Shown here piece by piece: positions 1-64,000 of a stretch of 64,000 nt of DNA. The notes beneath the pieces are model-generated. The model saw only the letters and a program-made list of their open reading frames with translations. It ran no database searches and was not told the origin of the DNA. Position 1 is the first letter of the stretch, and every line of letters starts with the position of its first letter. Made by a program: the position numbers and the translations under genes. Source of the DNA: an uncultured Alphaproteobacteria bacterium (GTDB taxonomy: Bacteria > Pseudomonadota > Alphaproteobacteria > Rs-D84); NCBI GenBank assembly GCA_944389265.1, contig CALXLS010000004.1:1-64000 (forward strand), written 5' to 3'.

Positions 1-296
1 GGTATTATACCTATTAAAAAGCCAGGAAATACATCCAAAACCATTGCCGCAGTATTAGCTGTTCTTGAAACAACTAAAACATCGCAATTTTCGTTATTAC
101 TTTTTAAAGTAATATTATCAAAACTTTCAATTTCTCTGGCTGTATTCGGAGCTATCTTTACACTACCGCCAGTTCCCGTTGCAATAATAATATCATCAGA
201 ATCATTATGTATGTTCACATTATGATTACTTCCTATTCCCATAGTACCGCAAGACACTAATAAGACACATAAAAATAAAATAAATATTTTTTTCAT
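1..296 (-). CDS. Lipoprotein, partial (3' end outside window)
   Basis: The reading frame starts with ATG at 296 and runs off the left edge without a stop, giving about 98 residues. The N-terminus is a lipoprotein signal: a short basic start, a hydrophobic stretch and lipobox L-V-S-C with Cys16 as the predicted lipidated residue. The following segment (...REIESFDNITL...) is weakly like the start of GIN/DUF2807 putative adhesin domains, which I cannot confirm on a fragment. The start lies one nucleotide after the stop of the lipoprotein gene 298-648, so the two form an operon. Function unknown; envelope location inferred. Confidence 0.75.
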   Translation of the reverse strand, partial: MKKIFILFLCVLLVSCGTMGIGSNHNVNIHNDSDDIIIATGTGGSVKIAPNTAREIESFDNITLKSNNENCDVLVVSRTANTAAMVLDVFPGFLIGII

Positions 297-297
297 T

Positions 298-648
298 TTA
301 CTCACAATCCGTACATTTTACAAATTCACGAACATAATCGCCGTTTTTCAAAACAAGTTTGTTTTCATCCACACTTGCTATTTCATATTCTTCTGTAAAG
401 TCTATTGTCTGATGATTACCTATACTTTTACCTTTAAGTATTAAAACACCGTCTTTTACTTCCCAACCATTATATTGCAAAGTTGCCATACCTATTGAGG
501 TTGCTTTACCACCCTGCTCTAAATCAAAACCTTGCTTTAATTCTGGCATACTTGGTACAGGTTCTATCCATTTACCTTCTATATTTAAGTCCTCGCTACC
601 ACAAGCAGACAAGACCAATCCAAAAACTACAAAGAAAAACTTTTTCAT
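298..648 (-). CDS. Lipocalin-like lipoprotein (Lipocalin_3-type)
   Basis: A 116-residue predicted outer-envelope lipoprotein. It has a lipobox L-S-A-C with Cys16, then a compact beta-rich domain. The pattern GKWIEPVP, QGFDLEQGGKATSIGMATLQY, LILKGKSIGN and QTIDFTEEYEI matches my memory of the Lipocalin_3 family, seen mostly in Bacteroidetes. These are short lipocalin-like barrels of unknown ligand. It is the first gene of a minus-strand pair with the lipoprotein beginning at 296 and is divergent from the ABC-F gene at 695. The family's usual home suggests acquisition by transfer, but this is inference from recalled patterns. Confidence 0.8.
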   Translation of the reverse strand: MKKFFFVVFGLVLSACGSEDLNIEGKWIEPVPSMPELKQGFDLEQGGKATSIGMATLQYNGWEVKDGVLILKGKSIGNHQTIDFTEEYEIASVDENKLVLKNGDYVREFVKCTDCE

Positions 649-694
649 TATTTCCCCTTTTATTCACAATATTATTATATAATATATTTCTAAT

Positions 695-2308
695 ATGAAA
701 GCAGTAAATTTATCTTTATCATTTGGCACTAATATTATTTACAACTGTGCCGAATTTAACTTACTTCCCCGTGACAAGGTAGGTGTTGTCGGGGTTAATG
801 GTGCAGGAAAAACCACTCTTTTCAAAATAATTTTAGGCAAAATTCAACCAGATACAGGATATATAGACACAAACAATGCAAATATTTCTTATCTGCCTCA
901 ACAGATAGAATTTACAGACCCTGATATTACAGTATGGGATTTTTTACTTTCTGGCAGACCAATTGCAGAACTAGAAGAAAAATTAAAAGACCTTTATCAA
1001 AAAGTTGCGGACGAACCAGATAACCAAGAAATTCTTGATAAAATATCTGAAACGCAAGAAAGACTAGAACACTATAATTTTTATCATGCAGAAGATGAAT
1101 TATTAGAAATTATTGAAAATATGGATATAGATTCTGCGATGCTTGATATGAAGTTAAAAAATCTATCTGGTGGTCAGAAATCAAAGGTCGCATTTGCAAG
1201 GCTTTTATATTCTATGTCTAGAATTTTATTATTAGACGAACCGACAAATCATTTAGATATAAAGACGAAAGATTTTGTATGCGAATATCTAAAAAAATAC
1301 AAAGGTATGGTTTTAATAATTAGCCATGATATAGAATTTCTAAATAAAATCGTAAATAAAATTTTATTTGTGGATAAAGTTTCTCATAAAATAACAACTT
1401 TTGATGGCGATTATAACGATTATAAAAACAAAGCAGCACAATTAAAACATCGTCGTGAAAAGCAGATAGAATCAGAAGAAAGACAAATAAAAAAACTAAG
1501 TGAATTTGTTGATAAAGCACGCGCTGCAAGTCCTACAAATCATAGTATAAAACGCGTTGGGCACACACGAGAAAAGCAATTAGAAAAGATTTTAGAAAAT
1601 AGAACTATTCGCGAACAAACTTATAAAAAAATAAAGATGGATTTAACCCCTTTAACAGAAGGCTCGCGTCATCCAATATCTGTTGAAGACTTATGGTTTA
1701 GATATAAAGGCGCGAAATTATTATACAGAAAACTTTCTTTTTATATAACAGGTGGTGAAAGATTTTTAATTGTTGGTGAAAATGGTACTGGGAAATCTAC
1801 ACTATTAAAATTAATACTTGGTCAATTAACACCTGAACGCGGTGAAATAAAAATAAATCCCAAAACAGATATAGCATACTATGCACAAGAACTTGAATTA
1901 CTAGATGAAACAAAAACAGTTATAGAAAATATAGAAAACCCTGATTATACAGACCAGCAATTGCGCACTGTACTTGCGAACTTTTTATTTTTTGACATGG
2001 ATGTATTTAAAAAAGTATCTGTATTATCACCTGGTGAAAAAGCACGCGTAGCATTATGTAAAATGTTGCTAAAACGCGCAAATATGTTAATTTTAGATGA
2101 ACCTACAAATCATCTTGATCCAGAAACTCAGATGATAATAGGAGATAATTTCAGAGATTACAAAGGAACTATAATATTAGTTAGCCATAATCCAGAATTT
2201 GTCGAACAAATTGGGATTACCAGAATGTTGGTATTACCAAGCGGTAAAATAGAAGATTATTCACACGAATTACTTGAATATTATTATAGTGTAAACAGCG
2301 AAGAATAG
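695..2308 (+). CDS. ABC-F family ATPase (ribosome-associated type)
   Basis: A 537-residue protein with two ABC ATPase domains and no membrane segment, the architecture of ABC-F proteins that act on the ribosomal E-site. Domain 1 has Walker A GVNGAGKTT near residue 35, signature LSGGQKSKVAFARLL and Walker B ILLLDEPTNHLD. Domain 2 has GENGTGKST, signature LSPGEKARVAL and LILDEPTNHLD. A charged linker lies between them. Which subfamily (EttA, Uup, YdiF or a resistance type) cannot be settled by eye. A TATAAT at 678-683 puts the likely mRNA start about 5 nt before the ATG and no Shine-Dalgarno is present, so the message may be leaderless. Confidence 0.9.
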   Translation: MKAVNLSLSFGTNIIYNCAEFNLLPRDKVGVVGVNGAGKTTLFKIILGKIQPDTGYIDTNNANISYLPQQIEFTDPDITVWDFLLSGRPIAELEEKLKDLYQKVADEPDNQEILDKISETQERLEHYNFYHAEDELLEIIENMDIDSAMLDMKLKNLSGGQKSKVAFARLLYSMSRILLLDEPTNHLDIKTKDFVCEYLKKYKGMVLIISHDIEFLNKIVNKILFVDKVSHKITTFDGDYNDYKNKAAQLKHRREKQIESEERQIKKLSEFVDKARAASPTNHSIKRVGHTREKQLEKILENRTIREQTYKKIKMDLTPLTEGSRHPISVEDLWFRYKGAKLLYRKLSFYITGGERFLIVGENGTGKSTLLKLILGQLTPERGEIKINPKTDIAYYAQELELLDETKTVIENIENPDYTDQQLRTVLANFLFFDMDVFKKVSVLSPGEKARVALCKMLLKRANMLILDEPTNHLDPETQMIIGDNFRDYKGTIILVSHNPEFVEQIGITRMLVLPSGKIEDYSHELLEYYYSVNSEE

Positions 2309-2316
2309 AGGTAAAA

Positions 2317-2523
2317 ATGAAAAAAATAATATTAATACTTACATTAATTTTTACACCGGTTTTTGCAGCATCTGCATATACTGTAAAATATAATACAAAC
2401 ACTAAAATCTATCATGATACAAGTTGCAAATGGGCACATAAATGTACAAAAAATTGCATAACAATAGACCACACAGACGCAATTAAAAGGGGTGGTCGCC
2501 CATGTAAAGTATGTGGCGGATAA
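2317..2523 (+). CDS. Small secreted Cys-rich protein, putative metal-binding
   Basis: A 68-residue protein beginning 8 nt after the ABC-F stop, with ribosome site GAGG before the ATG. Residues 1-20 form a Sec signal peptide. The mature part is about 48 residues with five cysteines (C37, C43, C47, C63, C66), the last two as CKVCGG at the C-terminus and a His at 33. The arrangement resembles small zinc-ribbon or Ada-type metal-binding segments, but no family can be named firmly. It is probably cotranscribed with the ABC-F gene. Function unknown. Confidence 0.75.
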   Translation: MKKIILILTLIFTPVFAASAYTVKYNTNTKIYHDTSCKWAHKCTKNCITIDHTDAIKRGGRPCKVCGG

Positions 2524-2526
2524 AAG

Positions 2527-3144
2527 TTATTCGAAACACTTTTTAAGACTTTGACCTGTATCCATCTGGTCAATTCTTTTATTTCTAATTTCTTCTGCGG
2601 CTTTAATTTTCTGCTTTATCAAAATTAAATCTGGATGAGCTTGTAATTCTGCATTTAATTCATTTACTGCTGCATCTATATCATCTGCACTTCTTACAAA
2701 TATAGGCATAATAGAATCCGCCGCACTAAAAATAGAATTTTGAAGTTCTTTTTTATAATCATCTATTACAGACAAATAAGTTCTTATATGTTCATCTTCA
2801 TGTGCTAAAACTGCATTATAAGAGCAAGTATCTGGTACATGACGAATATCTATTTGAACCAAGAAATCACTATAACCGACATCCGCATAAACCGCTTTTA
2901 AACTTACACAAAATCCGTCTTCTATATTAGTAATATCTGCAACTATATCATAGTTATCAACCATCGTTGCAATAACATTACCATGGAATAAATCCATTTC
3001 TTTTAATGGTTGTACAACTTCTTTTGTCCAATCTGGTGTGCTTAATACAACGCGCGGAATTAATTTATACGGCAAGCAATCATCAGCCAATACAGGCATA
3101 GAAAAAAATATGAAAAACAAACTTATAATACGTTTAAATTTCAT
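2527..3144 (-). CDS. Secreted HExxH protein (putative zinc metallopeptidase)
   Basis: A 205-residue protein with a signal peptide (about residues 1-20, cleavage after LA) and motif HEDEH at residues 115-119, which fits the HExxH zinc-protease motif. A helical, charged C-terminal region follows (residues 135-205). Cysteines 23, 79, 107 and 203 could form periplasmic disulfides. It starts 3 nt after the virB4 stop, so it is the third gene of a virB3-virB4 transcript. A role in trimming the cell wall or processing secretion parts would fit, but that is inference. The third zinc ligand and the family are not identified. Confidence 0.7.
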   Translation of the reverse strand: MKFKRIISLFFIFFSMPVLADDCLPYKLIPRVVLSTPDWTKEVVQPLKEMDLFHGNVIATMVDNYDIVADITNIEDGFCVSLKAVYADVGYSDFLVQIDIRHVPDTCSYNAVLAHEDEHIRTYLSVIDDYKKELQNSIFSAADSIMPIFVRSADDIDAAVNELNAELQAHPDLILIKQKIKAAEEIRNKRIDQMDTGQSLKKCFE

Positions 3145-3147
3145 AAT

Positions 3148-5562
3148 TTATAAATTACCAGCCCCTTGCTTTTTCAAGTATTCTGCAACAAAATTATTAC
3201 CATATTGCTTATAAAGTTCTTCTGCTAATAAAACAGAAGAACGCCCTGATTCAAACAATCTTAGCATATTACCCAAACCACCAAGTTCAGTATTTAGAAT
3301 TACAGATTCCCCATTAACAGGTCTTGATAACAGAACGGCACGTTTTAAATTTGGATAAGCTTTACCTTGAATGAAAGCCATTTCCAAAGGATTCAAATTC
3401 CAATGTGCATAGTCATTAACATCTGCAGCAGGGTTTCTAAAGAACAAAACAGTCTGTGCCTGTCCACGAACTACATCACCGATACCTAATTTATCAAGAA
3501 CATTAGCACGTTGGAAAGCAACCATATAAGCCTGACGATTTTTACGACCTTCTTGCAGACCTACTATAAAGTTATCACGGAACATTTTATTTTCCAGCAT
3601 AGGTGCAGTTTCATCAATCATGATTAAAGAAGGATTACCACCAGACACAGTAATATTATTAATTCTATGTAATATATAAGAAATAACTGCAGGTGCCAAA
3701 GTTTCATCTTGCAGAATTTCTGTAAAATCAAAAGTTGTAAGTCTTGCGTTCAAATCCAAAGTATCCGAAGTTTCATTAAACATATCGCCATACTGTAAAG
3801 GGTCGACCCACTTTTTAAGCGCAGCGCGCATATTACCAGAAGAAGAAAAACAACTTTCCCATAAGTTCTTTAATAATCTATCTTTATCTTGCAGGTAATC
3901 AAAATTCACAGAAACAGCGCGTGCAATTTCATCTGCGGACCCTGCATCATTTTGTCCAGAAATCATGGCGAACCAACGACGCAAGAAAGCACGATTAGCA
4001 GCACTATCTGGCATTTTCAACGGATTTAAATGAGTTTGAAATGCTGCTGCATCTGGGTCTTTTTCTTTACCCTGCATAGTTATATACTTACCACCCACAG
4101 CCAAAGTAAATATTTCTGCGCCCTTATTTCTATCAAAGAAGAACGCTTTTAATTTTTTATGGCGCAAAGACTGAGCAATTAAGAAAGAGAATAAAGTAGT
4201 TTTACCACCACCCGTTGGCCCTATAGTTAAGGTATGACCCACCGCTGCAGGTTTATCAGAAACATGGAATTGGAATTGATAAGGTGTACCTTGTGCGGTA
4301 GGAAAAATAACAAGTGGTCCCTGCCCCCAGTCACTATTTGTCACCCCAGTAGGTTGACTGGACATTGGTATACTAATCGCGGCGGTTCTGGACAGCATTT
4401 TAAAACTGCGTGGGAAAACATCAAATCCAGGTATTTGTGCAAACCAAGAAACTTTTGATGCAAAAGTTTCAACTATTGGTGCGACCCCGAACGAAGCAGA
4501 TATTTTCTTAAATTCATCAACATACTTTTCTAAATCTTCTTCTGTTGCACCGAAAACTATAAATAAAGGATAGTAATTAACCAGACTTTGATTACCTGAT
4601 ATATTTTCATCCATTGCGGACTCGGCCTCTGAAATCTGTTCTTCAGAAGATTCTTTATTTTCATCCGCAGTTGCACGTCTTTGTCTTAAAACACTTTCTA
4701 TATCTGCCGCGCCCATGATACTAAACGCATTCATACAAATCATTTCTGTCTGAATTGTAGAAACTGTATTAAAGAAATCCTCGTCTAAATAATCAGGAGA
4801 TATTTTAAAAGAAATCATCGCAGCAAAAGATTGTCTGCCACCACTGATATATCTAACCAAACCATTATCTAAAAACTCAACATCATCAACCGTTGTAAGA
4901 TTACCTATATTCTGGTCACATACAATAGGTGAAGGTTTTGTAATAGGTGATAAAATTCTGCCGAAAAACTTAGCCATATTATCTTTTGAATCATTACGTA
5001 AAACAACAGGTCTGTATGCTGCCAAAATAGATTCCAGATAATTACCATATTGGTTTAGTTTTTCACGTGCATTAGAACCTTTCACTGATAAAACGATATA
5101 GTAAGTATTTTCAAAAATTCTAAGTCCTTGTTCACGCCATTTATCATAAATTTTCTGCAATACAGGTTGGTCAAATTCATAATCAGTATTTTCATCAACT
5201 GCGTCACGCACCATATAAAAACGTAAAACTACATTAGGGTCACGAATTTGATTAAATAACTGTGAACGCAAATCCAAGAACTTTTCACGTGTTGCATCAT
5301 CTTGCATACTTGTTTGCACACCTGCAACTTTATAAACTCTGATAATACTACCATCAGTTAAAGTCATAGAATTATCAGTATAAACTGTTTTAAAGGGTAA
5401 ATATTGTGCATAATTAGCATAACCGAATTTTGGGAAAATGCGGCGTGTCAAAGCAGGGATATACATCATCAAAACAATGAACACCAAAACAACCGCCATA
5501 ACTAAGATTATGGTTGTAATAGGAAAACCACCACCTGCAAAATATTGAAAAAAGTCATTCAT
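3148..5562 (-). CDS. virB4: Type IV secretion ATPase VirB4
   Basis: An 804-residue VirB4/TrbE-like ATPase that powers a type IV secretion system at the inner membrane. Walker A is GPTGGGKTT at residues 448-456 and Walker B is LIMIDE at 646-651. The N-terminal VirB4 domain precedes them. An unusual addition is a predicted membrane helix at about residues 16-36, which many VirB4 proteins lack. It follows virB3 with one nucleotide between stop and start and is followed by a HExxH periplasmic protein. No other T4SS genes (virB6, B8-B11, D4) occur in this window, so they must lie elsewhere or be absent. Confidence 0.93.
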   Translation of the reverse strand: MNDFFQYFAGGGFPITTIILVMAVVLVFIVLMMYIPALTRRIFPKFGYANYAQYLPFKTVYTDNSMTLTDGSIIRVYKVAGVQTSMQDDATREKFLDLRSQLFNQIRDPNVVLRFYMVRDAVDENTDYEFDQPVLQKIYDKWREQGLRIFENTYYIVLSVKGSNAREKLNQYGNYLESILAAYRPVVLRNDSKDNMAKFFGRILSPITKPSPIVCDQNIGNLTTVDDVEFLDNGLVRYISGGRQSFAAMISFKISPDYLDEDFFNTVSTIQTEMICMNAFSIMGAADIESVLRQRRATADENKESSEEQISEAESAMDENISGNQSLVNYYPLFIVFGATEEDLEKYVDEFKKISASFGVAPIVETFASKVSWFAQIPGFDVFPRSFKMLSRTAAISIPMSSQPTGVTNSDWGQGPLVIFPTAQGTPYQFQFHVSDKPAAVGHTLTIGPTGGGKTTLFSFLIAQSLRHKKLKAFFFDRNKGAEIFTLAVGGKYITMQGKEKDPDAAAFQTHLNPLKMPDSAANRAFLRRWFAMISGQNDAGSADEIARAVSVNFDYLQDKDRLLKNLWESCFSSSGNMRAALKKWVDPLQYGDMFNETSDTLDLNARLTTFDFTEILQDETLAPAVISYILHRINNITVSGGNPSLIMIDETAPMLENKMFRDNFIVGLQEGRKNRQAYMVAFQRANVLDKLGIGDVVRGQAQTVLFFRNPAADVNDYAHWNLNPLEMAFIQGKAYPNLKRAVLLSRPVNGESVILNTELGGLGNMLRLFESGRSSVLLAEELYKQYGNNFVAEYLKKQGAGNL

Positions 5563-5563
5563 G

Positions 5564-5860
5564 TTAAGCCGCTAATCTCCCTGGGATTTTCTTTTTAAGA
5601 AGTTGAATTTTTGCTGCGATAATCTGCCCAAGTTGCGGTTCTTTTTTAGAAAAAGCCGCCAAAATCATATGAACAACGCATACAGAAATCAGAAAATACA
5701 AAGGGTTTACCCAACTATCTGCACCGTACAAAATTAGCCCCAATACAAACGCCATAATAAAAATTATGAATTGCACTGCAAAATTAATTACTGCAAGCGA
5801 ATAAGGCACGTAAAAGATACGTGCAGGATTAGCCAATGCTTTCAGTACTTGTTGCTTCAT
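5564..5860 (-). CDS. virB3: Type IV secretion protein VirB3
   Basis: A short inner-membrane protein of 98 residues from the chosen start. Two closely spaced hydrophobic segments lie at about residues 20-45 and 48-65, followed by a basic C-terminal tail, the normal VirB3 form. The ATG at 5860 is preferred over an upstream in-frame start at 5917 because a G-rich ribosome site (AGGGGGGAT) sits about 12 nt before it and the family begins with a short N-terminus ahead of the first helix. It is placed directly before virB4, as in most T4SS loci. Confidence 0.85.
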   Translation of the reverse strand: MKQQVLKALANPARIFYVPYSLAVINFAVQFIIFIMAFVLGLILYGADSWVNPLYFLISVCVVHMILAAFSKKEPQLGQIIAAKIQLLKKKIPGRLAA

Positions 5861-5898
5861 TTTGGATAGAATCCCCCCTGCTTCTTGAATTATAACAA

Positions 5899-6083
5899 TT
5901 TCAACAATTTTCAACAAGCATAAAAAGCAAACTAAAAATTTTGTTAAAAACGTTAAAAACCTATATTTTTATCAACGGTTAATTATTTTCATACTTTTTC
6001 AACAATTTTAAAAAAATCCTTAGAAATCTAAGAAAAAATTGTTGAAAACTTGTTAATAAAAATTTGAAAACAATTTTCAACAA
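5899..6083. repeat. Cluster of five TTTCAACAA/TTTTCAACAA sites in an AT-rich gap
   Basis: The gap between virB3 and rpmJ (about 315 nt) contains TTTCAACAA at 5899-5907 and TTTTCAACAA at 5908-5917, 5996-6005 and 6074-6083, plus one inverted copy (TTGTTGAAAA) at 6039-6048. An inverted repeat CTTAGA-aa-TCTAAG is at 6019-6032. The 9-mer TTTTCAACA differs by one base from the DnaA-box form TTTTCCACA. It could be a replication or protein-binding region, or the virB3 control region. No gene is seen here. Confidence 0.6.
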
Positions 6084-6126
6084 AACTAACAGGCCTTACT
6101 AAAACAACAAAAATATTAATAAGTAT

Positions 6127-6154
6127 TTGATTTTTTAGAAAAAGCGTTTATAAT
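6127..6154 (+). promoter_or_regulatory. Predicted sigma-70 promoter of rpmJ
   Basis: TTGATT at 6127-6132 and TATAAT at 6149-6154 are separated by 16 nt. Initiation would fall near 6161, about 16 nt before the rpmJ start codon. The same TTGATT -35 form recurs before the RNA copies at 20556 and 20772. Confidence 0.6.
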
Positions 6155-6176
6155 TGCCTAGCAAAAAGGATTTGAT

Positions 6177-6311
6177 ATGAAATTTTTAAGTTCATTAAAG
6201 GCTTGGAAGAAACGCGGTAACGTAAAACAAATTCGTCGTGGTAAGCAAGTCATTTTAATTGACCCAGCGAATCCTAAATTAAAGGCTAAGCAGGGCTTTA
6301 AGAAAAAATAA
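6177..6311 (+). CDS. rpmJ: 50S ribosomal protein L36 (zinc-free type)
   Basis: A 44-residue basic protein. MKFLSSLKAWKKR, RRGKQVILID and NPKLKAKQG line up with L36. The family's zinc-binding C-x2-C...C-x4-H residues are absent: this copy has no cysteine, as in the C-minus L36 paralogues that need no zinc. AAGGA lies 8 nt before the ATG. The gene stands alone between its own promoter and terminator. A C-terminal FKKK extension follows the usual KQG end. Confidence 0.88.
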   Translation: MKFLSSLKAWKKRGNVKQIRRGKQVILIDPANPKLKAKQGFKKK

Positions 6312-6348
6312 ATCCGGGCCTCTGCTCTGCGCGGATATTAGTTTTTAT

Positions 6349-6374
6349 GCTCAAGTTTTCTTGGGCATTTTTTA
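6349..6374 (+). terminator. Intrinsic terminator after rpmJ
   Basis: Stem GCTCAAG (6349-6355) / CTTGGGC (6360-6366), loop TTTT, then ATTTTTTAT. A weaker imperfect hairpin (AATCCG...CGGAT) lies between it and the rpmJ stop. Confidence 0.75.
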
Positions 6375-6381
6375 TTTGAAT

Positions 6382-7062
6382 TTAAAACAAAGAGAAATCA
6401 TTTTTAAATGCTTCTATCATGGCTTGATTAGCCTCTGCCCCCGACAGACCGGCACTGCGTAAATATTCTATTTGTACGTCTTGTGGGGTATATATAGAAG
6501 CACTATGGTCTGCTTTTTGTGGTGCGGCAGAAATTCTTTGTGCGGGCAGAAATTCTATTCTTGCTGTTTCATCAGATAGCGCAGAAAAACTTATATCTGA
6601 ATTTGCATTTTCACAGTTTTTATCAATTATGGCGGTACCAGATAATTTAGATTTACTATTTTTACCTGCAAGCAGTTTAGTATTTACTAAAATTGTGGTA
6701 TCAGATGCGCTGTGTTTTGCTTCGCAATTAAAGGTTAAATCCGCATTATTTTCAAGCATAACATGTCCACGAAATTCAGAAATTTTACCGGTGTTTTTGA
6801 TAAAAATATTTAAAAAAGCCGGTTTTTTATTTTTTATTTTCAAATCTAAAAATACATTTTGATTTTCTGCAGATAGGTTTATATTTAACTCATTTTCACC
6901 AGATAATTCACCGACATATATAATATGAACAGGCAGTGAATATTTTTTGTTTATATCTGTATTTTCTAGTGTTGATAAATCGGGGCAAAAAAGACCATCA
7001 CAGAAAACGATAGTTTCTGCTGGAAAGGTTTTTATATTGAATTTTTCCCACATGTATGACAT
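6382..7062 (-). CDS. sufD: Short SufD-like Fe-S cluster assembly protein
   Basis: A 226-residue protein whose C-terminal quarter has the SufB/SufD signature: FLPAQRISAAPQKADHSASI, then QIEYLRSAGLSGAEANQAMIEAF, matching the 'DV..SHgA...LFYLrsRGls..eA' region. The rest is a repetitive beta-strand pattern, as in the SufBD beta-helix. SufD is usually above 400 residues, so the N-terminal half is missing. The gene is complete, with a plausible start and no frame damage visible, so it may be a naturally short SufD. No other suf genes are adjacent. It is divergent from ychF. Confidence 0.75.
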   Translation of the reverse strand: MSYMWEKFNIKTFPAETIVFCDGLFCPDLSTLENTDINKKYSLPVHIIYVGELSGENELNINLSAENQNVFLDLKIKNKKPAFLNIFIKNTGKISEFRGHVMLENNADLTFNCEAKHSASDTTILVNTKLLAGKNSKSKLSGTAIIDKNCENANSDISFSALSDETARIEFLPAQRISAAPQKADHSASIYTPQDVQIEYLRSAGLSGAEANQAMIEAFKNDFSLF

Positions 7063-7090
7063 ATTACTTTACATTATAAAGGAAATAAAA

Positions 7091-8170
7091 ATGGGATTCA
7101 ATTGTGGAATTGTTGGATTACCAAATGTCGGTAAATCTACATTATTTAATGCATTAACACAAAGTGCGGCTGCAGATGCGCAAAATTATCCTTTCTGTAC
7201 AATAGAACCGAACACAGGTCGTGTAGTAGTACCAGATGCAACATTACATAAATTAGCCGAGGTTGCAAAATCGCAAAAGATAATACCTACACAGTTAGAG
7301 ATTGTAGATATTGCAGGTTTAGTAAAGGGTGCATCAAGCGGTGAAGGTCTTGGCAATAAGTTTTTAGGTAATATTTTATCAACAGATGCGATAATTCATG
7401 TAGTCAGATGTTTTGAAAATGATGATATTGTGCATGTAAACGGACGCATAGACCCTTTATCTGATATTGATACGATTGAAACAGAATTGATGCTGGCTGA
7501 TTTAGAAAGCCTTGATAAACAGATGAAGAATCTAGAAAAGAAGGCGCATGGTTTAGATAAAGCCGCAATAAAATTACTTGCAGATGCAAAGGTTATTCGT
7601 GAAGGTCTTGCAGCAGGTACACCTGCCAGAATGCAGGAAGTGGATGCAACGCCGTTTAATTTATTAACTGCAAAACCAGTTATATATGTATGCAATGTTG
7701 AAGAATCTGCCGCGGCAAGTGGTAATAAGTATTCTGATTTAGTTCGTGAAAAATTTGGTAATACTGCCCCAGTTCTTGTAATTTCATCAAAGATAGAAAT
7801 GGAAATTTCACAAATAGTAGACCCTGCAGAAAGAAAGATGTTTTTAGATGATTTAGGTTTAACAGAATCTGGTTTGGATAAAGTTATAAGAACAGGTTAT
7901 GATACATTGGGTTTACAAACTTATTATACAATAGGTCCAAAAGAAGCACATGCTTGGACCATAACAAAGGGGATGACTGCACCGCAAGCCGCTGGAAAAA
8001 TACATACAGATTTTGAAAAAGGTTTTATTCGTGCAGAAATAATATCACCAGAAGACTTTATTGCACTTGGTGGTGAAGTTGCCGTAAAAGAAGCGGGTAA
8101 AATGCGTCTTGTTGGTAAAGAATATATTATGCAAGAAGGCGATATATGTCATTTCTTGTTTAATAATTGA
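7091..8170 (+). CDS. ychF: Redox-regulated ATPase YchF
   Basis: A 359-residue OBG-family P-loop ATPase that binds ribosomes. Residues 1-20 carry GIVGLPNVGKSTLFNALT (G1), followed by DIAGLVKGAS (G3) and NVEE in place of NKxD, the change that gives YchF its ATP preference. The C-terminal TGS domain ends MQEGDICHFLFNN, typical of the family. The ATG at 7091 is chosen over an upstream in-frame start at 6947 because the family begins MGF-GIVGLPNVGKS and AAAGGA lies just before it. The stop codon overlaps the -35 of a candidate downstream sRNA promoter. Confidence 0.97.
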   Translation: MGFNCGIVGLPNVGKSTLFNALTQSAAADAQNYPFCTIEPNTGRVVVPDATLHKLAEVAKSQKIIPTQLEIVDIAGLVKGASSGEGLGNKFLGNILSTDAIIHVVRCFENDDIVHVNGRIDPLSDIDTIETELMLADLESLDKQMKNLEKKAHGLDKAAIKLLADAKVIREGLAAGTPARMQEVDATPFNLLTAKPVIYVCNVEESAAASGNKYSDLVREKFGNTAPVLVISSKIEMEISQIVDPAERKMFLDDLGLTESGLDKVIRTGYDTLGLQTYYTIGPKEAHAWTITKGMTAPQAAGKIHTDFEKGFIRAEIISPEDFIALGGEVAVKEAGKMRLVGKEYIMQEGDICHFLFNN

Positions 8171-8201
8171 CATACATAGAAAGATTTTATAAAATAAGCA
8201 T

Positions 8202-8293
8202 GCGTCATAACAGAAAACGAGGCGTGCATAAAAGAAATTTTTGGGAACGCCTACAATTTAGAGAAATCTAAAAGAGGTTATGCTCTGTTTTTT
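8202..8293 (+). ncRNA. Candidate small RNA between ychF and dnaG
   Basis: A promoter TTGACA (8167-8172), 17 nt, TAAAAT (8190-8195) overlaps the ychF stop. The predicted transcript of about 92 nt has AGGCGT (8220-8225) / ACGCCT (8247-8252), a perfect TTTAGA-gaaa-TCTAAA hairpin (8257-8272), and a short AGAG/CTCT hairpin with TTTTTT at 8288-8293. CATAAC (8206-8211) is also complementary to GTTATG (8277-8282), so 5' and 3' ends could close. No open reading frame of note is present and no known RNA is recognised. It lies between convergent genes. Confidence 0.5.
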
Positions 8294-8317
8294 AAACCGA
8301 TTAATTCTGGTATTTTT

Positions 8318-9934
8318 TTACATTGAAATCAGGGTTTCTAAATTTTCTGTGGCGCGTGCAATTTCAGAATTTATGAAGTTCATTTTTTCTTGTAGATCTT
8401 CACCAGCAAGCAGTCTAGCCGTTACATCTTTTTTTTCTGCATTAAGTTTTTCCAAATATTTTTGTAATTTTAAAGAAACGATATATTTTTCTGCCGCCTT
8501 TGCATCAAGGTTCATTTCAGGTGCAGTACCGTCAAAATTTATATTAAGACTTGCTAAAAATTCTGCATAACGTTCTGCAACTTCTGGAAATTTATCTGTG
8601 ATAAAAATAAGAGTTTTTTGAGTAATAGAATCTATTTCAGGAAGTTCTATATTTATATTTTTTTTATCTGATTTCTTCCATTTATGCCAAGAGTTAAATT
8701 TGCGTGAATTATATTCTTGTTCATATTCTGCACGTAGTGCGACATCTGTAATTTTATCAGTTTTTTGTTTCAAGAATTTTTCTGCCTGTGCACGTCCGCC
8801 TGGCGTAGAGACTAAAAAAGTTTCATTAGTAATTTTCCATAAGAAATCAACAAGTGGTGTTGCTTCATCTATAATTTTGCGCATGGCATCTGCGCCATAT
8901 TTTTTTAGAACTTCATCTGGGTCTTTACCACCTGTGACAAAAGCAAATTTTACATCAGAATTATCGCGCAAGAAAGGCATAACAATATCGCATGCTCTAC
9001 CTGCTGCTTTCTGTCCCGCACTATCACCATCAAAGCAGAAAATAATATTTCTATTTGATTTACATAAAATAGCAATATGGTCTTCTGTCAGTGCAGTACC
9101 AAGGGGTGCAACAGTTTCAGGAAAACCATTTGATTGCATTTGAATTGCATCGATTTGACCTTCTACGATAATACTTCTATTTGCACGATGAATAGCATCA
9201 CGTGCAAAATTTAGGCCGAAAATAGTTTTTCTTTTATGGAATAATTCTGTATCAGAAGTATTTATATATTTAGGGTCAGAACCGTCCAAACTGCGTCCAG
9301 AAAAAGCAACTACTTGACCATGCGCGTTAAAAATAGGAAACATTAATTTATCGCGGAAGAAGTCGTACATACCATATTCACCGCGTTTGCAAAGACCTGT
9401 GGATAAAAGTTTATCTTGTTTTATATTTGCGAACTTATTAGTAATTAAGTTATTTTTAGGTGCATAACCTAACCTATATTTTTTTATCATATCATCGCTG
9501 AATCCGCGTCCGCGAATATAATCCAAAGCAAATTTCCCGTCTGGTTCAAATAATTTTTGCTGATAAATTTTTGCGGCCGTTTCAACTATTTGAAAATAAG
9601 TTTCTTCACGAGCAACTTGTTCAGATGATTTTGGTTTATATTCAGGCATTTTTATACCAGCCTGATTTGCAAGTTCTTTTATTGCTTCTACGAAATCCAT
9701 ATTATTGGTTTTCATAGTAAAAGAAATTATATCGCCATGTTCACCGCAACCGAAACAATGATAAAAACCTTTTTCTTCATTTACAGAAAAACTTGGTGTT
9801 TTTTCATTATGAAAAGGACAGCAACCCCAATAATTTTGACCTTTCTTTACAAGCGGAACGCGGCGCCCTACTACATCGACAATAGATAAACGGGTTCTAA
9901 GTTCATCTGTAAAATTACGATCATATCCTGCCAT
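8318..9934 (-). CDS. dnaG: DNA primase
   Basis: A 538-residue primase that makes RNA primers at the replication fork. The N-terminal CHC2 zinc finger has C39-H42 (CPFH) and C60-C63 (CFGC). The Toprim domain includes IIVEGQIDAIQM and FCFDGDSAGQKAA. The C-terminal helicase-binding part is degenerate, as is common. Its ATG overlaps the topA stop by one base (TAATG), showing translational coupling. In many alphaproteobacteria rpoD follows dnaG; here a convergent ychF does. Confidence 0.97.
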   Translation of the reverse strand: MAGYDRNFTDELRTRLSIVDVVGRRVPLVKKGQNYWGCCPFHNEKTPSFSVNEEKGFYHCFGCGEHGDIISFTMKTNNMDFVEAIKELANQAGIKMPEYKPKSSEQVAREETYFQIVETAAKIYQQKLFEPDGKFALDYIRGRGFSDDMIKKYRLGYAPKNNLITNKFANIKQDKLLSTGLCKRGEYGMYDFFRDKLMFPIFNAHGQVVAFSGRSLDGSDPKYINTSDTELFHKRKTIFGLNFARDAIHRANRSIIVEGQIDAIQMQSNGFPETVAPLGTALTEDHIAILCKSNRNIIFCFDGDSAGQKAAGRACDIVMPFLRDNSDVKFAFVTGGKDPDEVLKKYGADAMRKIIDEATPLVDFLWKITNETFLVSTPGGRAQAEKFLKQKTDKITDVALRAEYEQEYNSRKFNSWHKWKKSDKKNINIELPEIDSITQKTLIFITDKFPEVAERYAEFLASLNINFDGTAPEMNLDAKAAEKYIVSLKLQKYLEKLNAEKKDVTARLLAGEDLQEKMNFINSEIARATENLETLISM

Positions 9935-12204
9935 TATTTTTTAGTTGCTTTATTAAATTTTGTACTTGGTTTTTTATTGTTAATTAAGTTTATTGCAGTT
10001 TCTAAATCAGGTTGTTCTTTAACAGAAACATTTACTTTATTAGAAGATATATATGCACCATATCTTCCTGTTGGATAGTAGTAAATCATCTGGTCTGTTG
10101 CAGGGTTTTTACCTAACTGCACAGGTTCTGCTTTTTTAGTTGCGCCTGATAATAATTCTTTTGCAATTTCTAGTGTAATATTTTCTGCATTATATTGTTT
10201 TGCAGCGACATTTTTTGCACCGTCCGTCACATAAGGACCAAAGCGTCCAACGCGGAAAGAAATACCTTCACCAAGTTCAATAGAATTAGATTTTTGTTTA
10301 TCTGCTTCTTTATTTTCTTCTTTTGCCTCGTCCGGTAAATCTGTACCTTCTAATTTTTTGGTATAATTACATTTAGGATAATTTACACAACCTATAAAAG
10401 GTCCATATTTTGATAACTTAATACCCAAATCACCACCGCATTTCGGACATTTATCATTACCGTCTGCAAAAAGATGTGAATGCATAATTTCATTTATTGC
10501 GTCTATAATTTCAGCAGTTTTAATATCTTTTGCACCGTCAATCATACCTTTTGTAGGTGTCCAGAAAGCGCGCAAAGCGTCTAACTTTTGCTGTTTACCA
10601 TTTGAAACATCGTCCAATGTATCTTCTGTTTTTGCAGTAAAATTAACATCAACTAAATCTTTAAAATATTTAGACAGATAAGAAGCGATAACCCAACCCC
10701 CTGATGTAGGATGAAATCTGCGTTGTTTATCTTGCTCTACATATTTTCTATCTACAATTGTAGACATAATAGTTGCGTAGGTAGAAGGACGCCCGATACC
10801 AAGTTCTTCAAGTTTTTTTACAAGTGATGCTTCTGTATATCTTGCAGGAGGCTGAGTAAAGTGTTGTTCTGGGTCAAGTTTTGTTATAGAAACACTGTCA
10901 CCAACAGACAACTGTGGTAATTTAGATTCTTTACTTTCTTCTGCGTCATCTTTATCTTCTGTATAAACGCGCATAAATCCGTCAAAGGTTCTAGTTGTAC
11001 CAACTGCATGAAAAACAGCGCGTTTATTTTCTGTTTCTATATCTGCTGCAACACTATCGAATTCAGCGTTTGTCATCTGACAAGCGATAGTTCTTTTCCA
11101 GATTAAATCATATAATTTTGCTTCATCACCAGATAGTTTGTGTTCATTAGTATCAAAGTGAGTTGGTCTAATTGCTTCGTGTGCTTCCTGTGCATTTTTA
11201 GATTTAGTCACATATACATTTGGTGATTTAGGAACAAACTTTTCACCATAAGTATTTTGAATATAATTACGAATTTCATTTACTGCATCCGCGGACAAGT
11301 TAGTAGCATCAGTACGCATATAAGTAATCATACCTTGTTCATATAATTTTTGCGCTGTTGCCATTGTGCGCTTTGAAGAAAAGTATAATTTTCTTGCTGC
11401 TTCTTGCTGAAGTGTACTTGTTGTAAAAGGTGCTGCGGCACGACGTGTAGATTTCTTTTTATCTATGCTAATAACTTTTGCATTTATAACAGGATTTCCT
11501 ATACCTGATAAAATATCGTCTACTTGCGCTTTATTTTCTATTGTCATTTTCTCAATTTTCTTTGAATCAAATTGAGAAAGTGCAGCAGAAAAATCTGCGT
11601 TATTTGCATTACACTTTGCGGACACAGACCAATATTCAACAGGTTTAAACGCTTCTATTTCGCGTTCTCTATCAACAACTAATTTAACTGCGACAGATTG
11701 TACGCGACCTGCGGATTTACCAAGGTTTCTGCGCCAAAGCAAAGGTGATATACCAAAACCAATTAAGTAATCCAAAGCACGACGAACAAGGTAAGCATCA
11801 ACCAAGTTTTTATCTATCTCGCGTGGGTTATCAATTGCTTCTTGGACTGCTTTTTTAGTAATTTCATGGAAAGCAACGCGATAAACTTTTTTACCTTCCA
11901 GAACTTTTTTAGCATTAAGAATATCTAAAATATGCCAAGCGATGGCTTCTCCTTCTCTATCAGGGTCGGATGCAAGGTAAACTGCATCTGCTTTTTTTAA
12001 TTCATCAGTAATAAGGTTTAATTGTTTTTCTTTACCTGGCATAATTTGCCAGCGCATAGCAAAGTCTTTATCTGGGTCAACACTGCCATTTTCAGGAACT
12101 AAATCGCGAACATGACCGACAGAAGCAACAACGCGCCAACCTTTACCAAGGTACTTTTCAATAGTTTTTGCTTTTGAAGGGGATTCCACGATAAGTAAAT
12201 TCAT
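9934..12204 (-). CDS. topA: DNA topoisomerase I
   Basis: A 756-residue type IA topoisomerase that relaxes negative supercoils. The Toprim domain begins LLIVESPSKAKTIEKYLG; SDPDREGEAIAW is at 79-90; the catalytic tyrosine is Tyr295 in GMITYMRTDA. A C-terminal zinc ribbon (CPKCGGDLG...CVNYPKC) and further topoisomerase C-terminal repeats follow. It begins 3 nt after rodA and overlaps dnaG by one base, placing it in the mreC-to-dnaG operon. Confidence 0.97.
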   Translation of the reverse strand: MNLLIVESPSKAKTIEKYLGKGWRVVASVGHVRDLVPENGSVDPDKDFAMRWQIMPGKEKQLNLITDELKKADAVYLASDPDREGEAIAWHILDILNAKKVLEGKKVYRVAFHEITKKAVQEAIDNPREIDKNLVDAYLVRRALDYLIGFGISPLLWRRNLGKSAGRVQSVAVKLVVDREREIEAFKPVEYWSVSAKCNANNADFSAALSQFDSKKIEKMTIENKAQVDDILSGIGNPVINAKVISIDKKKSTRRAAAPFTTSTLQQEAARKLYFSSKRTMATAQKLYEQGMITYMRTDATNLSADAVNEIRNYIQNTYGEKFVPKSPNVYVTKSKNAQEAHEAIRPTHFDTNEHKLSGDEAKLYDLIWKRTIACQMTNAEFDSVAADIETENKRAVFHAVGTTRTFDGFMRVYTEDKDDAEESKESKLPQLSVGDSVSITKLDPEQHFTQPPARYTEASLVKKLEELGIGRPSTYATIMSTIVDRKYVEQDKQRRFHPTSGGWVIASYLSKYFKDLVDVNFTAKTEDTLDDVSNGKQQKLDALRAFWTPTKGMIDGAKDIKTAEIIDAINEIMHSHLFADGNDKCPKCGGDLGIKLSKYGPFIGCVNYPKCNYTKKLEGTDLPDEAKEENKEADKQKSNSIELGEGISFRVGRFGPYVTDGAKNVAAKQYNAENITLEIAKELLSGATKKAEPVQLGKNPATDQMIYYYPTGRYGAYISSNKVNVSVKEQPDLETAINLINNKKPSTKFNKATKK

Positions 12205-12207
12205 TTT

Positions 12208-13353
12208 TTAACTTCCTTTTGCAGACAACTGTTGGTCTTTATGAATATGTGCGTTTTGACATAGACCGAAACCGAACATCAGCGATAAAAGACTGCTGCC
12301 ACCAAAAGACATCAAAGGCAGAGGTACACCTACGGTCGGCATCAGACCCAAAACCATAGAGATATTTATAAAATAATAAATGAAAAAGTTCAACATAAAA
12401 CCAAAACATACCAATTGTCCAAATCTATTTCTGCAGGTTTTAGCGCACCAGAACAAGACAATAATTATTACTGTATATAGCATTAATAGTGAAAAAGCAC
12501 CCAAGAAACCAAATTCTTCGCCAAGCATGGTAAAGATGAAATCAGTTTGTTTTTCTGGCAAGAAAGATTGTTGTGATTGAGTTCCTGCCATATAACCTTT
12601 ACCAAATATACCACCACTACCAAATGCGATTTTAGCCTGATTAATTTGATATCCTGCACCTTGTGCGTCATGGTCTGGATTTATAAAAGTAATAATTCTA
12701 TCTCGTTGATAATCGTGCAGTCCACCATACCACATAAGCGGTGCAGAAAGTAGCCCCAGAATTATAGCGATAATAAACCATTTTTTCTGTGCACCGACTA
12801 TATAAAACATACCTACTGTAATCATACCAAGTGATAAAGCAGTACCAAGGTCTGGTTGAAATACAATTAATAAGAAAGGAACTGCTAACATAGCAGCAGG
12901 TACCGCATAATTTTTAAGTTGCGATAATTCAACAGAATTCATCCATGCAAAATATCTGGCCAAGGCTAATACAAGGGCTATTTTAATTAATTCTGACGGT
13001 TGCACATGAAAGAAACCAAGGTTCAGCCATCTTTGCGCTCCCATACCTGTGTGTCCTACGAAAGTGACAAGAACTATCATTATGAAAGCGATAATATAAA
13101 TTATGTATGCGGACTTTATCCAAGTTTTTATATTAGTAAATGCTGCAAAAAAGAATACTGCAAACCCAAGTAATATTTTAATAAGTTGTGACATTGCGAA
13201 TGGATACCACGACCCACCACCTGCAGAATATAGTACAACTATAGAAATGGCCAAAACTAAGCACATAGGAATAAATAAAGCCCAAGAAAAACGGCTAAGT
13301 TTTTCTGGAAAACTCATCATATTAGCATTAGAAACGCGCGTTTGGCGTGCCAT
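12208..13353 (-). CDS. rodA: Rod-shape SEDS glycosyltransferase RodA
   Basis: A 381-residue polytopic membrane protein of the SEDS family, about ten helices, which polymerises peptidoglycan glycan strands with PBP2 during cell elongation. Seen motifs are GAQRWLNLGFFHVQPSELIK, FQPDLGTA, and the C-terminal GVPLPLMSFGGSS. The start overlaps the mrdA stop by one base, so RodA and its partner PBP2 are translationally coupled. Confidence 0.97.
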   Translation of the reverse strand: MARQTRVSNANMMSFPEKLSRFSWALFIPMCLVLAISIVVLYSAGGGSWYPFAMSQLIKILLGFAVFFFAAFTNIKTWIKSAYIIYIIAFIMIVLVTFVGHTGMGAQRWLNLGFFHVQPSELIKIALVLALARYFAWMNSVELSQLKNYAVPAAMLAVPFLLIVFQPDLGTALSLGMITVGMFYIVGAQKKWFIIAIILGLLSAPLMWYGGLHDYQRDRIITFINPDHDAQGAGYQINQAKIAFGSGGIFGKGYMAGTQSQQSFLPEKQTDFIFTMLGEEFGFLGAFSLLMLYTVIIIVLFWCAKTCRNRFGQLVCFGFMLNFFIYYFINISMVLGLMPTVGVPLPLMSFGGSSLLSLMFGFGLCQNAHIHKDQQLSAKGS

Positions 13354-15131
13354 TATTTATTCCTTTTTAATAATTCGCGCATGGTTGCGGCAACCGTTCT
13401 TGCAGCGGGTCCACTACCCCCAGAATGTTCTGTTATTGCGCATACTGCATATTTAGGTTTGGTTGTTGGCGCATATCCGACAAATAAACCATGGTTACGC
13501 ATATTCCATTTTAATTGTTCATTTGTTAGAACACCGCTAAGACGTTCTGCACGTGAAATACTACGAACCTGTGAAGTACCAGTTTTTCCACCCATTTTTG
13601 CACCATCTACGTTTATTGCGCTTCCTGCGGCCGTTCCGCCTTTTTTAGTCACTTGTTCAAGCCCACTTAAAACTGCTTGAATATTTTTTTTCTGCAGTCC
13701 TAGATTTGCAAATTGAGGTTTTTCATCTGTTAGTATCAGACGCGGCATAACAACTTTATTAGAAGCAGTACGTGCCATCATAATAGCAAGTTGTAAACAA
13801 TTGGTTAGTGTAAAACCTTGTCCGATACCAGATATAATTGTATCACCATGAACCCATCTATAACCAATTTGTTTTTCTTTCCAATATCTATCTGGAATTA
13901 CGCCTTCCATTTCACGAGATAAAATCCCATCCATATATTTTTGGGTAAACCCAAGTTTTATAGCCATTTCTTTAATTGCATCAATACCTATTCTTAATGC
14001 AATTTGATAAAAATAAATATCGCAAGAATGCTTTAAAGCATCTGCCAAATCTACCCAACCATGACCTTCTGCTTCCCAACAGTGGTATCTTCTGTCACCA
14101 TAGTCCCAATGTCCAGGGCAGAATATTTTTTCTTTCGGTGTAATAGCACCAGATTCCAAACCTGCAAGAGCAACGACGATTTTGAATGTGGAACCAGGTG
14201 GGTATAAACCTTCAATAGTTTTATTCATAAAAGGTTTCATATAGTCTTCACGTAGTGACGCAATATATTCTTCACCATCATCTGCACCAAAATTATTTGG
14301 ATCGAAACTAGGTGCAGAAACCATTGCCAGAATATCACCTGTTTCTATATCTAATGCGACACCACAGCCAGATTGGTGTAGCATCAAAGAATCATACATA
14401 ACACGTTGCACATTATCATCAATAGTTGTTAATAAATCTTTTCCAATGATAGGTTGCTTAAATTGAGATTTATCTTCCCCTGTCACGCGACCTGTTGCGT
14501 TTGTAATCATAACTGTTTGACCAGGCGTACCTGCAAGAGAATCATTAAATCTTTTTTCTAAACCTGTCACACCTTCTGTAAAGAAAGGTGCATTAGGTAC
14601 CGCTTCATTAGGAGAACCCACATAACCGAAAATTTGTGCACCAGCAGGTCCCAGTTCGTATACACGTGAAAATCCGCTACGTACATGAAGTCCAGGCAGA
14701 TTTTGTGCTTGTAATTTAGCGAGTTCATCCCAATCAGAATTTTCACTAACCAATACAGGTTGAAACTTTGGTTGTTTTTTTATTTTTGCATAAATTCTGT
14801 CTATTCTTTTTTGCTTTAAATTTAGTTCTTTTGCAACAATAGAAATTAACTCGTCAAGATTTTGTGTTTCTTCTGGAACAATATAAATTCTGTATATAGA
14901 AGTATCTCTGGATATAGGTGTACCTTTTACAGATAAAATTTTACCACGTTCTGGCATATTTATTTGTATTCTAAAAGAGTTATTTTCGCTTTTTTTTGTG
15001 TATTCGCGATAGTTGAACAGTTGCATTTGCAGCATGCGCAGAACAAGTGCAGAAGTTAAAACTGCACCTGCGGTTAAGAACAAAGCACTTCTTCTATCAA
15101 AAAGGCGTGCAACTTCTTTATCTATCATCAC
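13353..15131 (-). CDS. mrdA: Penicillin-binding protein 2 (elongation transpeptidase)
   Basis: A 592-residue class B penicillin-binding protein. It has one N-terminal membrane helix (about residues 17-33), a pedestal/dimerisation domain, and a transpeptidase domain with Ser314 in S-T-F-K (SxxK) and KTGTS near residue 533. It crosslinks peptidoglycan with RodA in the elongasome. The start overlaps the end of mreD by 14 nt. Gene order mreC-mreD-mrdA-rodA is the standard one. Confidence 0.97.
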   Translation of the reverse strand: MMIDKEVARLFDRRSALFLTAGAVLTSALVLRMLQMQLFNYREYTKKSENNSFRIQINMPERGKILSVKGTPISRDTSIYRIYIVPEETQNLDELISIVAKELNLKQKRIDRIYAKIKKQPKFQPVLVSENSDWDELAKLQAQNLPGLHVRSGFSRVYELGPAGAQIFGYVGSPNEAVPNAPFFTEGVTGLEKRFNDSLAGTPGQTVMITNATGRVTGEDKSQFKQPIIGKDLLTTIDDNVQRVMYDSLMLHQSGCGVALDIETGDILAMVSAPSFDPNNFGADDGEEYIASLREDYMKPFMNKTIEGLYPPGSTFKIVVALAGLESGAITPKEKIFCPGHWDYGDRRYHCWEAEGHGWVDLADALKHSCDIYFYQIALRIGIDAIKEMAIKLGFTQKYMDGILSREMEGVIPDRYWKEKQIGYRWVHGDTIISGIGQGFTLTNCLQLAIMMARTASNKVVMPRLILTDEKPQFANLGLQKKNIQAVLSGLEQVTKKGGTAAGSAINVDGAKMGGKTGTSQVRSISRAERLSGVLTNEQLKWNMRNHGLFVGYAPTTKPKYAVCAITEHSGGSGPAARTVAATMRELLKRNK

Positions 15132-15576
15132 ACACCCTTTTTATTAAAGCAGTTATAGGAATATATAGTGTTGAAACCCAAGCAAACAACCATATAGCGC
15201 GAAGTAAGTTATCTAAATTGAGATTCATAAAAGATAAAATCAGTGTAGAAACACCAAAAAACGCCATAAAAACTTGTAATGCATTTTTATCTAGCCTTGA
15301 TAAATCTATGAAAGATTGAAAACCGTTTGCAGCATAAAATAGGCAATACATAACAGTCCAATAAATTAAAGAATCAAAACGATAATCTATCAAGAAACAG
15401 AATATTACTGCAAATGGTGCGAACCAAGGAACGGGTCTGACGAAAGAGCAATAAAAGATAGGTATAATAGCAAGGATACCTGCAGGGTTCCAGAAAGCAA
15501 TTGATAATCGCCATAGTATTATGACGGCGATAAAAGGAAAAGCAGAACGTAAAAAATTTATAATGTTTTTTTTCAT
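15118..15576 (-). CDS. mreD: Rod shape-determining protein MreD
   Basis: A 152-residue inner-membrane protein with four to five hydrophobic segments and little sequence signature, assigned mainly from size, topology and position between mreC and mrdA. It overlaps mreC by 4 nt (ATGA) and mrdA by 14 nt. The family links MreBC to the elongation machinery. Confidence 0.88.
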   Translation of the reverse strand: MKKNIINFLRSAFPFIAVIILWRLSIAFWNPAGILAIIPIFYCSFVRPVPWFAPFAVIFCFLIDYRFDSLIYWTVMYCLFYAANGFQSFIDLSRLDKNALQVFMAFFGVSTLILSFMNLNLDNLLRAIWLFAWVSTLYIPITALIKRVCDDR

Positions 15577-16394
15577 TTATATTCGTCTTGCGTGTCAAAT
15601 TGTAGAACGATTACACGAGATAATTTTTCTGGTGACAAAACATTTACATCTGTTTCATTTGCCATTTCACCGACAGGAATGCCGTTTGGTAAGACCCCAC
15701 TTATATTACTTGTGACAAGTTTTACACCACCAGATGCTTGAAATTCTGGGTCGCTAAAGAACCCCATTGTCGGTGCGCTGGAACCATTACCTTGCATAAA
15801 GCCGTATACTTCTGAACCTGCTATACGGACGGGTATATTAGTATTAGAATCAGTAAGTGCACGAACTTTAGAAAATGTTGGTGCTACATCTATAATTATT
15901 CCGACCAAGACACCGTCTGTAGATATAACAACCATACCTTTTTCCAATCCTTGTTTAACGCCTTTATTTATAAAGAATGTACTATGATGAAAAGCGGAAT
16001 TATCGTGAACAACGTCCGCAATAATAGAATTGCGGGGTTGTGATTCTACAATATCGAGTTCACGAGATAGTTTTTGATTTTCTAAAATTGCTATTTCGCA
16101 AGTTGTTTTATTTTTAAGAGCCTCATCCAATCTTACACGCAGTTCTTCATTTTCTGTGCGCAAGTTAGATAATTCGCGGATATTATCGACTGCATCACCT
16201 ATTGCGCGTATGGGCCAAGTAATTACATCACCTGTCCAGTTAGCAACGGGTAGTATAATATGAGCCAGCCCATTCATAATTTTATAATCAGGTTTAGCAA
16301 TCATAATATAAATGAACAGTATTGGCAGAACTGCCGCAGCGATTGCAGACTTTATAATTGTATATAATCTTGAAGATAATTTATTCTGACTCAT
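15573..16394 (-). CDS. mreC: Rod shape-determining protein MreC
   Basis: A 273-residue protein with an N-terminal membrane helix (about residues 15-33), a coiled coil (about 68-105, leucine/glutamate rich) and a periplasmic beta domain with GLEKGMVVISTDGVLVGII and VRALTDSNTNIPVRI, typical of MreC. It is the first gene of the minus-strand cluster. mreB, which normally precedes mreC, is instead about 18 kb away at 33831-34880. Confidence 0.95.
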   Translation of the reverse strand: MSQNKLSSRLYTIIKSAIAAAVLPILFIYIMIAKPDYKIMNGLAHIILPVANWTGDVITWPIRAIGDAVDNIRELSNLRTENEELRVRLDEALKNKTTCEIAILENQKLSRELDIVESQPRNSIIADVVHDNSAFHHSTFFINKGVKQGLEKGMVVISTDGVLVGIIIDVAPTFSKVRALTDSNTNIPVRIAGSEVYGFMQGNGSSAPTMGFFSDPEFQASGGVKLVTSNISGVLPNGIPVGEMANETDVNVLSPEKLSRVIVLQFDTQDEYK

Positions 16395-16438
16395 CGGGGT
16401 CTAGTTTAGACGCTAAAAGTATAACATTCAATAAAAAC

Positions 16439-16509
16439 TTGATTTTTCATTTAAATATGTCAGAATAGCGCATGTGTTAACTAGGACCGAAATGGCATTG
16501 GCATGCCAT
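16439..16509 (+). promoter_or_regulatory. rpmI-rplT promoter and leader hairpin
   Basis: A promoter-like pair TTGATT (16439-16444) and AGAATA (16462-16467) precedes a leader with a perfect stem ATGGCA (16492-16497) / TGCCAT (16504-16509). L20 is known in other bacteria to bind such leaders and repress its own operon; that this hairpin does so is inference. Confidence 0.45.
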
Positions 16510-16534
16510 AAGGTATTTAAGAAAGAGGTAAAAA

Positions 16535-16738
16535 ATGCCAAAATTAAAGACAAAGTCGTACTTGAAAAAGCGCGCATCTATGACTGCAACAGGTAAAATC
16601 CGTGTTGCCAGAAATGCCCACAAGAAACTGTTACGCAAAAAATCCAAGCGTGCAAATAACGCAGGGTCAAAGCCACAGTATCTAAACGATAACATGGTTG
16701 GTCAGGCTAAAATCTTGGCTCCATATGGTTTGAAATAA
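16535..16738 (+). CDS. rpmI: 50S ribosomal protein L35
   Basis: A 67-residue basic protein. PKLKTKSYLKKR, the RKKSKRANNAG segment and the C-terminal KILAPYGLK fit bacterial L35. AAAGAGG precedes the ATG. It is followed after 14 nt by rplT. infC, which usually heads this operon, is elsewhere in the window (52497). Confidence 0.97.
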   Translation: MPKLKTKSYLKKRASMTATGKIRVARNAHKKLLRKKSKRANNAGSKPQYLNDNMVGQAKILAPYGLK

Positions 16739-16752
16739 TAAGGGGGTAGATT

Positions 16753-17121
16753 ATGGCAAGAGTTAAACGCGGAACAACCGTAAAACAGAAACATAATAAG
16801 ATATTGGCCCGTGCCAAGGGGTATTTGGGTCGTCATAGCACAACATATCGTGCTGCACGTGAAAAAACAGAAAAAGCAGGACAGTACGCATATCGTGATC
16901 GTCGCGTTAAAAAGCGTGAATTTCGTGGTTTGTGGATTGTTCGTATCAATGCAGCAGTACGTAGCAATGGTATGACATACAGTCAGTTTATGAATGGTTT
17001 GAAAAAAGCTGGTATTGCTTTGGACCGCAAGGTTTTGGCGGGAATGGCATACGCTGGTGATGCAAACTTCACAAAATTGATTGATACTGCAAAACGATTT
17101 ATCTCTGCTGAAGCTAAATAA
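16753..17121 (+). CDS. rplT: 50S ribosomal protein L20
   Basis: A 122-residue protein starting [20 protein letters not shown], with [10 protein letters not shown] and [16 protein letters not shown], the signature L20 sequence. L20 is needed early in 50S assembly and represses its own operon in many bacteria. It is in operon with rpmI. AGGGGG lies before the ATG. Confidence 0.98.
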
Positions 17122-17153
17122 GCCTTGGCGGTAGGTGATTTATTTTGTATGAT

Positions 17154-17181
17154 AAAGCCGTCATATAGACGGCTTTTTATT
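17154..17181 (+). terminator. Terminator/attenuator between rplT and pheS
   Basis: Stem AAAGCCGTC (17154-17162) / GACGGCTTT (17168-17176), loop atata, T-run. It ends about 15 nt before the pheS start, so it could either end rpmI-rplT transcription or act as an attenuator of pheST. No Phe-rich leader peptide is evident. Confidence 0.8.
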
Positions 17182-17195
17182 TTAAGGTAAAAACA

Positions 17196-18143
17196 ATGCA
17201 AGAACAGATAAAAAATATTCAAACACTGGAAGAACTGCAAACCTTGTATACAGCGACTTTCGGTAAAAATGGTACAATGACTGCGCGCTTGAAAGAAATG
17301 AAAAACTTAGATAATGACGCGCGTGCGGAATTAAATAAAGAAAATGCGGCTTTGCGTGAATTATTTAAAGTACGTCAATCTGAATTAGAAAATGCTGCTA
17401 TGATGGCAGGTTTGCAGAAACAGAAGTTAGATGTTTCTTTAAATCCTGAACCAGAAAATGCGGGGACTTTGCATCCTTTAACACATGCACTGGCAGACAT
17501 TTCAGGAATATTAGAATCTTTTGGTTATGAAATGTGGACAGGACCAGAGGTTGAAGATGACTGGCATAACTTTACCGCATTAAATACACCTATGCATCAC
17601 CCTGCTCGTGACATGCAAGATACATTCTTTTTACCTAATGGTAATATAATGCGCACACAGACATCTGCTATACAGATTCGCAGTATGGAAAAAAAAGGTG
17701 CGCCTATAAAAATGTTTGGTATTGGTGCGACTTATCGTAAAGAAATGGACGCAACACATAGTCCTATGTTCCATCAGATAGAAGGCTTGTATATAGATAA
17801 AAATGTGACGATGTCTGAATTAATTGGTGACGTTCAAGAGTTCTTAAAAAGATTCTTTGAAATGGATGATGTGGAATTGCGTATTCGTCCATCATACTTT
17901 CCTTTTACAGAACCAAGCATAGAAATAGATATGAAATGGCGCGGTGGCAAGTGGTTAGAAATTATGGGTGCAGGTATGGTACATCCAAATGTTCTACGTA
18001 ATTGTGGTATAGACCCAGATGAATATCAAGGTTTTGCGTTTGGGTTTGGTTGGGACAGACTTGCTATGTTGAAATATGGTTTGAATGACATACGTAAGTT
18101 TTATGACGGTGACATTCGTTGGTTAAAAAGTGCAGGATTCTAA
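17196..18143 (+). CDS. pheS: Phenylalanyl-tRNA synthetase alpha subunit
   Basis: A 315-residue class II synthetase catalytic subunit. An N-terminal helical region (1-75) is followed by the core with HPLTHALADI, GPEVEDDWHNFTALN and HPARDMQDTFF (motif 2 region), and GFAFGFGWDRLAMLKYG (motif 3). It charges tRNA-Phe as an alpha2-beta2 enzyme with PheT, encoded 18 nt downstream. AAGG lies before the ATG. Confidence 0.98.
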   Translation: MQEQIKNIQTLEELQTLYTATFGKNGTMTARLKEMKNLDNDARAELNKENAALRELFKVRQSELENAAMMAGLQKQKLDVSLNPEPENAGTLHPLTHALADISGILESFGYEMWTGPEVEDDWHNFTALNTPMHHPARDMQDTFFLPNGNIMRTQTSAIQIRSMEKKGAPIKMFGIGATYRKEMDATHSPMFHQIEGLYIDKNVTMSELIGDVQEFLKRFFEMDDVELRIRPSYFPFTEPSIEIDMKWRGGKWLEIMGAGMVHPNVLRNCGIDPDEYQGFAFGFGWDRLAMLKYGLNDIRKFYDGDIRWLKSAGF

Positions 18144-18161
18144 ATATAAACGAGGCGTAAA

Positions 18162-20465
18162 ATGAAATGGACTTATGATTGGTTAAAAGACTATTTAAAA
18201 ACAGATGCAGATGCGTCTCGGGTTGCGGATACTTTGACTCGGACAGGGTTAGAGGTTGAAGATTTAATAGAACCTGTTGCACCAATTGCTGCAAAAATTG
18301 TTGAATGCACAGCGCATGAAAACAGTGACCATTTGCATGTATTAAAAGTAGACGACGGCAGCGGTACTTTGCGTCAGGTAGTGTGTGGTGCACCGAATGC
18401 GCGCGTTGGTTTAATATCTGCGCTGGCGCGTCCTGGTTGCGTAATAGAAGGTCATGAAATACAAAGTGGTAAATTGCGTGGCGTATTATCAGACGGTATG
18501 ATGTGCAGTGGTCGTGAACTGGGGATAAATGAAGACCACAGTGGTATTATTGAATTACCAGAAGATACACAAATAGGTTCTGCTGTAATAAATGCGGAAA
18601 CTGTTTTTGATGCGGGTATTACACCGAACCGTCCAGATTATTTAGCGGTACGCGGTATAGCACGTGATTTGGCTGCTTGTGGTTTAGGTGAATATATCGC
18701 ACCAAAAGATGAGGTTTTATCGCCTGTAAAAGGTGCAAGAAAAGTAAACATAGAAACAGATAAATGTCCTGTATATCAATTCTGTGAAATACATGACATA
18801 AAAATTGCACCAAGTTCAAGCACTGTAAAGTCACGCCTTGCGGCGATTGGTATAAATCCAAAGAATGCACCGATAGATGCGACAAATTATATTTGTTATG
18901 ATATGGCGCAGCCCATGCACTGTTTTGATGCAGATGAAATCGAAGGTGATATAACAGTTCGTAATGCAAAGAATGGTGAAAAGTTCACAGACTTGTTTGG
19001 CAGCGAACATGAATTATCTGATGCAGATGTAGTAATTGCGGACGAAAAAGGCATCCTTGCATTAGCAGGTGTTGTTGGTGGTGCGCGTGGAATGACGACA
19101 GATAATACAAAAAATATTATTTTAGAAAGCGCATATTTCAATCCTGTTTCTGTTCGTAAGACTTCAAAGCGAATTGGTGTATCAACAGATTCTTCATATA
19201 GATATGAACGTGGCATTGACCCAACGATTACAGGTATAGCACTATCAAAAGCGGTCAAAATAATAACGGATGCATGTGGTGGGAAAATAGTAGGAACAGG
19301 TATTGGTGGTGAAATACCGAAAGAATCACGTGCAATAAAATATAGCCCAGACTTGTTTAAGAAAAAAACAGGTATAGATATGGACGCACCGCGTCAGCGC
19401 GAGATTTTAGAAAAACTAGGTTTTAGTGTTTCAGAAGATAAAGGTATTTGGACAATAGTACCAACATCTGCGCGTGTTGATGTAGAATTGCCAGAAAATA
19501 TAGTGTCTGAATTGATACGAGTATATGGTTATGACAATATATCAAAGGTTGCAAAGCATACAGCATCTGACGCAGCAAAGCATACTGATTATTATATGAG
19601 CATAAAAAATGAATTGTCTGCTCGTGGTTTGAATGAAGCAAAATCATTTGGTTTTGGAAATTCAAAGATAGAAAGTTTGCTATCAGATAAACCTAGTGTA
19701 AAGATTGCAAATCCTATTGTAAATACGATGGATACAGCAAGAAATAATCTGCTTGGTTCATTATTAGAATTTGTTGCAGAAAATGAAAAGCGTGGTTTAC
19801 CAGATTTAAATATATTTGAATTAGGAACAGTTTTTGATGGTGATATGCCAGAACAACAGCATACACAAATCTGTATAATTCGCAGTGGAAATACATCACC
19901 AAAACATTGGCAACGTAGAAATCGTGCATATGACATATATGATGTAAAGGCAGATTTAATTGCATTAATGCATGGTCAGAATTTTACTGTATGTGCAGAT
20001 AATGCACCGCTTTGGGCACATCCATTTAGATATGGTGCAATTATGCAAGGAAAGAAAAAGATAGCAGAATTTGGTGAATTACATCCATCAGTTGCGCATG
20101 CGATGAAGATAAAAACGCCTGTTATGATAGCGATTGTGGAAGATGTAGAAAATTTACCGAAAGCAAAGAAATCGAAAGAACCTGTAATAAGTGAATTTCA
20201 GCCTATTACGCGTGATTTTGCATTTATTGTAGATTCTGAATTTCCTGCAGAAAAACTAACAAGTGTTGCGGTATCAAGTGATAACAGAATACAGGATGTG
20301 ATAGTATTTGATGCATTTGATATGGGTGACGGCAAGAAGTCAATAGCATTTACAATAACAATAATACCGACAGAAAATATGTCTGATGAAGATTTACTAA
20401 AACTTCAAGATAAGGTCATAGAAAATGTCGAAAAGAAATGTAATGCAAAGATAAGAGACAAATAA
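18162..20465 (+). CDS. pheT: Phenylalanyl-tRNA synthetase beta subunit
   Basis: A 767-residue subunit. An N-terminal EMAP/tRNA-binding domain (about 40-150, HENSDHLHVLKVDDG, VCGAPNARVG) is followed by the B3/4 domain, B5 domain and a C-terminal anticodon-binding FDX-ACB domain (PITRDFAFIVDSEFPAEKL). Slightly shorter than typical (about 790-800). It follows pheS and ends at a strong terminator. Confidence 0.98.
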   Translation: MKWTYDWLKDYLKTDADASRVADTLTRTGLEVEDLIEPVAPIAAKIVECTAHENSDHLHVLKVDDGSGTLRQVVCGAPNARVGLISALARPGCVIEGHEIQSGKLRGVLSDGMMCSGRELGINEDHSGIIELPEDTQIGSAVINAETVFDAGITPNRPDYLAVRGIARDLAACGLGEYIAPKDEVLSPVKGARKVNIETDKCPVYQFCEIHDIKIAPSSSTVKSRLAAIGINPKNAPIDATNYICYDMAQPMHCFDADEIEGDITVRNAKNGEKFTDLFGSEHELSDADVVIADEKGILALAGVVGGARGMTTDNTKNIILESAYFNPVSVRKTSKRIGVSTDSSYRYERGIDPTITGIALSKAVKIITDACGGKIVGTGIGGEIPKESRAIKYSPDLFKKKTGIDMDAPRQREILEKLGFSVSEDKGIWTIVPTSARVDVELPENIVSELIRVYGYDNISKVAKHTASDAAKHTDYYMSIKNELSARGLNEAKSFGFGNSKIESLLSDKPSVKIANPIVNTMDTARNNLLGSLLEFVAENEKRGLPDLNIFELGTVFDGDMPEQQHTQICIIRSGNTSPKHWQRRNRAYDIYDVKADLIALMHGQNFTVCADNAPLWAHPFRYGAIMQGKKKIAEFGELHPSVAHAMKIKTPVMIAIVEDVENLPKAKKSKEPVISEFQPITRDFAFIVDSEFPAEKLTSVAVSSDNRIQDVIVFDAFDMGDGKKSIAFTITIIPTENMSDEDLLKLQDKVIENVEKKCNAKIRDK

Positions 20466-20480
20466 AAAAAGAATAAAAAG

Positions 20481-20506
20481 CACCGATATAAATCGGTGTT
20501 TTTTTT
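20481..20506 (+). terminator. Terminator after pheT
   Basis: Stem CACCGAT (20481-20487) / ATCGGTG (20492-20498), loop ataa, followed by eight T. Confidence 0.9.
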
Positions 20507-20555
20507 CTTATTTTTATTAATTGATTTGTTGTGTCTGTATGTTAATATAAGCGCA

Positions 20556-20731
20556 TGCGCAGGGTGTTCCTGTGCAGAGGATTCAAGACCTATTGCACTG
20601 TCGTCGAATAACGACGTAAAACAAAAACTCCGACCATATAGGTTGGAGGGTTGCGAATATATTGAATAAGCACGCTATTTACAGTGAATAGTCTTGAACC
20701 TCCAACCACCTATTTTTTTTGGTGGTTTTTT
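20556..20731 (+). ncRNA. Unrecognised structured RNA, copy 1 (tandem with copy 2)
   Basis: Promoter TTGATT (20521-20526), 16 nt, TAATAT (20543-20548). 5' hairpin TGCGCAGG / CCTGTGCA (20556-20563, 20569-20576) with loop GTGTT. Long closing stem 20577-20600 with 20682-20702, about 21 bp with single bulges A20581, C20590 and G20595. Internal hairpins: CGTCG-aataa-CGACG (20602-20616) and CTCCGACC / GGTTGGAG (20628-20648, loop atata). Conserved segment GAATATATTGAATAAG at 20655-20670. Terminator AACCACC / GGTGGTT (20704-20727) plus T. Alternative 9-bp pairing: 20641-20649 with 20699-20707, excluding the second hairpin, the base of the closing stem and the terminator. Class unknown; either a cis-acting leader or an independent sRNA. 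Confidence 0.85.
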
Positions 20732-20771
20732 ATTGTTTGATTTATTTCAATTATGTTGTTAATATGAAAAA

Positions 20772-20955
20772 GACATAGGGTGTTCCTATGTTGAGGATTC
20801 AAGACCTCTGGCACTGTCGTCGGGTAGCGACGTAAAAAACACTCCGGCCATAATTGGTTGGGTGGTTGTGAATATATTGAATAAGCAACAATTTTTTTAC
20901 AGTGAATAGTCTTGAACCTCCGAACACCAACGAAAGCAGGTGTTTTTTCTTTTTT
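20772..20955 (+). ncRNA. Unrecognised structured RNA, copy 2
   Basis: Promoter TTGATT (20737-20742), 17 nt, TAATAT (20760-20765). 5' hairpin ACATAGG / CCTATGT (20773-20779, 20785-20791), loop GTGTT: the stem differs from copy 1 but pairs. Closing stem 20793-20816 with 20900-20920, with a partly mismatched middle. Internal hairpins CGTCG-ggtag-CGACG (20818-20832) and TCCGGCC / GGTTGGG (20843-20862). GAATATATTGAATAAG at 20870-20885, enclosed by GTTG/CAAC. Terminator AACACC / GGTGTT (20923-20944) plus long T-run. The antiterminator-like pairing 20857-20865 with 20917-20925 has 7 of 9 pairs. It ends 21 nt before the start of the secreted protein at 20977. Confidence 0.85.
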
Positions 20956-20976
20956 CAAAGAAAACGGAGATCAAGA

Positions 20977-21420
20977 ATGAAAAAATCTTTTTTTATAATA
21001 ATTTGTGCATCTGTTGTTATTTCGCATGCAAATGCAAAAGTATACAGATGTATAACAAAAGCAAGCAGTGGAAATGCGCTTAGTTGTAGTGCTGCACCAT
21101 CAGATAGTACTGCAGAATGGAAATTAAATTGTTCTTTTCAGAATGCAGAAGGAACACAAAAAACTTTTGAAGCAAAGGGTTTAGGACTTTGTGGAGATGA
21201 TTATGGTGCAAGTGGTCACAGCAGTATAAATTCTTATGGTTCTTCCAATTCCAATAAATGTTATTGCAGAATGTTTTATCCTTATGGGGGGTCTGGCTAT
21301 TGGTTTTTAGCGACAACTTATTCTGACTATTCGTCTTGTGTAAATAATTGTGCATATAGTTGTTCTATGAAGATTTCAACAGACGCGTCTTTTAGAGAAG
21401 ATGTTTTAATTTATTGGTAA
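20977..21420 (+). CDS. Small secreted Cys-rich protein (CxC...C-x3-C-x3-C type)
   Basis: A 147-residue protein with a Sec signal peptide (residues 1-20, ending ANA). The ATG at 20977 is chosen because CGGAG sits 7 nt before it and it gives the signal peptide. The mature chain has a Ser/Gly-rich middle and a C-terminal block CYCRMFYP, a Trp, then C-x3-C-x3-C. The same block occurs in the next gene (21438) and in the membrane protein at 22807. No known family recognised. Presumably exported and disulfide-bonded. It heads a three-gene operon directly behind RNA copies 1 and 2. Confidence 0.8.
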   Translation: MKKSFFIIICASVVISHANAKVYRCITKASSGNALSCSAAPSDSTAEWKLNCSFQNAEGTQKTFEAKGLGLCGDDYGASGHSSINSYGSSNSNKCYCRMFYPYGGSGYWFLATTYSDYSSCVNNCAYSCSMKISTDASFREDVLIYW

Positions 21421-21437
21421 TTAAAAGAGGAAACAAA

Positions 21438-21815
21438 ATGAAAAAATTAATGTTTTTATTTTTATGTTGTTTTGTGACAAACGCTTTTTCAGCAGAGGTA
21501 AATACTTCTACGAATATTTGTATCAAAACATCCGGAAGTGAATATGCCAGCGGAGGAGATTATGGTTATTTATGGGAAACAGAACTAGGTGGTATTGGAG
21601 TAGGTGTTTGTAGTACCTCAAATAGTTCTTTTACACCAGGCTCAGGATCATATTGTTATTGTAAAATGCTTTATCCCTTTTTTGGTGTGCAGTGGATGTA
21701 CACAGAAGCATTAAGTGATTCTTCTAATTGTTTTAGAACATGCCCTTCCGTATGTGCAAGATATTATCAAAATAACACGAATAATTTTAGAGTGCAACTT
21801 TTGTATTATTTATAA
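21438..21815 (+). CDS. Small secreted Cys-rich protein, paralogue of the preceding gene
   Basis: A 125-residue protein with a signal peptide (residues 1-18, FSA). The start at 21438 has AAAGAGG before it. The C-terminal part CYCKMLYP...W...C-x3-C-x3-C parallels the preceding protein (CYCRMFYP...W...C-x3-C-x3-C), and both end in a similar hydrophobic tail (FRVQLLYYL against FREDVLIYW). This indicates an old tandem duplication. Function unknown. 17 nt separates it from the preceding stop and 12 nt from the next start. Confidence 0.8.
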   Translation: MKKLMFLFLCCFVTNAFSAEVNTSTNICIKTSGSEYASGGDYGYLWETELGGIGVGVCSTSNSSFTPGSGSYCYCKMLYPFFGVQWMYTEALSDSSNCFRTCPSVCARYYQNNTNNFRVQLLYYL

Positions 21816-21827
21816 AAGGATTTTATC

Positions 21828-22121
21828 ATGAAAAAACTATTTATTTTATTTATTCTTTTGTTTCCTGTTTATGGTTTCGCAGATGCGCCATCAACATCTT
21901 GTCCGGCAAGCGATTCTTTTTCTTCTAGCGAGGATCTAATAAAAATAACAAACGGCACATGTCCTTCTGGATATTTACAGTTAAATATGAAGGGGATAAC
22001 TTGTGAAGGAGAGCAATACGGACAAATAATTTGTTATTTGTATGCTTCTGCTAATTACAGTTATACTGATGAAACAGGTACATACGAATTTTCAGACCAT
22101 TGTCCTTATTCTGTAAATTAA
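21828..22121 (+). CDS. Small secreted protein of unknown function
   Basis: A 97-residue protein with a signal peptide (about 1-19, FADA) and five or six cysteines in the mature part, including TSCPASDSFSSSEDL, NGTCPSGYLQL and a C-terminal HCPYSVN. It lacks the CxC block of its two upstream neighbours. AAGGA lies before the ATG. It is the last gene of the operon, ending at a bidirectional terminator. Confidence 0.75.
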   Translation: MKKLFILFILLFPVYGFADAPSTSCPASDSFSSSEDLIKITNGTCPSGYLQLNMKGITCEGEQYGQIICYLYASANYSYTDETGTYEFSDHCPYSVN

Positions 22122-22123
22122 AA

Positions 22124-22148
22124 AAAAGCCGGTATTTGCCGGCTTTTT
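22124..22148. terminator. Bidirectional terminator
   Basis: AAAAGCCGG, loop tatttg, CCGGCTTTTT (22124-22148); serves the secreted-protein operon on plus and nth on minus. Confidence 0.9.
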
Positions 22149-22803
22149 ATATAATTTTATCTGGTGCATTACACCAACGCGCAACAGGACATTCTGCGCA
22201 TTTCGGACGAATTGCTTTGCATGTATATCTGCCATGCAAAACCATAACATGGTTTACCATAGAATGATATTTTTTTGGAATTTTTTGCAGTAGTTTTTCT
22301 TCTACTTTTTCAGGTGTATTATCTAAGTCATCTGCCCAACCAAACCTATGTGATAGTCTGAATACATGAGTATCAACACCTATATTAGGCGCGCCCCATA
22401 AAACATTCATTACAACATTTGCAGTTTTTTGACCAATACCTGGTAATTTCATTAAAGCATCACGATTATGAAATTTTTTTGGAAATTTATAATTTTCATC
22501 CGTATTATTTTCTTCGTCCATTAATCGTGCGGATAAACCAATAATACTTTTTGCTTTGTTGTTAAAGAAAGAAATTACGCGAATATATTTTTTTATTCCG
22601 TCTTCACCAAGTGCCAGCATTTTTGCGGGACTTGGTGCAATGCGGAATAATTCAGGTGTCACTTCATTTACTTTTTTATCGGTTGCTTGTGCAGATAAAA
22701 TAACCGCAACAGCAAAAGTAAATTCATTCGTGCTGTACAGTTCAGAACGAATGTTCATATCGATTGTTTTTGGAACTTCACGAAAATAAATTTCAGGTGT
22801 CAT
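22147..22803 (-). CDS. nth: Endonuclease III
   Basis: A 218-residue base-excision DNA glycosylase/AP lyase. The helix-hairpin-helix LPGIGQKTANVV contains the catalytic Lys, the catalytic Asp is in GVDTHVFRLSHRFG, and a C-terminal [4Fe-4S] loop has C-x6-C-x2-C-x5-C (CKAIRPKCAECPVARWC). It acts on oxidised pyrimidines. It starts 3 nt after the stop of the membrane protein gene and is the last gene of an ileS operon. Confidence 0.97.
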   Translation of the reverse strand: MTPEIYFREVPKTIDMNIRSELYSTNEFTFAVAVILSAQATDKKVNEVTPELFRIAPSPAKMLALGEDGIKKYIRVISFFNNKAKSIIGLSARLMDEENNTDENYKFPKKFHNRDALMKLPGIGQKTANVVMNVLWGAPNIGVDTHVFRLSHRFGWADDLDNTPEKVEEKLLQKIPKKYHSMVNHVMVLHGRYTCKAIRPKCAECPVARWCNAPDKII

Positions 22804-22806
22804 GAC

Positions 22807-23184
22807 TTATAAAGAAAACTCTGCCAATCTTTCTTCACAAACTTTTTGACAGTTTGCTTCGCATTCTGCCTTTACTGCATCTGCGCTATCAGCGTACATC
22901 TCAACAGTATCGACCCAAAGTTTTTCATACATATCATTAGAAACATAACACAGACATCTTGTTGTATATTGTTCCGATTTTACTTGTTCGTCTTTTACAA
23001 CTTTTCCATTCTTAGTTTCATATTTTGCAGAAAAACTTTTTTGCACACCACTGCCTACGCACTGTGAAGTTATTGTCATTTTACTTTTGGTTTCCTTGTT
23101 GTCCAAGGTGCCAATATAAAAACCGGCACCGAACAAACCACATATGATAACTATGCCTAAAATAACATACAGAAATTTACGCAT
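22807..23184 (-). CDS. Membrane-anchored Cys-rich protein with CxC...C-x3-C-x3-C block
   Basis: A 125-residue protein with an uncleaved N-terminal helix (about residues 4-25, GxFGAGFYIG) and a periplasmic domain. The C-terminal block CLC...W...C-x3-C-x3-C has the same cysteine spacing pattern as the secreted proteins at 20977 and 21438 (28 residues between CxC and the triple-Cys run, against 23 and 22), suggesting a shared fold. AAGGAG precedes the ATG. It lies between ileS and nth with short gaps. Function unknown. Confidence 0.75.
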   Translation of the reverse strand: MRKFLYVILGIVIICGLFGAGFYIGTLDNKETKSKMTITSQCVGSGVQKSFSAKYETKNGKVVKDEQVKSEQYTTRCLCYVSNDMYEKLWVDTVEMYADSADAVKAECEANCQKVCEERLAEFSL

Positions 23185-23196
23185 AAAAATTCTCCT

Positions 23197-26100
23197 TTAC
23201 GCTTTCTGAATTGACACAGACAAGTTATAACCTTCTATTTCTGTGTTGTATTCCCCTGCCCCACGTGACATATCTGTAATCAATGCTTCTGACATAATAT
23301 GTTCACGGTGCTGTTCAATTGCATTGGCAAGTGCTGGGTCTGCATCATATTCTAATGTTATTCTATCTGATACATCCATTCCAGCATTTTTACGCGTATC
23401 TTGTATAAAACGCAACGCGTCATTCGCAAGACCTTCTGCAACCAGTTCAGAATTTATTTCTGTGTCCAATACAACGACGGCGGTACTATCTGGCAGTGCG
23501 GCACCTGTTACACCATCTTTGACAGTCAGACGGTTTTCAAATTCGTCTGCATTTAATGTATAAGAACCGACTTTCATAGTATCGCCTGAAATTTCATATT
23601 CACCACGTTTTACTGCAGGTATAATTTCTTTCAACGCACCACCAAGTCTTGCACCAATTTTAGGTGTGATTAGATAGACAAAAGAATCTGCAACAGATGA
23701 AATTTCAGAAGTAAATTCTACTGATTTTACATTTAATTCATCTTTAATTATGTTTGCATATTCTTCTAAATCTACACCCGCAATAGTTAGTTTAGACAGA
23801 GGAAGACGATTGCGTAATTTGTATTGTTCACGCAGTTGTTTACCAACTGAAACAATAGATTGTACGCGACGCATATCATCTACGATTTTTTTATCATAAC
23901 TTTCCGCGAACGGGAACTTTTCAAGATGTACACTTTCTGCGCCTGTCAAGTTCTTATAAATATAGTCACTAATAAATGGTGCAAAAGGTGCAAGAGTGCG
24001 ACACAAATTCGTTAATACGAAATATAATGTGTCGAAAGCATCTTGGTCTTCATCCCAGAAACGTGCGCGTCCACGACGAATATACCAGTTGTTCAGAACG
24101 TCTAAGAAGCGGACAAATTCTTTCATAGCGACATCTGGTTTATATTCATCTAATGCAGTTGCGACAACGCTGATAAGTTCATTTAGTTCTGCTAAAATAT
24201 ATTTATCCAACGCGTTTTCAGAACTTACAGAATCACGTGCAACAATATTTCCTGCGTTTGCATAAAGAGTAAAGAAATGATACGCATTCCACAAAGGAGT
24301 TAATATAGTTTTTGTAGATTCTGTAAAAACTTTACCTTCGATATCAATACCGACAGGTTCTGCTTTTAAGAAATTTGAACCCAGTATGAATAAGCGAACT
24401 GCATCTGCGCCATACTTTTCAATTTGTTCTTCTGGGTTAACAAAGTTCCCCAGTGATTTAGACATTTTCTTTTTATTGTCGTCAACCACCATGCCATTTA
24501 CAGAAACAGTCTTGAAAGCGGGTTTATCGAACAAAGCAGTTGCCAAAACCATCAAAGAATAGAACCAACCACGTGTTTGGTCTTGCCCTTCGATAATATA
24601 GTCTGCAGGGAAAGTTTCTTCAAATTTATCTGCGTTTTCAAACGGGTAATGCAATGATGCAAAAGGCATAGAACCAGATTCAACCCAGCAGTCTAAAACA
24701 TCAGAAATTCTTTTCCAACCGTCTTTTGTAAGTGCATCCAAAGTTGGTCTGTGCAGGTCATGAATTTCCACACCAAAGAAATCTTCCATTTCTGCAATAG
24801 AGCCAAATATTTTGTATTCGCCGTCTTTTTCCCAAATAGGAAGTGGTGTACCCCAGAAACGATTTCTTGATACAGACCAAGGACGTGCACCTTCTATCCA
24901 AGACAAGAATCTGTCACCTGCGGAAGTCCATGTAGTATATTTCTTTGTATTTTCGATAAGTTTTTCACGGATTTTTGGAACATCTATATACCAAGAATCT
25001 GTTGCGCGATAGATAAGTTTTTCTTTACTACGTGGGCCATACGGATAACTATGCTTGTATTGTTCTTTTTTGACAAGGTGTCCATTGTCGCGCAAATATT
25101 GAATAACTTTTGGGTTTGCAACAAAAATGTTTTCCCCGGCCCAATCTTTTACTTCATCAGTAAAGTTTCCATAATCATCTACATTTAAGATTACAGGGAA
25201 TTTTGGGTCAATATTTTTTGCCGCCCAGAAGTCTTCTTCTCCATACGCAGGTGCAATATGAACAATACCTGTACCATCAGAATCAGATACATATTCTGCA
25301 GGTATTACTTGATATAATAAATCAGAAGTACCTTCGTAGTAGTTAAATAATGGTTTATAGTGTAGCCCGACTAAATCACTACCTTTTAATTCACCTACTT
25401 TTTTTGTATTAGCAAATTGCTTTTCATATGCAGATAGTCTGCTTTCTGCGATTACATAAACACTACCATCTTCATCTTGCATACGCAGGTAATTCATATT
25501 TGGGTTTACTGCCAAAGCAGAGTTCGCAGGCAACGTCCAAGGTGTTGTAGTCCATGCTAAAACTCTGTCACCGTTTTCAAGTTCAAACCAAACGGTTATG
25601 GCATCATCAACAACATCTTGATATTCACTAGATGCTTCAGAGTTTGATAAAACAGTACCTAATTTCCAATCAAAAGGATTAACACGATAGTCTTTATAAA
25701 GCAGGCCCTTGTTATGAAGTTCTTTGATTGCCCAGATGACGGATTCCATGTAGTTTTTATCCATGGTGCGATAGCCTTTTTCATCACCACCGTCAACCCA
25801 ACGACCAATACGTTCAATAAACTTTAACCATTCATTAGAATAAGTAAGAACGTCTGCACGACACATATCACAGAATGCTGCAATACCATCTGTTGCGACG
25901 ATATCTTTGGCTTGTCTTCCTTGCTTTTTTTCAACAGATGCTTCTGCAGGCAGGCCATGGCAATCCCAGCCCAATTCACGAACAACATGTTTACCCAGCA
26001 TAGTTTGATAACGACCAACCATATCCTTTACTGCGGATACGCCCAAATGTCCCCAGTGTGGTAAATTATTTGCAAAAGGAGGTCCATCATAAAAAGAGAA

Positions 26101-26223
26101 AGGATGCCCTAATTTTGTTTGATTTAAAGATTTATGAAAAGTGTAGTCTGTGCGCCAGAATGCTAGCATTTCCTGTTCTAACTTTGGAAAATCCGCTTTA
26201 GGTTCTGTTTTCGGGTATGCCAT
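23197..26223 (-). CDS. ileS: Isoleucyl-tRNA synthetase, type 2 (eukaryote-like)
   Basis: A 1008-residue class I synthetase. The ATG at 26223 is chosen over an upstream in-frame start (26277) because GGAG lies 7 nt before it and the protein then begins in the family's usual way. The HIGH-type motif is PPFANNLPHWGHLG, the form of IleRS2, rather than the PPYANGxIHIGH of IleRS1; the KMSKS motif is KKKMSKSLGNF. IleRS2 enzymes are generally insensitive to mupirocin and occur in eukaryotes, some Gram-positives and Rickettsiales. An editing domain and a long C-terminal region are present. Its leader carries a terminator-like hairpin. Confidence 0.96.
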   Translation of the reverse strand: MAYPKTEPKADFPKLEQEMLAFWRTDYTFHKSLNQTKLGHPFSFYDGPPFANNLPHWGHLGVSAVKDMVGRYQTMLGKHVVRELGWDCHGLPAEASVEKKQGRQAKDIVATDGIAAFCDMCRADVLTYSNEWLKFIERIGRWVDGGDEKGYRTMDKNYMESVIWAIKELHNKGLLYKDYRVNPFDWKLGTVLSNSEASSEYQDVVDDAITVWFELENGDRVLAWTTTPWTLPANSALAVNPNMNYLRMQDEDGSVYVIAESRLSAYEKQFANTKKVGELKGSDLVGLHYKPLFNYYEGTSDLLYQVIPAEYVSDSDGTGIVHIAPAYGEEDFWAAKNIDPKFPVILNVDDYGNFTDEVKDWAGENIFVANPKVIQYLRDNGHLVKKEQYKHSYPYGPRSKEKLIYRATDSWYIDVPKIREKLIENTKKYTTWTSAGDRFLSWIEGARPWSVSRNRFWGTPLPIWEKDGEYKIFGSIAEMEDFFGVEIHDLHRPTLDALTKDGWKRISDVLDCWVESGSMPFASLHYPFENADKFEETFPADYIIEGQDQTRGWFYSLMVLATALFDKPAFKTVSVNGMVVDDNKKKMSKSLGNFVNPEEQIEKYGADAVRLFILGSNFLKAEPVGIDIEGKVFTESTKTILTPLWNAYHFFTLYANAGNIVARDSVSSENALDKYILAELNELISVVATALDEYKPDVAMKEFVRFLDVLNNWYIRRGRARFWDEDQDAFDTLYFVLTNLCRTLAPFAPFISDYIYKNLTGAESVHLEKFPFAESYDKKIVDDMRRVQSIVSVGKQLREQYKLRNRLPLSKLTIAGVDLEEYANIIKDELNVKSVEFTSEISSVADSFVYLITPKIGARLGGALKEIIPAVKRGEYEISGDTMKVGSYTLNADEFENRLTVKDGVTGAALPDSTAVVVLDTEINSELVAEGLANDALRFIQDTRKNAGMDVSDRITLEYDADPALANAIEQHREHIMSEALITDMSRGAGEYNTEIEGYNLSVSIQKA

Positions 26224-26300
26224 AAAAGTACTCCATTGATTAATTATAAAAAACGGGCGCCTATGCGCCCCAGCCACGTGCAGAAGCGCGGTGCCAGATT
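26224..26300 (-). promoter_or_regulatory. ileS leader with terminator-like hairpin
   Basis: On the minus strand the leader contains TGGCACCGCG (26296-26287) and then stem GGGCGC / GCGCCC (26270-26255, loop atag) followed by GTTTTTT, ending about 25 nt before the ileS ATG. The order resembles an attenuator. TGGCACCGCG agrees with the T-box antiterminator core TGGNACCGCG, but a full T-box stem I is not seen and the variable base (C) is not the one expected for tRNA-Ile (A73 would need T). Confidence 0.5.
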
Positions 26301-26412
26301 ATTTTATAATAATTATGTTTTTTTGTTTCATTACGGATGATTCTAATATATAAAAAAAGCGATTTCCAGTATTTTATTTATGTAAAACCAGAAGAAAACA
26401 TTATATGTGTAA

Positions 26413-26441
26413 TTGACAATCTGATTGTTTTGGTATTATAT
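26413..26441 (+). promoter_or_regulatory. Predicted promoter of the 26469 gene
   Basis: TTGACA (26413-26418), 17 nt, TTATAT (26436-26441), 27 nt before the ATG. Confidence 0.55.
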
Positions 26442-26468
26442 TTAACACGAAAAAATAAGGGTAATTAA

Positions 26469-26792
26469 ATGAAAGAATTAACAAAAATAAAAGTAAGAAA
26501 TTTTGCAGAACGCAGTTTTTTTGTGTTAACCAGTCCGCTAATATTAGGTCTTGCCATAGTGACACTTCCTTATAAGGTATACAGCCATATAAAGCAGGCA
26601 AAAAAAGAAATTCCAAATAAAGAGTTTAAGGAAATATTAAAGGGTTCTTTACCTGTTATGTCTGAACACATGAAGTTACCTGGTGATTTGTTATCAGATG
26701 TTTATAATTCTGGTAGCCAAGAAATAGCGATATATAAAGAATACATGAAAAGAAAAAATAGCATTAAACCGGTAATAGGAAAGGTACGTTAA
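26469..26792 (+). CDS. Hypothetical protein with one membrane segment
   Basis: A 107-residue basic protein with a hydrophobic segment at about residues 17-35 (FFVLTSPLILGLAIVTLPY) and amphipathic, Lys-rich remainder. A consensus-like promoter lies upstream, AAGG before the ATG, and a terminator directly after, so it is a monocistronic gene. No family recognised. Confidence 0.65.
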   Translation: MKELTKIKVRNFAERSFFVLTSPLILGLAIVTLPYKVYSHIKQAKKEIPNKEFKEILKGSLPVMSEHMKLPGDLLSDVYNSGSQEIAIYKEYMKRKNSIKPVIGKVR

Positions 26793-26815
26793 AAAGCCCC
26801 TGATTTGGGGCTTTA
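26793..26815. terminator. Terminator of the 26469 gene
   Basis: AAAGCCCC, loop tgattt, GGGGCTTT (26793-26814); T-run short on plus, so strength is uncertain. Confidence 0.65.
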
Positions 26816-26821
26816 AATTTA

Positions 26822-26897
26822 TGGTGCCGGTTATAGGACTTGAACCTACGACCCCCTCATTACGAATGAGATGCTCTACCAGCTGAGCTAAACCGGC
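26822..26897 (-). tRNA. tRNA-Thr (anticodon CGT)
   Basis: A full cloverleaf on the minus strand: acceptor GCCGGTT / AACCGGC, D-arm GCTC...GAGC, anticodon loop TTCGTAA in stem TCTCA/TGAG(G), T-loop TTCAAGT, CCA encoded. It lies 27 nt downstream of mnmG on the same strand and may be part of that transcript. Confidence 0.95.
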
Positions 26898-26924
26898 ATA
26901 CGCGAAATATCTTAATATATGTTT

Positions 26925-28577
26925 TTAATTATTTCCACACTTAATTTTCCGTAAAACTACCATTATACCTGCTGGTGTTATGCCTGGAATTCTGGATAAG
27001 TCCGCTATGTTTTCAGGACGTGTCGCAGTTAATTTTTCTATTAATTCATTTGTCAAACCCGGCAGATTTTTATAATCAAAATTTACAGGTATTTTCATTG
27101 CTGCATCACGTCTGTATGAAGCGATTTCGCGTTCATTACGCTGGATATAGCCCGCATAAAATTTATCGTTTTCTTTTATTTTTTCTGCACGCAGGTCATA
27201 TTTTTTATTATATTCTTCTTCTGTAATAAGTCCCAGTTTTACAGCTGTATCACCAAGACGTGTAATTGCGTTATCACTGCGCAGTGATAATCTGTATTCT
27301 GCACGTGATGTAAACATACGATAAGGTTCATCTACACCAAGCGTTGTTATATCGTCAATTAAAACGCCTATCATGGCATTTGTTCTGTCTAAATTTAGTG
27401 TTTCTAAATTCAGTGCGAACGCTGCTGCATTTGAACCTGCGACAATTCCTTGTGCTGCTGCTTCTTCATATCCTGACGTACCGTTTATTTGACCTGCAAA
27501 GAATAGCCCTGGTATATCTTTTGATTCCAAGCATTCATTAAGTACGCGTGCATCAATTGCATCATATTCGATTGCATAACCATAACGCGCTATTTTTGCG
27601 TTTTCTAATCCTGGGATAGTGCGAATCCATTTATCTTGAATATCTGCACCGAAACTTGTGGAAATTCCGTTTGGATAAATTAAATCGCTAAATAGTCCTT
27701 CTGGTTCCAAGAACACATGATGTGAAGTATGTTCTGGGAAACGCATAACTTTATCTTCCAGTGACGGGCAATATCGTGGACCAGTACCGCGAATATCACC
27801 ATTATACATAGGTGCGTTTGATATGTTTTCACGAATTATTCTGTGAGTAGTTTCGTTTGTATGTGTTATATAACAAACTGCACTATAATTATTTTCTGGA
27901 TTTGGTTCAGAAAACCAATCGTGCGGGTTATCACCTGGTTGCAGTTCACACACAGAAAAATCGATAGAAGATTTTTCAATTCGTGCAGGAGTTCCTGTTT
28001 TAAGACGCATTAAAGAAAATCCTGCATCTTTTAGGATACCAGAAATATTAGTATCTGGTTCTTGATAAGTACCGTCATCTTGCAATCTTCCAGAAGGTAT
28101 TTTTTCTGCACCACGTGTGACCAATCCTTGCAAGAAAGTCCCTGTTGTCAGAACGATTGCTTTTGCGCGATATTTTTTATTTACAGTTTTTTCTTGCAAA
28201 TCAAGTTGTTCAACTTTTTGGAAACGAATAGTTAGATTTTCATACCTAGACAGAATTTTAACGATAGCATCATGGTAAAGGTTTCTATCAATCTGTGCAC
28301 GCAGAGCCTGTGTTGCTGCACCATGTGAAGCGTTAAGGGTGCGAAAGTGAATACCTGCTGCGTCTGCAGCGCGCCCCATAACGCCGCCAAGTGCATCTAT
28401 TTCTGCAACCATTTGTGACTTGCCTGGTCCACCGATACTAGGATTACAAGACATAGCCCCCAGGTCAGATTTACTTTGTGTAAGTAATAAAGTTTTTGCG
28501 CCCCTACGTGCGGCAGCCGCCGCGGCTTCTACGCCTGCATGCCCACCACCGATAATGATTACGTCAAATTCTGTCAT
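26925..28577 (-). CDS. mnmG: tRNA uridine-5-carboxymethylaminomethyl modification enzyme MnmG
   Basis: A 550-residue FAD enzyme that with MnmE makes the cmnm5/nm5 group at wobble U34. N-terminal FAD motif IIGGGHAGVEAA, then SCNPSIGGPGKSQMV, and GLFFAGQINGTSGYEEAAAQG. It is shorter than usual (about 620-630), with a trimmed C-terminal MnmE-contact region. 5 nt separates it from fabG upstream. mnmE is not in the window. Confidence 0.97.
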   Translation of the reverse strand: MTEFDVIIIGGGHAGVEAAAAAARRGAKTLLLTQSKSDLGAMSCNPSIGGPGKSQMVAEIDALGGVMGRAADAAGIHFRTLNASHGAATQALRAQIDRNLYHDAIVKILSRYENLTIRFQKVEQLDLQEKTVNKKYRAKAIVLTTGTFLQGLVTRGAEKIPSGRLQDDGTYQEPDTNISGILKDAGFSLMRLKTGTPARIEKSSIDFSVCELQPGDNPHDWFSEPNPENNYSAVCYITHTNETTHRIIRENISNAPMYNGDIRGTGPRYCPSLEDKVMRFPEHTSHHVFLEPEGLFSDLIYPNGISTSFGADIQDKWIRTIPGLENAKIARYGYAIEYDAIDARVLNECLESKDIPGLFFAGQINGTSGYEEAAAQGIVAGSNAAAFALNLETLNLDRTNAMIGVLIDDITTLGVDEPYRMFTSRAEYRLSLRSDNAITRLGDTAVKLGLITEEEYNKKYDLRAEKIKENDKFYAGYIQRNEREIASYRRDAAMKIPVNFDYKNLPGLTNELIEKLTATRPENIADLSRIPGITPAGIMVVLRKIKCGNN

Positions 28578-28582
28578 ATTGA

Positions 28583-29311
28583 TTAAAATCTTCCCATACC
28601 ACCGTTTACGTGCAATGTCTGACCATTGATATAAGAGGCTTCATCAGATGCCAAGAACACGCAAGCATTTGCAATATCTTCCGGTTCACCAAATCTACCT
28701 GCTGGGATTTGTGCCAGGTAAGATTTTTTTAGTTCATCAGATAAAACATCAGTCATAGGTGTTTTAATAAAGCCCGGTGCAATACAGTTAGCGGTGATAC
28801 CACGAGACCCCACTTCTGCAGCGATAGATTTTGTCATAGCAATCATACCACCTTTTGAAGCGGCGTAGTTTGCCTGTCCTGGTCCACCGATTGCACCAAT
28901 AATGGAAGCCATATTAATAATGCGACCAAAGCGTTGTTTCATCATAGGCATAATAGCCGCACGGCACATTTTAAAGCATGAACGCAAATTAGTATTGATA
29001 ACATCATCAAATTGTTCATCTGTCATACGCATAAGAAGTGTATCTTTTGTAATACCTGCGTTATTGATAAGAATATCAATTCTACCTGCTTGTTCTGTAG
29101 TTGCCATAATAAGTTCAACTGCAGCGCCTTCGGATGCAAGGTCCGCAGGAATTTTGATATAAGAGTCATCAAATTCAGAATTTAACTTTGCGATATTACG
29201 ACCAGATACAACGACTGTTGCACCTGCTTCTTTCATTTTTTTTGCAATTGCGCCGCCGATACCACCAGTTGCGCCTGTAATTAATGCGACTTTACCTGTT
29301 AAATCAAACAT
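28583..29311 (-). CDS. fabG: 3-oxoacyl-[ACP] reductase FabG
   Basis: A 242-residue short-chain dehydrogenase: NADP-binding TGATGGIG near residue 15, NNAGI, catalytic Ser about 139, and YAASKGG (Tyr-x3-Lys). It reduces beta-ketoacyl-ACP in fatty-acid elongation. One nucleotide separates it from fabD, so the assignment to fatty-acid synthesis rather than another SDR role is firm. Confidence 0.96.
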   Translation of the reverse strand: MFDLTGKVALITGATGGIGGAIAKKMKEAGATVVVSGRNIAKLNSEFDDSYIKIPADLASEGAAVELIMATTEQAGRIDILINNAGITKDTLLMRMTDEQFDDVINTNLRSCFKMCRAAIMPMMKQRFGRIINMASIIGAIGGPGQANYAASKGGMIAMTKSIAAEVGSRGITANCIAPGFIKTPMTDVLSDELKKSYLAQIPAGRFGEPEDIANACVFLASDEASYINGQTLHVNGGMGRF

Positions 29312-29312
29312 A

Positions 29313-30188
29313 TTATATCTCCAATTTTTTTGCTGTCATGTCAGCACATATACGTCCTGTCAGTCCTGTTAAAACTGCACCAGGGCCAACTTCGATTGTT
29401 TCTGTTATACCAAGTTCATGCATTTTCAAGACGGATTCACGCCAATGAACACCATGTGTAATTTGATAAACCAATGCTTCTTTTATTTCTGCAGGGTCAC
29501 TCATAGGTGCCGCTGTTTTATTAGAAATCAGAATAGCCTGTGGCGCTTTTATTTCAATAGATTCCAGTGCCGCACGCATTTCTTCTGCGGCTGGCGCCTG
29601 AATACGACAATGAACCGGAACAGACAGTGCAAGTGGCATAGCGCGCTTTGCACCTGCTTCTTTTGCAAGTGCCATAGTTGCTTCTACAACATCTTTTGCG
29701 CCAGATATAACAACCTGACCTGGGCTGTTGTCATTTGCAACATCACAATTTGTTTGTTCGCAAATTTCACGAACTTTCTCAATATCCAAACCAAGAATAA
29801 CTGCGGTTAGTCCTTCACCAACTGGCACCGCACGTTGCATTGCGTCCCCGCGCAGACGAAGTAGTCTTGCAGTATCTGCAACTGATAATGCACCTGCTGC
29901 ACATAAAGCAGTATATTCGCCTAAACTATGACCTGCGACATATTCAGTAAGAGGCACACCGCTTGCACGCAACATAGCAATAGATACCGCCATAATAGCA
30001 GGTTGAACATTAGTTGTAAGCGTCAGGTCTTCCATAGGACCGTTAAAGATAATATCAGATAATTTTTGATTAAGCGCATCATCAACTTCATTAAATACGG
30101 CGCGTGCCGCAGGATTGTTTTCGTATAAGTCTTTTCCCATACCGACGGCTTGCGAGCCCTGCCCTGGGAAAACAAGAATAGATGACAT
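29313..30188 (-). CDS. fabD: Malonyl-CoA:ACP transacylase FabD
   Basis: A 291-residue acyltransferase that loads malonyl groups on ACP. GQGSQAVGMG at the N-terminus, catalytic Ser in GHSLGEY, and catalytic His in VPVHC. It is followed directly by fabG. Confidence 0.97.
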   Translation of the reverse strand: MSSILVFPGQGSQAVGMGKDLYENNPAARAVFNEVDDALNQKLSDIIFNGPMEDLTLTTNVQPAIMAVSIAMLRASGVPLTEYVAGHSLGEYTALCAAGALSVADTARLLRLRGDAMQRAVPVGEGLTAVILGLDIEKVREICEQTNCDVANDNSPGQVVISGAKDVVEATMALAKEAGAKRAMPLALSVPVHCRIQAPAAEEMRAALESIEIKAPQAILISNKTAAPMSDPAEIKEALVYQITHGVHWRESVLKMHELGITETIEVGPGAVLTGLTGRICADMTAKKLEI

Positions 30189-30219
30189 ATTTACATCCTT
30201 TTTTTAGTTCATACTCAGA

Positions 30220-30759
30220 TTATACTTTGCGCACAGAGAATTCGCAACCGCAATAATTTTGACGATAAAAAGCGGTATTTCTTCCGATTTCTTGACGCAA
30301 TTTTTCATCCCATTTAATCGGCATATAGCAAATGTCACCCAAAGAACATTGTGCGGCGCGGTCAACTTGTGATTGGTCTTTATGACGCGATACGCCAAAT
30401 ACAGAAGCGACCGCGTCATAACCATTTTCTTTTGCCCAGCGACGTGCAAATTCAAATCTGAATTCAAAACAGCGACTACAACGCGCACCGCGTTCTGGTT
30501 CTGTCTCTAATCCGCGTACAGCACAGCGCCAATCTTCATGATTGTAATTTCCAACCGCATATTTAACACCCAAAGACTCACAATATTTTATTTGTTCGTT
30601 AAGACGTTTAGTGTATTCCGTTTCAGGAAAAATATTTGGGTTAAAGAACAGCACAATAAAGTCATCAACATCAGGTATCGCACCATCTGCTAATTGCTTT
30701 ATTGCGCCTGCGCTGCAAGGCGCACAACAAGACATTAAAACTAAACGCATTTTTTTCAT
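30220..30759 (-). CDS. queH: Epoxyqueuosine reductase QueH
   Basis: A 179-residue protein of the QueH (DUF208) family, which performs the last step of queuosine synthesis in tRNA as a non-cobalamin alternative to QueG. Seen motifs: MSCCAPCS at the N-terminus, ERGARCSRCFEFR in the middle and YCGCEFS at the C-terminus, providing the cysteines for metal and Fe-S binding. It sits between an unknown gene and fabD. Confidence 0.93.
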   Translation of the reverse strand: MKKMRLVLMSCCAPCSAGAIKQLADGAIPDVDDFIVLFFNPNIFPETEYTKRLNEQIKYCESLGVKYAVGNYNHEDWRCAVRGLETEPERGARCSRCFEFRFEFARRWAKENGYDAVASVFGVSRHKDQSQVDRAAQCSLGDICYMPIKWDEKLRQEIGRNTAFYRQNYCGCEFSVRKV

Positions 30760-30765
30760 ATCGGG

Positions 30766-31044
30766 CTATCTTGAAAAATTTTTAAATTTACGTAATCTAA
30801 TGGCTCTGTTTATAATAGTAACTGTTTTTGATTCGTCTGCGTTTTTTATAATTATTTTATTTTCCGCCATTGTAGCTTTTTCAACTCTGGCTTTTATATA
30901 TTCATATAATTGACAATTACAATTATAACAATAACATTTTACGAAATGTTTACATTCTTTACAAAGAATATGATTTACAAAAACAGTTTCATTATTTTTT
31001 TGTAAAAAAATGTTAATTTTTTTATCTTTTAAATTCGGTTGCAT
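30766..31044 (-). CDS. Hypothetical Cys-rich protein
   Basis: A 92-residue protein without signal peptide. A dense cysteine cluster at about residues 28-45 (CKECKHFVKCYCYNCNCQ) suggests metal binding. The C-terminal half is basic and helical. It starts 14 nt after metG and ends 6 nt before queH, so it is in that operon. No family recognised. Confidence 0.6.
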   Translation of the reverse strand: MQPNLKDKKINIFLQKNNETVFVNHILCKECKHFVKCYCYNCNCQLYEYIKARVEKATMAENKIIIKNADESKTVTIINRAIRLRKFKNFSR

Positions 31045-31058
31045 TTTTTATGTCTTTT

Positions 31059-33056
31059 TTAAATATAATTATTTCCTATTTTTTCATCGCCTTTTAATTC
31101 GATGATTTCATCTGCATTATTGCCCCGCCCTAGTTCTGCGGCGCTGCACATCATACCGAAAGATTCTGTACCTGCAACTGTGCGCTGGGAAATAGGCTTT
31201 TTCATTGTTGGCAGTACGCATCCGACAGGTGCCAGAACACCAACAAGACCAACATGAACATTTGGTGCACCGCATACAATTTGCAAGTCATGATTTGTAC
31301 CGTCATCAACTGTTAAGATATGCAAGTCATCACGTGATGGGTGATTTTTTACTTCGACAATTTTAGCAACAACAGGTTTAATACTGTTGTCTTCTTTCTT
31401 TGCATATTTTTCTGTCAGTTCCGCAACGCGCACATCATCAATTCTGGAAAATAAGTTTTCTGGAACTGTGAATGCTTCGCCATTTTGAATTCTACGTTCA
31501 AATTCTTTTGGCCAAGACAGGTCATGCGTATTGTTAAATATATGCTGTATTTTTTCTGCTGCATCTGGAATAAACGGTGCAGAAACACGTGCATATAAGT
31601 CTATCAATTGGAAGCACTCATTTAATACTGCACCTGCTTGTTCAGTGTCACCACTTTTAACAAGCGCCCAAGGTTCTTTGACGGTCATATATTCATTACC
31701 AATTGCGTACAGACCACGCAAAGCAACGATAGCAGCGCGGAATTCGCATGCGTCCAGCGCAGCGGTAAGTTCTGCAATTTTTTCGTTTACTTGCGCTGTT
31801 AAAGAAGAATCTAATGCGCCTGCATTTGGAACGTTTAGTCCAAAGTTTTTATCTGTCAGTTTGCAAACGCGGGAAACAAAGTTGCCCAACATACCATTCA
31901 GGTCTTTGTTAACGATATCTGCGAAACGCGCAAAAGTAAAGTCTGTATCATCAGTTTCTGGTGCGGACGCAATCAGTGCATAACGCCATGCGTCAGCAGG
32001 AGCAATGCTGACGGCTTCATCTAAGAATACGCCACGTTTTTCAGATTTAGAAAATTTACCGCCTTCAAAATTTAAGAAGTTCATGGCTTTCAGCATATCG
32101 ACGGTTTTCCAGTTATCGTTCATTGCCAGTTGTTGTTCTGGGAAGAATACCGCATGGAATTTTACATTATCTTTACCCATAAATTGAGCATAATGCGCAT
32201 CAGGATTTTTCCACCAAGTTGCCCAGTCTTTATTTGCTGCCTGCGATATAGAAACATAACCCCAAGGTGCATCAAACCAAACATAGAAAACTTTATTTTC
32301 GTATCCAGGTTTATTTACAGGAATGCCCCAAGATAAATCACGAGTAATAGAAGTGTCTTGCAAGCCTTCTTTTGCCCAGCCTTGTGCAATAGCAATGGCG
32401 GTCTTGGACCATTTTGGTGCATGTGTTTCAAGCCATTGTTTCCATTTGCCTTCTATTTTAGAAGCAAGAAAGAACAAGTTTTTAGTTGGGCGCATTTCAA
32501 TGTTTGTGCTGCCAGAAATCGCGCTGCGTGGGTTTAGTAATTCTGTTGCTTCATACGACGCACTGCATTTATCGCATTGGTCACCACGAGCATTTTCATA
32601 ACCGCATTTTGGGCAAGTACCTAATAACTGACGGTCGGCCAGGAACATATTGTCATCAACAGAAAAAGGTTGCAAAGTTTCGCGTTCTTCGATTAAGCCC
32701 TCGTCATCCAGGCGCAAGAATAATTCATGAATTAACTTTTCTTGTAGTTCTGTATGCGTACGTCCATAAAGGTCGAAAGACAAGTTAAAGTCTTTAACTG
32801 CGCGCAGGTGCTTTTCATAATATTTGCTTGAATAATCAAAAGACGACATTTTTTCTTTCATAGCACCGACAACAACAGGTGTACCATGTTCGTCTGCACC
32901 ACAGACATATAGAACATCACGTCCGCATGCGCGACAGAAGCGGGCATAAATATCCGAAGGCAACCAGCACCCGATAAGGTGCCCCAAGTGTAATTCGCCA
33001 TTAACGTATGGCAAAGCAGAAGTAATAAGATATTTTTGTTTGTTGTCAGTTGTCAT
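31059..33056 (-). CDS. metG: Methionyl-tRNA synthetase with C-terminal tRNA-binding domain
   Basis: A 665-residue class I synthetase. The ATG at 33056 fits the family start (MTTDNKQKYLITSALPYVNG). HIGH motif is ELHLGHL; a zinc-binding CPKCGYENARGDQCDKC follows; the KMSKS motif is KFSKS. The C-terminal 110 residues are an EMAP/Trbp111-type tRNA-binding domain (NHPSRDDLHILTVDDG, VCGAPNVHVG). Its leader holds a terminator-like hairpin. Confidence 0.97.
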   Translation of the reverse strand: MTTDNKQKYLITSALPYVNGELHLGHLIGCWLPSDIYARFCRACGRDVLYVCGADEHGTPVVVGAMKEKMSSFDYSSKYYEKHLRAVKDFNLSFDLYGRTHTELQEKLIHELFLRLDDEGLIEERETLQPFSVDDNMFLADRQLLGTCPKCGYENARGDQCDKCSASYEATELLNPRSAISGSTNIEMRPTKNLFFLASKIEGKWKQWLETHAPKWSKTAIAIAQGWAKEGLQDTSITRDLSWGIPVNKPGYENKVFYVWFDAPWGYVSISQAANKDWATWWKNPDAHYAQFMGKDNVKFHAVFFPEQQLAMNDNWKTVDMLKAMNFLNFEGGKFSKSEKRGVFLDEAVSIAPADAWRYALIASAPETDDTDFTFARFADIVNKDLNGMLGNFVSRVCKLTDKNFGLNVPNAGALDSSLTAQVNEKIAELTAALDACEFRAAIVALRGLYAIGNEYMTVKEPWALVKSGDTEQAGAVLNECFQLIDLYARVSAPFIPDAAEKIQHIFNNTHDLSWPKEFERRIQNGEAFTVPENLFSRIDDVRVAELTEKYAKKEDNSIKPVVAKIVEVKNHPSRDDLHILTVDDGTNHDLQIVCGAPNVHVGLVGVLAPVGCVLPTMKKPISQRTVAGTESFGMMCSAAELGRGNNADEIIELKGDEKIGNNYI

Positions 33057-33076
33057 ATTTGCGCCTTTGTTATTTA

Positions 33077-33102
33077 ATAAAAGGGTGCCCAACGGGGCAC
33101 CC
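33077..33102 (-). promoter_or_regulatory. Terminator-like hairpin in the metG leader
   Basis: On the minus strand GGGTGCCC / GGGCACCC (33102-33083), loop cgtt, followed by TTTTATT, about 26 nt before the metG ATG. Position between the tRNA-Val gene and metG allows it either to end tRNA transcription or to attenuate metG. Confidence 0.6.
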
Positions 33103-33176
33103 AGGAATCCCGTCAGAAATTTTAGTAAGATTAATTGTACATTCGCATCATAATAAATCTATATATTTTATTAAAG

Positions 33177-33253
33177 TGGTGGGTGGTATTGGACTCGAAC
33201 CAACGACCTTTACGATGTCAACGTAACGCTCTAACCAACTGAGCTAACCACCC
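33177..33253 (-). tRNA. tRNA-Val (anticodon GAC)
   Basis: A complete cloverleaf on the minus strand: acceptor GGGTGGT / ACCACCC, D-arm GCTC...GAGC, anticodon loop TTGACAT in stem TTACG/CGTAA, T-loop TTCGAGT, encoded CCA. Confidence 0.95.
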
Positions 33254-33279
33254 ATATTTTTCGGTGCATGTCCAGAAAG

Positions 33280-33333
33280 CCAACGACCCCTACGATGTCA
33301 ACGTACGCGGCTGACCAACTGAGCTAACCACCC
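33280..33333 (-). pseudogene. Decayed tRNA-Val copy
   Basis: Minus-strand sequence starting at 33333 repeats the first two thirds of the neighbouring tRNA-Val: GGGTGGTTAGCTCAGTTGGT, then TACGTTGACATCGTA with an intact GAC anticodon stem. The D-arm partner is lost (GCCGC instead of GAGC), the T-loop is broken and no 3' acceptor strand follows. Not a functional tRNA. Confidence 0.85.
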
Positions 33334-33411
33334 AATGTTTTCTTAAGCGCATAAATTATAGCAAAGAAAAATACGATTGCAATATCAAAAAGCAGCATTT
33401 ATAATACATAC

Positions 33412-33582
33412 CGCAACAGGTGTTCTGTTGTTGGGATTAGTAGCCTATTCAATCAGCGCCAGCGATGGCGAAAAATATCTCCAACTAATTGGTTGGAGTG
33501 AGTCTGAATATATTGAATAAGACCGCGATTTCTGATTGAATTGCTACTAAACTCCAACCACCTAAATTTTCTGGTGGTTTTT
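33412..33582 (+). ncRNA. Unrecognised structured RNA, copy 3
   Basis: Promoter TTGCAA (33377-33382), 17 nt, TATAAT (33400-33405). 5' hairpin GCAACAG / CTGTTGT (33413-33431), loop GTGTT. Closing stem 33433-33456 with 33532-33554: TTAGTAGC pairs GCTACTAA and ATTCAATCAG pairs CTGATTGAAT, so its sequence is unlike copies 1-2 but the pairing and the bulged C (33445) are kept. Internal hairpins CGCCA-gcga-TGGCG (33457-33470) and CTCCAAC / GTTGGAG (33479-33498). GAATATATTGAATAAG at 33506-33521. Terminator ACCACC / GGTGGT (33557-33578) plus T. Alternative pairing 33491-33499 with 33551-33559 is a perfect 9 bp. It ends 26 nt before the 33609 start codon. Confidence 0.85.
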
Positions 33583-33608
33583 ATTTGTTTTAAAATTCAG
33601 GGGTTGGT

Positions 33609-33800
33609 ATGACAATCGGGGCGGAAATTGATTCTATTCGCAAGAATTTAGGTTTGTCTGTTGTAGATATGTGTAATATTTTTGATGTGAAAGAATCTGA
33701 ATATTTTTTAATCGTTCGGGGGCAATATAAATTAAGTGTTTTTCAATTAATTATGTTTGTATCATCAGTATGTAAGCCTTTAAATTCCGTCCTTAAATAG
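33609..33800 (+). CDS. Small HTH-like (XRE-type) protein
   Basis: A 63-residue protein. IGAEIDSIRKNLGLSVVDMC, then IFDVKESEYFLIVRGQYKLS resembles a helix-turn-helix of the Cro/CI type (short scaffold helix, 'S..dmc..fdV.e..y..I..G'). GGGG lies before the ATG. It follows RNA copy 3 by 26 nt and ends at a bidirectional terminator. DNA binding is inferred from pattern only. Confidence 0.6.
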   Translation: MTIGAEIDSIRKNLGLSVVDMCNIFDVKESEYFLIVRGQYKLSVFQLIMFVSSVCKPLNSVLK

Positions 33801-33807
33801 GAATAAA

Positions 33808-33830
33808 AAAACCGGCTTTTGCCGGCTTTT

Positions 33831-33832
<2 letters not shown>
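33808..33832. terminator. Bidirectional terminator
   Basis: AAAA, CCGGC (33812-33816), loop TTTT, GCCGG (33821-33825), CTTTTTT; between the HTH-like gene and mreB. Confidence 0.85.
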
Positions 33833-34889
<1,057 letters not shown>

Positions 34890-35004
34890 CTAAATTAGTG
34901 ATTTTTTTGAACTATAAAGCCTTGGAATAAAAAAATCAAGTTATCCTATATATAAAATGTGCTTTTTTGTTTGATTCTGACAAGATTTTGTTATTATAGG
35001 GGGA

Positions 35005-35355
35005 ATGAGAAATACTATAAAAAGACATACAGACTTTTTGCCAGGTGATGATGATATTGATGCACGTTGTGCGTGGTTCTTTATTCGTGCAAAAAATGTA
35101 AAGCAACCTGATGACCCAAGGTATGGTTTGGTCGTCACAAAAAAGACTTTTAAACTTGCGGTTCAGCGTAATCGCGCAAAGCGCCTGTTGCGTGATTGGT
35201 TGCGTTGTAATGAAAAGTCACTAAGAAAAGATTTGGACTATATATTTATTGCGCGTCGTAATATTTTAAACGCAACGCGTGACGAAGGGCGCGAAGCAAT
35301 GAAGAAAGCGTTGCATTATATAAAAAAGCAAAAGCGTGAAAAATCAGCAGAATAA
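35005..35355 (+). CDS. rnpA: Ribonuclease P protein component
   Basis: A 116-residue basic protein subunit of RNase P. The family pattern is seen as [37 protein letters not shown] (RNR motif) and [17 protein letters not shown] lies just before the ATG. rpmH, which usually precedes it, is not present in the 124 nt upstream. It overlaps yidD. Confidence 0.95.
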
Positions 35356-35587
35356 CATTTTTACATTAGTTATGCGTCGCGGTGCAATGTTTCTTGTGCG
35401 CGTGTATCAGGTGTGTATATCACCGATAACTGGTGGGCGTGCTGCGTGCAGATTTACGCCGACTTGCAGTGAATATACTCGGCAAGCAATTGAAAAATAT
35501 GGTGTGTTTCGTGGCAGTTTCTTGGGAATAAAGCGCATATTGCGCTGCAGACCTGGGGGCGGCTTTGGTTATGACCCTGTCCCTTGA
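35336..35587 (+). CDS. yidD: Membrane protein insertion efficiency factor YidD
   Basis: An 83-residue protein with [33 protein letters not shown] and [17 protein letters not shown], the YidD signature. It helps membrane insertion with YidC. Two starts are possible: GTG at 35336, overlapping rnpA by 20 nt, or ATG at 35372 without overlap. Neither has a good ribosome site, so translation is probably coupled to rnpA. Confidence 0.92.
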
Positions 35588-35659
35588 CATGTATCTGGAT
35601 TGTGGTAAAATTCCAAACGCTAATACGAAAAAAGTATATTATATAAAAGGATTAAAAAG

Positions 35660-36106
35660 ATGTCTTTTCGTGCAACCGTAGAATCCATGTCTAAAATTAT
35701 GGATGAAATGGGTATTACAGAATTAGAATTAGAACGTCAGTTTTTGTTTGGCGTTTATCGTAAACATATTCACTTATCTAAACAGCAGGCAGCGGCTGTT
35801 GCTATGCCGAACTTCCCTGTTGCAACAGAATCAAAAAACACAAATAGTGAACCATCTGAAAAAGCAATTAATGGTTATGCTTTAAAGTCACCTATGGTAG
35901 GTGTCGCATACCTTGCACCAGAACCAGGTGCAAAACCTTTCACATCAGTTGGTGCGCAAATAAAAGCAGGTGATACAGTTGCTTTGATAGAAGCAATGAA
36001 AACATTTAATCCTATCAAATCCGACAAGGACGGTGTTGTAAAAGAAATCTTGGTTTCCGATGGTCAAGCCGTTGAATTTGATCAACCTATAATTGTTATC
36101 GAATAA
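35660..36106 (+). CDS. accB: Biotin carboxyl carrier protein of acetyl-CoA carboxylase
   Basis: A 148-residue carrier: helical N-terminus, linker with SEPSEK (about 70-75), and a C-terminal biotinyl domain with the modified lysine in EAMKTFN and SPMVGVAYLAPEPGA. It carries carboxybiotin between AccC and AccAD. AAAGGA precedes the ATG; accC follows after 11 nt. Confidence 0.97.
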   Translation: MSFRATVESMSKIMDEMGITELELERQFLFGVYRKHIHLSKQQAAAVAMPNFPVATESKNTNSEPSEKAINGYALKSPMVGVAYLAPEPGAKPFTSVGAQIKAGDTVALIEAMKTFNPIKSDKDGVVKEILVSDGQAVEFDQPIIVIE

Positions 36107-36117
36107 GATAAATAAAA

Positions 36118-37515
36118 ATGTCTCAGATAAAAAAAGTTTTAATTGCTAATCGCGGTGAAATTGCTTTGCGTATTATTCGTGCGTGCCGTGATATGGGTAT
36201 TCGTACAGTTGCGGTTTATTCAACTGTTGATAAAAATGCTATGCATGTACAATTAGCAGATGAATCCGTATGTATTGGACCAGGTCCATCAAAAGATTCT
36301 TATTTAAATGAATCTGCTATTTTGACTGCAGCGTTATTAACAAATGCAGATGCTATTCACCCAGGGTATGGTTTCTTATCAGAACGTGCAGATTTTGCTC
36401 AGAAGGTTGAACAGCATGGTTTAATCTGGATTGGGCCATCTGCAGCGATGATTGAAAAAATGGGTGACAAGGTTAACGCAAAAAGAACTGCTATAGAATG
36501 TGGTTTGCCTGTCGTACCTGGGTCTGACGGTGCGGTAAAGTCTTTGGAAGATGCGCTTTCTTGGGCCGAAAAGATTGGGTATCCAGTTATGTTAAAGGCT
36601 GCGGCAGGTGGTGGTGGTCGTGGTATTCGCCCTGTTATGTCTGCTGAAGAAATGCCTGCGGCATATCAGATTACAAAGCAAGAGGCTAAATCTGGTTTCG
36701 GTGATGACACATTATATATGGAAAAGTTATTGTTACACCCAAGGCATATTGAATTTCAGGTATTGGGTGACCAGCATGGTAATGTAGTTATCTTTGGTGA
36801 ACGTGATTGCTCTTTGCAGAGAAAAAATCAGAAAGTCATGGAAGAATGTCCTGCTGCTATTTTGACGCAGAAGCAACGTGACGACATGATTGAAATTTGC
36901 AAAACTGCGGCAAAGAAAATGGGTTATACAAATGCGGGTACTTTCGAATTTATGTTCGAAAATGGTAAGTTCTATTTCTTGGAAATGAATACGCGCCTGC
37001 AAGTAGAACACCCTGTGACAGAAATGGTATATGGTGTTGACCTTGTTCGTGAACAGATACGTGTAGCAGCAGGTGAAAAACTGGGGTATACACAATCTAA
37101 TGTTGTCCCACATGGTCATGCAATAGAATTTCGTATAAATGCAGAAGACCCAGAAACTTTTATTCCAAATCCTGGAAAGATAAGTTTATATGCACCTTCT
37201 GGTGGTATGGGGGTTCGTGTTGATAGTGCAGTATACACTGGTTATACGATTCCACCAACTTATGATTCTATGATTGCAAAATTAATTGTTCATGCACCAA
37301 GCAGACCTGCGTGCATTATGCGTGCTATGCGTGCGCTGGATGAATTTGTAATTGAAGGTGTAAAGACTACAATTCCTTTGCAGCAGAAATTATTAAAGAA
37401 CAAAGATGTTAAGACTTTGAACTTTGATAATCATTGGTTAGAAAACTATCTGCGTGATGAAAAAGAAAAATCATCGAAGAAGGAAGAAAAAGAAGATAAA
37501 GACGAAGAAAAATAA
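36118..37515 (+). CDS. accC: Biotin carboxylase of acetyl-CoA carboxylase
   Basis: A 465-residue ATP-grasp enzyme. KKVLIANRGEIALRIIRA at the N-terminus, AAAGGGGRGIRPV as the glycine-rich loop, FGERDCSLQRKNQKVMEECP, and EMNTRLQVEHPVTE. It carboxylates biotin on AccB using bicarbonate and ATP. The C-terminal end is Lys/Glu-rich (DEKEKSSKKEEKEDKDEEK), which is an addition beyond the usual family end. Confidence 0.98.
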   Translation: MSQIKKVLIANRGEIALRIIRACRDMGIRTVAVYSTVDKNAMHVQLADESVCIGPGPSKDSYLNESAILTAALLTNADAIHPGYGFLSERADFAQKVEQHGLIWIGPSAAMIEKMGDKVNAKRTAIECGLPVVPGSDGAVKSLEDALSWAEKIGYPVMLKAAAGGGGRGIRPVMSAEEMPAAYQITKQEAKSGFGDDTLYMEKLLLHPRHIEFQVLGDQHGNVVIFGERDCSLQRKNQKVMEECPAAILTQKQRDDMIEICKTAAKKMGYTNAGTFEFMFENGKFYFLEMNTRLQVEHPVTEMVYGVDLVREQIRVAAGEKLGYTQSNVVPHGHAIEFRINAEDPETFIPNPGKISLYAPSGGMGVRVDSAVYTGYTIPPTYDSMIAKLIVHAPSRPACIMRAMRALDEFVIEGVKTTIPLQQKLLKNKDVKTLNFDNHWLENYLRDEKEKSSKKEEKEDKDEEK

Positions 37516-37539
37516 AAAGCCGGTTTTAACCGGTTTTTT
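37516..37539 (+). terminator. Terminator after accC
   Basis: CCGGTT / AACCGG (37520-37533), short loop, then TTTTTT. Confidence 0.8.
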
Positions 37540-37593
37540 GCATTGTGTGCTATAAATATTATTGATAACATTCCCAGTAAGAAAGGAGAAAAT

Positions 37594-38793
37594 ATGAAAA
37601 ATATATTTACTGGTTTTTGTTTATTTGTGTTTATATCTGCACCTGCATTCGCATCCAGTTTTATTTTAAATTATCATGACAATACTTTTTATCCAGAAGG
37701 TGATGCGGCAACTGCAGGTATGGGTGAATTAGTCGGTATTTCGGATATATATTATAGTTGGAATTTGTTAAATGGGACATTGACATCAACACAAACAGAA
37801 TGGATTGCAGACGGTAAAGGTGGAATGGATAAAGCACTGTATGATGCTAGTTTTTCTTATCCTAAATTAACACCAGAAAATCTTGATGGTTTTTTACCTT
37901 ATGATGATTGGGCTGGTGCTGCAGAAAGTTTTAAAAATCAACTGTCAGGCATAGAACCTAAAAACACAAATTATTCTAAATTTGATGTTATAAATGCACT
38001 AAGTACTAATAACATGATAAACAATTCTGTTCAGAACAGATTGAATACATCAAGTGGTTCTATTTGGGTTCAGACAGTTTATAATAATTTAAAAGAACTT
38101 GAAAATGATGGCTTTTCCAGCAGTTCCATAGGGCTTGTTTTAGGTGCTGACGGCAAGATAAGTGATTCTTTTAAAATCGGTGCGGGTGTATATGTTGATG
38201 GTTCAGAATTTTCTATTGATGATTCTGATATTGATGTTGCAAATTATACAGGCGTTGTTTACGGACAATATAGAAAAAATGCTTTTTATATAAACGGTAT
38301 TTTTAACTATGGTGTTTCCGAATATAAAGAATTAAACGATAAAAATACAATAGATGGTTATAGCGCAAATTTATATGTTGGCTATAATATAACAAGCGGT
38401 CTTGTTGCGGAAATCGGTACTCATTATACACATGTAAATCCATACGATTATAAATATAGTGATAATTATCATATCAAAACAGAACAAAGTGATTATGTGA
38501 CGATAAATCCAGGAATAAGATATTCTAAAAGCATAGGTATATTTAATTTGTCTGCTAATCTAAGTGCTTCATATTTAGCATATAATGATATTGGTGATAG
38601 GACAGAATATCTATTTGATACTTATGAATTCAAAGTAGTTCGTGGTGAAGATAAGGACAAATTCGGGATAGAAGGAGGAGTAGATTTAGGTGCCAAATTA
38701 GGTGTTTTGTATGTAAATCTTGGTTATGATTATGTACGTAGCATATATTATTCAGACAGCAGTTTCAAATTATCTGCGCGTTCCGCATTTTAA
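37594..38793 (+). CDS. Outer-membrane beta-barrel protein, autotransporter-like
   Basis: A 399-residue protein with signal peptide (1-20, AFA) and many alternating hydrophobic/aromatic strands in the C-terminal 230 residues (GLVLGADGKISDSFKIG, FYINGIFNYGVSEYK, LYVNLGYDYVRSIYY), ending in Phe, as barrels recognised by BamA do. The strand pattern resembles autotransporter barrels; the N-terminal 180 residues are not recognised. The start at 37594 is chosen for AAAGGAG and the signal peptide. Single gene between two terminators. Confidence 0.8.
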   Translation: MKNIFTGFCLFVFISAPAFASSFILNYHDNTFYPEGDAATAGMGELVGISDIYYSWNLLNGTLTSTQTEWIADGKGGMDKALYDASFSYPKLTPENLDGFLPYDDWAGAAESFKNQLSGIEPKNTNYSKFDVINALSTNNMINNSVQNRLNTSSGSIWVQTVYNNLKELENDGFSSSSIGLVLGADGKISDSFKIGAGVYVDGSEFSIDDSDIDVANYTGVVYGQYRKNAFYINGIFNYGVSEYKELNDKNTIDGYSANLYVGYNITSGLVAEIGTHYTHVNPYDYKYSDNYHIKTEQSDYVTINPGIRYSKSIGIFNLSANLSASYLAYNDIGDRTEYLFDTYEFKVVRGEDKDKFGIEGGVDLGAKLGVLYVNLGYDYVRSIYYSDSSFKLSARSAF

Positions 38794-38796
38794 ATA

Positions 38797-38823
38797 AAAA
38801 AGCCGGCATTTGCCGGTTTTTTT
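38797..38823. terminator. Bidirectional terminator
   Basis: AAAAAGCCGGC, loop attt, GCCGGTTTTTTT (38797-38823), between the barrel gene and sspB. Confidence 0.9.
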
Positions 38824-39286
38824 ATTTGTTTTTATTTTTTCTAAATTCGTCCAAAGATACAACGCGACCCTTGTCAGGTACAGATTCTGGTTTTTCTTCT
38901 AATGGCAATTCCATATCATTATCTGCAGCCGCTGCACCTTTTGGATGAAAAGACAGCATAAAGTCAACAGAAGGGTCTTTAAATTCAACCAATGCAGAAA
39001 AAGGTACGCGGATAAAGAAAGGTCTGCCGTCAAAAGTTAATTGAACGCCGAACTCTTTATCAGAAACATGTAAATTATTATAAGAATACTGTAAAACGAT
39101 AGTCATTAAATCTGGGTATCTTATACGTAAAAAATCTGGTAAAACCACCCCTGGTGCACGAGTTTTGAAAGTTATGAAAAAATGTGTCCCGTCGCCAAGC
39201 CCATTAAATTGCGCATGAATTAAAGCGTCTTTTACAACAGATTTTAAAGCATTGTCTAATAAACTTTGGTAATCAATTTTGCTCAT
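38822..39286 (-). CDS. sspB: ClpXP adaptor SspB, alphaproteobacterial type
   Basis: A 154-residue protein matching the alphaproteobacterial SspB: IDYQSLLDNALKSVV, THFFITFKTRAPGVVLPDFL, YPDLMTIVLQYSYNNLHV and FFIRVPFSALVEFKDPSVDF. It binds ssrA-tagged proteins and hands them to ClpXP via its C-terminal tail (VSLDEFRKNKNK). The start at 39286 is preferred over an ATG two codons earlier (39292) because GGAG is then 7 nt away. It overlaps recF by 14 nt. Confidence 0.92.
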   Translation of the reverse strand: MSKIDYQSLLDNALKSVVKDALIHAQFNGLGDGTHFFITFKTRAPGVVLPDFLRIRYPDLMTIVLQYSYNNLHVSDKEFGVQLTFDGRPFFIRVPFSALVEFKDPSVDFMLSFHPKGAAAADNDMELPLEEKPESVPDKGRVVSLDEFRKNKNK

Positions 39287-40370
39287 CTTCATTCTCCGCG
39301 ACCAGTATATTATTTATTGCCCCGTCCTTGCAAGCAACAAATACAGCATTGGGAACATCTGCAAAAACCGTTGCGTCTAGACCTGTTGCCCAAACCTGTG
39401 CGTCTGCGGCACCTAGTTCTGCAAATAAATTTGCGCGAGCATTAGAATCAAGATGTGCAGCAGCTTCGTCTAATAATATTAACGGTCGGCGAGCAGTTTT
39501 TGTATGAACAAGTTTCGCATGTGCCAGGATTAAATCTAACAAAACGGTTTTTTGTTGTCCTGTACTTGTCAGATTTGCAGGTAAATTTAGTTTTTTATTA
39601 AATACCCCAAAATCTGATTTATGTGGCCCATCCAGAACCATTTTATCTCCGACAAGTTCGCGGTTATTGTGCAAGTATTCGATGTAGTTTCTTTCTGCTT
39701 CTGCTGCGTTGTTACCGCTTATCAGCATAGATTCAACAAGGCCAGAAACAGTAACAGCGCAATTTTTTAAAAAGTAGTTTAATTCGCCTGCATATTGGAT
39801 TCTTGCGGCTGCAACTGCCACAGCAGTTCCTGCAATTTGAGAATCTAATGCATCAATCCAATATTTATCACGTCCGTTTTTTAAAGCAAACGCGCGTTCT
39901 GACATAAGTTTAGAAAGTCTTGCAACGCGCCCTGCATGCGCAGAATCAAAACTTGCAACAAGTCTGTCAAAAAAAGCGCGTCTATCAGAGGCAGCGTCTA
40001 CAAACAAGCGGTCTTCTTTCGGTGTTAACCAAACTATACGCAGGTATGCAGATAAATCAGAAAGTGTAGCATTATCACCATCTATCTTGGCGCGACGATT
40101 TGTATCTGCGGAAGAAAAGTATACGGATATTTCTGTGTCATCATCAAGGTTTGCAAATACAGAAAAACCACCATCACCGTCAAATTTTGCAATATCTGTC
40201 ATTACTGCACCACGCAGACCTTTGTCGCCGCCTAGCATTGAAACGGCTTCTAGAACAGCTGTCTTGCCTGCACCATTTGGTCCTGTAATTATTATATTAC
40301 GACGACCATGCGTTTGAATTCTGCATGCTTTATGATTTCTAAAATTAGACAGGGTTATACTTTCAATCAT
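39273..40370 (-). CDS. recF: DNA replication and repair protein RecF
   Basis: A 365-residue SMC-like ATPase that helps load RecA at gaps. It begins MIESITLSNFRNHK, with Walker A GPNGAGKTAVLEAV near residue 36, signature LTSTGQQKTVLLDLILAHA and Walker B PLILLDEAAAHLD. The start codon is 13 nt downstream of the tRNA-Cys 3' end and has no clear ribosome site, so recF is probably read from a tRNA-Cys transcript. dnaN, a usual neighbour, is not here. Confidence 0.95.
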   Translation of the reverse strand: MIESITLSNFRNHKACRIQTHGRRNIIITGPNGAGKTAVLEAVSMLGGDKGLRGAVMTDIAKFDGDGGFSVFANLDDDTEISVYFSSADTNRRAKIDGDNATLSDLSAYLRIVWLTPKEDRLFVDAASDRRAFFDRLVASFDSAHAGRVARLSKLMSERAFALKNGRDKYWIDALDSQIAGTAVAVAAARIQYAGELNYFLKNCAVTVSGLVESMLISGNNAAEAERNYIEYLHNNRELVGDKMVLDGPHKSDFGVFNKKLNLPANLTSTGQQKTVLLDLILAHAKLVHTKTARRPLILLDEAAAHLDSNARANLFAELGAADAQVWATGLDATVFADVPNAVFVACKDGAINNILVAENEDEQN

Positions 40371-40382
40371 CAGAAGAAATTT

Positions 40383-40456
40383 TGGAGGCCTGGGTCGGAA
40401 TCGAACCGGCATACAAGGATTTGCAGTCCTCTGCATAACCACTCTGCCACCAGGCC
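40383..40456 (-). tRNA. tRNA-Cys (anticodon GCA)
   Basis: A complete cloverleaf on the minus strand: acceptor GGCCTGG / CCAGGCC, anticodon loop CTGCAAA in stem AGGA/TCCT, T-loop TTCGATT, discriminator T and encoded CCA. Confidence 0.95.
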
Positions 40457-40523
40457 ATTTAAGTCATGTGCAACTATACTACGCAAAAAAAAATTGTAAT
40501 TCAACAGAAAAATTATATTATAT

Positions 40524-40552
40524 ATGATATAATTTCGGAGTAAGAGAGATTT
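40524..40552 (+). promoter_or_regulatory. Promoter region of the TolC-like gene
   Basis: ATGATATAATTTCGGAGTAA begins at 40524 (TATAAT 40528-40533). An almost matching segment, ATGATATAATTCTGTCGTAA, precedes the macB ATPase (TATAAT 43140-43145), each followed by GAGAGA. The likeness suggests co-regulation. No clear -35. Confidence 0.5.
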
Positions 40553-40555
40553 TTT

Positions 40556-41881
40556 ATGAAAAAAATATGGGTTTTATTGTGTTTGCTGCCGACACAGTTA
40601 TGGGCAGCGCAAGATTGTATGTCTATCAATACTGTTCCAGAAGGTAAGTTAACCCTGCAAGAGGTTATAGAACTGGGGCTTTGCAGAAATCCAGAAACAG
40701 CTTCTGCATATTTGTCTTTGGAATCTGCAAGGTTCAGTAAAAATGCAGGTTATGCGCAATATTTGCCAAGTGTAAGTGCATCTGGTTCTGCAAGTTTACC
40801 ATATAGAAATAAAGAATGGTCTGATTGGTCATATAGCGCATCTATTTCTGCGTCGTATTTAATTTTTGATTTTGGTAAAAGATTATCTGATGTAAATCAA
40901 TTAATTTCTACATGGCGTGCAACTGGTTTTGATTATAGCGAGTCTGTTCAGAACTATGTATATAGTATTATCGGTGCATATTATGCATTGTTAAACGCGG
41001 ATGCAGATGTGTTTACTGCAGAATCGTTGCGTGTTGTTGCACAGACTGCAAAAGATACTGCAGATAAGAAGTTTAAGGCGGGGGCAGTTGCAAAGGCTGA
41101 TGTTTTAAAAGCTGATACGACACTTGCAAGTCGCGTTTTAGATTTAGAGCGTGCAAAAAATAATCGTGAAATAGCAAAAGGTACTTTGTTATCTAAGTTA
41201 TCTTTTTCCGCGAACCAGAATATTGAAATCGCGGATATGCCTGCAGAATTTGGTAATGAATCAGAAAACAAGAATATTGATGAACTTATTGCGCTAGCCG
41301 AAGAAAAACGCCCTGACCTGCTTCGTGCATCTGCAAATAAAGATGCCGCTTGGCATCGCAGAAACAGTGCGTTTTTAAGTAATTTACCAAGTATTTCTGC
41401 ATCTGGCAGTTTATCTTGGAATAATACGCCTAGTGAAGTTTATAATTCGGGGCAAGATAATATTAGTGGCAGTATAGGTATTCGTGCATCTATGCCGATA
41501 TTTGCTGGTTTTGCTAATATGTATAATGTTCGTTCTGCACAGGCAAATTATGAACGTGCAAAAGAACAAGAACGTGCAACAAAAGATGCGGCGGTATTGG
41601 ATGTATTTACTGCATATCAGAACTACAAAACTGCACAGACAGTTCTTAAACAGACTGAAACTTTATTAGCATCAGCCAAAGAAACTGAAAATGTGACGGC
41701 TGGTATGTATAAGGTAGGTAAAGCGACAATGCTTGATTGGCAGACGGCATTGGCAGATTTAGCAGACGCGCATAAACAAAATAATGCAGCAAAATACGAT
41801 TTATTTACGAAACGTGCGGCGCTTGCGTTAGCAATTGGGGACATTAAAGATGGTTTGATGGAGGAAGAAGAAAATGAATAA
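40556..41881 (+). CDS. TolC-family outer-membrane efflux protein
   Basis: A 441-residue protein with signal peptide (1-18, WA-A) and two long helical-coil/beta-strand repeats typical of TolC: AQYLPSVSASGSASLPYR and a second-half counterpart LSNLPSISASGSLSWNN. It forms the outer-membrane exit duct for tripartite pumps. It overlaps the MacA-like gene by 8 nt, and the exporter genes follow. Specific substrate unknown. Confidence 0.93.
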   Translation: MKKIWVLLCLLPTQLWAAQDCMSINTVPEGKLTLQEVIELGLCRNPETASAYLSLESARFSKNAGYAQYLPSVSASGSASLPYRNKEWSDWSYSASISASYLIFDFGKRLSDVNQLISTWRATGFDYSESVQNYVYSIIGAYYALLNADADVFTAESLRVVAQTAKDTADKKFKAGAVAKADVLKADTTLASRVLDLERAKNNREIAKGTLLSKLSFSANQNIEIADMPAEFGNESENKNIDELIALAEEKRPDLLRASANKDAAWHRRNSAFLSNLPSISASGSLSWNNTPSEVYNSGQDNISGSIGIRASMPIFAGFANMYNVRSAQANYERAKEQERATKDAAVLDVFTAYQNYKTAQTVLKQTETLLASAKETENVTAGMYKVGKATMLDWQTALADLADAHKQNNAAKYDLFTKRAALALAIGDIKDGLMEEEENE

Positions 41882-43061
41882 AGAATCAAGAATAAAGAAA
41901 ATCTGGGGTTGGGTAAAACGTCGTAAATGGTGGTTAATATTATTCCTGATTGTTGCGTGGGCGTTTATATACTTCTTTACAGGTAGCACAGATAATAAAG
42001 CAACAGGTTTTGCAACTGCCACAATATCGCGTGGTGATTTGCGCCAGGTTGTGACGGCGACGGGTGAAATTCAACCGTTAAATACCATTAATGTTGGTTC
42101 TCAGGTTAGTGGTACAATTGAAGAAATATTTGTAGATTATAACTCCAAAGTAAAGAAAGGGGATGTTTTATTAAAAATAGAACCTTCCGTTTTACAGGCT
42201 TCTGTAGATGAAGCGAAAGCATCTTTGGTTAGTTCAGAATCTCAACGTGATTATGCAAAAAGTGAATATGAACGTAATAAGATTTTATACGAAGATGGTT
42301 TTATTGCACGTGCAGAACTAGAACAATCTCAGACAACGTACGAACAAGCAGAACAGAATGTTAATAAAATGAAATCTCAGTATGATCGTGCGGTGACTAA
42401 TTTGGGGTATGCGACTATAACGTCACCTGTTGACGGAACTGTTATTTCGCGTCAGGTTGACGTAGGTCAGACTGTTGCTGCGTCGTTCCAGACACCTGAT
42501 TTGTTCGCAATTGCAGAGGATTTATCAAAAATGCAAATTGAAACTGCTGTATCCGAAGCAGATATTGGAATGATAGAAGAAGGTCAGACAGTAACTTTTA
42601 CTGTTGATGCATACCCTTCTCAAACATTTGAAGGAAACGTTCGTCAAATACGTCTATCACCGACAGTGACATCTAACGTTGTTGTTTACACAGTTGTAAT
42701 TGATGTTGATAACAGTGATTTGCGTTTAAAACCAGGTATGACCGCTTTTGTGACGATATTGATATCAGAAAAAAATGACGTATGGAAAGTTCAGAATTCT
42801 TCATTATTATTGCGTAGTTTTGATGGAATTGTTGAAGACCCGGGTGATGCTACAACAAAAACGCATCTGGCAATTCAAAGAAATGTCGGTGGTACCCCAA
42901 CTGTAGTTCTTGTACCGTATGAAAAAGGTCTTGTGACAGCAACCGAAACAGAAATTATTTCTGACGATATACAAGAAGGTGACAGAATAATAATCGGTCG
43001 TTATGGTCAGACTTCTTCGTCGTCTTCTTCTATGCGTATGGGCGGTGGACCAAGAATGTAA
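41874..43061 (+). CDS. macA: MacA-type periplasmic adaptor (HlyD family)
   Basis: A 395-residue membrane fusion protein. One N-terminal membrane helix (about 20-37), a beta-barrel/lipoyl domain (VTATGEIQPLNTINVGSQVSG, IEEIFVDYNSKVKKGDVL), a helical hairpin (about 100-160), the second lipoyl half (ATITSPVDGTVISRQVDVGQ) and a C-terminal domain. It links the MacB-type transporter to the TolC-like duct. GGAGGAAG precedes the ATG. Confidence 0.92.
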   Translation: MNKESRIKKIWGWVKRRKWWLILFLIVAWAFIYFFTGSTDNKATGFATATISRGDLRQVVTATGEIQPLNTINVGSQVSGTIEEIFVDYNSKVKKGDVLLKIEPSVLQASVDEAKASLVSSESQRDYAKSEYERNKILYEDGFIARAELEQSQTTYEQAEQNVNKMKSQYDRAVTNLGYATITSPVDGTVISRQVDVGQTVAASFQTPDLFAIAEDLSKMQIETAVSEADIGMIEEGQTVTFTVDAYPSQTFEGNVRQIRLSPTVTSNVVVYTVVIDVDNSDLRLKPGMTAFVTILISEKNDVWKVQNSSLLLRSFDGIVEDPGDATTKTHLAIQRNVGGTPTVVLVPYEKGLVTATETEIISDDIQEGDRIIIGRYGQTSSSSSSMRMGGGPRM

Positions 43062-43076
43062 GATAGTTGAACAAAA

Positions 43077-43107
43077 AAAAGACCAGTAAAAGGCTGGTCT
43101 TTTTTTA
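43077..43107 (+). terminator. Terminator after macA
   Basis: AAAAGACCAG, loop taaaagg, CTGGTCTTTTTTTTT (43077-43107). It separates tolC-macA from the transporter genes, which have their own promoter. Confidence 0.9.
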
Positions 43108-43162
43108 TATTTTTTTATAAAAATTTTAATATCAGATGATATAATTCTGTCGTAAAGAGAGA

Positions 43163-43903
43163 ATGCATATGAAAAAGCAAAAAGAGCAAGTAAATATAAT
43201 TTCAATGGACAAAATCTGTAAAAGTTTTCCTGTTGAAATGGGGGGGGAACAGCAGGTTTTGTTTGATATAACGTTTGATGTAAACCAGGGGGAATTTGTT
43301 TCTATTATGGGGCCTTCTGGTAGTGGAAAGTCGACATGTATGAATATTATAGGTGCGCTGGATACACCGACAAGTGGTACATATAAACTGTACGGCAGGG
43401 ATGTCACCCATTTATCTACAGATGAACTTGCTGTTGTTCGTAATGAATATATAGGATTTGTTTTTCAACAATTTAATTTATTATCGAAACGGAGTGTTTT
43501 AGATAATGTAATGTTGCCATTAATGTATCGTGGCTTGCCAATGGAAGAAAGAATTAGACGTGCGCGCGAGATGTTAAAACGTGTAGGTCTAGAAAATTTT
43601 GAGTCATATTTACCAACGCAATTATCTGGTGGAATGAAGCAACGTGTTGCGATTGCGCGTGCGTTAGCGGGTGACCCAAAGTTGATACTTGCGGATGAAC
43701 CGACGGGTGCGCTGGATAGTAAAATGGGGAACGAAATACTTAGTTTTTTTAAAAAATTAAATGAAGAAATGGGGATAACCATTGTAATGATTACTCATGA
43801 ATTTGAAATTGCGCAGTATTCAAATCGTTTAATTCATATTTATGACGGTAGGATAACTTATGACGGAAAAGTTCCGAAAGACGAAAAAGTTTTACAGAAA
43901 TAA
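43163..43903 (+). CDS. macB: MacB-type ABC transporter ATPase
   Basis: A 246-residue LolD/MacB-type ATPase. Walker A GPSGSGKST, signature LSGGMKQRVAIARALAGDPKL, Walker B LILADEPTGALD. In E. coli MacB this domain is fused to the permease; here it is a separate gene, 20 nt before the permease. ATG at 43163 or 43169 both possible. Expected partner of the upstream MacA and TolC-like proteins. Confidence 0.92.
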   Translation: MHMKKQKEQVNIISMDKICKSFPVEMGGEQQVLFDITFDVNQGEFVSIMGPSGSGKSTCMNIIGALDTPTSGTYKLYGRDVTHLSTDELAVVRNEYIGFVFQQFNLLSKRSVLDNVMLPLMYRGLPMEERIRRAREMLKRVGLENFESYLPTQLSGGMKQRVAIARALAGDPKLILADEPTGALDSKMGNEILSFFKKLNEEMGITIVMITHEFEIAQYSNRLIHIYDGRITYDGKVPKDEKVLQK

Positions 43904-43923
43904 TAAATAAGCGAGAGAAAAAT

Positions 43924-45141
43924 ATGACATTTAATGATATTTTGAAAGAATCTTGGTTATCCATTAGTGGTAATAAGATACGTTCTTTTTTAACGGTATT
44001 AGGTATCGTAATAGGTGTTATGGCTGTTGTGATAATGGTTGCTGTTGGTGAAACCGTATCAAAGCAGATAAGTGACCAGTTTTCATCGCTTGGTACAAAT
44101 ACAATAATGATACGTGCGGGTGCGGCTCAAAGTGCAGGTGTCAGAACTGGAAACAGACAGACGCTAACAACCGAGGACGCAGAATTTATCGCTAAACTTC
44201 CAGATGTTATGGCGGTAAGTCCTGTACAAAATGCGGCAGCACAGGTAATTTATGGAAATCAGAACTGGGCATCTTCTATGGTTGGGGTATATCCTGGTTA
44301 TGCAACAGTTCAGAATTTAGAAATGAAATACGGTATGTTTTTTGACCAATCTGCAGTTAGGAACGGGTCAACATATGCGGTTATCGGACCACAGACTGCT
44401 GAAGAATTGCAGATGCCAGAAAATCCTGTTGGTGAAACCATTCGCATACAGAATATGCCGTTTGTGATAATTGGTGTCACAAAAGAACGTGGGGATTCAG
44501 CTATGGGAAGCCAAGATGATATGGTTATAATCCCTATTACTACGTTGAAAAAGCGTCTGCAAGGAAGTCGTTTTCCTAATTCAGTTAACATGATAACATT
44601 GAAATTATATCCAGACGCAGATAATAATTTAGCAATAGAACAGATGACGGCATTATTACGCGACAGACATAATTTGACAGATGATGAAGAAGATGATTTT
44701 CAGATTATGGATATGAAGCAGATGATGGAAGCGATGGATACTGTGACAGGTTATATGACGATGTTGCTTGTTGCGATTGCGGCTGTATCATTGTTAGTAG
44801 GTTCCATAGGAATTATGAATATGATGTTAGTGTCTGTTGCCGAAAGAACGCACGAAATAGGTATCAGAAAGGCTATTGGTGCCAGAGAAAAGCATATTAT
44901 TATTCAGTTTTTATCAGAATCTATATTAATTTCATTTATGGGGTCTTTTTGTGGGATGTTAATCGGAGTTGGTTTGTCTCAGGGGATAGGACGCTTTGTT
45001 TTGGGGTATGAAGTTCCGTTTAGCGCATGGCCAGTAGTTGTATCTGTTGGTGTTGCGGTTGTTGTGGGGCTTGCATCTGGTGTTGTACCTGCAAGAAAGG
45101 CAGCAAAACTAAATCCGATAGATAGTTTAAGACACGAATAA
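43924..45141 (+). CDS. MacB-type ABC transporter permease (FtsX-like)
   Basis: A 405-residue permease of the MacB/FtsX type: one N-terminal helix (about 19-42, IRSFLTVLGIVIGVMAVVIM), a large periplasmic MacB core (about 45-270) and three C-terminal helices with IGIMNMMLVSVAERTHEIGIRKAIGA and VVGLASGVVPARKAAKLNPIDSLRHE. These signatures are diagnostic. It ends at a strong terminator. Confidence 0.95.
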   Translation: MTFNDILKESWLSISGNKIRSFLTVLGIVIGVMAVVIMVAVGETVSKQISDQFSSLGTNTIMIRAGAAQSAGVRTGNRQTLTTEDAEFIAKLPDVMAVSPVQNAAAQVIYGNQNWASSMVGVYPGYATVQNLEMKYGMFFDQSAVRNGSTYAVIGPQTAEELQMPENPVGETIRIQNMPFVIIGVTKERGDSAMGSQDDMVIIPITTLKKRLQGSRFPNSVNMITLKLYPDADNNLAIEQMTALLRDRHNLTDDEEDDFQIMDMKQMMEAMDTVTGYMTMLLVAIAAVSLLVGSIGIMNMMLVSVAERTHEIGIRKAIGAREKHIIIQFLSESILISFMGSFCGMLIGVGLSQGIGRFVLGYEVPFSAWPVVVSVGVAVVVGLASGVVPARKAAKLNPIDSLRHE

Positions 45142-45176
45142 CAATAAAAACCGGGTTAATGCCGGTTTTTATTGTT
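45140..45176 (+). terminator. Strong terminator after the permease
   Basis: A perfect 15-bp inverted repeat: AACAATAAAAACCGG / CCGGTTTTTATTGTT (45140-45176) with loop gttaatg. Confidence 0.92.
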
Positions 45177-45203
45177 CGTAAAATTATTTGCATTCTAAGA
45201 AAT

Positions 45204-45221
45204 AGCCGGTATTTACCGGCT
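45204..45221 (-). terminator. Hairpin after gpsA
   Basis: AGCCGGT / ACCGGCT (45204-45221), loop attt; a likely terminator of gpsA, T-run weak. Confidence 0.6.
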
Positions 45222-45224
45222 TAA

Positions 45225-46091
45225 TTATATATTTAATTTTTTAAGCATTTCTTTTAAAATTGGTGTGTCAATTCCTGCTTTTTCAGCTCGATGAATTAGA
45301 CCGTGTAATGCGAATATACCTTCAACAGTACCTGCTGGTTTTTCACCGCGTGCAATGGACATTCCCCCCGCAAAATTACGACTGGTTGCAGATGTCGCGG
45401 ATAAGAACAAGTCCCCTATCCCGCACAAATCTAAGAAGGTTGCCATTTTTGCACCATTTGCCAAACCTAAGTGCATAACCTCGTTCCATGCGCGAGTAAA
45501 TATCATTGCGCGTTCGTTTTCTCCTTTTGATGCAATTGAATTGTAACCGCATATTAAAGCGACGGCATTCTTACCGACCCCGCACATTTCAGCACCGATA
45601 ATGTCATCACTTTCATTTAAATACAATTGATTCAATATTTCTTTACCTACTTTAAGTGCTTTTGGTGTACCCGCAAGTGTAGAACCTGTTGGAACACCGC
45701 GTGCGACTTCTGCGGCAAATTGTGGACCAGATAAAACACCGAATTCTTTCGCATCTGGTAGTTCTTTTTTTATGATTTCGGACATGAAATCACCAGTTGA
45801 ACTTTCTGCACCTTTTGTACAAATTATAATTGGTTGGTTATTATAAAAATCACGTGCTTTGCGTACAGTTTCTCTGAAATATGCGGCAGGTGTGACAAAT
45901 AACCAAGCATCACAATTTCTTAACTGTTCCATATCAGAAGTTATTTTTATATTATTCGGAATATCTACATCTTCAAATGTTTTGCTTTCGCCATCATAAG
46001 ACCATAATATTACATTTGCTCCGCCTTTTGCAGAAATAATCGACAAGGCGGTACCCCAAGCACCTGCCCCTATAACACCGACATTTATCAT
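45225..46091 (-). CDS. gpsA: Glycerol-3-phosphate dehydrogenase [NAD(P)+]
   Basis: A 288-residue enzyme making sn-glycerol-3-phosphate for phospholipids. NAD motif GVIGAGAWGTALSII, KGAE, VLSGPQFAAEVARGVPTG, and catalytic Lys in GVGKNAVAL. It is shorter than typical (about 330), mainly at the C-terminus. It overlaps the end of the TPR gene by 4 nt. Confidence 0.95.
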   Translation of the reverse strand: MINVGVIGAGAWGTALSIISAKGGANVILWSYDGESKTFEDVDIPNNIKITSDMEQLRNCDAWLFVTPAAYFRETVRKARDFYNNQPIIICTKGAESSTGDFMSEIIKKELPDAKEFGVLSGPQFAAEVARGVPTGSTLAGTPKALKVGKEILNQLYLNESDDIIGAEMCGVGKNAVALICGYNSIASKGENERAMIFTRAWNEVMHLGLANGAKMATFLDLCGIGDLFLSATSATSRNFAGGMSIARGEKPAGTVEGIFALHGLIHRAEKAGIDTPILKEMLKKLNI

Positions 46092-47704
46092 TTTATTTTC
46101 CTTAGTTTCTTTTTTAATTCCGGTACAATAGTTAATCCATCATCAGATAATTCAATTGCGCGCAGATACGCGTCGCGCGCCAATTGTTTTTCACCGGTTT
46201 TTGTATATAAATCACCTAGATGTTCGAACAAAGAAGAACATGTTGCGGACACCTCCCCTACCCTGGCAAGAACTTCTAACGCCGCTTCTGTGCCTTCACG
46301 TTGTGCTACAACATATCCCAAAGTATCCCAAGCCATTATGTCTGTAGGATCTTGTTTTACAAGCATCATCGCGTAATCATACGCGTTTTCTATTTCTCTA
46401 TTTTGTTTGGCCCATATTTTTGCCTGCAGAGAAATGATTTCTGCATCCAAAGGCAGAATTACAGATGCATCATGTAAATCTGATTGTGCTGCGTCTAAAT
46501 CATCGAAAACAAAGTGGATTTGCGCCCTACTCTTCAAGAAGAATGCATGCCCTACTTCATTTAAGTTTTTGTCATTTAGTGCCATATTGGCGGTCCGTAA
46601 AGCAGCCCTGCGATTCCCATTTTGAATATTGTATGCGATTAATTTATTTACTGCAGGAACAAATAAAGGATTTTCTTTTGTAGCATGTTCCAATGCTTTC
46701 ATATCACCGCTTTTTTCTGCCATACGTAGCACAGAAAATAAATAAAAAGGACTATCTGATTTTATTCTTTCAAAGTGCTTTTTATAATTCCCCGTTGTAT
46801 TAAAGAAGAATTGCCCCAGATAATAATTTATTGCATCGCTGTTTTCATTAAAACTAGGCCCTACTATCTGTGCAAAACGCAAAAGCAATATAGACAAATC
46901 AGAATACATCATGATTTGTGTGTGCGAAACGTTTTGAATCAGACTAAAAGCCAAAGCATTTTTATAACCTGAATATAAAGACCAATCAGGTATAGCGTCA
47001 TAGTCCAACATAAACATTCCGCCTGGTCTTGATGTAAAATCTTCTTTTAATTTTTGCGCCTCATCAGTCAGATTGTTATGGTTATAAAATGACATTATAT
47101 ATAAATAGTCATTTATGTTCATAAAATCAGAACGGACTTTAGCAAAATATTCTGCTGCTTTTTCTGTGTCACCTGTTTCTACATAAATTTGCCCACGAAC
47201 AAAATCTTTCCAAGATTCATTAGTTGGTAATTTATCTATAAATTTAAGCGCATCTGTTTTGTGGTCTGTGGCAATAGATGCCCATATGCGTAATGGTGCT
47301 GCCAATGCAGATTCGTCCTTTTTGTGACGCTTATAAAGTTCTTCCCAATTGTCTTTTGTTATTATATATGCATCATAAATCAATCTGGATGAAGTGGCTT
47401 TTTCATCTTTTAATAGATTTGCGCTTTCTGGCATACGACCGCTTAAAAATTCGGATAAGAATTTTGTAGATTGTACGGTAGCATAATCAACATCTTTTAT
47501 TTGATTAGCAAACTTAGCGGCATTTTCAAAATCATTTACATATATAGCATGTTGTGCCGCCAAAAAAGCGCCATAGTTTGTTTCAGGATATTTAAAGTCA
47601 TTTTGTGTGTTGTTTGAATAATTGTGGTACCAAAACGCACCTCCCATCACAGCGATGATAGCAATTAACGCAACACCAACGAATAAAGTTTCTGTTTTTC
47701 TCAT
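46088..47704 (-). CDS. TPR-repeat protein with N-terminal membrane anchor
   Basis: A 538-residue protein with one N-terminal helix (about 8-27) and then tetratricopeptide-like repeats to the end (for example DIMAWDTLGYVVAQREGTEA, LFEHLGDLYTKTGEKQLA, ARDAYLRAIEL). These are protein-contact modules; in alphaproteobacteria similar long TPR proteins sit beside envelope or lipid genes. It is coupled to gpsA and divergent from rsmG. Specific role unknown. Confidence 0.8.
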   Translation of the reverse strand: MRKTETLFVGVALIAIIAVMGGAFWYHNYSNNTQNDFKYPETNYGAFLAAQHAIYVNDFENAAKFANQIKDVDYATVQSTKFLSEFLSGRMPESANLLKDEKATSSRLIYDAYIITKDNWEELYKRHKKDESALAAPLRIWASIATDHKTDALKFIDKLPTNESWKDFVRGQIYVETGDTEKAAEYFAKVRSDFMNINDYLYIMSFYNHNNLTDEAQKLKEDFTSRPGGMFMLDYDAIPDWSLYSGYKNALAFSLIQNVSHTQIMMYSDLSILLLRFAQIVGPSFNENSDAINYYLGQFFFNTTGNYKKHFERIKSDSPFYLFSVLRMAEKSGDMKALEHATKENPLFVPAVNKLIAYNIQNGNRRAALRTANMALNDKNLNEVGHAFFLKSRAQIHFVFDDLDAAQSDLHDASVILPLDAEIISLQAKIWAKQNREIENAYDYAMMLVKQDPTDIMAWDTLGYVVAQREGTEAALEVLARVGEVSATCSSLFEHLGDLYTKTGEKQLARDAYLRAIELSDDGLTIVPELKKKLRKIK

Positions 47705-47730
47705 GTGAAAGTTATGCTACAATAATCTTT

Positions 47731-48291
47731 ATGAATAATAAAGAGAAATTTAATTTATATAAAGAATTGCTATGTGACTGGTCAAAACGCATGAATTTAG
47801 TTGCGCCAAGCACTTTGACGGATATAGAAAACAGACATTTTGCTGATTCTGCGCAATTAGCAGATATTTTACCACGTGATGTAAATATTATAGATTTGGG
47901 TAGTGGTGCTGGGTTTCCTGGGGTTGTGTTGGCTATTTTAGGTTGGCAGGTCACATGTGTTGAATCTATTGGTAAAAAAGTTGCTTTTTTAAACGAGGTA
48001 AAAAATAAATTAAATTTAGATAATTTGAATATATATCATGGAAGATTAGAAAATTTAGTACCTTCCCTGCCTAGAAACAAAAAGAATACAGTTTTTACTG
48101 CGCGTGCTTTTGCGTCTTTGATAGATATTTTGGATTATGTTGCGAAGACAAAATACCGGCTTTTTTTATTAAAAGGCCGGGATGTAAAAAAAGAAATTGA
48201 AATAGCGCAAAAGAAGTATAAGTTTGATTACGAATTAATTCCATCTAAAACAGGCGATGGTTTTATTGCTGTGATAGAAAATATCCGGTAA
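47731..48291 (+). CDS. rsmG: 16S rRNA (guanine-N7) methyltransferase RsmG
   Basis: A 186-residue SAM methyltransferase for G527 of 16S rRNA. Motif I DLGSGAGFPGVVLAI, then VTCVESIGKKVAFLNEV and ARAFASL. It is usually next to mnmG and parAB near the origin; here parAB lies about 1.1 kb downstream with one gene between, and mnmG is elsewhere. The stop codon overlaps the first parS-like palindrome. Confidence 0.95.
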   Translation: MNNKEKFNLYKELLCDWSKRMNLVAPSTLTDIENRHFADSAQLADILPRDVNIIDLGSGAGFPGVVLAILGWQVTCVESIGKKVAFLNEVKNKLNLDNLNIYHGRLENLVPSLPRNKKNTVFTARAFASLIDILDYVAKTKYRLFLLKGRDVKKEIEIAQKKYKFDYELIPSKTGDGFIAVIENIR

Positions 48292-48305
48292 TTTCATATG
48301 AAATT
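48290..48305. promoter_or_regulatory. parS-like palindrome 1
   Basis: AATTTCATATGAAATT, a perfect 16-bp palindrome. It keeps the TTTCA-NN-TGAAA frame of the common parS (TGTTTCACGTGAAACA). A second copy is at 49303-49316, on the parAB side of the intervening gene. Confidence 0.55.
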
Positions 48306-48323
48306 TTGTGTATTGTTTTGTAA

Positions 48324-49256
48324 TTACCGTGTTTTTTTATATGTATAAATATTGTGATTTTGACCGGTAATTTCTTTTGTTAGAGAGTCTATTGCGTTAA
48401 GAACTTTTTGCTTTTGTGCGGTACTTGCGGCACGCCATAGGTTTACTTTTCCGTAATCGGAATCAAATGCCCAAAGAGGATCCCACATGCCTATTGTTGG
48501 GTTAAATAGAATTGCGTGGTATGCGTTACATGAAGAGTTTGGGGTAAATTGTTTGTCTTTGTCTTCATTGTTGTATGCACGTAGCATTGTCGGTTTATAT
48601 AGTCCGCGTTTTGTTTCACTTAAAAATCTTTCAAGAGCGCAATTAATAGTGATGTCTGCTATTTCTGGAATGTTGAAATTTACAGGGTATTTTAAATTGC
48701 GTTTTTTTATAATTTGAGAAATTTGTAAGTCTGCTTTGTAAATAAAGTTTTTCGTTGTGGGAAAAGAAATGGATGTTTCGTATTTGTAATCCATCGCCTC
48801 TATTATTTCAGATGCTGGTGCCATAATTTCGTTTTGTGCGGCTATTGCAGCGCGTATTTCTGGTGGAAAGAAACGTGTGTTTTTGGTCATGTTTGCTTTT
48901 CGTGCGTGTTCCAATTCGTGGCGCAGTACCAGACGCATTTGTGTATTGTTTTTGTTACAATATTCTTGGATGATTCCTTTTTTGCTGTTCGTTTTTAAAT
49001 AAAATAATTTTATAGAATTGCTGCTCGGTATGAATAAACCTGCTGCAATTGTTTTTTTGGTTTTTATCATTTCGTCTGTTATAAGGACGGTGTCTGTTTT
49101 AAATGTTATATCTGGGTATTGTATAGCAGATGTATTGGTCTTTGTATTTGTTGTTTTGTTATTGTTTGTTTTTGTTGAAGATTTATTTATAAAAAGACCA
49201 GCCCCCAGACCAAGGGAAAAAGTAAACACTAAAGAATAAACAATATTAAATTTCAT
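48324..49256 (-). CDS. Membrane-anchored HExxH protein (putative zinc metallopeptidase)
   Basis: A 310-residue protein with a signal/anchor segment (about 5-24), a low-complexity Thr/Asn/Lys linker (27-44), and HELEH at residues 113-117, an HExxH zinc motif, in RLVLRHELEHARKAN. Several further conserved-looking stretches (WDPLWAFDSDYG) are unidentified. The ATG at 49256 is chosen; an upstream in-frame TTG (49274) lies inside the promoter. The promoter places the mRNA start almost at the ATG, so the message looks leaderless. Lies between rsmG and parAB. Confidence 0.7.
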   Translation of the reverse strand: MKFNIVYSLVFTFSLGLGAGLFINKSSTKTNNNKTTNTKTNTSAIQYPDITFKTDTVLITDEMIKTKKTIAAGLFIPSSNSIKLFYLKTNSKKGIIQEYCNKNNTQMRLVLRHELEHARKANMTKNTRFFPPEIRAAIAAQNEIMAPASEIIEAMDYKYETSISFPTTKNFIYKADLQISQIIKKRNLKYPVNFNIPEIADITINCALERFLSETKRGLYKPTMLRAYNNEDKDKQFTPNSSCNAYHAILFNPTIGMWDPLWAFDSDYGKVNLWRAASTAQKQKVLNAIDSLTKEITGQNHNIYTYKKTR

Positions 49257-49263
49257 ATTTTTA

Positions 49264-49291
49264 AATATAGTCAAAAAATACTATTTGTCAA
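49264..49291 (-). promoter_or_regulatory. Promoter of the HExxH gene, near-leaderless
   Basis: Minus strand TTGACA (49291-49286), 16 nt, TATATT (49269-49264), then 7 nt to the ATG at 49256. Confidence 0.65.
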
Positions 49292-49302
49292 TATTATGTA
49301 TT

Positions 49303-49316
49303 ATTTCATATGAAAT
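49303..49316. promoter_or_regulatory. parS-like palindrome 2
   Basis: ATTTCATATGAAAT, identical in its 14-bp core to the palindrome at 48290-48305; about 120 nt upstream of parA. Confidence 0.55.
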
Positions 49317-49369
49317 TGTAGTTAATATGTTGTTTTTATTTGTTTTTTTATTTTTGAAAATATATTGCC

Positions 49370-49397
49370 TTGACCGAATCGTTTGGTTTATTATATC
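49370..49397 (+). promoter_or_regulatory. Predicted promoter of parAB
   Basis: TTGACC (49370-49375), 16 nt, TATATC (49392-49397), about 38 nt before the parA ATG. Confidence 0.5.
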
Positions 49398-49434
49398 CTA
49401 AAGATGTTAAATTGAATAGTTAGGAAAGGAAAGA

Positions 49435-50211
49435 ATGACAAAAATAATTGCTTTTGCAAATCAGAAGGGTGGAGTTGGTAAGACTACTACAGCAATAAAT
49501 ATCGGTGCTTCACTGGCCGCAATTAAGAAAAGGATTTTGTTAATTGATTTAGATCCGCAGGGAAATGCCGGTACAGGATTGGGTTTTGTTCGTGCGTCTC
49601 ATCGTCAAAGTGTTTATGGCGTTATAATGGGAACTGCAAATGCTGCGGATAATATTTTATCGACTGCTGTGCAAGGAATGCATATATTACCTTCAACAAT
49701 GGCTTTGGCCGGTGCAGAAGTCGATTTGTTAGACGTTGAAAATCGCGAATATCGGTTGCGTGATGCTTTAAAGCCGATAATGGAACATTATGATTATATT
49801 TTATTGGATTGTCCGCCAGCATTAGGTTTTTTGACTTTGAATGCATTAACTACAGCAGATTACGTTATTATACCTTTACAATGCGAATTTTATGCATTGG
49901 AGGGAATTAGTCATTTGGTTAATTCTATTAAAGAAATAAAAAACAAGTGGAACCCCAATTTAGATGTTTTGGGTGTATTATTGACCATGTATGATAAAAG
50001 ATACGGATTGACGCGCGCTGTTGAAGATGATGTACGCGGTACATTTGGCGACAGGGTTTTTAAAACGGTTGTTCCGCGTAATGTTCGTGTGTCAGAAGCA
50101 CCGAGTCACGGTAAACCAGCATTGTTTTATGATTTTAATTCTGCCGGTGCACAGGCGTATTTAAGGGTCGCAACAGAAGTTGTTCAAAAAACAGAAAAAG
50201 AGGTTTTATAA
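49435..50211 (+). CDS. parA: Chromosome partitioning ATPase ParA
   Basis: A 258-residue deviant-Walker ATPase. KIIAFANQKGGVGKTTTAIN is the ParA motif, then LIDLDPQGNAGTGLG and YILLDCPPALGFLTLNAL. With ParB it segregates the origin region. AAGGAAAG precedes the ATG; its stop overlaps parB by one base. Confidence 0.97.
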   Translation: MTKIIAFANQKGGVGKTTTAINIGASLAAIKKRILLIDLDPQGNAGTGLGFVRASHRQSVYGVIMGTANAADNILSTAVQGMHILPSTMALAGAEVDLLDVENREYRLRDALKPIMEHYDYILLDCPPALGFLTLNALTTADYVIIPLQCEFYALEGISHLVNSIKEIKNKWNPNLDVLGVLLTMYDKRYGLTRAVEDDVRGTFGDRVFKTVVPRNVRVSEAPSHGKPALFYDFNSAGAQAYLRVATEVVQKTEKEVL

Positions 50212-51086
50212 TGAGTAAATTCGGATTAGGGCGTGGTTTGGCAGACTTAAAGGAAGAGATAGGCAGCATTCCTGATATTTCGATTTTGACGGGTAGTGAG
50301 CGCGTTGTTGTAAAACAGATACCTCTTGTTCAGATTGGTGCAAATCCGGACCAGCCACGTAAAACTTTTTCTGATGAAGAATTGGCGGATTTAGCGGCTT
50401 CTATAAAAGAGAAGGGGGTTCTGCAGCCAATATTGTTGCGTGCCGTAACAGGAAAACCGTATATGTATGAAATTGTTGCGGGTGAACGTCGTTTCCGTGC
50501 TAGTAAAATGGCGGGCTTAAATGAAATTCCTGCATTGGTAAAAAGTTTAACAGATGAAAACGCTATGGAAATCGCATTGATAGAAAATGTTCAGCGCGAG
50601 AATTTAAACCCTATAGAAGAAGCCGCCGCTTATAAAAATCTTATGGAAAAGTGCGAATATGCGCTGTCTGATGTGTCAAGACTGATAGGTAAATCAGAGA
50701 GTTATATAAGAAATGCCATGCGCTTGATGGATTTGCCTGTTGAGGTAAAAAATATGGTAGAACAGGGCATTTTATCTGCATCACATGCACGTACAATAGC
50801 AGTTGCAGAAAACCCTGTGGCTTTGGCACATGAAATAATAGATAAAAAGATGTCCGTTGCAGAAACAGAGAAGAAAGTAAAAAACTCTGCCCGTTCTACA
50901 AATAGTCGCGCATATGTTTCCAAAACGATAGATGCAGATACTGTTCGTGATATAGAAAACAAAATAAAATATGCATTAGGGGTACCGGTTAAATTACAAG
51001 AAAAACGCGGTGGGGCCGGTAATATTGTCTTGTCATTTGCTACACGTGTTCAAATGCAAGAGTTAATCGAAAAATTAATAAAGTAG
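50211..51086 (+). CDS. parB: Chromosome partitioning protein ParB
   Basis: A 291-residue CTPase/DNA-binding clamp. N-terminal KFGLGRGLADL, then IGANPDQPRKTFSDEELADLA, GERRFRASK (CTP-binding arginines) and ALIENVQRENLNPIEEA, then the HTH (ALSDVSRLIGKSESYIRNAMRL). It normally binds parS; candidates are the palindromes at 48290 and 49303. Confidence 0.97.
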   Translation: MSKFGLGRGLADLKEEIGSIPDISILTGSERVVVKQIPLVQIGANPDQPRKTFSDEELADLAASIKEKGVLQPILLRAVTGKPYMYEIVAGERRFRASKMAGLNEIPALVKSLTDENAMEIALIENVQRENLNPIEEAAAYKNLMEKCEYALSDVSRLIGKSESYIRNAMRLMDLPVEVKNMVEQGILSASHARTIAVAENPVALAHEIIDKKMSVAETEKKVKNSARSTNSRAYVSKTIDADTVRDIENKIKYALGVPVKLQEKRGGAGNIVLSFATRVQMQELIEKLIK

Positions 51087-51150
51087 AAATTACTAAGTAC
51101 CGGTCTTTGCCGGCTTTTTGTATAAAGATATGTTAAAAAATTATTTATAA

Positions 51151-51176
51151 AAAACACCGGTAAAGACCGGTGTTTT
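51151..51176. terminator. Bidirectional terminator between parB and pal
   Basis: AAAACACCGG, loop taaaga, CCGGTGTTTTTT (51151-51178). A weaker CCGG hairpin with TTTTT lies at 51099-51119. Confidence 0.9.
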
Positions 51177-51195
51177 TTACTTATTTCAACAATTA

Positions 51196-51612
51196 TTATT
51201 TAACTGTTGTTGTTGCGTTACGATTCCATTTCCAGACTTCTTCGCCTGTACCTTGAACTAATGGACGTTCTTTACCATAAGAAATTGTGGAAATACGTTT
51301 AGAATCGATACCATCTTTTACCATAACGTCTTTAGCAGCGTTTGCACGACGTGCACCCAAAGCTAAGTTATATTCTGTGGAACCACGTTCGTCGCAGTTA
51401 CCTGCAATTTGAATTTTTGTATCTGGATGGTTCTTCATATACAAAGACTGACCCAACAAGTTGTTACGTGCATCTTCGGAAATTTCAGAAGAATTGAACG
51501 CAAAGAATACGCGTTGATCATTCAGATCTGCTGGTTCAACAATGCTGGAACCACCACATGCGGCCAACATGCCTGCAACACCAGCCAATATAGCAAAGTT
51601 TTTAATTTTCAT
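51196..51612 (-). CDS. pal: Peptidoglycan-associated lipoprotein Pal
   Basis: A 138-residue outer-membrane lipoprotein. Lipobox L-A-A-C at about Cys19; an OmpA-like domain with FAFNSSEISEDARNNL, IQIAGNCDERGSTEYNLALGARRANAAK and ISYGKERPL. It binds peptidoglycan and TolB in the Tol-Pal system. GGGAG before the ATG. No tol genes adjacent. Confidence 0.97.
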   Translation of the reverse strand: MKIKNFAILAGVAGMLAACGGSSIVEPADLNDQRVFFAFNSSEISEDARNNLLGQSLYMKNHPDTKIQIAGNCDERGSTEYNLALGARRANAAKDVMVKDGIDSKRISTISYGKERPLVQGTGEEVWKWNRNATTTVK

Positions 51613-51689
51613 GAAAATACTCCCTTGAGTTTTTGTTGCTCGTGTTCTAGTCTATAACAAAAGGTTTGAAAAATCAAGGGAAATCAAAA

Positions 51690-52460
51690 GTGCAAGACAA
51701 TGATTTACAGTATTTATCCTTGGCTGGTGTGCGTTGGGAATTAAATGATATTCCTATGACATTGGTCGATATAAATGCTTCATCTGCAGAGTCAGAAAGG
51801 GGGGCTGTACAGTCGCAGATTTCAAGAACTCAGACTTCTATTGTGCCACCAGTCGCACCATCTGTGCCAATGTCTATGGATACAGCGGTTGCGATGGCTG
51901 CGCGTCCGACAGATATATCTGCACTTAGCAGAATGATTGCTGAATTTAATCATCCTTTGCGTGCGGGTGCAACAAATGTGGTTTTGCCTAATATTGCTAT
52001 AAAGCCTAATGGGTTAGTGATTGTGACAGATGTTCCAAGCGCAGAAGATGATGCAAATGGAAAGATATTGTCTGGGGCAGTGGGTGAATTATTGGATAAG
52101 ATGCTTCTAGCGATAGGAATGACGCGTGAAAATGTTTCTATAATTCCTTTGGTATTCTGGCGTACACCTGGTGGCAGAACACCATCAAAAACGGAACTTG
52201 ATTTAGCGCGTCCTTTTGTTAATAGAGCATTGGAATTATTGTCACCACGGGTAATTCTTACATTAGGAACGCTTGCTGCAAGCGAGATTGCAGGGGTAAG
52301 CCTGCCGCGTGGTCATGGTTCTGTTGTAAGTTTAGAATCTGGTGCAGTTTGCATGCCGATATTTCATCCTAATTATTTAATGCTAAAACCTGCTGCTAAA
52401 CGAGATGCGTGGAATGCTTTGCAAATAGTTCAAAATTTGTTGAAAAGTTCTAATGAATAG
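51690..52460 (+). CDS. Uracil-DNA glycosylase family 4-like protein without Fe-S cysteines
   Basis: A protein of 256 residues from the GTG at 51690 (an in-frame TTG at 51666 would give 264). The C-terminal 150 residues follow the UDG-4 layout: VTDVPSAEDDANGKILSGAVG for the motif near GEAPGxxED, PLVFWRTPGGRTPSKTELDLARPFVNRALEL, ILTLGTLAA and IFHPNYLM. The protein has one cysteine only, so the family's [4Fe-4S] cluster cannot form. A variable N-terminal 100 residues precede. Activity uncertain. Divergent from pal. Confidence 0.8.
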   Translation: MQDNDLQYLSLAGVRWELNDIPMTLVDINASSAESERGAVQSQISRTQTSIVPPVAPSVPMSMDTAVAMAARPTDISALSRMIAEFNHPLRAGATNVVLPNIAIKPNGLVIVTDVPSAEDDANGKILSGAVGELLDKMLLAIGMTRENVSIIPLVFWRTPGGRTPSKTELDLARPFVNRALELLSPRVILTLGTLAASEIAGVSLPRGHGSVVSLESGAVCMPIFHPNYLMLKPAAKRDAWNALQIVQNLLKSSNE

Positions 52461-52496
52461 TCAATAATTTCGGCATAAACATAAAAGGAGTATACC

Positions 52497-53045
52497 ATTA
52501 AACCAATTAATAACCGTGATAATCGTCGAGACATGGGTCCGCGTATAAACAACAGAATATTTGCAAAAACGGTGCAAGTAATAAGTTCGACTGGTCAAAA
52601 TCTTGGGGTGATGCCGACTTCACAAGCGTTGCAAATGGCAGCAGATGAGGGACTTGATTTAGTTGAATTAAACGCAAATGGGGCAGTTACTATTGTAAAA
52701 ATTATGGACTATGGAAAGTTCAAATATGAACAAAAGAAACGTGCCAGTGAAGCAAGAAAAAATCAAAAGACTGTTGAAGTAAAAGAAGTTTGGGTAAAAC
52801 CTTTTATTGAAGAAAACGATTTAAATATAAAACTTAAAAAAGTTTTTGAATTTTTAGGTGAGGGTAATAAGGTAAAAATTTCAGTTATGACTCGCGGTTC
52901 AAAAAAGGTTTTAGCGCGGGGTAAAGATGCAGTTCCAGAATTGTTTGCAAGAATTTTGGAATTAATCGGTGACAAGGGGACTTTGGAAACAAAATCTAAG
53001 CCAGATGAAAGAACAAAGTCAATATTAATTGCACCTGCAAAATAA
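52497..53045 (+). CDS. infC: Translation initiation factor IF-3 with AUU start codon
   Basis: A 182-residue factor. The start is ATT at 52497: AAGGAG at 52485-52490 is 6 nt before it and the frame KPINNRDNRRDMGPRINNRI reads on into the known IF-3 N-terminus; the first ATG (52533) has no ribosome site. AUU starts are typical of infC and let IF-3 control its own synthesis. LGVMPTSQALQMAADEGLDLVELN and the C-terminal VKEVWVKPFIEENDLNIKL follow. infC is not with rpmI-rplT, which are at 16.5 kb. Confidence 0.96.
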   Translation: MKPINNRDNRRDMGPRINNRIFAKTVQVISSTGQNLGVMPTSQALQMAADEGLDLVELNANGAVTIVKIMDYGKFKYEQKKRASEARKNQKTVEVKEVWVKPFIEENDLNIKLKKVFEFLGEGNKVKISVMTRGSKKVLARGKDAVPELFARILELIGDKGTLETKSKPDERTKSILIAPAK

Positions 53046-53077
53046 AAAAGCCCCATTAAAAATGGGGCGTTTTTTTT
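53046..53077 (+). terminator. Terminator after infC
   Basis: GCCCCATT (53050-53057), loop aaa, AATGGGGC (53061-53068), then GTTTTTTTT. Confidence 0.9.
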
Positions 53078-53153
53078 GTGTTTTATTCAAGTTATTTTAT
53101 TTGCGTTTTAGGTTTTAATTTTGTATCTTTTCTGACAAATAAAAGGAATAAAA

Positions 53154-53357
53154 ATGGACGAAAAAAAGTTGTCGTTTGAAGAGGCATATAAACAACTTAC
53201 AGAACTTGTGAAAAAAATGGAAGCGGGTGAATTATCTTTATCTGATTCTGTTGCTGCGTACGAACAGGGGATAAAGTTAAAAGCGTATTGTGAGCAATTA
53301 TTAAAAGAAGCGGAATTGAAGATAGAAACTTTAAAGATTGGTACAACACAAGCATAA
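53154..53357 (+). CDS. xseB: Exodeoxyribonuclease VII small subunit
   Basis: A 67-residue helical protein: SFEEAYKQLTELVKKMEAGELSLSDSVAAYEQGIKL is the XseB pattern. It completes ExoVII with XseA (not in window). AAAGGAA precedes the ATG; mutS follows after 11 nt. Confidence 0.95.
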   Translation: MDEKKLSFEEAYKQLTELVKKMEAGELSLSDSVAAYEQGIKLKAYCEQLLKEAELKIETLKIGTTQA

Positions 53358-53368
53358 TGGATTAGGTC

Positions 53369-55903
53369 GTGGCGGATAAGAGTAAATTGACACCTGTTAT
53401 GCAACAGTACGTTGATATGAAAGCGGAAAACCCAGACGCGCTGTTGATGTTTAGACTTGGGGACTTCTATGAAGCGTTTTTTGAAGACGCGAAAACTATT
53501 AGTGAAAGTTTAGGTTTAGTTTTGACTCAGCGTGGTACGGACGCAGACGGTGAAAATATACCAATGTGTGGTATCCCGTGGCATGCCGCAGATAACTATT
53601 TTGGGCGGTTAGTTAGGGCAGGGTTTAGGGTTGCATTGGTAGAGCAGATGGAAACCCCGGCAGAGGCCAAGGTGCGTGGTCACAAATTTATAGAAAGAAA
53701 AGTAATACGAGTTTTAACACCAGGTACACTTACAGATGAAAATTTATTAACGCCAAAGAACTCTAATTTTTTGGTGGCGATTATTGCGTTAGGTTCAGGA
53801 AAGTTTGATATCGCGGGTTGTGATATTTCAACAGGGGAATTTTTTGTTGGGCAAACTGCAGAGGTTTTAGATGACTTGGTTCGTATTAATCCTGCAGAAG
53901 TTATTTATCCAGAGTCCTTGGCAGAAAATGAGACTGTATTGCATTTGCGTAGTATTTTTAAAACCACACCTGTATATGAGAAACTTTATCATCGTGCAGA
54001 TATTGATAAAATTGTTTCACAGGTTTTTGGTGGTGCGGTTAGGACCGACAACGAAATTACAAACTGTGAAAATGCAGTTGGGTTGTTGGCAGGGTATTTA
54101 TTTAATACTCAGCGTGGTGCATCAATTGCTTTTCGTGCACCGTATGTTTATAAATCTGGCAGGCAATTATTAATAGATTCTGCAACTTGGAAAAGTTTGG
54201 AAATAGACGCACCTATTAATGATGGTGGAACGTGCCTGATAGATGTACTAGACAATACGAAAACTGCGGCAGGTGCCAGAAAATTACGGGCTTATTTGCG
54301 CACTTTATCTGGTGATATAGACGAAATACGTCGCAGACAAGAACATATCGGGCACTTTTTATTAAATCCAGATGTTATGGCCAGTGTTTCTTCTGCTTTG
54401 TCATCTGTACCAGATGTTGGACGTAGTTTATCGCGCTTGCTTGCTGGGCGTGGTACACCGCGGGATATGCGGCATATTGTAGATTTTTTGATAGAATTGC
54501 CTAATTCAAAGATGCTTGCGACAAGACTGGATTCTAATTTTGCATCAAGATTTGCAGAGATAAATACTCATGATAATTTGGCATGGGAATTAAATTCTGC
54601 GTTGGCAGATGAATTACCAACTTTCTTTAGAGATGGTGACGTTATAAGAACTGGTTTTGATGTATCACTGGATCATATGCGTGGGCTAGCGCATGGTGCA
54701 AAGGAAACGATTGCAAGTATGCAGGCAGAGTATGCCGCTGCAACTGGCGTTCATACATTAAAAATCAAATATAATAATATTTTGGGGTATTTTATAGAGG
54801 TTCCCAGTGCTCGTGCAGATGCGCTTATGAAACCAGAATCAGGTTTCATTCATCGTCAGACAATGGCAGGGAATATGCGCTTTACGACAGCAAAGTTGAT
54901 AGACCTTGATAACGAGGTTCGTAGTGCCGCGGAAAAGTCTGCAGCGATAGAAGCAGATATTGTAAATAATTTGATTCAGAAAATACGTGAAGTGTCTGAC
55001 GATTTACTTGCAACTGCAGAATTATTAGCAGATTTAGATGTTTGGTATTCTTTATCTGTGACGGCGGACAGATATTCATGGGTACGCCCAAATATGACCG
55101 AAGACAATGCCTTTGATGTTGTAGGAGGGCGGCATCCAGTTATAGAAGCAGTATTACGTAAGCACGGTGATAACTTTGTTAAGAATGATTGTAATTTGAA
55201 TGCTAAGTCTATTGCATTATTAACTGGTCCCAATATGGCAGGTAAGTCAACATATTTACGTCAGAATGCTTTATTGGTTGTGTTGGCACACATGGGGTCT
55301 TTTGTTCCTGCAACAAGTGCTACAATCGGTATTTGTGACCAATTGTTTAGTCGCGTAGGTGCATCGGATAATTTAGCCGCAGGACAATCTACTTTTATGG
55401 TAGAGATGAGTGAGACTGCGAATATATTGCGTCGTGCGACAAAAGAGTCATTTATAATTTTTGATGAAATAGGGCGAGGAACCGCAACTTATGATGGTAT
55501 GGCGATTGCGCAGGCGGTTTTAGAGTACTTGAACGATTTGCAACCAAGAACACTTTTTGCAACGCATTATCATGAACTAACGGCACTGGTTGGGTGTAAT
55601 GCAGGTCAGTTGCAAAATGTATCTTGTTTGACGATAGATGTGCGCGAGCATAATAATGAAATAGTGTTTATGCACAAAATAGTTGCAGGCGTAGCAAATA
55701 GGTCCTATGGTATACATGTAGCGAAGATGGCGGGAATGCCAGAATCTGTTGTTGCGCGTGCAGAAAGTGTACTTGCAGGCCTAGAAGAACATAAGGCAGC
55801 ATTATGCGAAGATGTTCCTCCTGCAACAGTGACAAAGAAAACGCAGGTGCATAACAAGGTTTCCGAGCCTAAGGGGGGAGCGCAACTGAATCTATTCGGA
55901 TAA
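53369..55903 (+). CDS. mutS: DNA mismatch repair protein MutS
   Basis: An 844-residue mismatch-recognition ATPase starting at GTG. The N-terminal mismatch clamp has FRLGDFYEAFFEDA; Walker A is TGPNMAGKSTYLRQNAL; Walker B is FIIFDEIGRGTATYDGMAIA; a C-terminal end SEPKGGAQLNLFG is present. Full length for the family. Confidence 0.98.
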   Translation: MADKSKLTPVMQQYVDMKAENPDALLMFRLGDFYEAFFEDAKTISESLGLVLTQRGTDADGENIPMCGIPWHAADNYFGRLVRAGFRVALVEQMETPAEAKVRGHKFIERKVIRVLTPGTLTDENLLTPKNSNFLVAIIALGSGKFDIAGCDISTGEFFVGQTAEVLDDLVRINPAEVIYPESLAENETVLHLRSIFKTTPVYEKLYHRADIDKIVSQVFGGAVRTDNEITNCENAVGLLAGYLFNTQRGASIAFRAPYVYKSGRQLLIDSATWKSLEIDAPINDGGTCLIDVLDNTKTAAGARKLRAYLRTLSGDIDEIRRRQEHIGHFLLNPDVMASVSSALSSVPDVGRSLSRLLAGRGTPRDMRHIVDFLIELPNSKMLATRLDSNFASRFAEINTHDNLAWELNSALADELPTFFRDGDVIRTGFDVSLDHMRGLAHGAKETIASMQAEYAAATGVHTLKIKYNNILGYFIEVPSARADALMKPESGFIHRQTMAGNMRFTTAKLIDLDNEVRSAAEKSAAIEADIVNNLIQKIREVSDDLLATAELLADLDVWYSLSVTADRYSWVRPNMTEDNAFDVVGGRHPVIEAVLRKHGDNFVKNDCNLNAKSIALLTGPNMAGKSTYLRQNALLVVLAHMGSFVPATSATIGICDQLFSRVGASDNLAAGQSTFMVEMSETANILRRATKESFIIFDEIGRGTATYDGMAIAQAVLEYLNDLQPRTLFATHYHELTALVGCNAGQLQNVSCLTIDVREHNNEIVFMHKIVAGVANRSYGIHVAKMAGMPESVVARAESVLAGLEEHKAALCEDVPPATVTKKTQVHNKVSEPKGGAQLNLFG

Positions 55904-55912
55904 GGGGTGCTT

Positions 55913-56320
55913 ATGCCAAAAATAAAACCGCTGTATGTCTTTAAATCAGACTTCATATCAAGTTATGAAGAATTTTTTAACTCACGTTATTTAAAGCAGT
56001 TTTTAGAGGAAGTTGATTTTCTATCTCCTAGTGTTTCGCAAAAGTTTAAATGTCTGCCTGAATTTCATCTGGGTACAAGGTTATTTGTTGAGGATTGTGG
56101 TGAAATATATAAGTCGGATATAACATGGGGACCAAGGTTTTTGGTTGGGCGTTCTGTTCGTACTGATTCAAAAGGGCGAATATTTGCAGATATTCCTATG
56201 GATGTGCATACAGATTCAGATGTTGTTTACAGAGAGTATCAAGAAATTCGGTTTTATAAGGGAATGGCAGATGCTATTTTTGATATAAATAAAATGCGTG
56301 GAGATAGATATGGATATTAA
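55913..56320 (+). CDS. Hypothetical protein, paralogue of the next gene
   Basis: A 135-residue soluble protein. The ATG at 55913 is chosen over GTG at 55907 because AAGGGG is 5 nt before it. KFKCLPEFHLGTRLFVEDCG, SDITWGPRFLVGRSVRTDSKG and RIFADIPMDVHTDSD define a domain also found in the next protein. No signal peptide, no known family. It follows mutS after 9 nt and overlaps the next gene by 11 nt. Confidence 0.65.
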   Translation: MPKIKPLYVFKSDFISSYEEFFNSRYLKQFLEEVDFLSPSVSQKFKCLPEFHLGTRLFVEDCGEIYKSDITWGPRFLVGRSVRTDSKGRIFADIPMDVHTDSDVVYREYQEIRFYKGMADAIFDINKMRGDRYGY

Positions 56321-56813
56321 ATCATCTGTAGTATTTGAAACAAATTTATTAAATATAGTTCGTAAAGAGTTTGATGCCCCAGAAAAAGTAAAAGAATTTT
56401 TAAAAAAATTTGATTTTACCAAAATATATACAATATCTGGCAAGCGAACATCTGGTTCTTTTATTTTTTGTGATAGACCGCAGTCTTTTAAACTGGGAAT
56501 AAAATTTTCTTTTGATTTAGGTGATAAGACATTAAAATCTGAACCTGTTTGGGGATTAGAGGCTTTTGTTGGACGTTCTATAAAAGAGTTAAAAAAAGTA
56601 AATAATGGTTCTATTTATGAAATAGAAAGTCCTTTTGTCAGACGAAATCATTTTGAAAAATATGAAGTAAATAAAAAAGAAAACGAAGAGTTAATCGTTA
56701 TAAATCAGAGAAATTTAGAGCAAGTATATCCTCCTATAACTAATGGAAAAAGTTTATTAGACGAATTCCTAGAAAAAGCATTTGAAAAAAAATATGTAAT
56801 AAAGGAACGTTAA
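56310..56813 (+). CDS. Hypothetical protein, paralogue of the preceding gene
   Basis: A 167-residue soluble protein. The ATG at 56310 has GGAG 6 nt before it. It shares with the preceding protein the order LGxxFxxDxGD..KSE..WG...FVGRSIK...NGSIYEI, with an N-terminal FLKKFDF and an added C-terminal tail. The pair looks like an old tandem duplication placed between mutS and truB. Function unknown. Confidence 0.65.
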   Translation: MDIKSSVVFETNLLNIVRKEFDAPEKVKEFLKKFDFTKIYTISGKRTSGSFIFCDRPQSFKLGIKFSFDLGDKTLKSEPVWGLEAFVGRSIKELKKVNNGSIYEIESPFVRRNHFEKYEVNKKENEELIVINQRNLEQVYPPITNGKSLLDEFLEKAFEKKYVIKER

Positions 56814-57686
56814 TTGGCTTCTGGGTGGATAATCTTAGATAAACCGTCAGGCATGTTTAGTCGCACTGCAGGGGGGCGTATTGCGCGTATGTTTGGTGCC
56901 AAAACGTTTGGGCATATAGGTACGCTTGACCCAATGGCTTCTGGTGTATTGCCTATTGCGCTGGGGTCTGCGACTAAAATGATACCGTTTATAGAAGATT
57001 TTTCTGATGGGAAAAAAGAGTATTTATTTTCATTAAAATTCGGATATGAAACAGATAGTCTTGATATAACAGGGAATGAAATATCAAGAACAGATATTAT
57101 CCCAGAAGAATCGCATATCATATCTGTTTTATCAAAACTTGTGGGAGAGATAGAGCAGGTGCCTCCTGTTTATAGTGCAGTGCATATTAACGGGCGCAGG
57201 GCGTATGAATTAGCGCGTAGTGGAAAAAATATAGATATACCTGCAAGGAAAGTAAAAATATATTCCTTAGAATATACTGGGAAAAAAGAAGATTCATGGT
57301 GTTTTAAAGTAGGTTGCGGTCGTGGAACGTATGTTCGTGCATTAGCGCGAGATATTGCGCAATTATGCGGTACGGTTGCAACGGTTGATATGATACGCAG
57401 AACCGGAACAAATGGTTTTGACATAAAAAATGCGGTAAAACTTGATTTTTTAGAAAATCTGTTTAATAATGGTGCAGATTTCAAGGGAATCTTGAAACCA
57501 ATTGATTTTGGACTGGGGGACATTCCGGTTCTAAATCTGGATGATAAATCAACTAATTTTTATAAACATGGTGGATTTATCAAAACAGACGCATCTGACG
57601 GAATTCGGCGCGTATACAACGAAAAAGATTTTGTTGGAATAGGTGTGATATCTGGCGGGGAATTGCGTCCAAAACGAACAATTTAA
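56814..57686 (+). CDS. truB: tRNA pseudouridine-55 synthase
   Basis: A 290-residue enzyme starting at TTG 56814 (AAAGGA 7 nt before, directly after the previous stop TAA). [13 protein letters not shown] at the N-terminus and [20 protein letters not shown] with the catalytic Asp, then the PUA-like C-terminal part. It makes pseudouridine 55 in the T-loop. Followed by rpsO, the usual order. Confidence 0.97.
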
Positions 57687-57703
57687 ATAAAAAAGGAAAA
57701 ACA

Positions 57704-57976
57704 ATGTCCGTTACAAAAGAAAAAAAGACAGAATTGATTAATGCGTTTAAAACTACTGAAAAAGATAACGGTGGTTCTGCTGCTTCTCAGGTTGCAGTTT
57801 TGACAGAACGTATTCGCAATTTGACGGAACATATGAAAGCAAATCACAAAGATCATCATTCAGAACGTGGTTTGTTATTGATGGTAAACCGTCGTAAAAA
57901 ATTGTTGGCTTACATAAAGAAACGTAATGTAGCCGAATACGAAGAACTGATTAAAAAATTGGGTCTGCGTAAATAA
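57704..57976 (+). CDS. rpsO: 30S ribosomal protein S15
   Basis: A 90-residue protein of the S15 pattern: [54 protein letters not shown] precedes the ATG. pnp, usually next, is separated by a 1-kb module on the opposite strand. Confidence 0.98.
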
Positions 57977-58005
57977 TAAAAAACGGGGAAATTCCCCGTT
58001 TTTTA
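57977..58005. terminator. Bidirectional terminator
   Basis: AAAAACGGGG, loop aaatt, CCCCGTTTTTT (57978-58004), between rpsO and the convergent secreted-protein genes. Confidence 0.9.
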
Positions 58006-58290
58006 CATAGAATAATAGCAACTGCCTGTTATTGTATAACTTCCTGTGCTATCACTGCCAGTTGTGCCTGATGGTAAATAACAAGAAGTTATACCGCCGG
58101 TATTATTATCTACTGTTGTGCCGTAAACACCGCCAGAAGAAGGGCAACGTACACAATCACCAGAAGATAGATAATAGCCAGGCTTACATGCGGTATAAGT
58201 TTTTGCGCCAGTTGTACATTCCGCATATGCATAAGAAGAAAATAAAACACAAAGAGTGCCAGATAAAGGCAGTAAAATAAACTTTCTCAT
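58003..58290 (-). CDS. Small secreted Cys-rich protein
   Basis: A 95-residue protein with signal peptide (1-23, AYA). The mature part has an EGF-like motif CKPGYYLSSGDCVRCPSSGG and then SGTTGSDSTGSYTITGSCYY. Six or more cysteines suggest disulfides. The GTTGSDxxGxY segment also occurs in the upstream protein. AGGA lies before the ATG. Second gene of the minus-strand pair behind RNA copy 4. Function unknown. Confidence 0.75.
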   Translation of the reverse strand: MRKFILLPLSGTLCVLFSSYAYAECTTGAKTYTACKPGYYLSSGDCVRCPSSGGVYGTTVDNNTGGITSCYLPSGTTGSDSTGSYTITGSCYYSM

Positions 58291-58314
58291 TTTGAAATCC
58301 TATAATTAATCGAT

Positions 58315-58668
58315 TTATAACTGCTCACAAATGCAAGAAAGACCGGATGGAGTATTTGTACCGCTATAACAATCGTAAGTTACAGTTGTTGGTTCACAAG
58401 TTGTGTAAGATTGTGTGTAATAGCCTTTTGTGTCAGAACCCGTGGTTCCGGATCTTTCACAAAGGGAAGTAAATGCATCATATGTCCAACCTGTTGGGCA
58501 TGTGTTTAGGGTTCCTGTACTTCCTGTTGGACAGCAGCATTTAAAAGAAGTATTTGCTATGCAGTTGGCACTAGATTGGCATAAAGTTAATGCGGCATTA
58601 CCTGTATTTGGTAATATCGAAAAAATCATAGTTCCCAAAACTATGAGATAAGTTTTGTTTGGTTTCAT
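58315..58668 (-). CDS. Small secreted Cys-rich protein
   Basis: A 117-residue protein from the ATG at 58668 (GGAG 8 nt before), which gives a signal peptide (about 1-25, GNA); longer upstream reading to 58881 would run through the RNA copy and is rejected. The mature part holds about a dozen cysteines including FKCCCPTGSTGTLNTCPTGW and SGTTGSDTKGYYTQSYTTC. It shares the GTTGSDxxGxY segment with the downstream protein. It starts 28 nt after RNA copy 4. Confidence 0.75.
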   Translation of the reverse strand: MKPNKTYLIVLGTMIFSILPNTGNAALTLCQSSANCIANTSFKCCCPTGSTGTLNTCPTGWTYDAFTSLCERSGTTGSDTKGYYTQSYTTCEPTTVTYDCYSGTNTPSGLSCICEQL

Positions 58669-58695
58669 TTGTTTCACTCCTAGAATCAATTTGTT

Positions 58696-58875
58696 AAAAA
58701 ATTGAACCGCCAAGAAATCAAGGCGGCAGGAGGTTGGAAACAATATCAAAGAATTGTGTCGTTTATTCAAAATATTCACGACCCCCCTGCCAAATTGACA
58801 GGAGTCAGTTTTACGTCCGTTCCCAGACGCTTTGATAAAGGGTTTCCACACCCCGATATCGAAATACTCGATATC
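58696..58875 (-). ncRNA. Unrecognised structured RNA, copy 4
   Basis: Read on the minus strand. TATAAT (58887-58882) puts the start at about 58875. 5' hairpin GATATCGA / TCGATATC (58875-58855), loop GTATT. Closing stem 58854-58830 with 58751-58730 (CTTTGATA pairs TATCAAAG; GTTTCC pairs GGAAAC). Internal hairpins CGTCT / GGACG (58829-58814) and CTCCTGTC / GGCAGGGG (58804-58784, loop aattt). Conserved GAATATTTTGAATAA (58777-58763) closed by TCGT/ACGA. Terminator CCGCC / GGCGG (58726-58707), T-run. Alternative pairing 58791-58783 with 58733-58725, 9 bp. The sequence is far from copies 1-3 but the structure is kept. Confidence 0.85.
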
Positions 58876-58918
58876 AAACAAATTATAATCTACAAATTTC
58901 TTAAATCCATTAAATTAT

Positions 58919-59020
58919 TTGCAAACAGTTAAATATCCTTTATAATCGAGATTGCGAAGGGGAAATTGTTCTTTCTTGCATTTGTTAGCAGAATGCAAAA
59001 ACGAATAATTTTTCTTCGCA
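58919..59020 (+). promoter_or_regulatory. pnp promoter and RNase III-type leader stem
   Basis: Promoter TTGCAA (58919-58924), 16 nt, TATAAT (58941-58946). The leader forms TGCGAAG (58953-58959) / CTTCGCA (59014-59020) with an inner TTGCATT (58976-58982) / AATGCAA (58992-58998) hairpin. pnp leaders with such a stem are cut by RNase III and repressed by PNPase in other bacteria; that is inferred here. Confidence 0.65.
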
Positions 59021-59050
59021 TATTATTGAACTAATAAAATGGAGAAATAA

Positions 59051-61219
59051 ATGTTATTTGGTTTATTTAATAAAGATGAAAAAACACATTTAAACAACCC
59101 TGTTGCGGTTGAAATAAAATATGGCGATGAAACATTACGTTTGGAAACAGGACGCATGGCAAAACAAGCAAACGGTTCTGTTTTGGCTACTATGGGCGGA
59201 ACTATGGTTTTGGCAACTGTCTGTGCAGAAAAAACTGCAGTTGAAGGTCAAGACTTCTTCCCATTGACTGTTGATTATCAAGAAAAGTTTGCATCAGCGG
59301 GGCGTATACCAGGTTCTCGTGATAGACGTGAAGGCAAGGCATCTACTGGGGAAACATTGATTGCTCGTTTAATTGACAGACCTATTCGTCCATTGTTCCC
59401 AGAAACTTTTAAAAACAAAGTTCAAATTATTGCACAGGTTTTTTCTTATGATAGAAAGAATCAACCTGATATTTTGGCTATGATTGCGTCTTCTGCGGCA
59501 TTGGCATTGTCTGGTGTTCCTTTCCAGGGACCGATTGGTGCGGCACGTGTTGGTTATATGGATGGTAAATATATCTTGAACCCATCAAAGAAAGAAACAG
59601 AAGAATCTGAAATGGATTTAGTTGTTGCCGCAACAAAAGACGGTGTTTTGATGGTTGAATCAGAAATCGGTGAATTAGACGAAGCAACAACTTTAGGTGC
59701 AGTAAAGTTTGGTTTTGACGCACAACAGGCAGTAATTGGTGCTATTAACGAACTTGCCGAAAAAGCAGGTAAAGAACGTTGGGAAACACCAGAGTTATCT
59801 GCAGAATATATCACTATGCAGAAAGAATTTGAATCTTTTGCGGGTGAAATAGAATCTGCTTTACAGATAAAAGAAAAGTTGGTTCGTTTGGAAACTTTGG
59901 GTAATATTCATGCTGAAGCGAAAGCAAAAATTCCTGAATTATTCCCAGAAACAACGACTGCGACATCTACTTTGGAATCATGGGCAGATGAAATTGTTGA
60001 AAATTTAACTGCTCATATTATGCGCAGTAATATTTTGGCAGGTAAGCCACGTATTGATGGTCGTGATAACAAGACTGTTCGTCCGATTGAAATTGAATTG
60101 GGGATTTTACCACGCGCGCATGGTTCTGCATTGTTTACACGTGGTGAAACACAGGCATTGGTATCACTTACTTTAGGTGGTGGTAAAGATGCGTTGCCTA
60201 TTGAATCTTTGGACGGTGCCGAAGAAAAAGACTTTATTTTGAATTATAACTTCCCAGGTTATTCTGTTGGTGAAGCAAAAGGGTTAAAGTCTCCGGGTCG
60301 TCGTGAAATTGGTCACGGTAATTTGGCATGGCGTGCATTACATCCGATGGTTCCAAATCGTGAAGAATTCGACTATGTTATACGTGTAGTTTCCGATATT
60401 TTGGAATCTAATGGTTCTTCTTCTATGGCGACAACATGCGGTGCAACACTTGCTATGATGGACGGTGGTGTACCGTTAAAACGTCCTGTTGCAGGTATCG
60501 CTATGGGCTTGATAAAAGAAGGCGATGATTACGCAATTTTGACAGATATTTTGGGTGACGAAGATCACTTGGGTGATATGGACTTTAAAGTGACGGGTAC
60601 AGACCAAGGTATTACTGCGTTGCAGATGGATATAAAAATCACATCTATCACGTTTGAAATTATGGAAAAGGCTTTGGCACAGGCAAAAGATGGTCGTATG
60701 CATATTTTGGGTAAGATTGAAAAAGCAATCAAGGCACCACGTGCACACGTATCAGAATTTGCACCACAGGCATATTCTATGAAAATCAACCCAGATAAAG
60801 TACGTGATGTTATAGGTAAGGGTGGGGCAGTTATTCAGGCTTTAACGCGTGAAACAAACACTCAGATAGACCTAGACGATGACGGTAATATTAAAATTAT
60901 GGCAACAACCAAGGAAGAAGCAGAAGAAGCGATGAAGCGCATTAAAGACATCGTTGCAGAACCTGAAGTTGGTGTAATTTATGAAGGTACAGTATCTGGT
61001 ATCAAAGACTTTGGTCTGTTTGTAAAAATCTTAAACGGTTTTGAATCCATGGTTCATATTTCTGAAATCACAGGTGAAAGAATCGCGAAGATTGAAGATA
61101 CAAAAATAAAAGAAGGCGATAAAGTATTTGTTAAATACCTTGGTGCAGATAAGCGTGGTAAAACACGTATGTCTATGGTAGGTATTGATCAAAAGACAGG
61201 TAAAGAAATCGCAAAATAA
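59051..61219 (+). CDS. pnp: Polyribonucleotide nucleotidyltransferase
   Basis: A 722-residue phosphorolytic 3'-5' exoribonuclease. Two RNase PH domains: GRMAKQANGSVLATMGGT, GRIPGSRDRREGK and DRPIRPLFP in the first, RAHGSALFTRGETQALVS and EDHLGDMDFKVTGTDQGITALQMDIK in the second; KH (VIGKGGAVIQAL) and S1 (GTVSGIKDFGLFVKIL) at the C-terminus. GGAG precedes the ATG. Confidence 0.98.
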   Translation: MLFGLFNKDEKTHLNNPVAVEIKYGDETLRLETGRMAKQANGSVLATMGGTMVLATVCAEKTAVEGQDFFPLTVDYQEKFASAGRIPGSRDRREGKASTGETLIARLIDRPIRPLFPETFKNKVQIIAQVFSYDRKNQPDILAMIASSAALALSGVPFQGPIGAARVGYMDGKYILNPSKKETEESEMDLVVAATKDGVLMVESEIGELDEATTLGAVKFGFDAQQAVIGAINELAEKAGKERWETPELSAEYITMQKEFESFAGEIESALQIKEKLVRLETLGNIHAEAKAKIPELFPETTTATSTLESWADEIVENLTAHIMRSNILAGKPRIDGRDNKTVRPIEIELGILPRAHGSALFTRGETQALVSLTLGGGKDALPIESLDGAEEKDFILNYNFPGYSVGEAKGLKSPGRREIGHGNLAWRALHPMVPNREEFDYVIRVVSDILESNGSSSMATTCGATLAMMDGGVPLKRPVAGIAMGLIKEGDDYAILTDILGDEDHLGDMDFKVTGTDQGITALQMDIKITSITFEIMEKALAQAKDGRMHILGKIEKAIKAPRAHVSEFAPQAYSMKINPDKVRDVIGKGGAVIQALTRETNTQIDLDDDGNIKIMATTKEEAEEAMKRIKDIVAEPEVGVIYEGTVSGIKDFGLFVKILNGFESMVHISEITGERIAKIEDTKIKEGDKVFVKYLGADKRGKTRMSMVGIDQKTGKEIAK

Positions 61220-61224
61220 TTAGA

Positions 61225-61256
61225 TTACCCCGCAAATGCGGGGTAAATAATCTTTT
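61225..61256 (+). terminator. Hairpin after pnp
   Basis: TTACCCCGC / GCGGGGTAA (61225-61246), loop aaat, then a weak TCTTTT. It lies 27 nt before ybaB and may only partly end transcription. Confidence 0.6.
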
Positions 61257-61272
61257 AAAAAGGAGAGTTTTT

Positions 61273-61572
61273 ATGGATATGGAAGCATTAATGGCACAGG
61301 CAAGTGCACTGCAAGAAAAAGTTGCGGCTGCGCAGGATGAACTTGGTCAAATGCACATAAAGGGCATTGCGGAAGATGGTGCCTGCATAATAGATATGTC
61401 TGGTAAATATGACTTGTTTGATTTGAAGATAAGAGAAGATGTTTTGTCGCGTGGTGCAGCGGGGGTTGCAGCTGTTGTTGCAGCGGCATATCGTGATGCC
61501 AAGGCAAAAGCAGATGAGATGATAGACCAGGTTATGGGGGATGCAACTGCTGGTATGCCGATCCCAGAATAA
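61273..61572 (+). CDS. ybaB: Nucleoid-associated protein YbaB/EbfC
   Basis: A 99-residue protein: MAQASALQEKVAAAQDEL at the helical N-terminus, then a short sheet and VVAAAYRDAKAKADEMIDQVMGD, the YbaB pattern. It binds DNA as a dimer. AAAGGAGAG before the ATG. Usual partners dnaX and recR are not adjacent. Confidence 0.93.
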   Translation: MDMEALMAQASALQEKVAAAQDELGQMHIKGIAEDGACIIDMSGKYDLFDLKIREDVLSRGAAGVAAVVAAAYRDAKAKADEMIDQVMGDATAGMPIPE

Positions 61573-61620
61573 AATACTGGACAAGCGTAAAAAAATGTTT
61601 TATTATATGCGCGCTGTTTC

Positions 61621-61697
61621 GGATGTTTAGCTCAGTTGATTAGAGCATCTCGTTTACACCGAGAGGGTCGGGGGTTTGAGTCCCTCAACATCCACCA
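61621..61697 (+). tRNA. tRNA-Val (anticodon TAC)
   Basis: A complete cloverleaf: acceptor GGATGTT / AACATCC, D-arm GCTC...GAGC, anticodon loop TTTACAC in stem TCTCG/CGAGA, T-loop TTTGAGT, encoded CCA. Second valine isoacceptor in the window. Confidence 0.95.
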
Positions 61698-61704
61698 GAA
61701 TTAG

Positions 61705-61729
61705 AACCGCAGGAAACTGCGGTTTTTTT
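61705..61729 (+). terminator. Terminator of tRNA-Val
   Basis: AACCGCAG (61705-61712), loop gaaa, CTGCGGTT, seven T. Confidence 0.9.
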
Positions 61730-61804
61730 CTTAGAATATTTTTTTGAAATTTATAAATATTATGTTTACAATAAACTGGTATTAAGAAAAAAGGAGAAAG
61801 ATTT

Positions 61805-62452
61805 ATGAAAAAATTGTTAGCAGGTTTAATGATAATTTCTATGTTAAGTGCATGCGCAACAGTAAATCCTTATACTGGTGAAGCGCAGACATCAAAAGCA
61901 GTATGGGGAACTGCAATTGGTGCCGCAACAGGTGCTGCGACGGGCGCATTAGTATCCAATAATCATGGTGCAGGTGCTTTGGTTGGTGGTTTGGCAGGTG
62001 CTGCACTTGGTGGTGGTGTAGGTTATTATTTGGACGTACAAGAAGCGGAATTGCGTCAAGAATTAGCATCAACGGGTGTAAGTGTTATTCGTGATGGTGA
62101 TAGTATTCGTTTGATTATGCCAGGTAATATTACATTTAAGACAGATTCTTCTGATATAAATGCAGGATTTTATTCGACATTGAACTCTGTTGCGAAGGTA
62201 TTAAACAAGTATGATAATTCAACAGTAATGGTTTTAGGTTATACAGATAGTACAGGTAGTGCAGAATATAATCAGACATTATCACAGCAGCGTGCAAACG
62301 CAGTTGCTGCATACTTGCAAGGGCAGGGGGTAAAGGCTTCAAGGTTTGAGATTATGGGGCTAGGTTCATCTAATCCAATAGCGTCTAATTCGACAGCCGA
62401 AGGGCGCCAGCAGAATCGTAGGGTAGAAATCAAAATCATTCCAAATAAGTAA
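61805..62452 (+). CDS. OmpA-family lipoprotein (YiaD-like)
   Basis: A 215-residue envelope lipoprotein. Lipobox L-S-A-C at Cys17; a glycine/alanine-zipper region (about 35-75, GAATGAATGALVSNNHGAGA); then a C-terminal OmpA peptidoglycan-binding domain with VMVLGYTDSTGSAEYNQTLS, QQRANAVAAYL and EGRQQNRRVEI. It probably tethers the outer membrane to the wall. AAGGAG precedes the ATG. Confidence 0.92.
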   Translation: MKKLLAGLMIISMLSACATVNPYTGEAQTSKAVWGTAIGAATGAATGALVSNNHGAGALVGGLAGAALGGGVGYYLDVQEAELRQELASTGVSVIRDGDSIRLIMPGNITFKTDSSDINAGFYSTLNSVAKVLNKYDNSTVMVLGYTDSTGSAEYNQTLSQQRANAVAAYLQGQGVKASRFEIMGLGSSNPIASNSTAEGRQQNRRVEIKIIPNK

Positions 62453-62458
62453 TGAATG

Positions 62459-62482
62459 TAAAACCCGCGAATGCGGGTTTTC
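62459..62482 (+). terminator. Terminator after the OmpA-like gene
   Basis: AAACCCGC (62461-62468), loop gaat, GCGGGTTT, TC. Confidence 0.8.
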
Positions 62483-62521
62483 ATTTGGTTAAAAGGTAAT
62501 ATTTAAGAAAAGGGGTGCGTT

Positions 62522-63113
62522 ATGTTGTCGGGATTAAGACAAAAGGCAAAGTATGCTAAAACAGGAAGATGTAAAAATTTGATAGCTGTTTTAGAAGACC
62601 CGAGTGATCTAAAGAACATAGGTACAGTTATACGAAATATTAACGCACTTGGTGTTGAAAAGTTGTATATAGTGGATCCAGATAATCGCATCCCGACAGA
62701 GTGGGAAAGTATGCGATAAAATTTTATTAAAAACATCTGTATCTGCGGTAAAATGGACTTTTGTTAAGAAGTTTAAGTCAACAGAAGAATGTTTGGCACA
62801 CTTAGAAAAAAATAAATATGTATCTATTGTAACATCGCCTCATATAAAGGGGAAAACGAATGTTATATTGCAAGACGGTGATTTTACGCAGAAACGTTTA
62901 GCAGTATGGTTTGGAAACGAGGCGCGGGGTATTAGTGATTTAGCTGTTTCTCATAGTGTTGCGTGTGTTAGTATAGAAATGTACGGGATAATAGAAAGTT
63001 TAAATTTGGCTACATCTACTGGTATTGTTTTGTATGAAATAACAAAGCAACGCCGTGCGTATCAGAATTTACACAAAAGGGGGCGCAAAAAAGACCCTGA
63101 AATTGTAAAATAG
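62522..63113 (+). pseudogene. SpoU/TrmH-family RNA methyltransferase, frameshifted
   Basis: Two frames together make one SpoU-type RNA 2'-O-methyltransferase. Frame 1 (62522-62719) has NLIAVLEDPSDLKNIGTVIRN and LGVEKLYIVDPD, then stops at TAA 62717. The second frame, open through that point, reads KILLKTSVSAVKWTFVKKF and continues to 63113 with LAVWFGNEARGISD and ESLNLATSTGIVLYE, the last two SpoU motifs. A +1 shift after codon CGA at 62714 joins them. Either a recent inactivation, a sequencing error or a programmed shift. Confidence 0.8.
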
Positions 63114-63130
63114 AACATATGATTGCTGTT

Positions 63131-63994
63131 TTATCTTTGTCTTGCTACAAGTTTAGAAAGCATTGTTTTTGAATTTGTCCCAAAGCTTTTTAATTTTGGT
63201 GCATTAAAAGATTTGCTTTTTGATTCTGATAAAGCCCAGTCACCAAGGTTTAATAAGTTAGGGAAATTTATATTTTCTATATTTTTAGCTCTGTAAAGGA
63301 AAAAAGGACCTGCTGTAATAAGATTTTTGGCTTCAAAGTCGGTTAATTGTTCATTTGAATACAGAAAGCATGTTTTAGTTTCTTTCAAATTATCTAAATG
63401 AAGTTTTTTAAGTGCCCTATTATTTTGCAGGAAAAAATCATCTGTAATTTGTAGATTAGGTGTATATAGTTCTTCTAAGCATTTATTCAAATATAGGAAG
63501 GAATTGCCTATTTCTAAAACGCTATCAGATTTAAAAGACAGGGCAGTTTCATCATGATATAAAAATTTTTTGCTTATATGTTTTGTTTCATAAAGATTTA
63601 TTCTGATTATATTTCCATGATTTAATTCTAATACAGGTTTTTTATTTGCGAATAAAACGATATTCCCAGTACTTTTATCTTTTTGTATTTGTAATTTTTT
63701 ACCTTGTATTTCTTGTTCTAATACAGCAGGAAAACAATCGGCAAGATAGTGAAGATAAACTCCTTGGTATTGAGTAAAGAAATGTTTGGTTTTCATGTCA
63801 AAAATGAAATAGTCCATCATTAATTCAGAACTTTTATTAATTTCTTTTATCTGGCCATCTTGTGCAATAAAATTTTCCCCGTAGTAAACGTTATTTACCT
63901 CGTAGTTATATTTAAGAATTTGGCCAGCCATAAAGATATATTTTGCTGGTAATTTTTCTTCTTTACTAGAAAAATCCACATTAAAATGTTTCAT
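63131..63994 (-). CDS. LRR-like (BspA-type) repeat protein, possibly partial
   Basis: A protein of about 287 residues, on the right edge of the window; ATG at 63994 has no visible upstream context, so the true start may lie outside. No signal peptide. The C-terminal 130 residues contain about five repeats of 20-24 residues with the pattern F-L-x3-N-x2-L-x2-L-x3-N-L (FLYLNKCLEELYTPNL, FFLQNNRALKKLHLDNL, FLYRAKNIENINFPNL), like BspA/LRR_5 repeats common in gut bacteria and protozoa. Binding role inferred only. Confidence 0.6.
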   Translation of the reverse strand: MKHFNVDFSSKEEKLPAKYIFMAGQILKYNYEVNNVYYGENFIAQDGQIKEINKSSELMMDYFIFDMKTKHFFTQYQGVYLHYLADCFPAVLEQEIQGKKLQIQKDKSTGNIVLFANKKPVLELNHGNIIRINLYETKHISKKFLYHDETALSFKSDSVLEIGNSFLYLNKCLEELYTPNLQITDDFFLQNNRALKKLHLDNLKETKTCFLYSNEQLTDFEAKNLITAGPFFLYRAKNIENINFPNLLNLGDWALSESKSKSFNAPKLKSFGTNSKTMLSKLVARQR

Positions 63995-64000
63995 CAATGC

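Follow-up and report, generated by a model that had tools for sequence, protein, structure and literature searches.

The closest described relative of the RNA studied here is sRNA-Xcc1 (Rfam RF02221), a short RNA made in vivo that measures 88 nt by end mapping and about 100 nt on Northern blots (PMC2996969). It is found upstream of symE in the most widespread Xanthomonas integron cassette (PMC12444791), and its seven copies in Xylella have been interpreted as sRNAs delivered in vesicles (PMC12189769). None of these three papers describes a leader with two folds, and a search of the literature found no publication joining sRNA-Xcc1 and antirepressors. IsrK and the C4 RNAs of lambdoid and P22/P1-like prophages resemble the present element in placing a structured RNA and a terminator before phage regulatory genes, and IsrK is made as a short and a read-through isoform (PMC4825925). 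Riboswitches with transcription control share with it a 5' leader starting from a promoter, a junction whose unpaired core is conserved, terminator and antiterminator structures that exclude each other and many copies per genome, while T-box leaders share the terminator/antiterminator logic.

The window, by which we mean the whole stretch of 64,000 nucleotides that was analysed, comes from Candidatus Enterousia in order Rs-D84, whose members have reduced genomes of about 0.9 Mb and are probably obligate symbionts or parasites (PMC12306168). Four copies of a structured RNA had been noted in it, and we verified on the window DNA their positions and strands, the variation of their stem sequences with pairing kept, their terminators, and a 16-mer (GAATATATTGAATAAG) that shows no difference among copies 1-3 and is matched at 14 of 16 positions in copy 4 (Table 1). 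The initial annotation counted two internal hairpins where we count three, and the 16-mer, conserved as described, turns out to be the 15-nt loop of the third hairpin, whose stem is variable and covaries. All four copies fold more stably than their dinucleotide shuffles, none of 200 shuffles equalling the native sequence. The family is thus structured as proposed, but it appears to be more than an RNA of about 180 nt, since it sits as a 5' leader before genes; we consider it likely to be a cis-acting, bistable transcription attenuator of the terminator/antiterminator type.

Table 1. Leader copies, their parts and the adjoining genes in the window. E-values against model R1 derive from a shortened calibration; z is the folding score relative to dinucleotide shuffles.
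Feature	Position	Strand	Details
Promoter, copy 1	20521..20548	+	-35 TTGATT 20521-20526, -10 TAATAT 20543-20548; read directly
Copy 1, complete leader RNA with terminator	20556..20733	+	R1 (built in part from this copy) E=3.4e-54, 186 bits; z=-7.2
Copy 1, 5' hairpin	20556..20576	+	TGCGCAGG-GTGTT-CCTGTGCA
Copy 1, P1 outer closing stem, 5' strand	20577..20589	+	partner 20691-20702
Copy 1, P1 outer closing stem, 3' strand	20691..20702	+	from covariation analysis
Copy 1, hairpin P2	20602..20616	+	helix 5, both-side changes in 4/4 pairs
Copy 1, hairpin P3	20628..20648	+	CTCCGACC-ATATA-GGTTGGAG; helix 6, both-side changes in 8/8 pairs
Copy 1, putative antiterminator 5' strand (P3 3' strand)	20641..20649	+	GGTTGGAGG; complementary to 20699-20707
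Copy 1, putative antiterminator 3' strand	20699..20707	+	CCTCCAACC; overlaps P1 base and terminator 5' arm
Copy 1, hairpin P4	20651..20672	+	invariant loop GAATATATTGAATAA 20655-20669; helix 7 stem covaries, 4/4 pairs
Copy 1, intrinsic terminator	20705..20733	+	ACCACC...GGTGGT and U tract; helix 8, both-side changes in 5/6 pairs
Promoter, copy 2	20737..20765	+	TTGATT 20737-20742, TAATAT 20760-20765; read directly
Copy 2, complete leader RNA	20772..20951	+	R1 E=1.8e-50; z=-5.2
Copy 2, parts	P3 20842-20863, P4 loop 20870-20884, terminator 20923-20951	+	
Copy 2, putative antiterminator strands	20856-20864, 20917-20925	+	mismatched; weakest among the four copies
Gene after copies 1 and 2	20977..21420	+	147-aa predicted secreted protein, signal peptide (MKKSFFIIICASVVISHANA...)
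Promoter, copy 3	33377..33405	+	TTGCAA 33377-33382, TATAAT 33400-33405; read directly
Copy 3, complete leader RNA	33413..33585	+	R1 E=5.0e-40; z=-6.2
Copy 3, parts	P1 33433-33444 with 33543-33554, P3 33479-33499, P4 loop 33506-33520	+	
Copy 3, 3' parts	pre-terminator strand 33551-33559, terminator 33557-33585	+	
Gene after copy 3	33609..33800	+	63-aa small protein, helix-turn-helix-like pattern
Copy 4, complete leader RNA	58699..58875	-	R1 E=9.5e-50; -10 TATAAT 58887-58882; z=-5.3
Copy 4, parts	5' hairpin 58875-58855, P3 58804-58784, P4 loop 58777-58763, terminator 58727-58699	-	
Copy 4, putative antiterminator strands	58791-58783, 58733-58725	-	GGCAGGGGG, CCTCCTGCC
Gene after copy 4	58315..58668	-	117-aa predicted secreted Cys-rich protein, signal peptide (MKPNKTYLIVLGTMIFSILPNTGNA...)

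Searching for exact occurrences of the conserved loop added a fifth copy, which lies on a different contig of the same genome (G000; 935 kb in 7 contigs), and a covariance model, R1, was built from the five. At E<=1e-4 R1 finds 20 copies in this genome, and it has matches in 69 of 99 relatives; a second model, R2, was derived from an alignment of 109 copies (A6) and matches 180 of the 190 genomes of order Rs-D84, including 122 of 126 good ones. The covariance-model search suggested at the outset thus reveals a widespread family. Most of the named genomes recovered by a pattern scan belong to uncultured Alphaproteobacteria of gut origin (ruminants, horse, chicken, termites), among them Candidatus Enterousia intestinigallinarum and Ca. 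E. scatequi. When 289 genomes drawn from Alphaproteobacteria were searched with R2, 23 matched (3 from the own genus, about 20 from elsewhere in the class), the matching genomes measuring 0.9-2.2 Mb. Full scoring of eight Enterousia genomes of about 1 Mb gave 16-60 copies each, counted at E<=1e-3 per genome with E-values from the shortened calibration. Two further Enterousia genomes (G041 and G150, both more than 90 % complete) have zero RNA matches, compared with the 16-60 copies of sister species, and would represent a natural loss usable for comparison. Phage carriage of the window copies was rejected, as DNA similar to them is absent from the 50,697 phage records searched; three viral contigs hold strong relatives of the leader.

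In the fold with P1 closed (OFF), the 5' hairpin is followed by a long P1 stem with an internal loop, by hairpins P2, P3 and P4, and by the terminator. Both-side changes are seen in 46 of the 50 pairs of this fold in A6, where 95.9 % of cells are paired compared to 70.4 % after shuffling and at most 44.9 % after sliding; A6 was fitted to the proposed structure, and its pairing figures are biased towards it. The 5' hairpin (helix 1) changes on both sides in 8 of 8 pairs and is paired at 98 % (107 distinct sequences), and outer P1 (helix 2) does so in 9 of 12 pairs. The P4 loop reads GAAUA-UAUU-GAAUAA as RNA; loci from the pattern scan were picked by this loop and by a GGAG strand, so that conservation at both is overstated in those rows. 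Because of the bias of A6 we also ran a simplified R-scape analysis, a G-test with APC whose null consisted of 25 alignments made by randomly re-placing the substitutions on every tree branch. Of 14,535 column pairs 28 are significant, and 24 of them are OFF-structure pairs. The selection for RNA structure that had been read from compensatory changes is thereby confirmed (24 of its 50 pairs exceed the phylogenetic null significantly), and these pairs, together with the 20 copies at E<=1e-4 in the own genome, exclude chance.

One significant pair, A6 columns 42-274 (T-A in 45 sequences and C-G in 35), is explained by neither fold; it joins the bulge after the first P1 bases to the strand after P4 and is perhaps a tertiary contact. 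The four copies suggested that the 5' loop GTGTT makes a kissing contact with AATAT of the P4 loop; this idea was rejected, as the loop variants GAGTT, GCGTT and CGGGTT break the contact and zero column pairs support it in the phylogeny-aware test.

Beyond its role in P3, the 3' strand of this hairpin is complementary to the strand following P1, which is also the 5' side of the terminator. Comparative analysis indicates that this second fold (ON), mutually exclusive with the first, covaries as well, and that this alternative pairing, which is conserved, excludes the terminator. On A6 the antiterminator helix is paired at 94.4 % compared to 85.3 % after shuffling, and the number of double-change cells is 68 where shuffling predicts 18.5. 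Four of the significant pairs fall outside the OFF structure; two of them belong to this helix, and a third (276-300) lies in a small hairpin, CUAU/AUAG, that can form only with P1 open. The clearest exchange is CAACC to CTGACC beside GGTTGG to GGTCAG, and some of those bases are unpaired in the OFF fold.

Nearest-neighbour calculations place the energy of ON above that of OFF, the median difference being 13.7 kcal/mol for the full RNA and 9.7 kcal/mol for the nascent one. OFF should therefore be the default in Enterousia and, at a cost of about 10-14 kcal/mol, either a strong trigger is needed or ON is rare in these bacteria. In the E. coli phage relative the P1-closed fold (-68.4 kcal/mol) and the ON fold (-67.0 kcal/mol) are nearly isoenergetic.

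The RNA is preceded by a sigma-70-like promoter (TTG at -35, TATAAT at -12 to -7) whose end lies about 6-7 nt away, and the transcript should therefore begin at the 5' hairpin. The promoter boxes stand at a fixed distance from the first base of the RNA, and both are present with at most 2 mismatches in 59 % of 137 copies, compared to 6.4 % in the control. The family shows the order promoter, leader, intrinsic terminator and same-strand gene: 107 of the 132 copies with enough DNA (81 %) have a gene start downstream. Of these, 77 form a strict set, in which a Shine-Dalgarno sequence and an ORF no shorter than 50 aa are present within 70 nt (the distance has a median of 25 nt and quartiles of 22-29), and a looser gene rule admits a further 30; 18 copies have no recognisable gene and 7 precede another copy. 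By a simple heuristic rule, proteins with a signal peptide make up 70 % of the strict set and 20.6 % of 350 control genes at the same loci (odds ratio 9, p=2e-16), and the Cys content is 6.4 % in the exported strict-set proteins compared to 1.7 % over all controls. A second downstream group consists of small proteins of helix-turn-helix-like type, some of which match Pfam HTH families weakly.

In the window, the ORF of the 147-aa protein starts 25 nt past copy 2 with the ribosome site GGAG, and that of the 117-aa protein starts 30 nt past the terminator of copy 4 and has AGGAG; Pfam and NCBIfam searches gave zero matches for either protein. The 63-aa protein has zero matches in Pfam, and its homologues, 29-48 % identical, lie behind leaders at four other loci. 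This small-protein family (33609-33800 and loci L032, L095, L130 and L068) measures 62-78 aa, has an invariant QLIMF and occupies the position immediately after the leader in several species; its members may regulate the leader system or be among its targets. The layout is kept in distant alphaproteobacterial copies, where the proteins downstream are, as named by eye, exported, lipoprotein-like or pilin-like. At L202 and L222 (G281, another alphaproteobacterial family) several leaders stand before near-identical pilin-like proteins (GRSMVEMLGTLAIMGVLTIGG...).

The initial annotation recognised no named class. This holds for the window, where the Rfam search returned only tRNAs at threshold, and copies in the own genome match no family at threshold either; it does not hold for the 3' half of divergent members, which matches RF02221 reciprocally. 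Window copies fall short of the RF02221 gathering threshold of 53 bits and are unmatched even at E<=10. The best three RF02221 scores in the own genome are 42.5, 37.7 and 37.2 bits (E 1.4e-6 to 2.4e-5), all from members already found by R1, the next match having E 0.8; one of them, C3:10613-10796, has an R2 score of 125.5 bits alongside its 37.2 bits (E 2.4e-5) with RF02221. The threshold is exceeded, at 56.2 bits, by a relative from a different family of Alphaproteobacteria, and R2, built from Alphaproteobacteria only, aligns full length to four RF02221 loci (E 4.5e-7 to 1e-3). Homology to RF02221 thus runs through intermediates, and the window copies, while outside sRNA-Xcc1 by the RF02221 threshold, represent a larger and distant branch of its lineage.

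The consensus of RF02221, a model made independently of ours, corresponds to the ON fold: a GGNNGGGGGG strand, P4 with AAUA...GAAUA, a small third hairpin and a CCCCNNCC strand. The GGNNGGGG / CCCCNNCC helix that encloses P4 and the third hairpin is present and covaries in Enterousia. While the Rfam model spans only 87 nt, its loci carry the P1 5' strand about 95 nt upstream, outside the model; this strand pairs with the 3' half of its own locus at a median of -28.9 kcal/mol and with swapped halves at -20.6 kcal/mol, the own partner being better in 29 of 30 cases. Unlike RF02221, the window copies have a 5' hairpin, a true terminator and secreted-protein genes rather than antirepressors, and RF02221 was described as a trans-acting sRNA whereas we read the Enterousia element as a cis-acting leader. 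RF02221 itself has matches in 55 of 398 genomes of the phylum. Its loci often stand before phage antirepressor or symE genes; Pfam assigns downstream genes to families such as SymE, Bro-N, KilA-N, P22_AR_N and Rha, and gave no match for 3 of the 10 that were tested. In beta- and gammaproteobacterial relatives the U run after the 3' hairpin is mostly absent, and control may therefore differ there. The RF02221 loci L226-L255 of these two classes show a P2-like hairpin with a loop like CCCGACAG, then a T run and GTGCC or ATGCC, apparently an intrinsic-terminator-like element inside the leader that is absent from Enterousia.

Comparative sequence evidence establishes the two folds, the promoter, the terminator, the position before genes, the spread and the link to RF02221, and from these we infer that the folds interconvert, that their balance sets expression and that a trigger shifts it. 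Transcription would begin at the 5' hairpin. In OFF, P1 would close the junction of P2, P3 and P4 and leave the strand after P1 free for the intrinsic terminator, so that the transcript stops after about 180 nt. In ON, the P3 3' strand (GGUUGGAGG) would pair instead with the strand after P1 (CCUCCAACC), undoing P3, the base of P1 and the terminator 5' arm and forming a hairpin that encloses P4 and the small CUAU/AUAG hairpin; the polymerase would then read into the downstream gene, in Enterousia mostly that of a secreted Cys-rich protein. A trans factor or ligand common to many proteobacteria might recognise the AAUA...GAAUA core of P4 and favour ON. The conservation of this core is compatible with either a ligand or a protein as binder, and since phages, integrons and plasmids carry the element through three proteobacterial classes (alpha, beta and gamma), the partner should be widely conserved.

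Some candidate partners and classes can be set aside. The own genome seems to lack c-di-GMP and ppGpp signalling, as GGDEF and RelA/SpoT proteins were not found in it, making either molecule an unlikely ligand; a specialised NusG paralogue (RfaH- or LoaP-like) was rejected since a single NusG was found. Unlike T-box leaders, the element has no Rfam T-box match and its downstream genes are not amino-acid genes. The isrK and C4 Rfam models have no match at threshold in the window or its relatives, and IsrK differs from the present leader in that its regulation works via an upstream ORF.

The short terminated isoform of IsrK activates the read-through isoform (PMC4825925), and a dual element of this kind can be imagined here, in which the terminated RNA of any copy acts on the read-through transcripts of others and tens of copies cross-talk. 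Copies do share complementary strands, swapped strands pairing at 85 % of positions, and gene-less copies exist. However, the antiterminator strands of a copy pair at 94.5 % with each other and at no more than 88.1 % when exchanged between copies, which argues for selection in cis and makes the dual function unlikely.

A pure trans-acting sRNA family, whose product would be the terminated transcript (about 180 nt) or the 3' half of it and whose adjacent gene would be a mere neighbour, would agree with the published view of sRNA-Xcc1 (PMC2996969) and its several Xylella copies (PMC12189769). Each copy has its own promoter and terminator, as such a family would require, and tandem as well as gene-less copies occur. 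Yet in 81 % of the copies a gene start follows directly, within a narrow range of distances, the genes concerned are a strongly biased set, the antiterminator pairing would be purposeless in a pure sRNA, and the most conserved loop sits within a closed hairpin; we regard this explanation as slightly less likely still. Finally, a repeated DNA element (a mobile or recombination site) that works as structured single-stranded DNA, with its position before genes a by-product, would suit the high copy number and the RF02221 relatives in integron cassettes (PMC12444791), phages and plasmids, but it is very improbable given that copies within one genome diverge widely with pairing kept, that every copy is flanked by a promoter and a gene start and has a transcriptional terminator, and that covariation in P1, P3 and the terminator follows RNA helices.

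With the cis-acting attenuator as the preferred reading, the relatives outside Enterousia take on a broader meaning. A full-length relative precedes ant in Rac-SA53 (KU052037.1; locus L256, 1455-1740), a Rac-like phage of E. coli; in E. coli a relative stands before an antA/AntB antirepressor gene, with a match in 158 of 5,426 complete genomes; and on a Providencia plasmid a relative precedes Rha. We hypothesize, with somewhat less than even confidence, that the element is a Proteobacteria-wide class of bistable leaders answering to one conserved signal, present in phages (antirepressors), integrons (symE) and plasmids, that it has expanded in reduced-genome gut symbionts to become the main switch of their secretome, and that sRNA-Xcc1 is the half that survives in the ON fold. 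sRNA-Xcc1 may thus be half of a widespread leader, its 88 nt being presumably the ON hairpin that remains after processing, and it could be reinterpreted, testably, as a cis switch before phage antirepressors and SymE toxins. To our knowledge, almost no regulation has been described in Enterousia and its order. A switch standing 16-60 times before secreted Cys-rich protein genes would offer the first handle on the control of partner contact, and the leader would define a putative secretome from sequence alone; the E. coli relatives would make mechanism and trigger accessible in laboratory E. coli.

Tandem arrays of two to three leaders before one gene are found at L032, L065 and L126 and in the window (20556-20951), where each of the two tandem copies has a separate promoter. 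Just upstream of copy 3, tRNA-Val (33177-33253) is followed by a very similar stretch at about 33261-33335 in which ARAGORN and Rfam call no tRNA, and which looks like a decayed duplicate of tRNA-Val.
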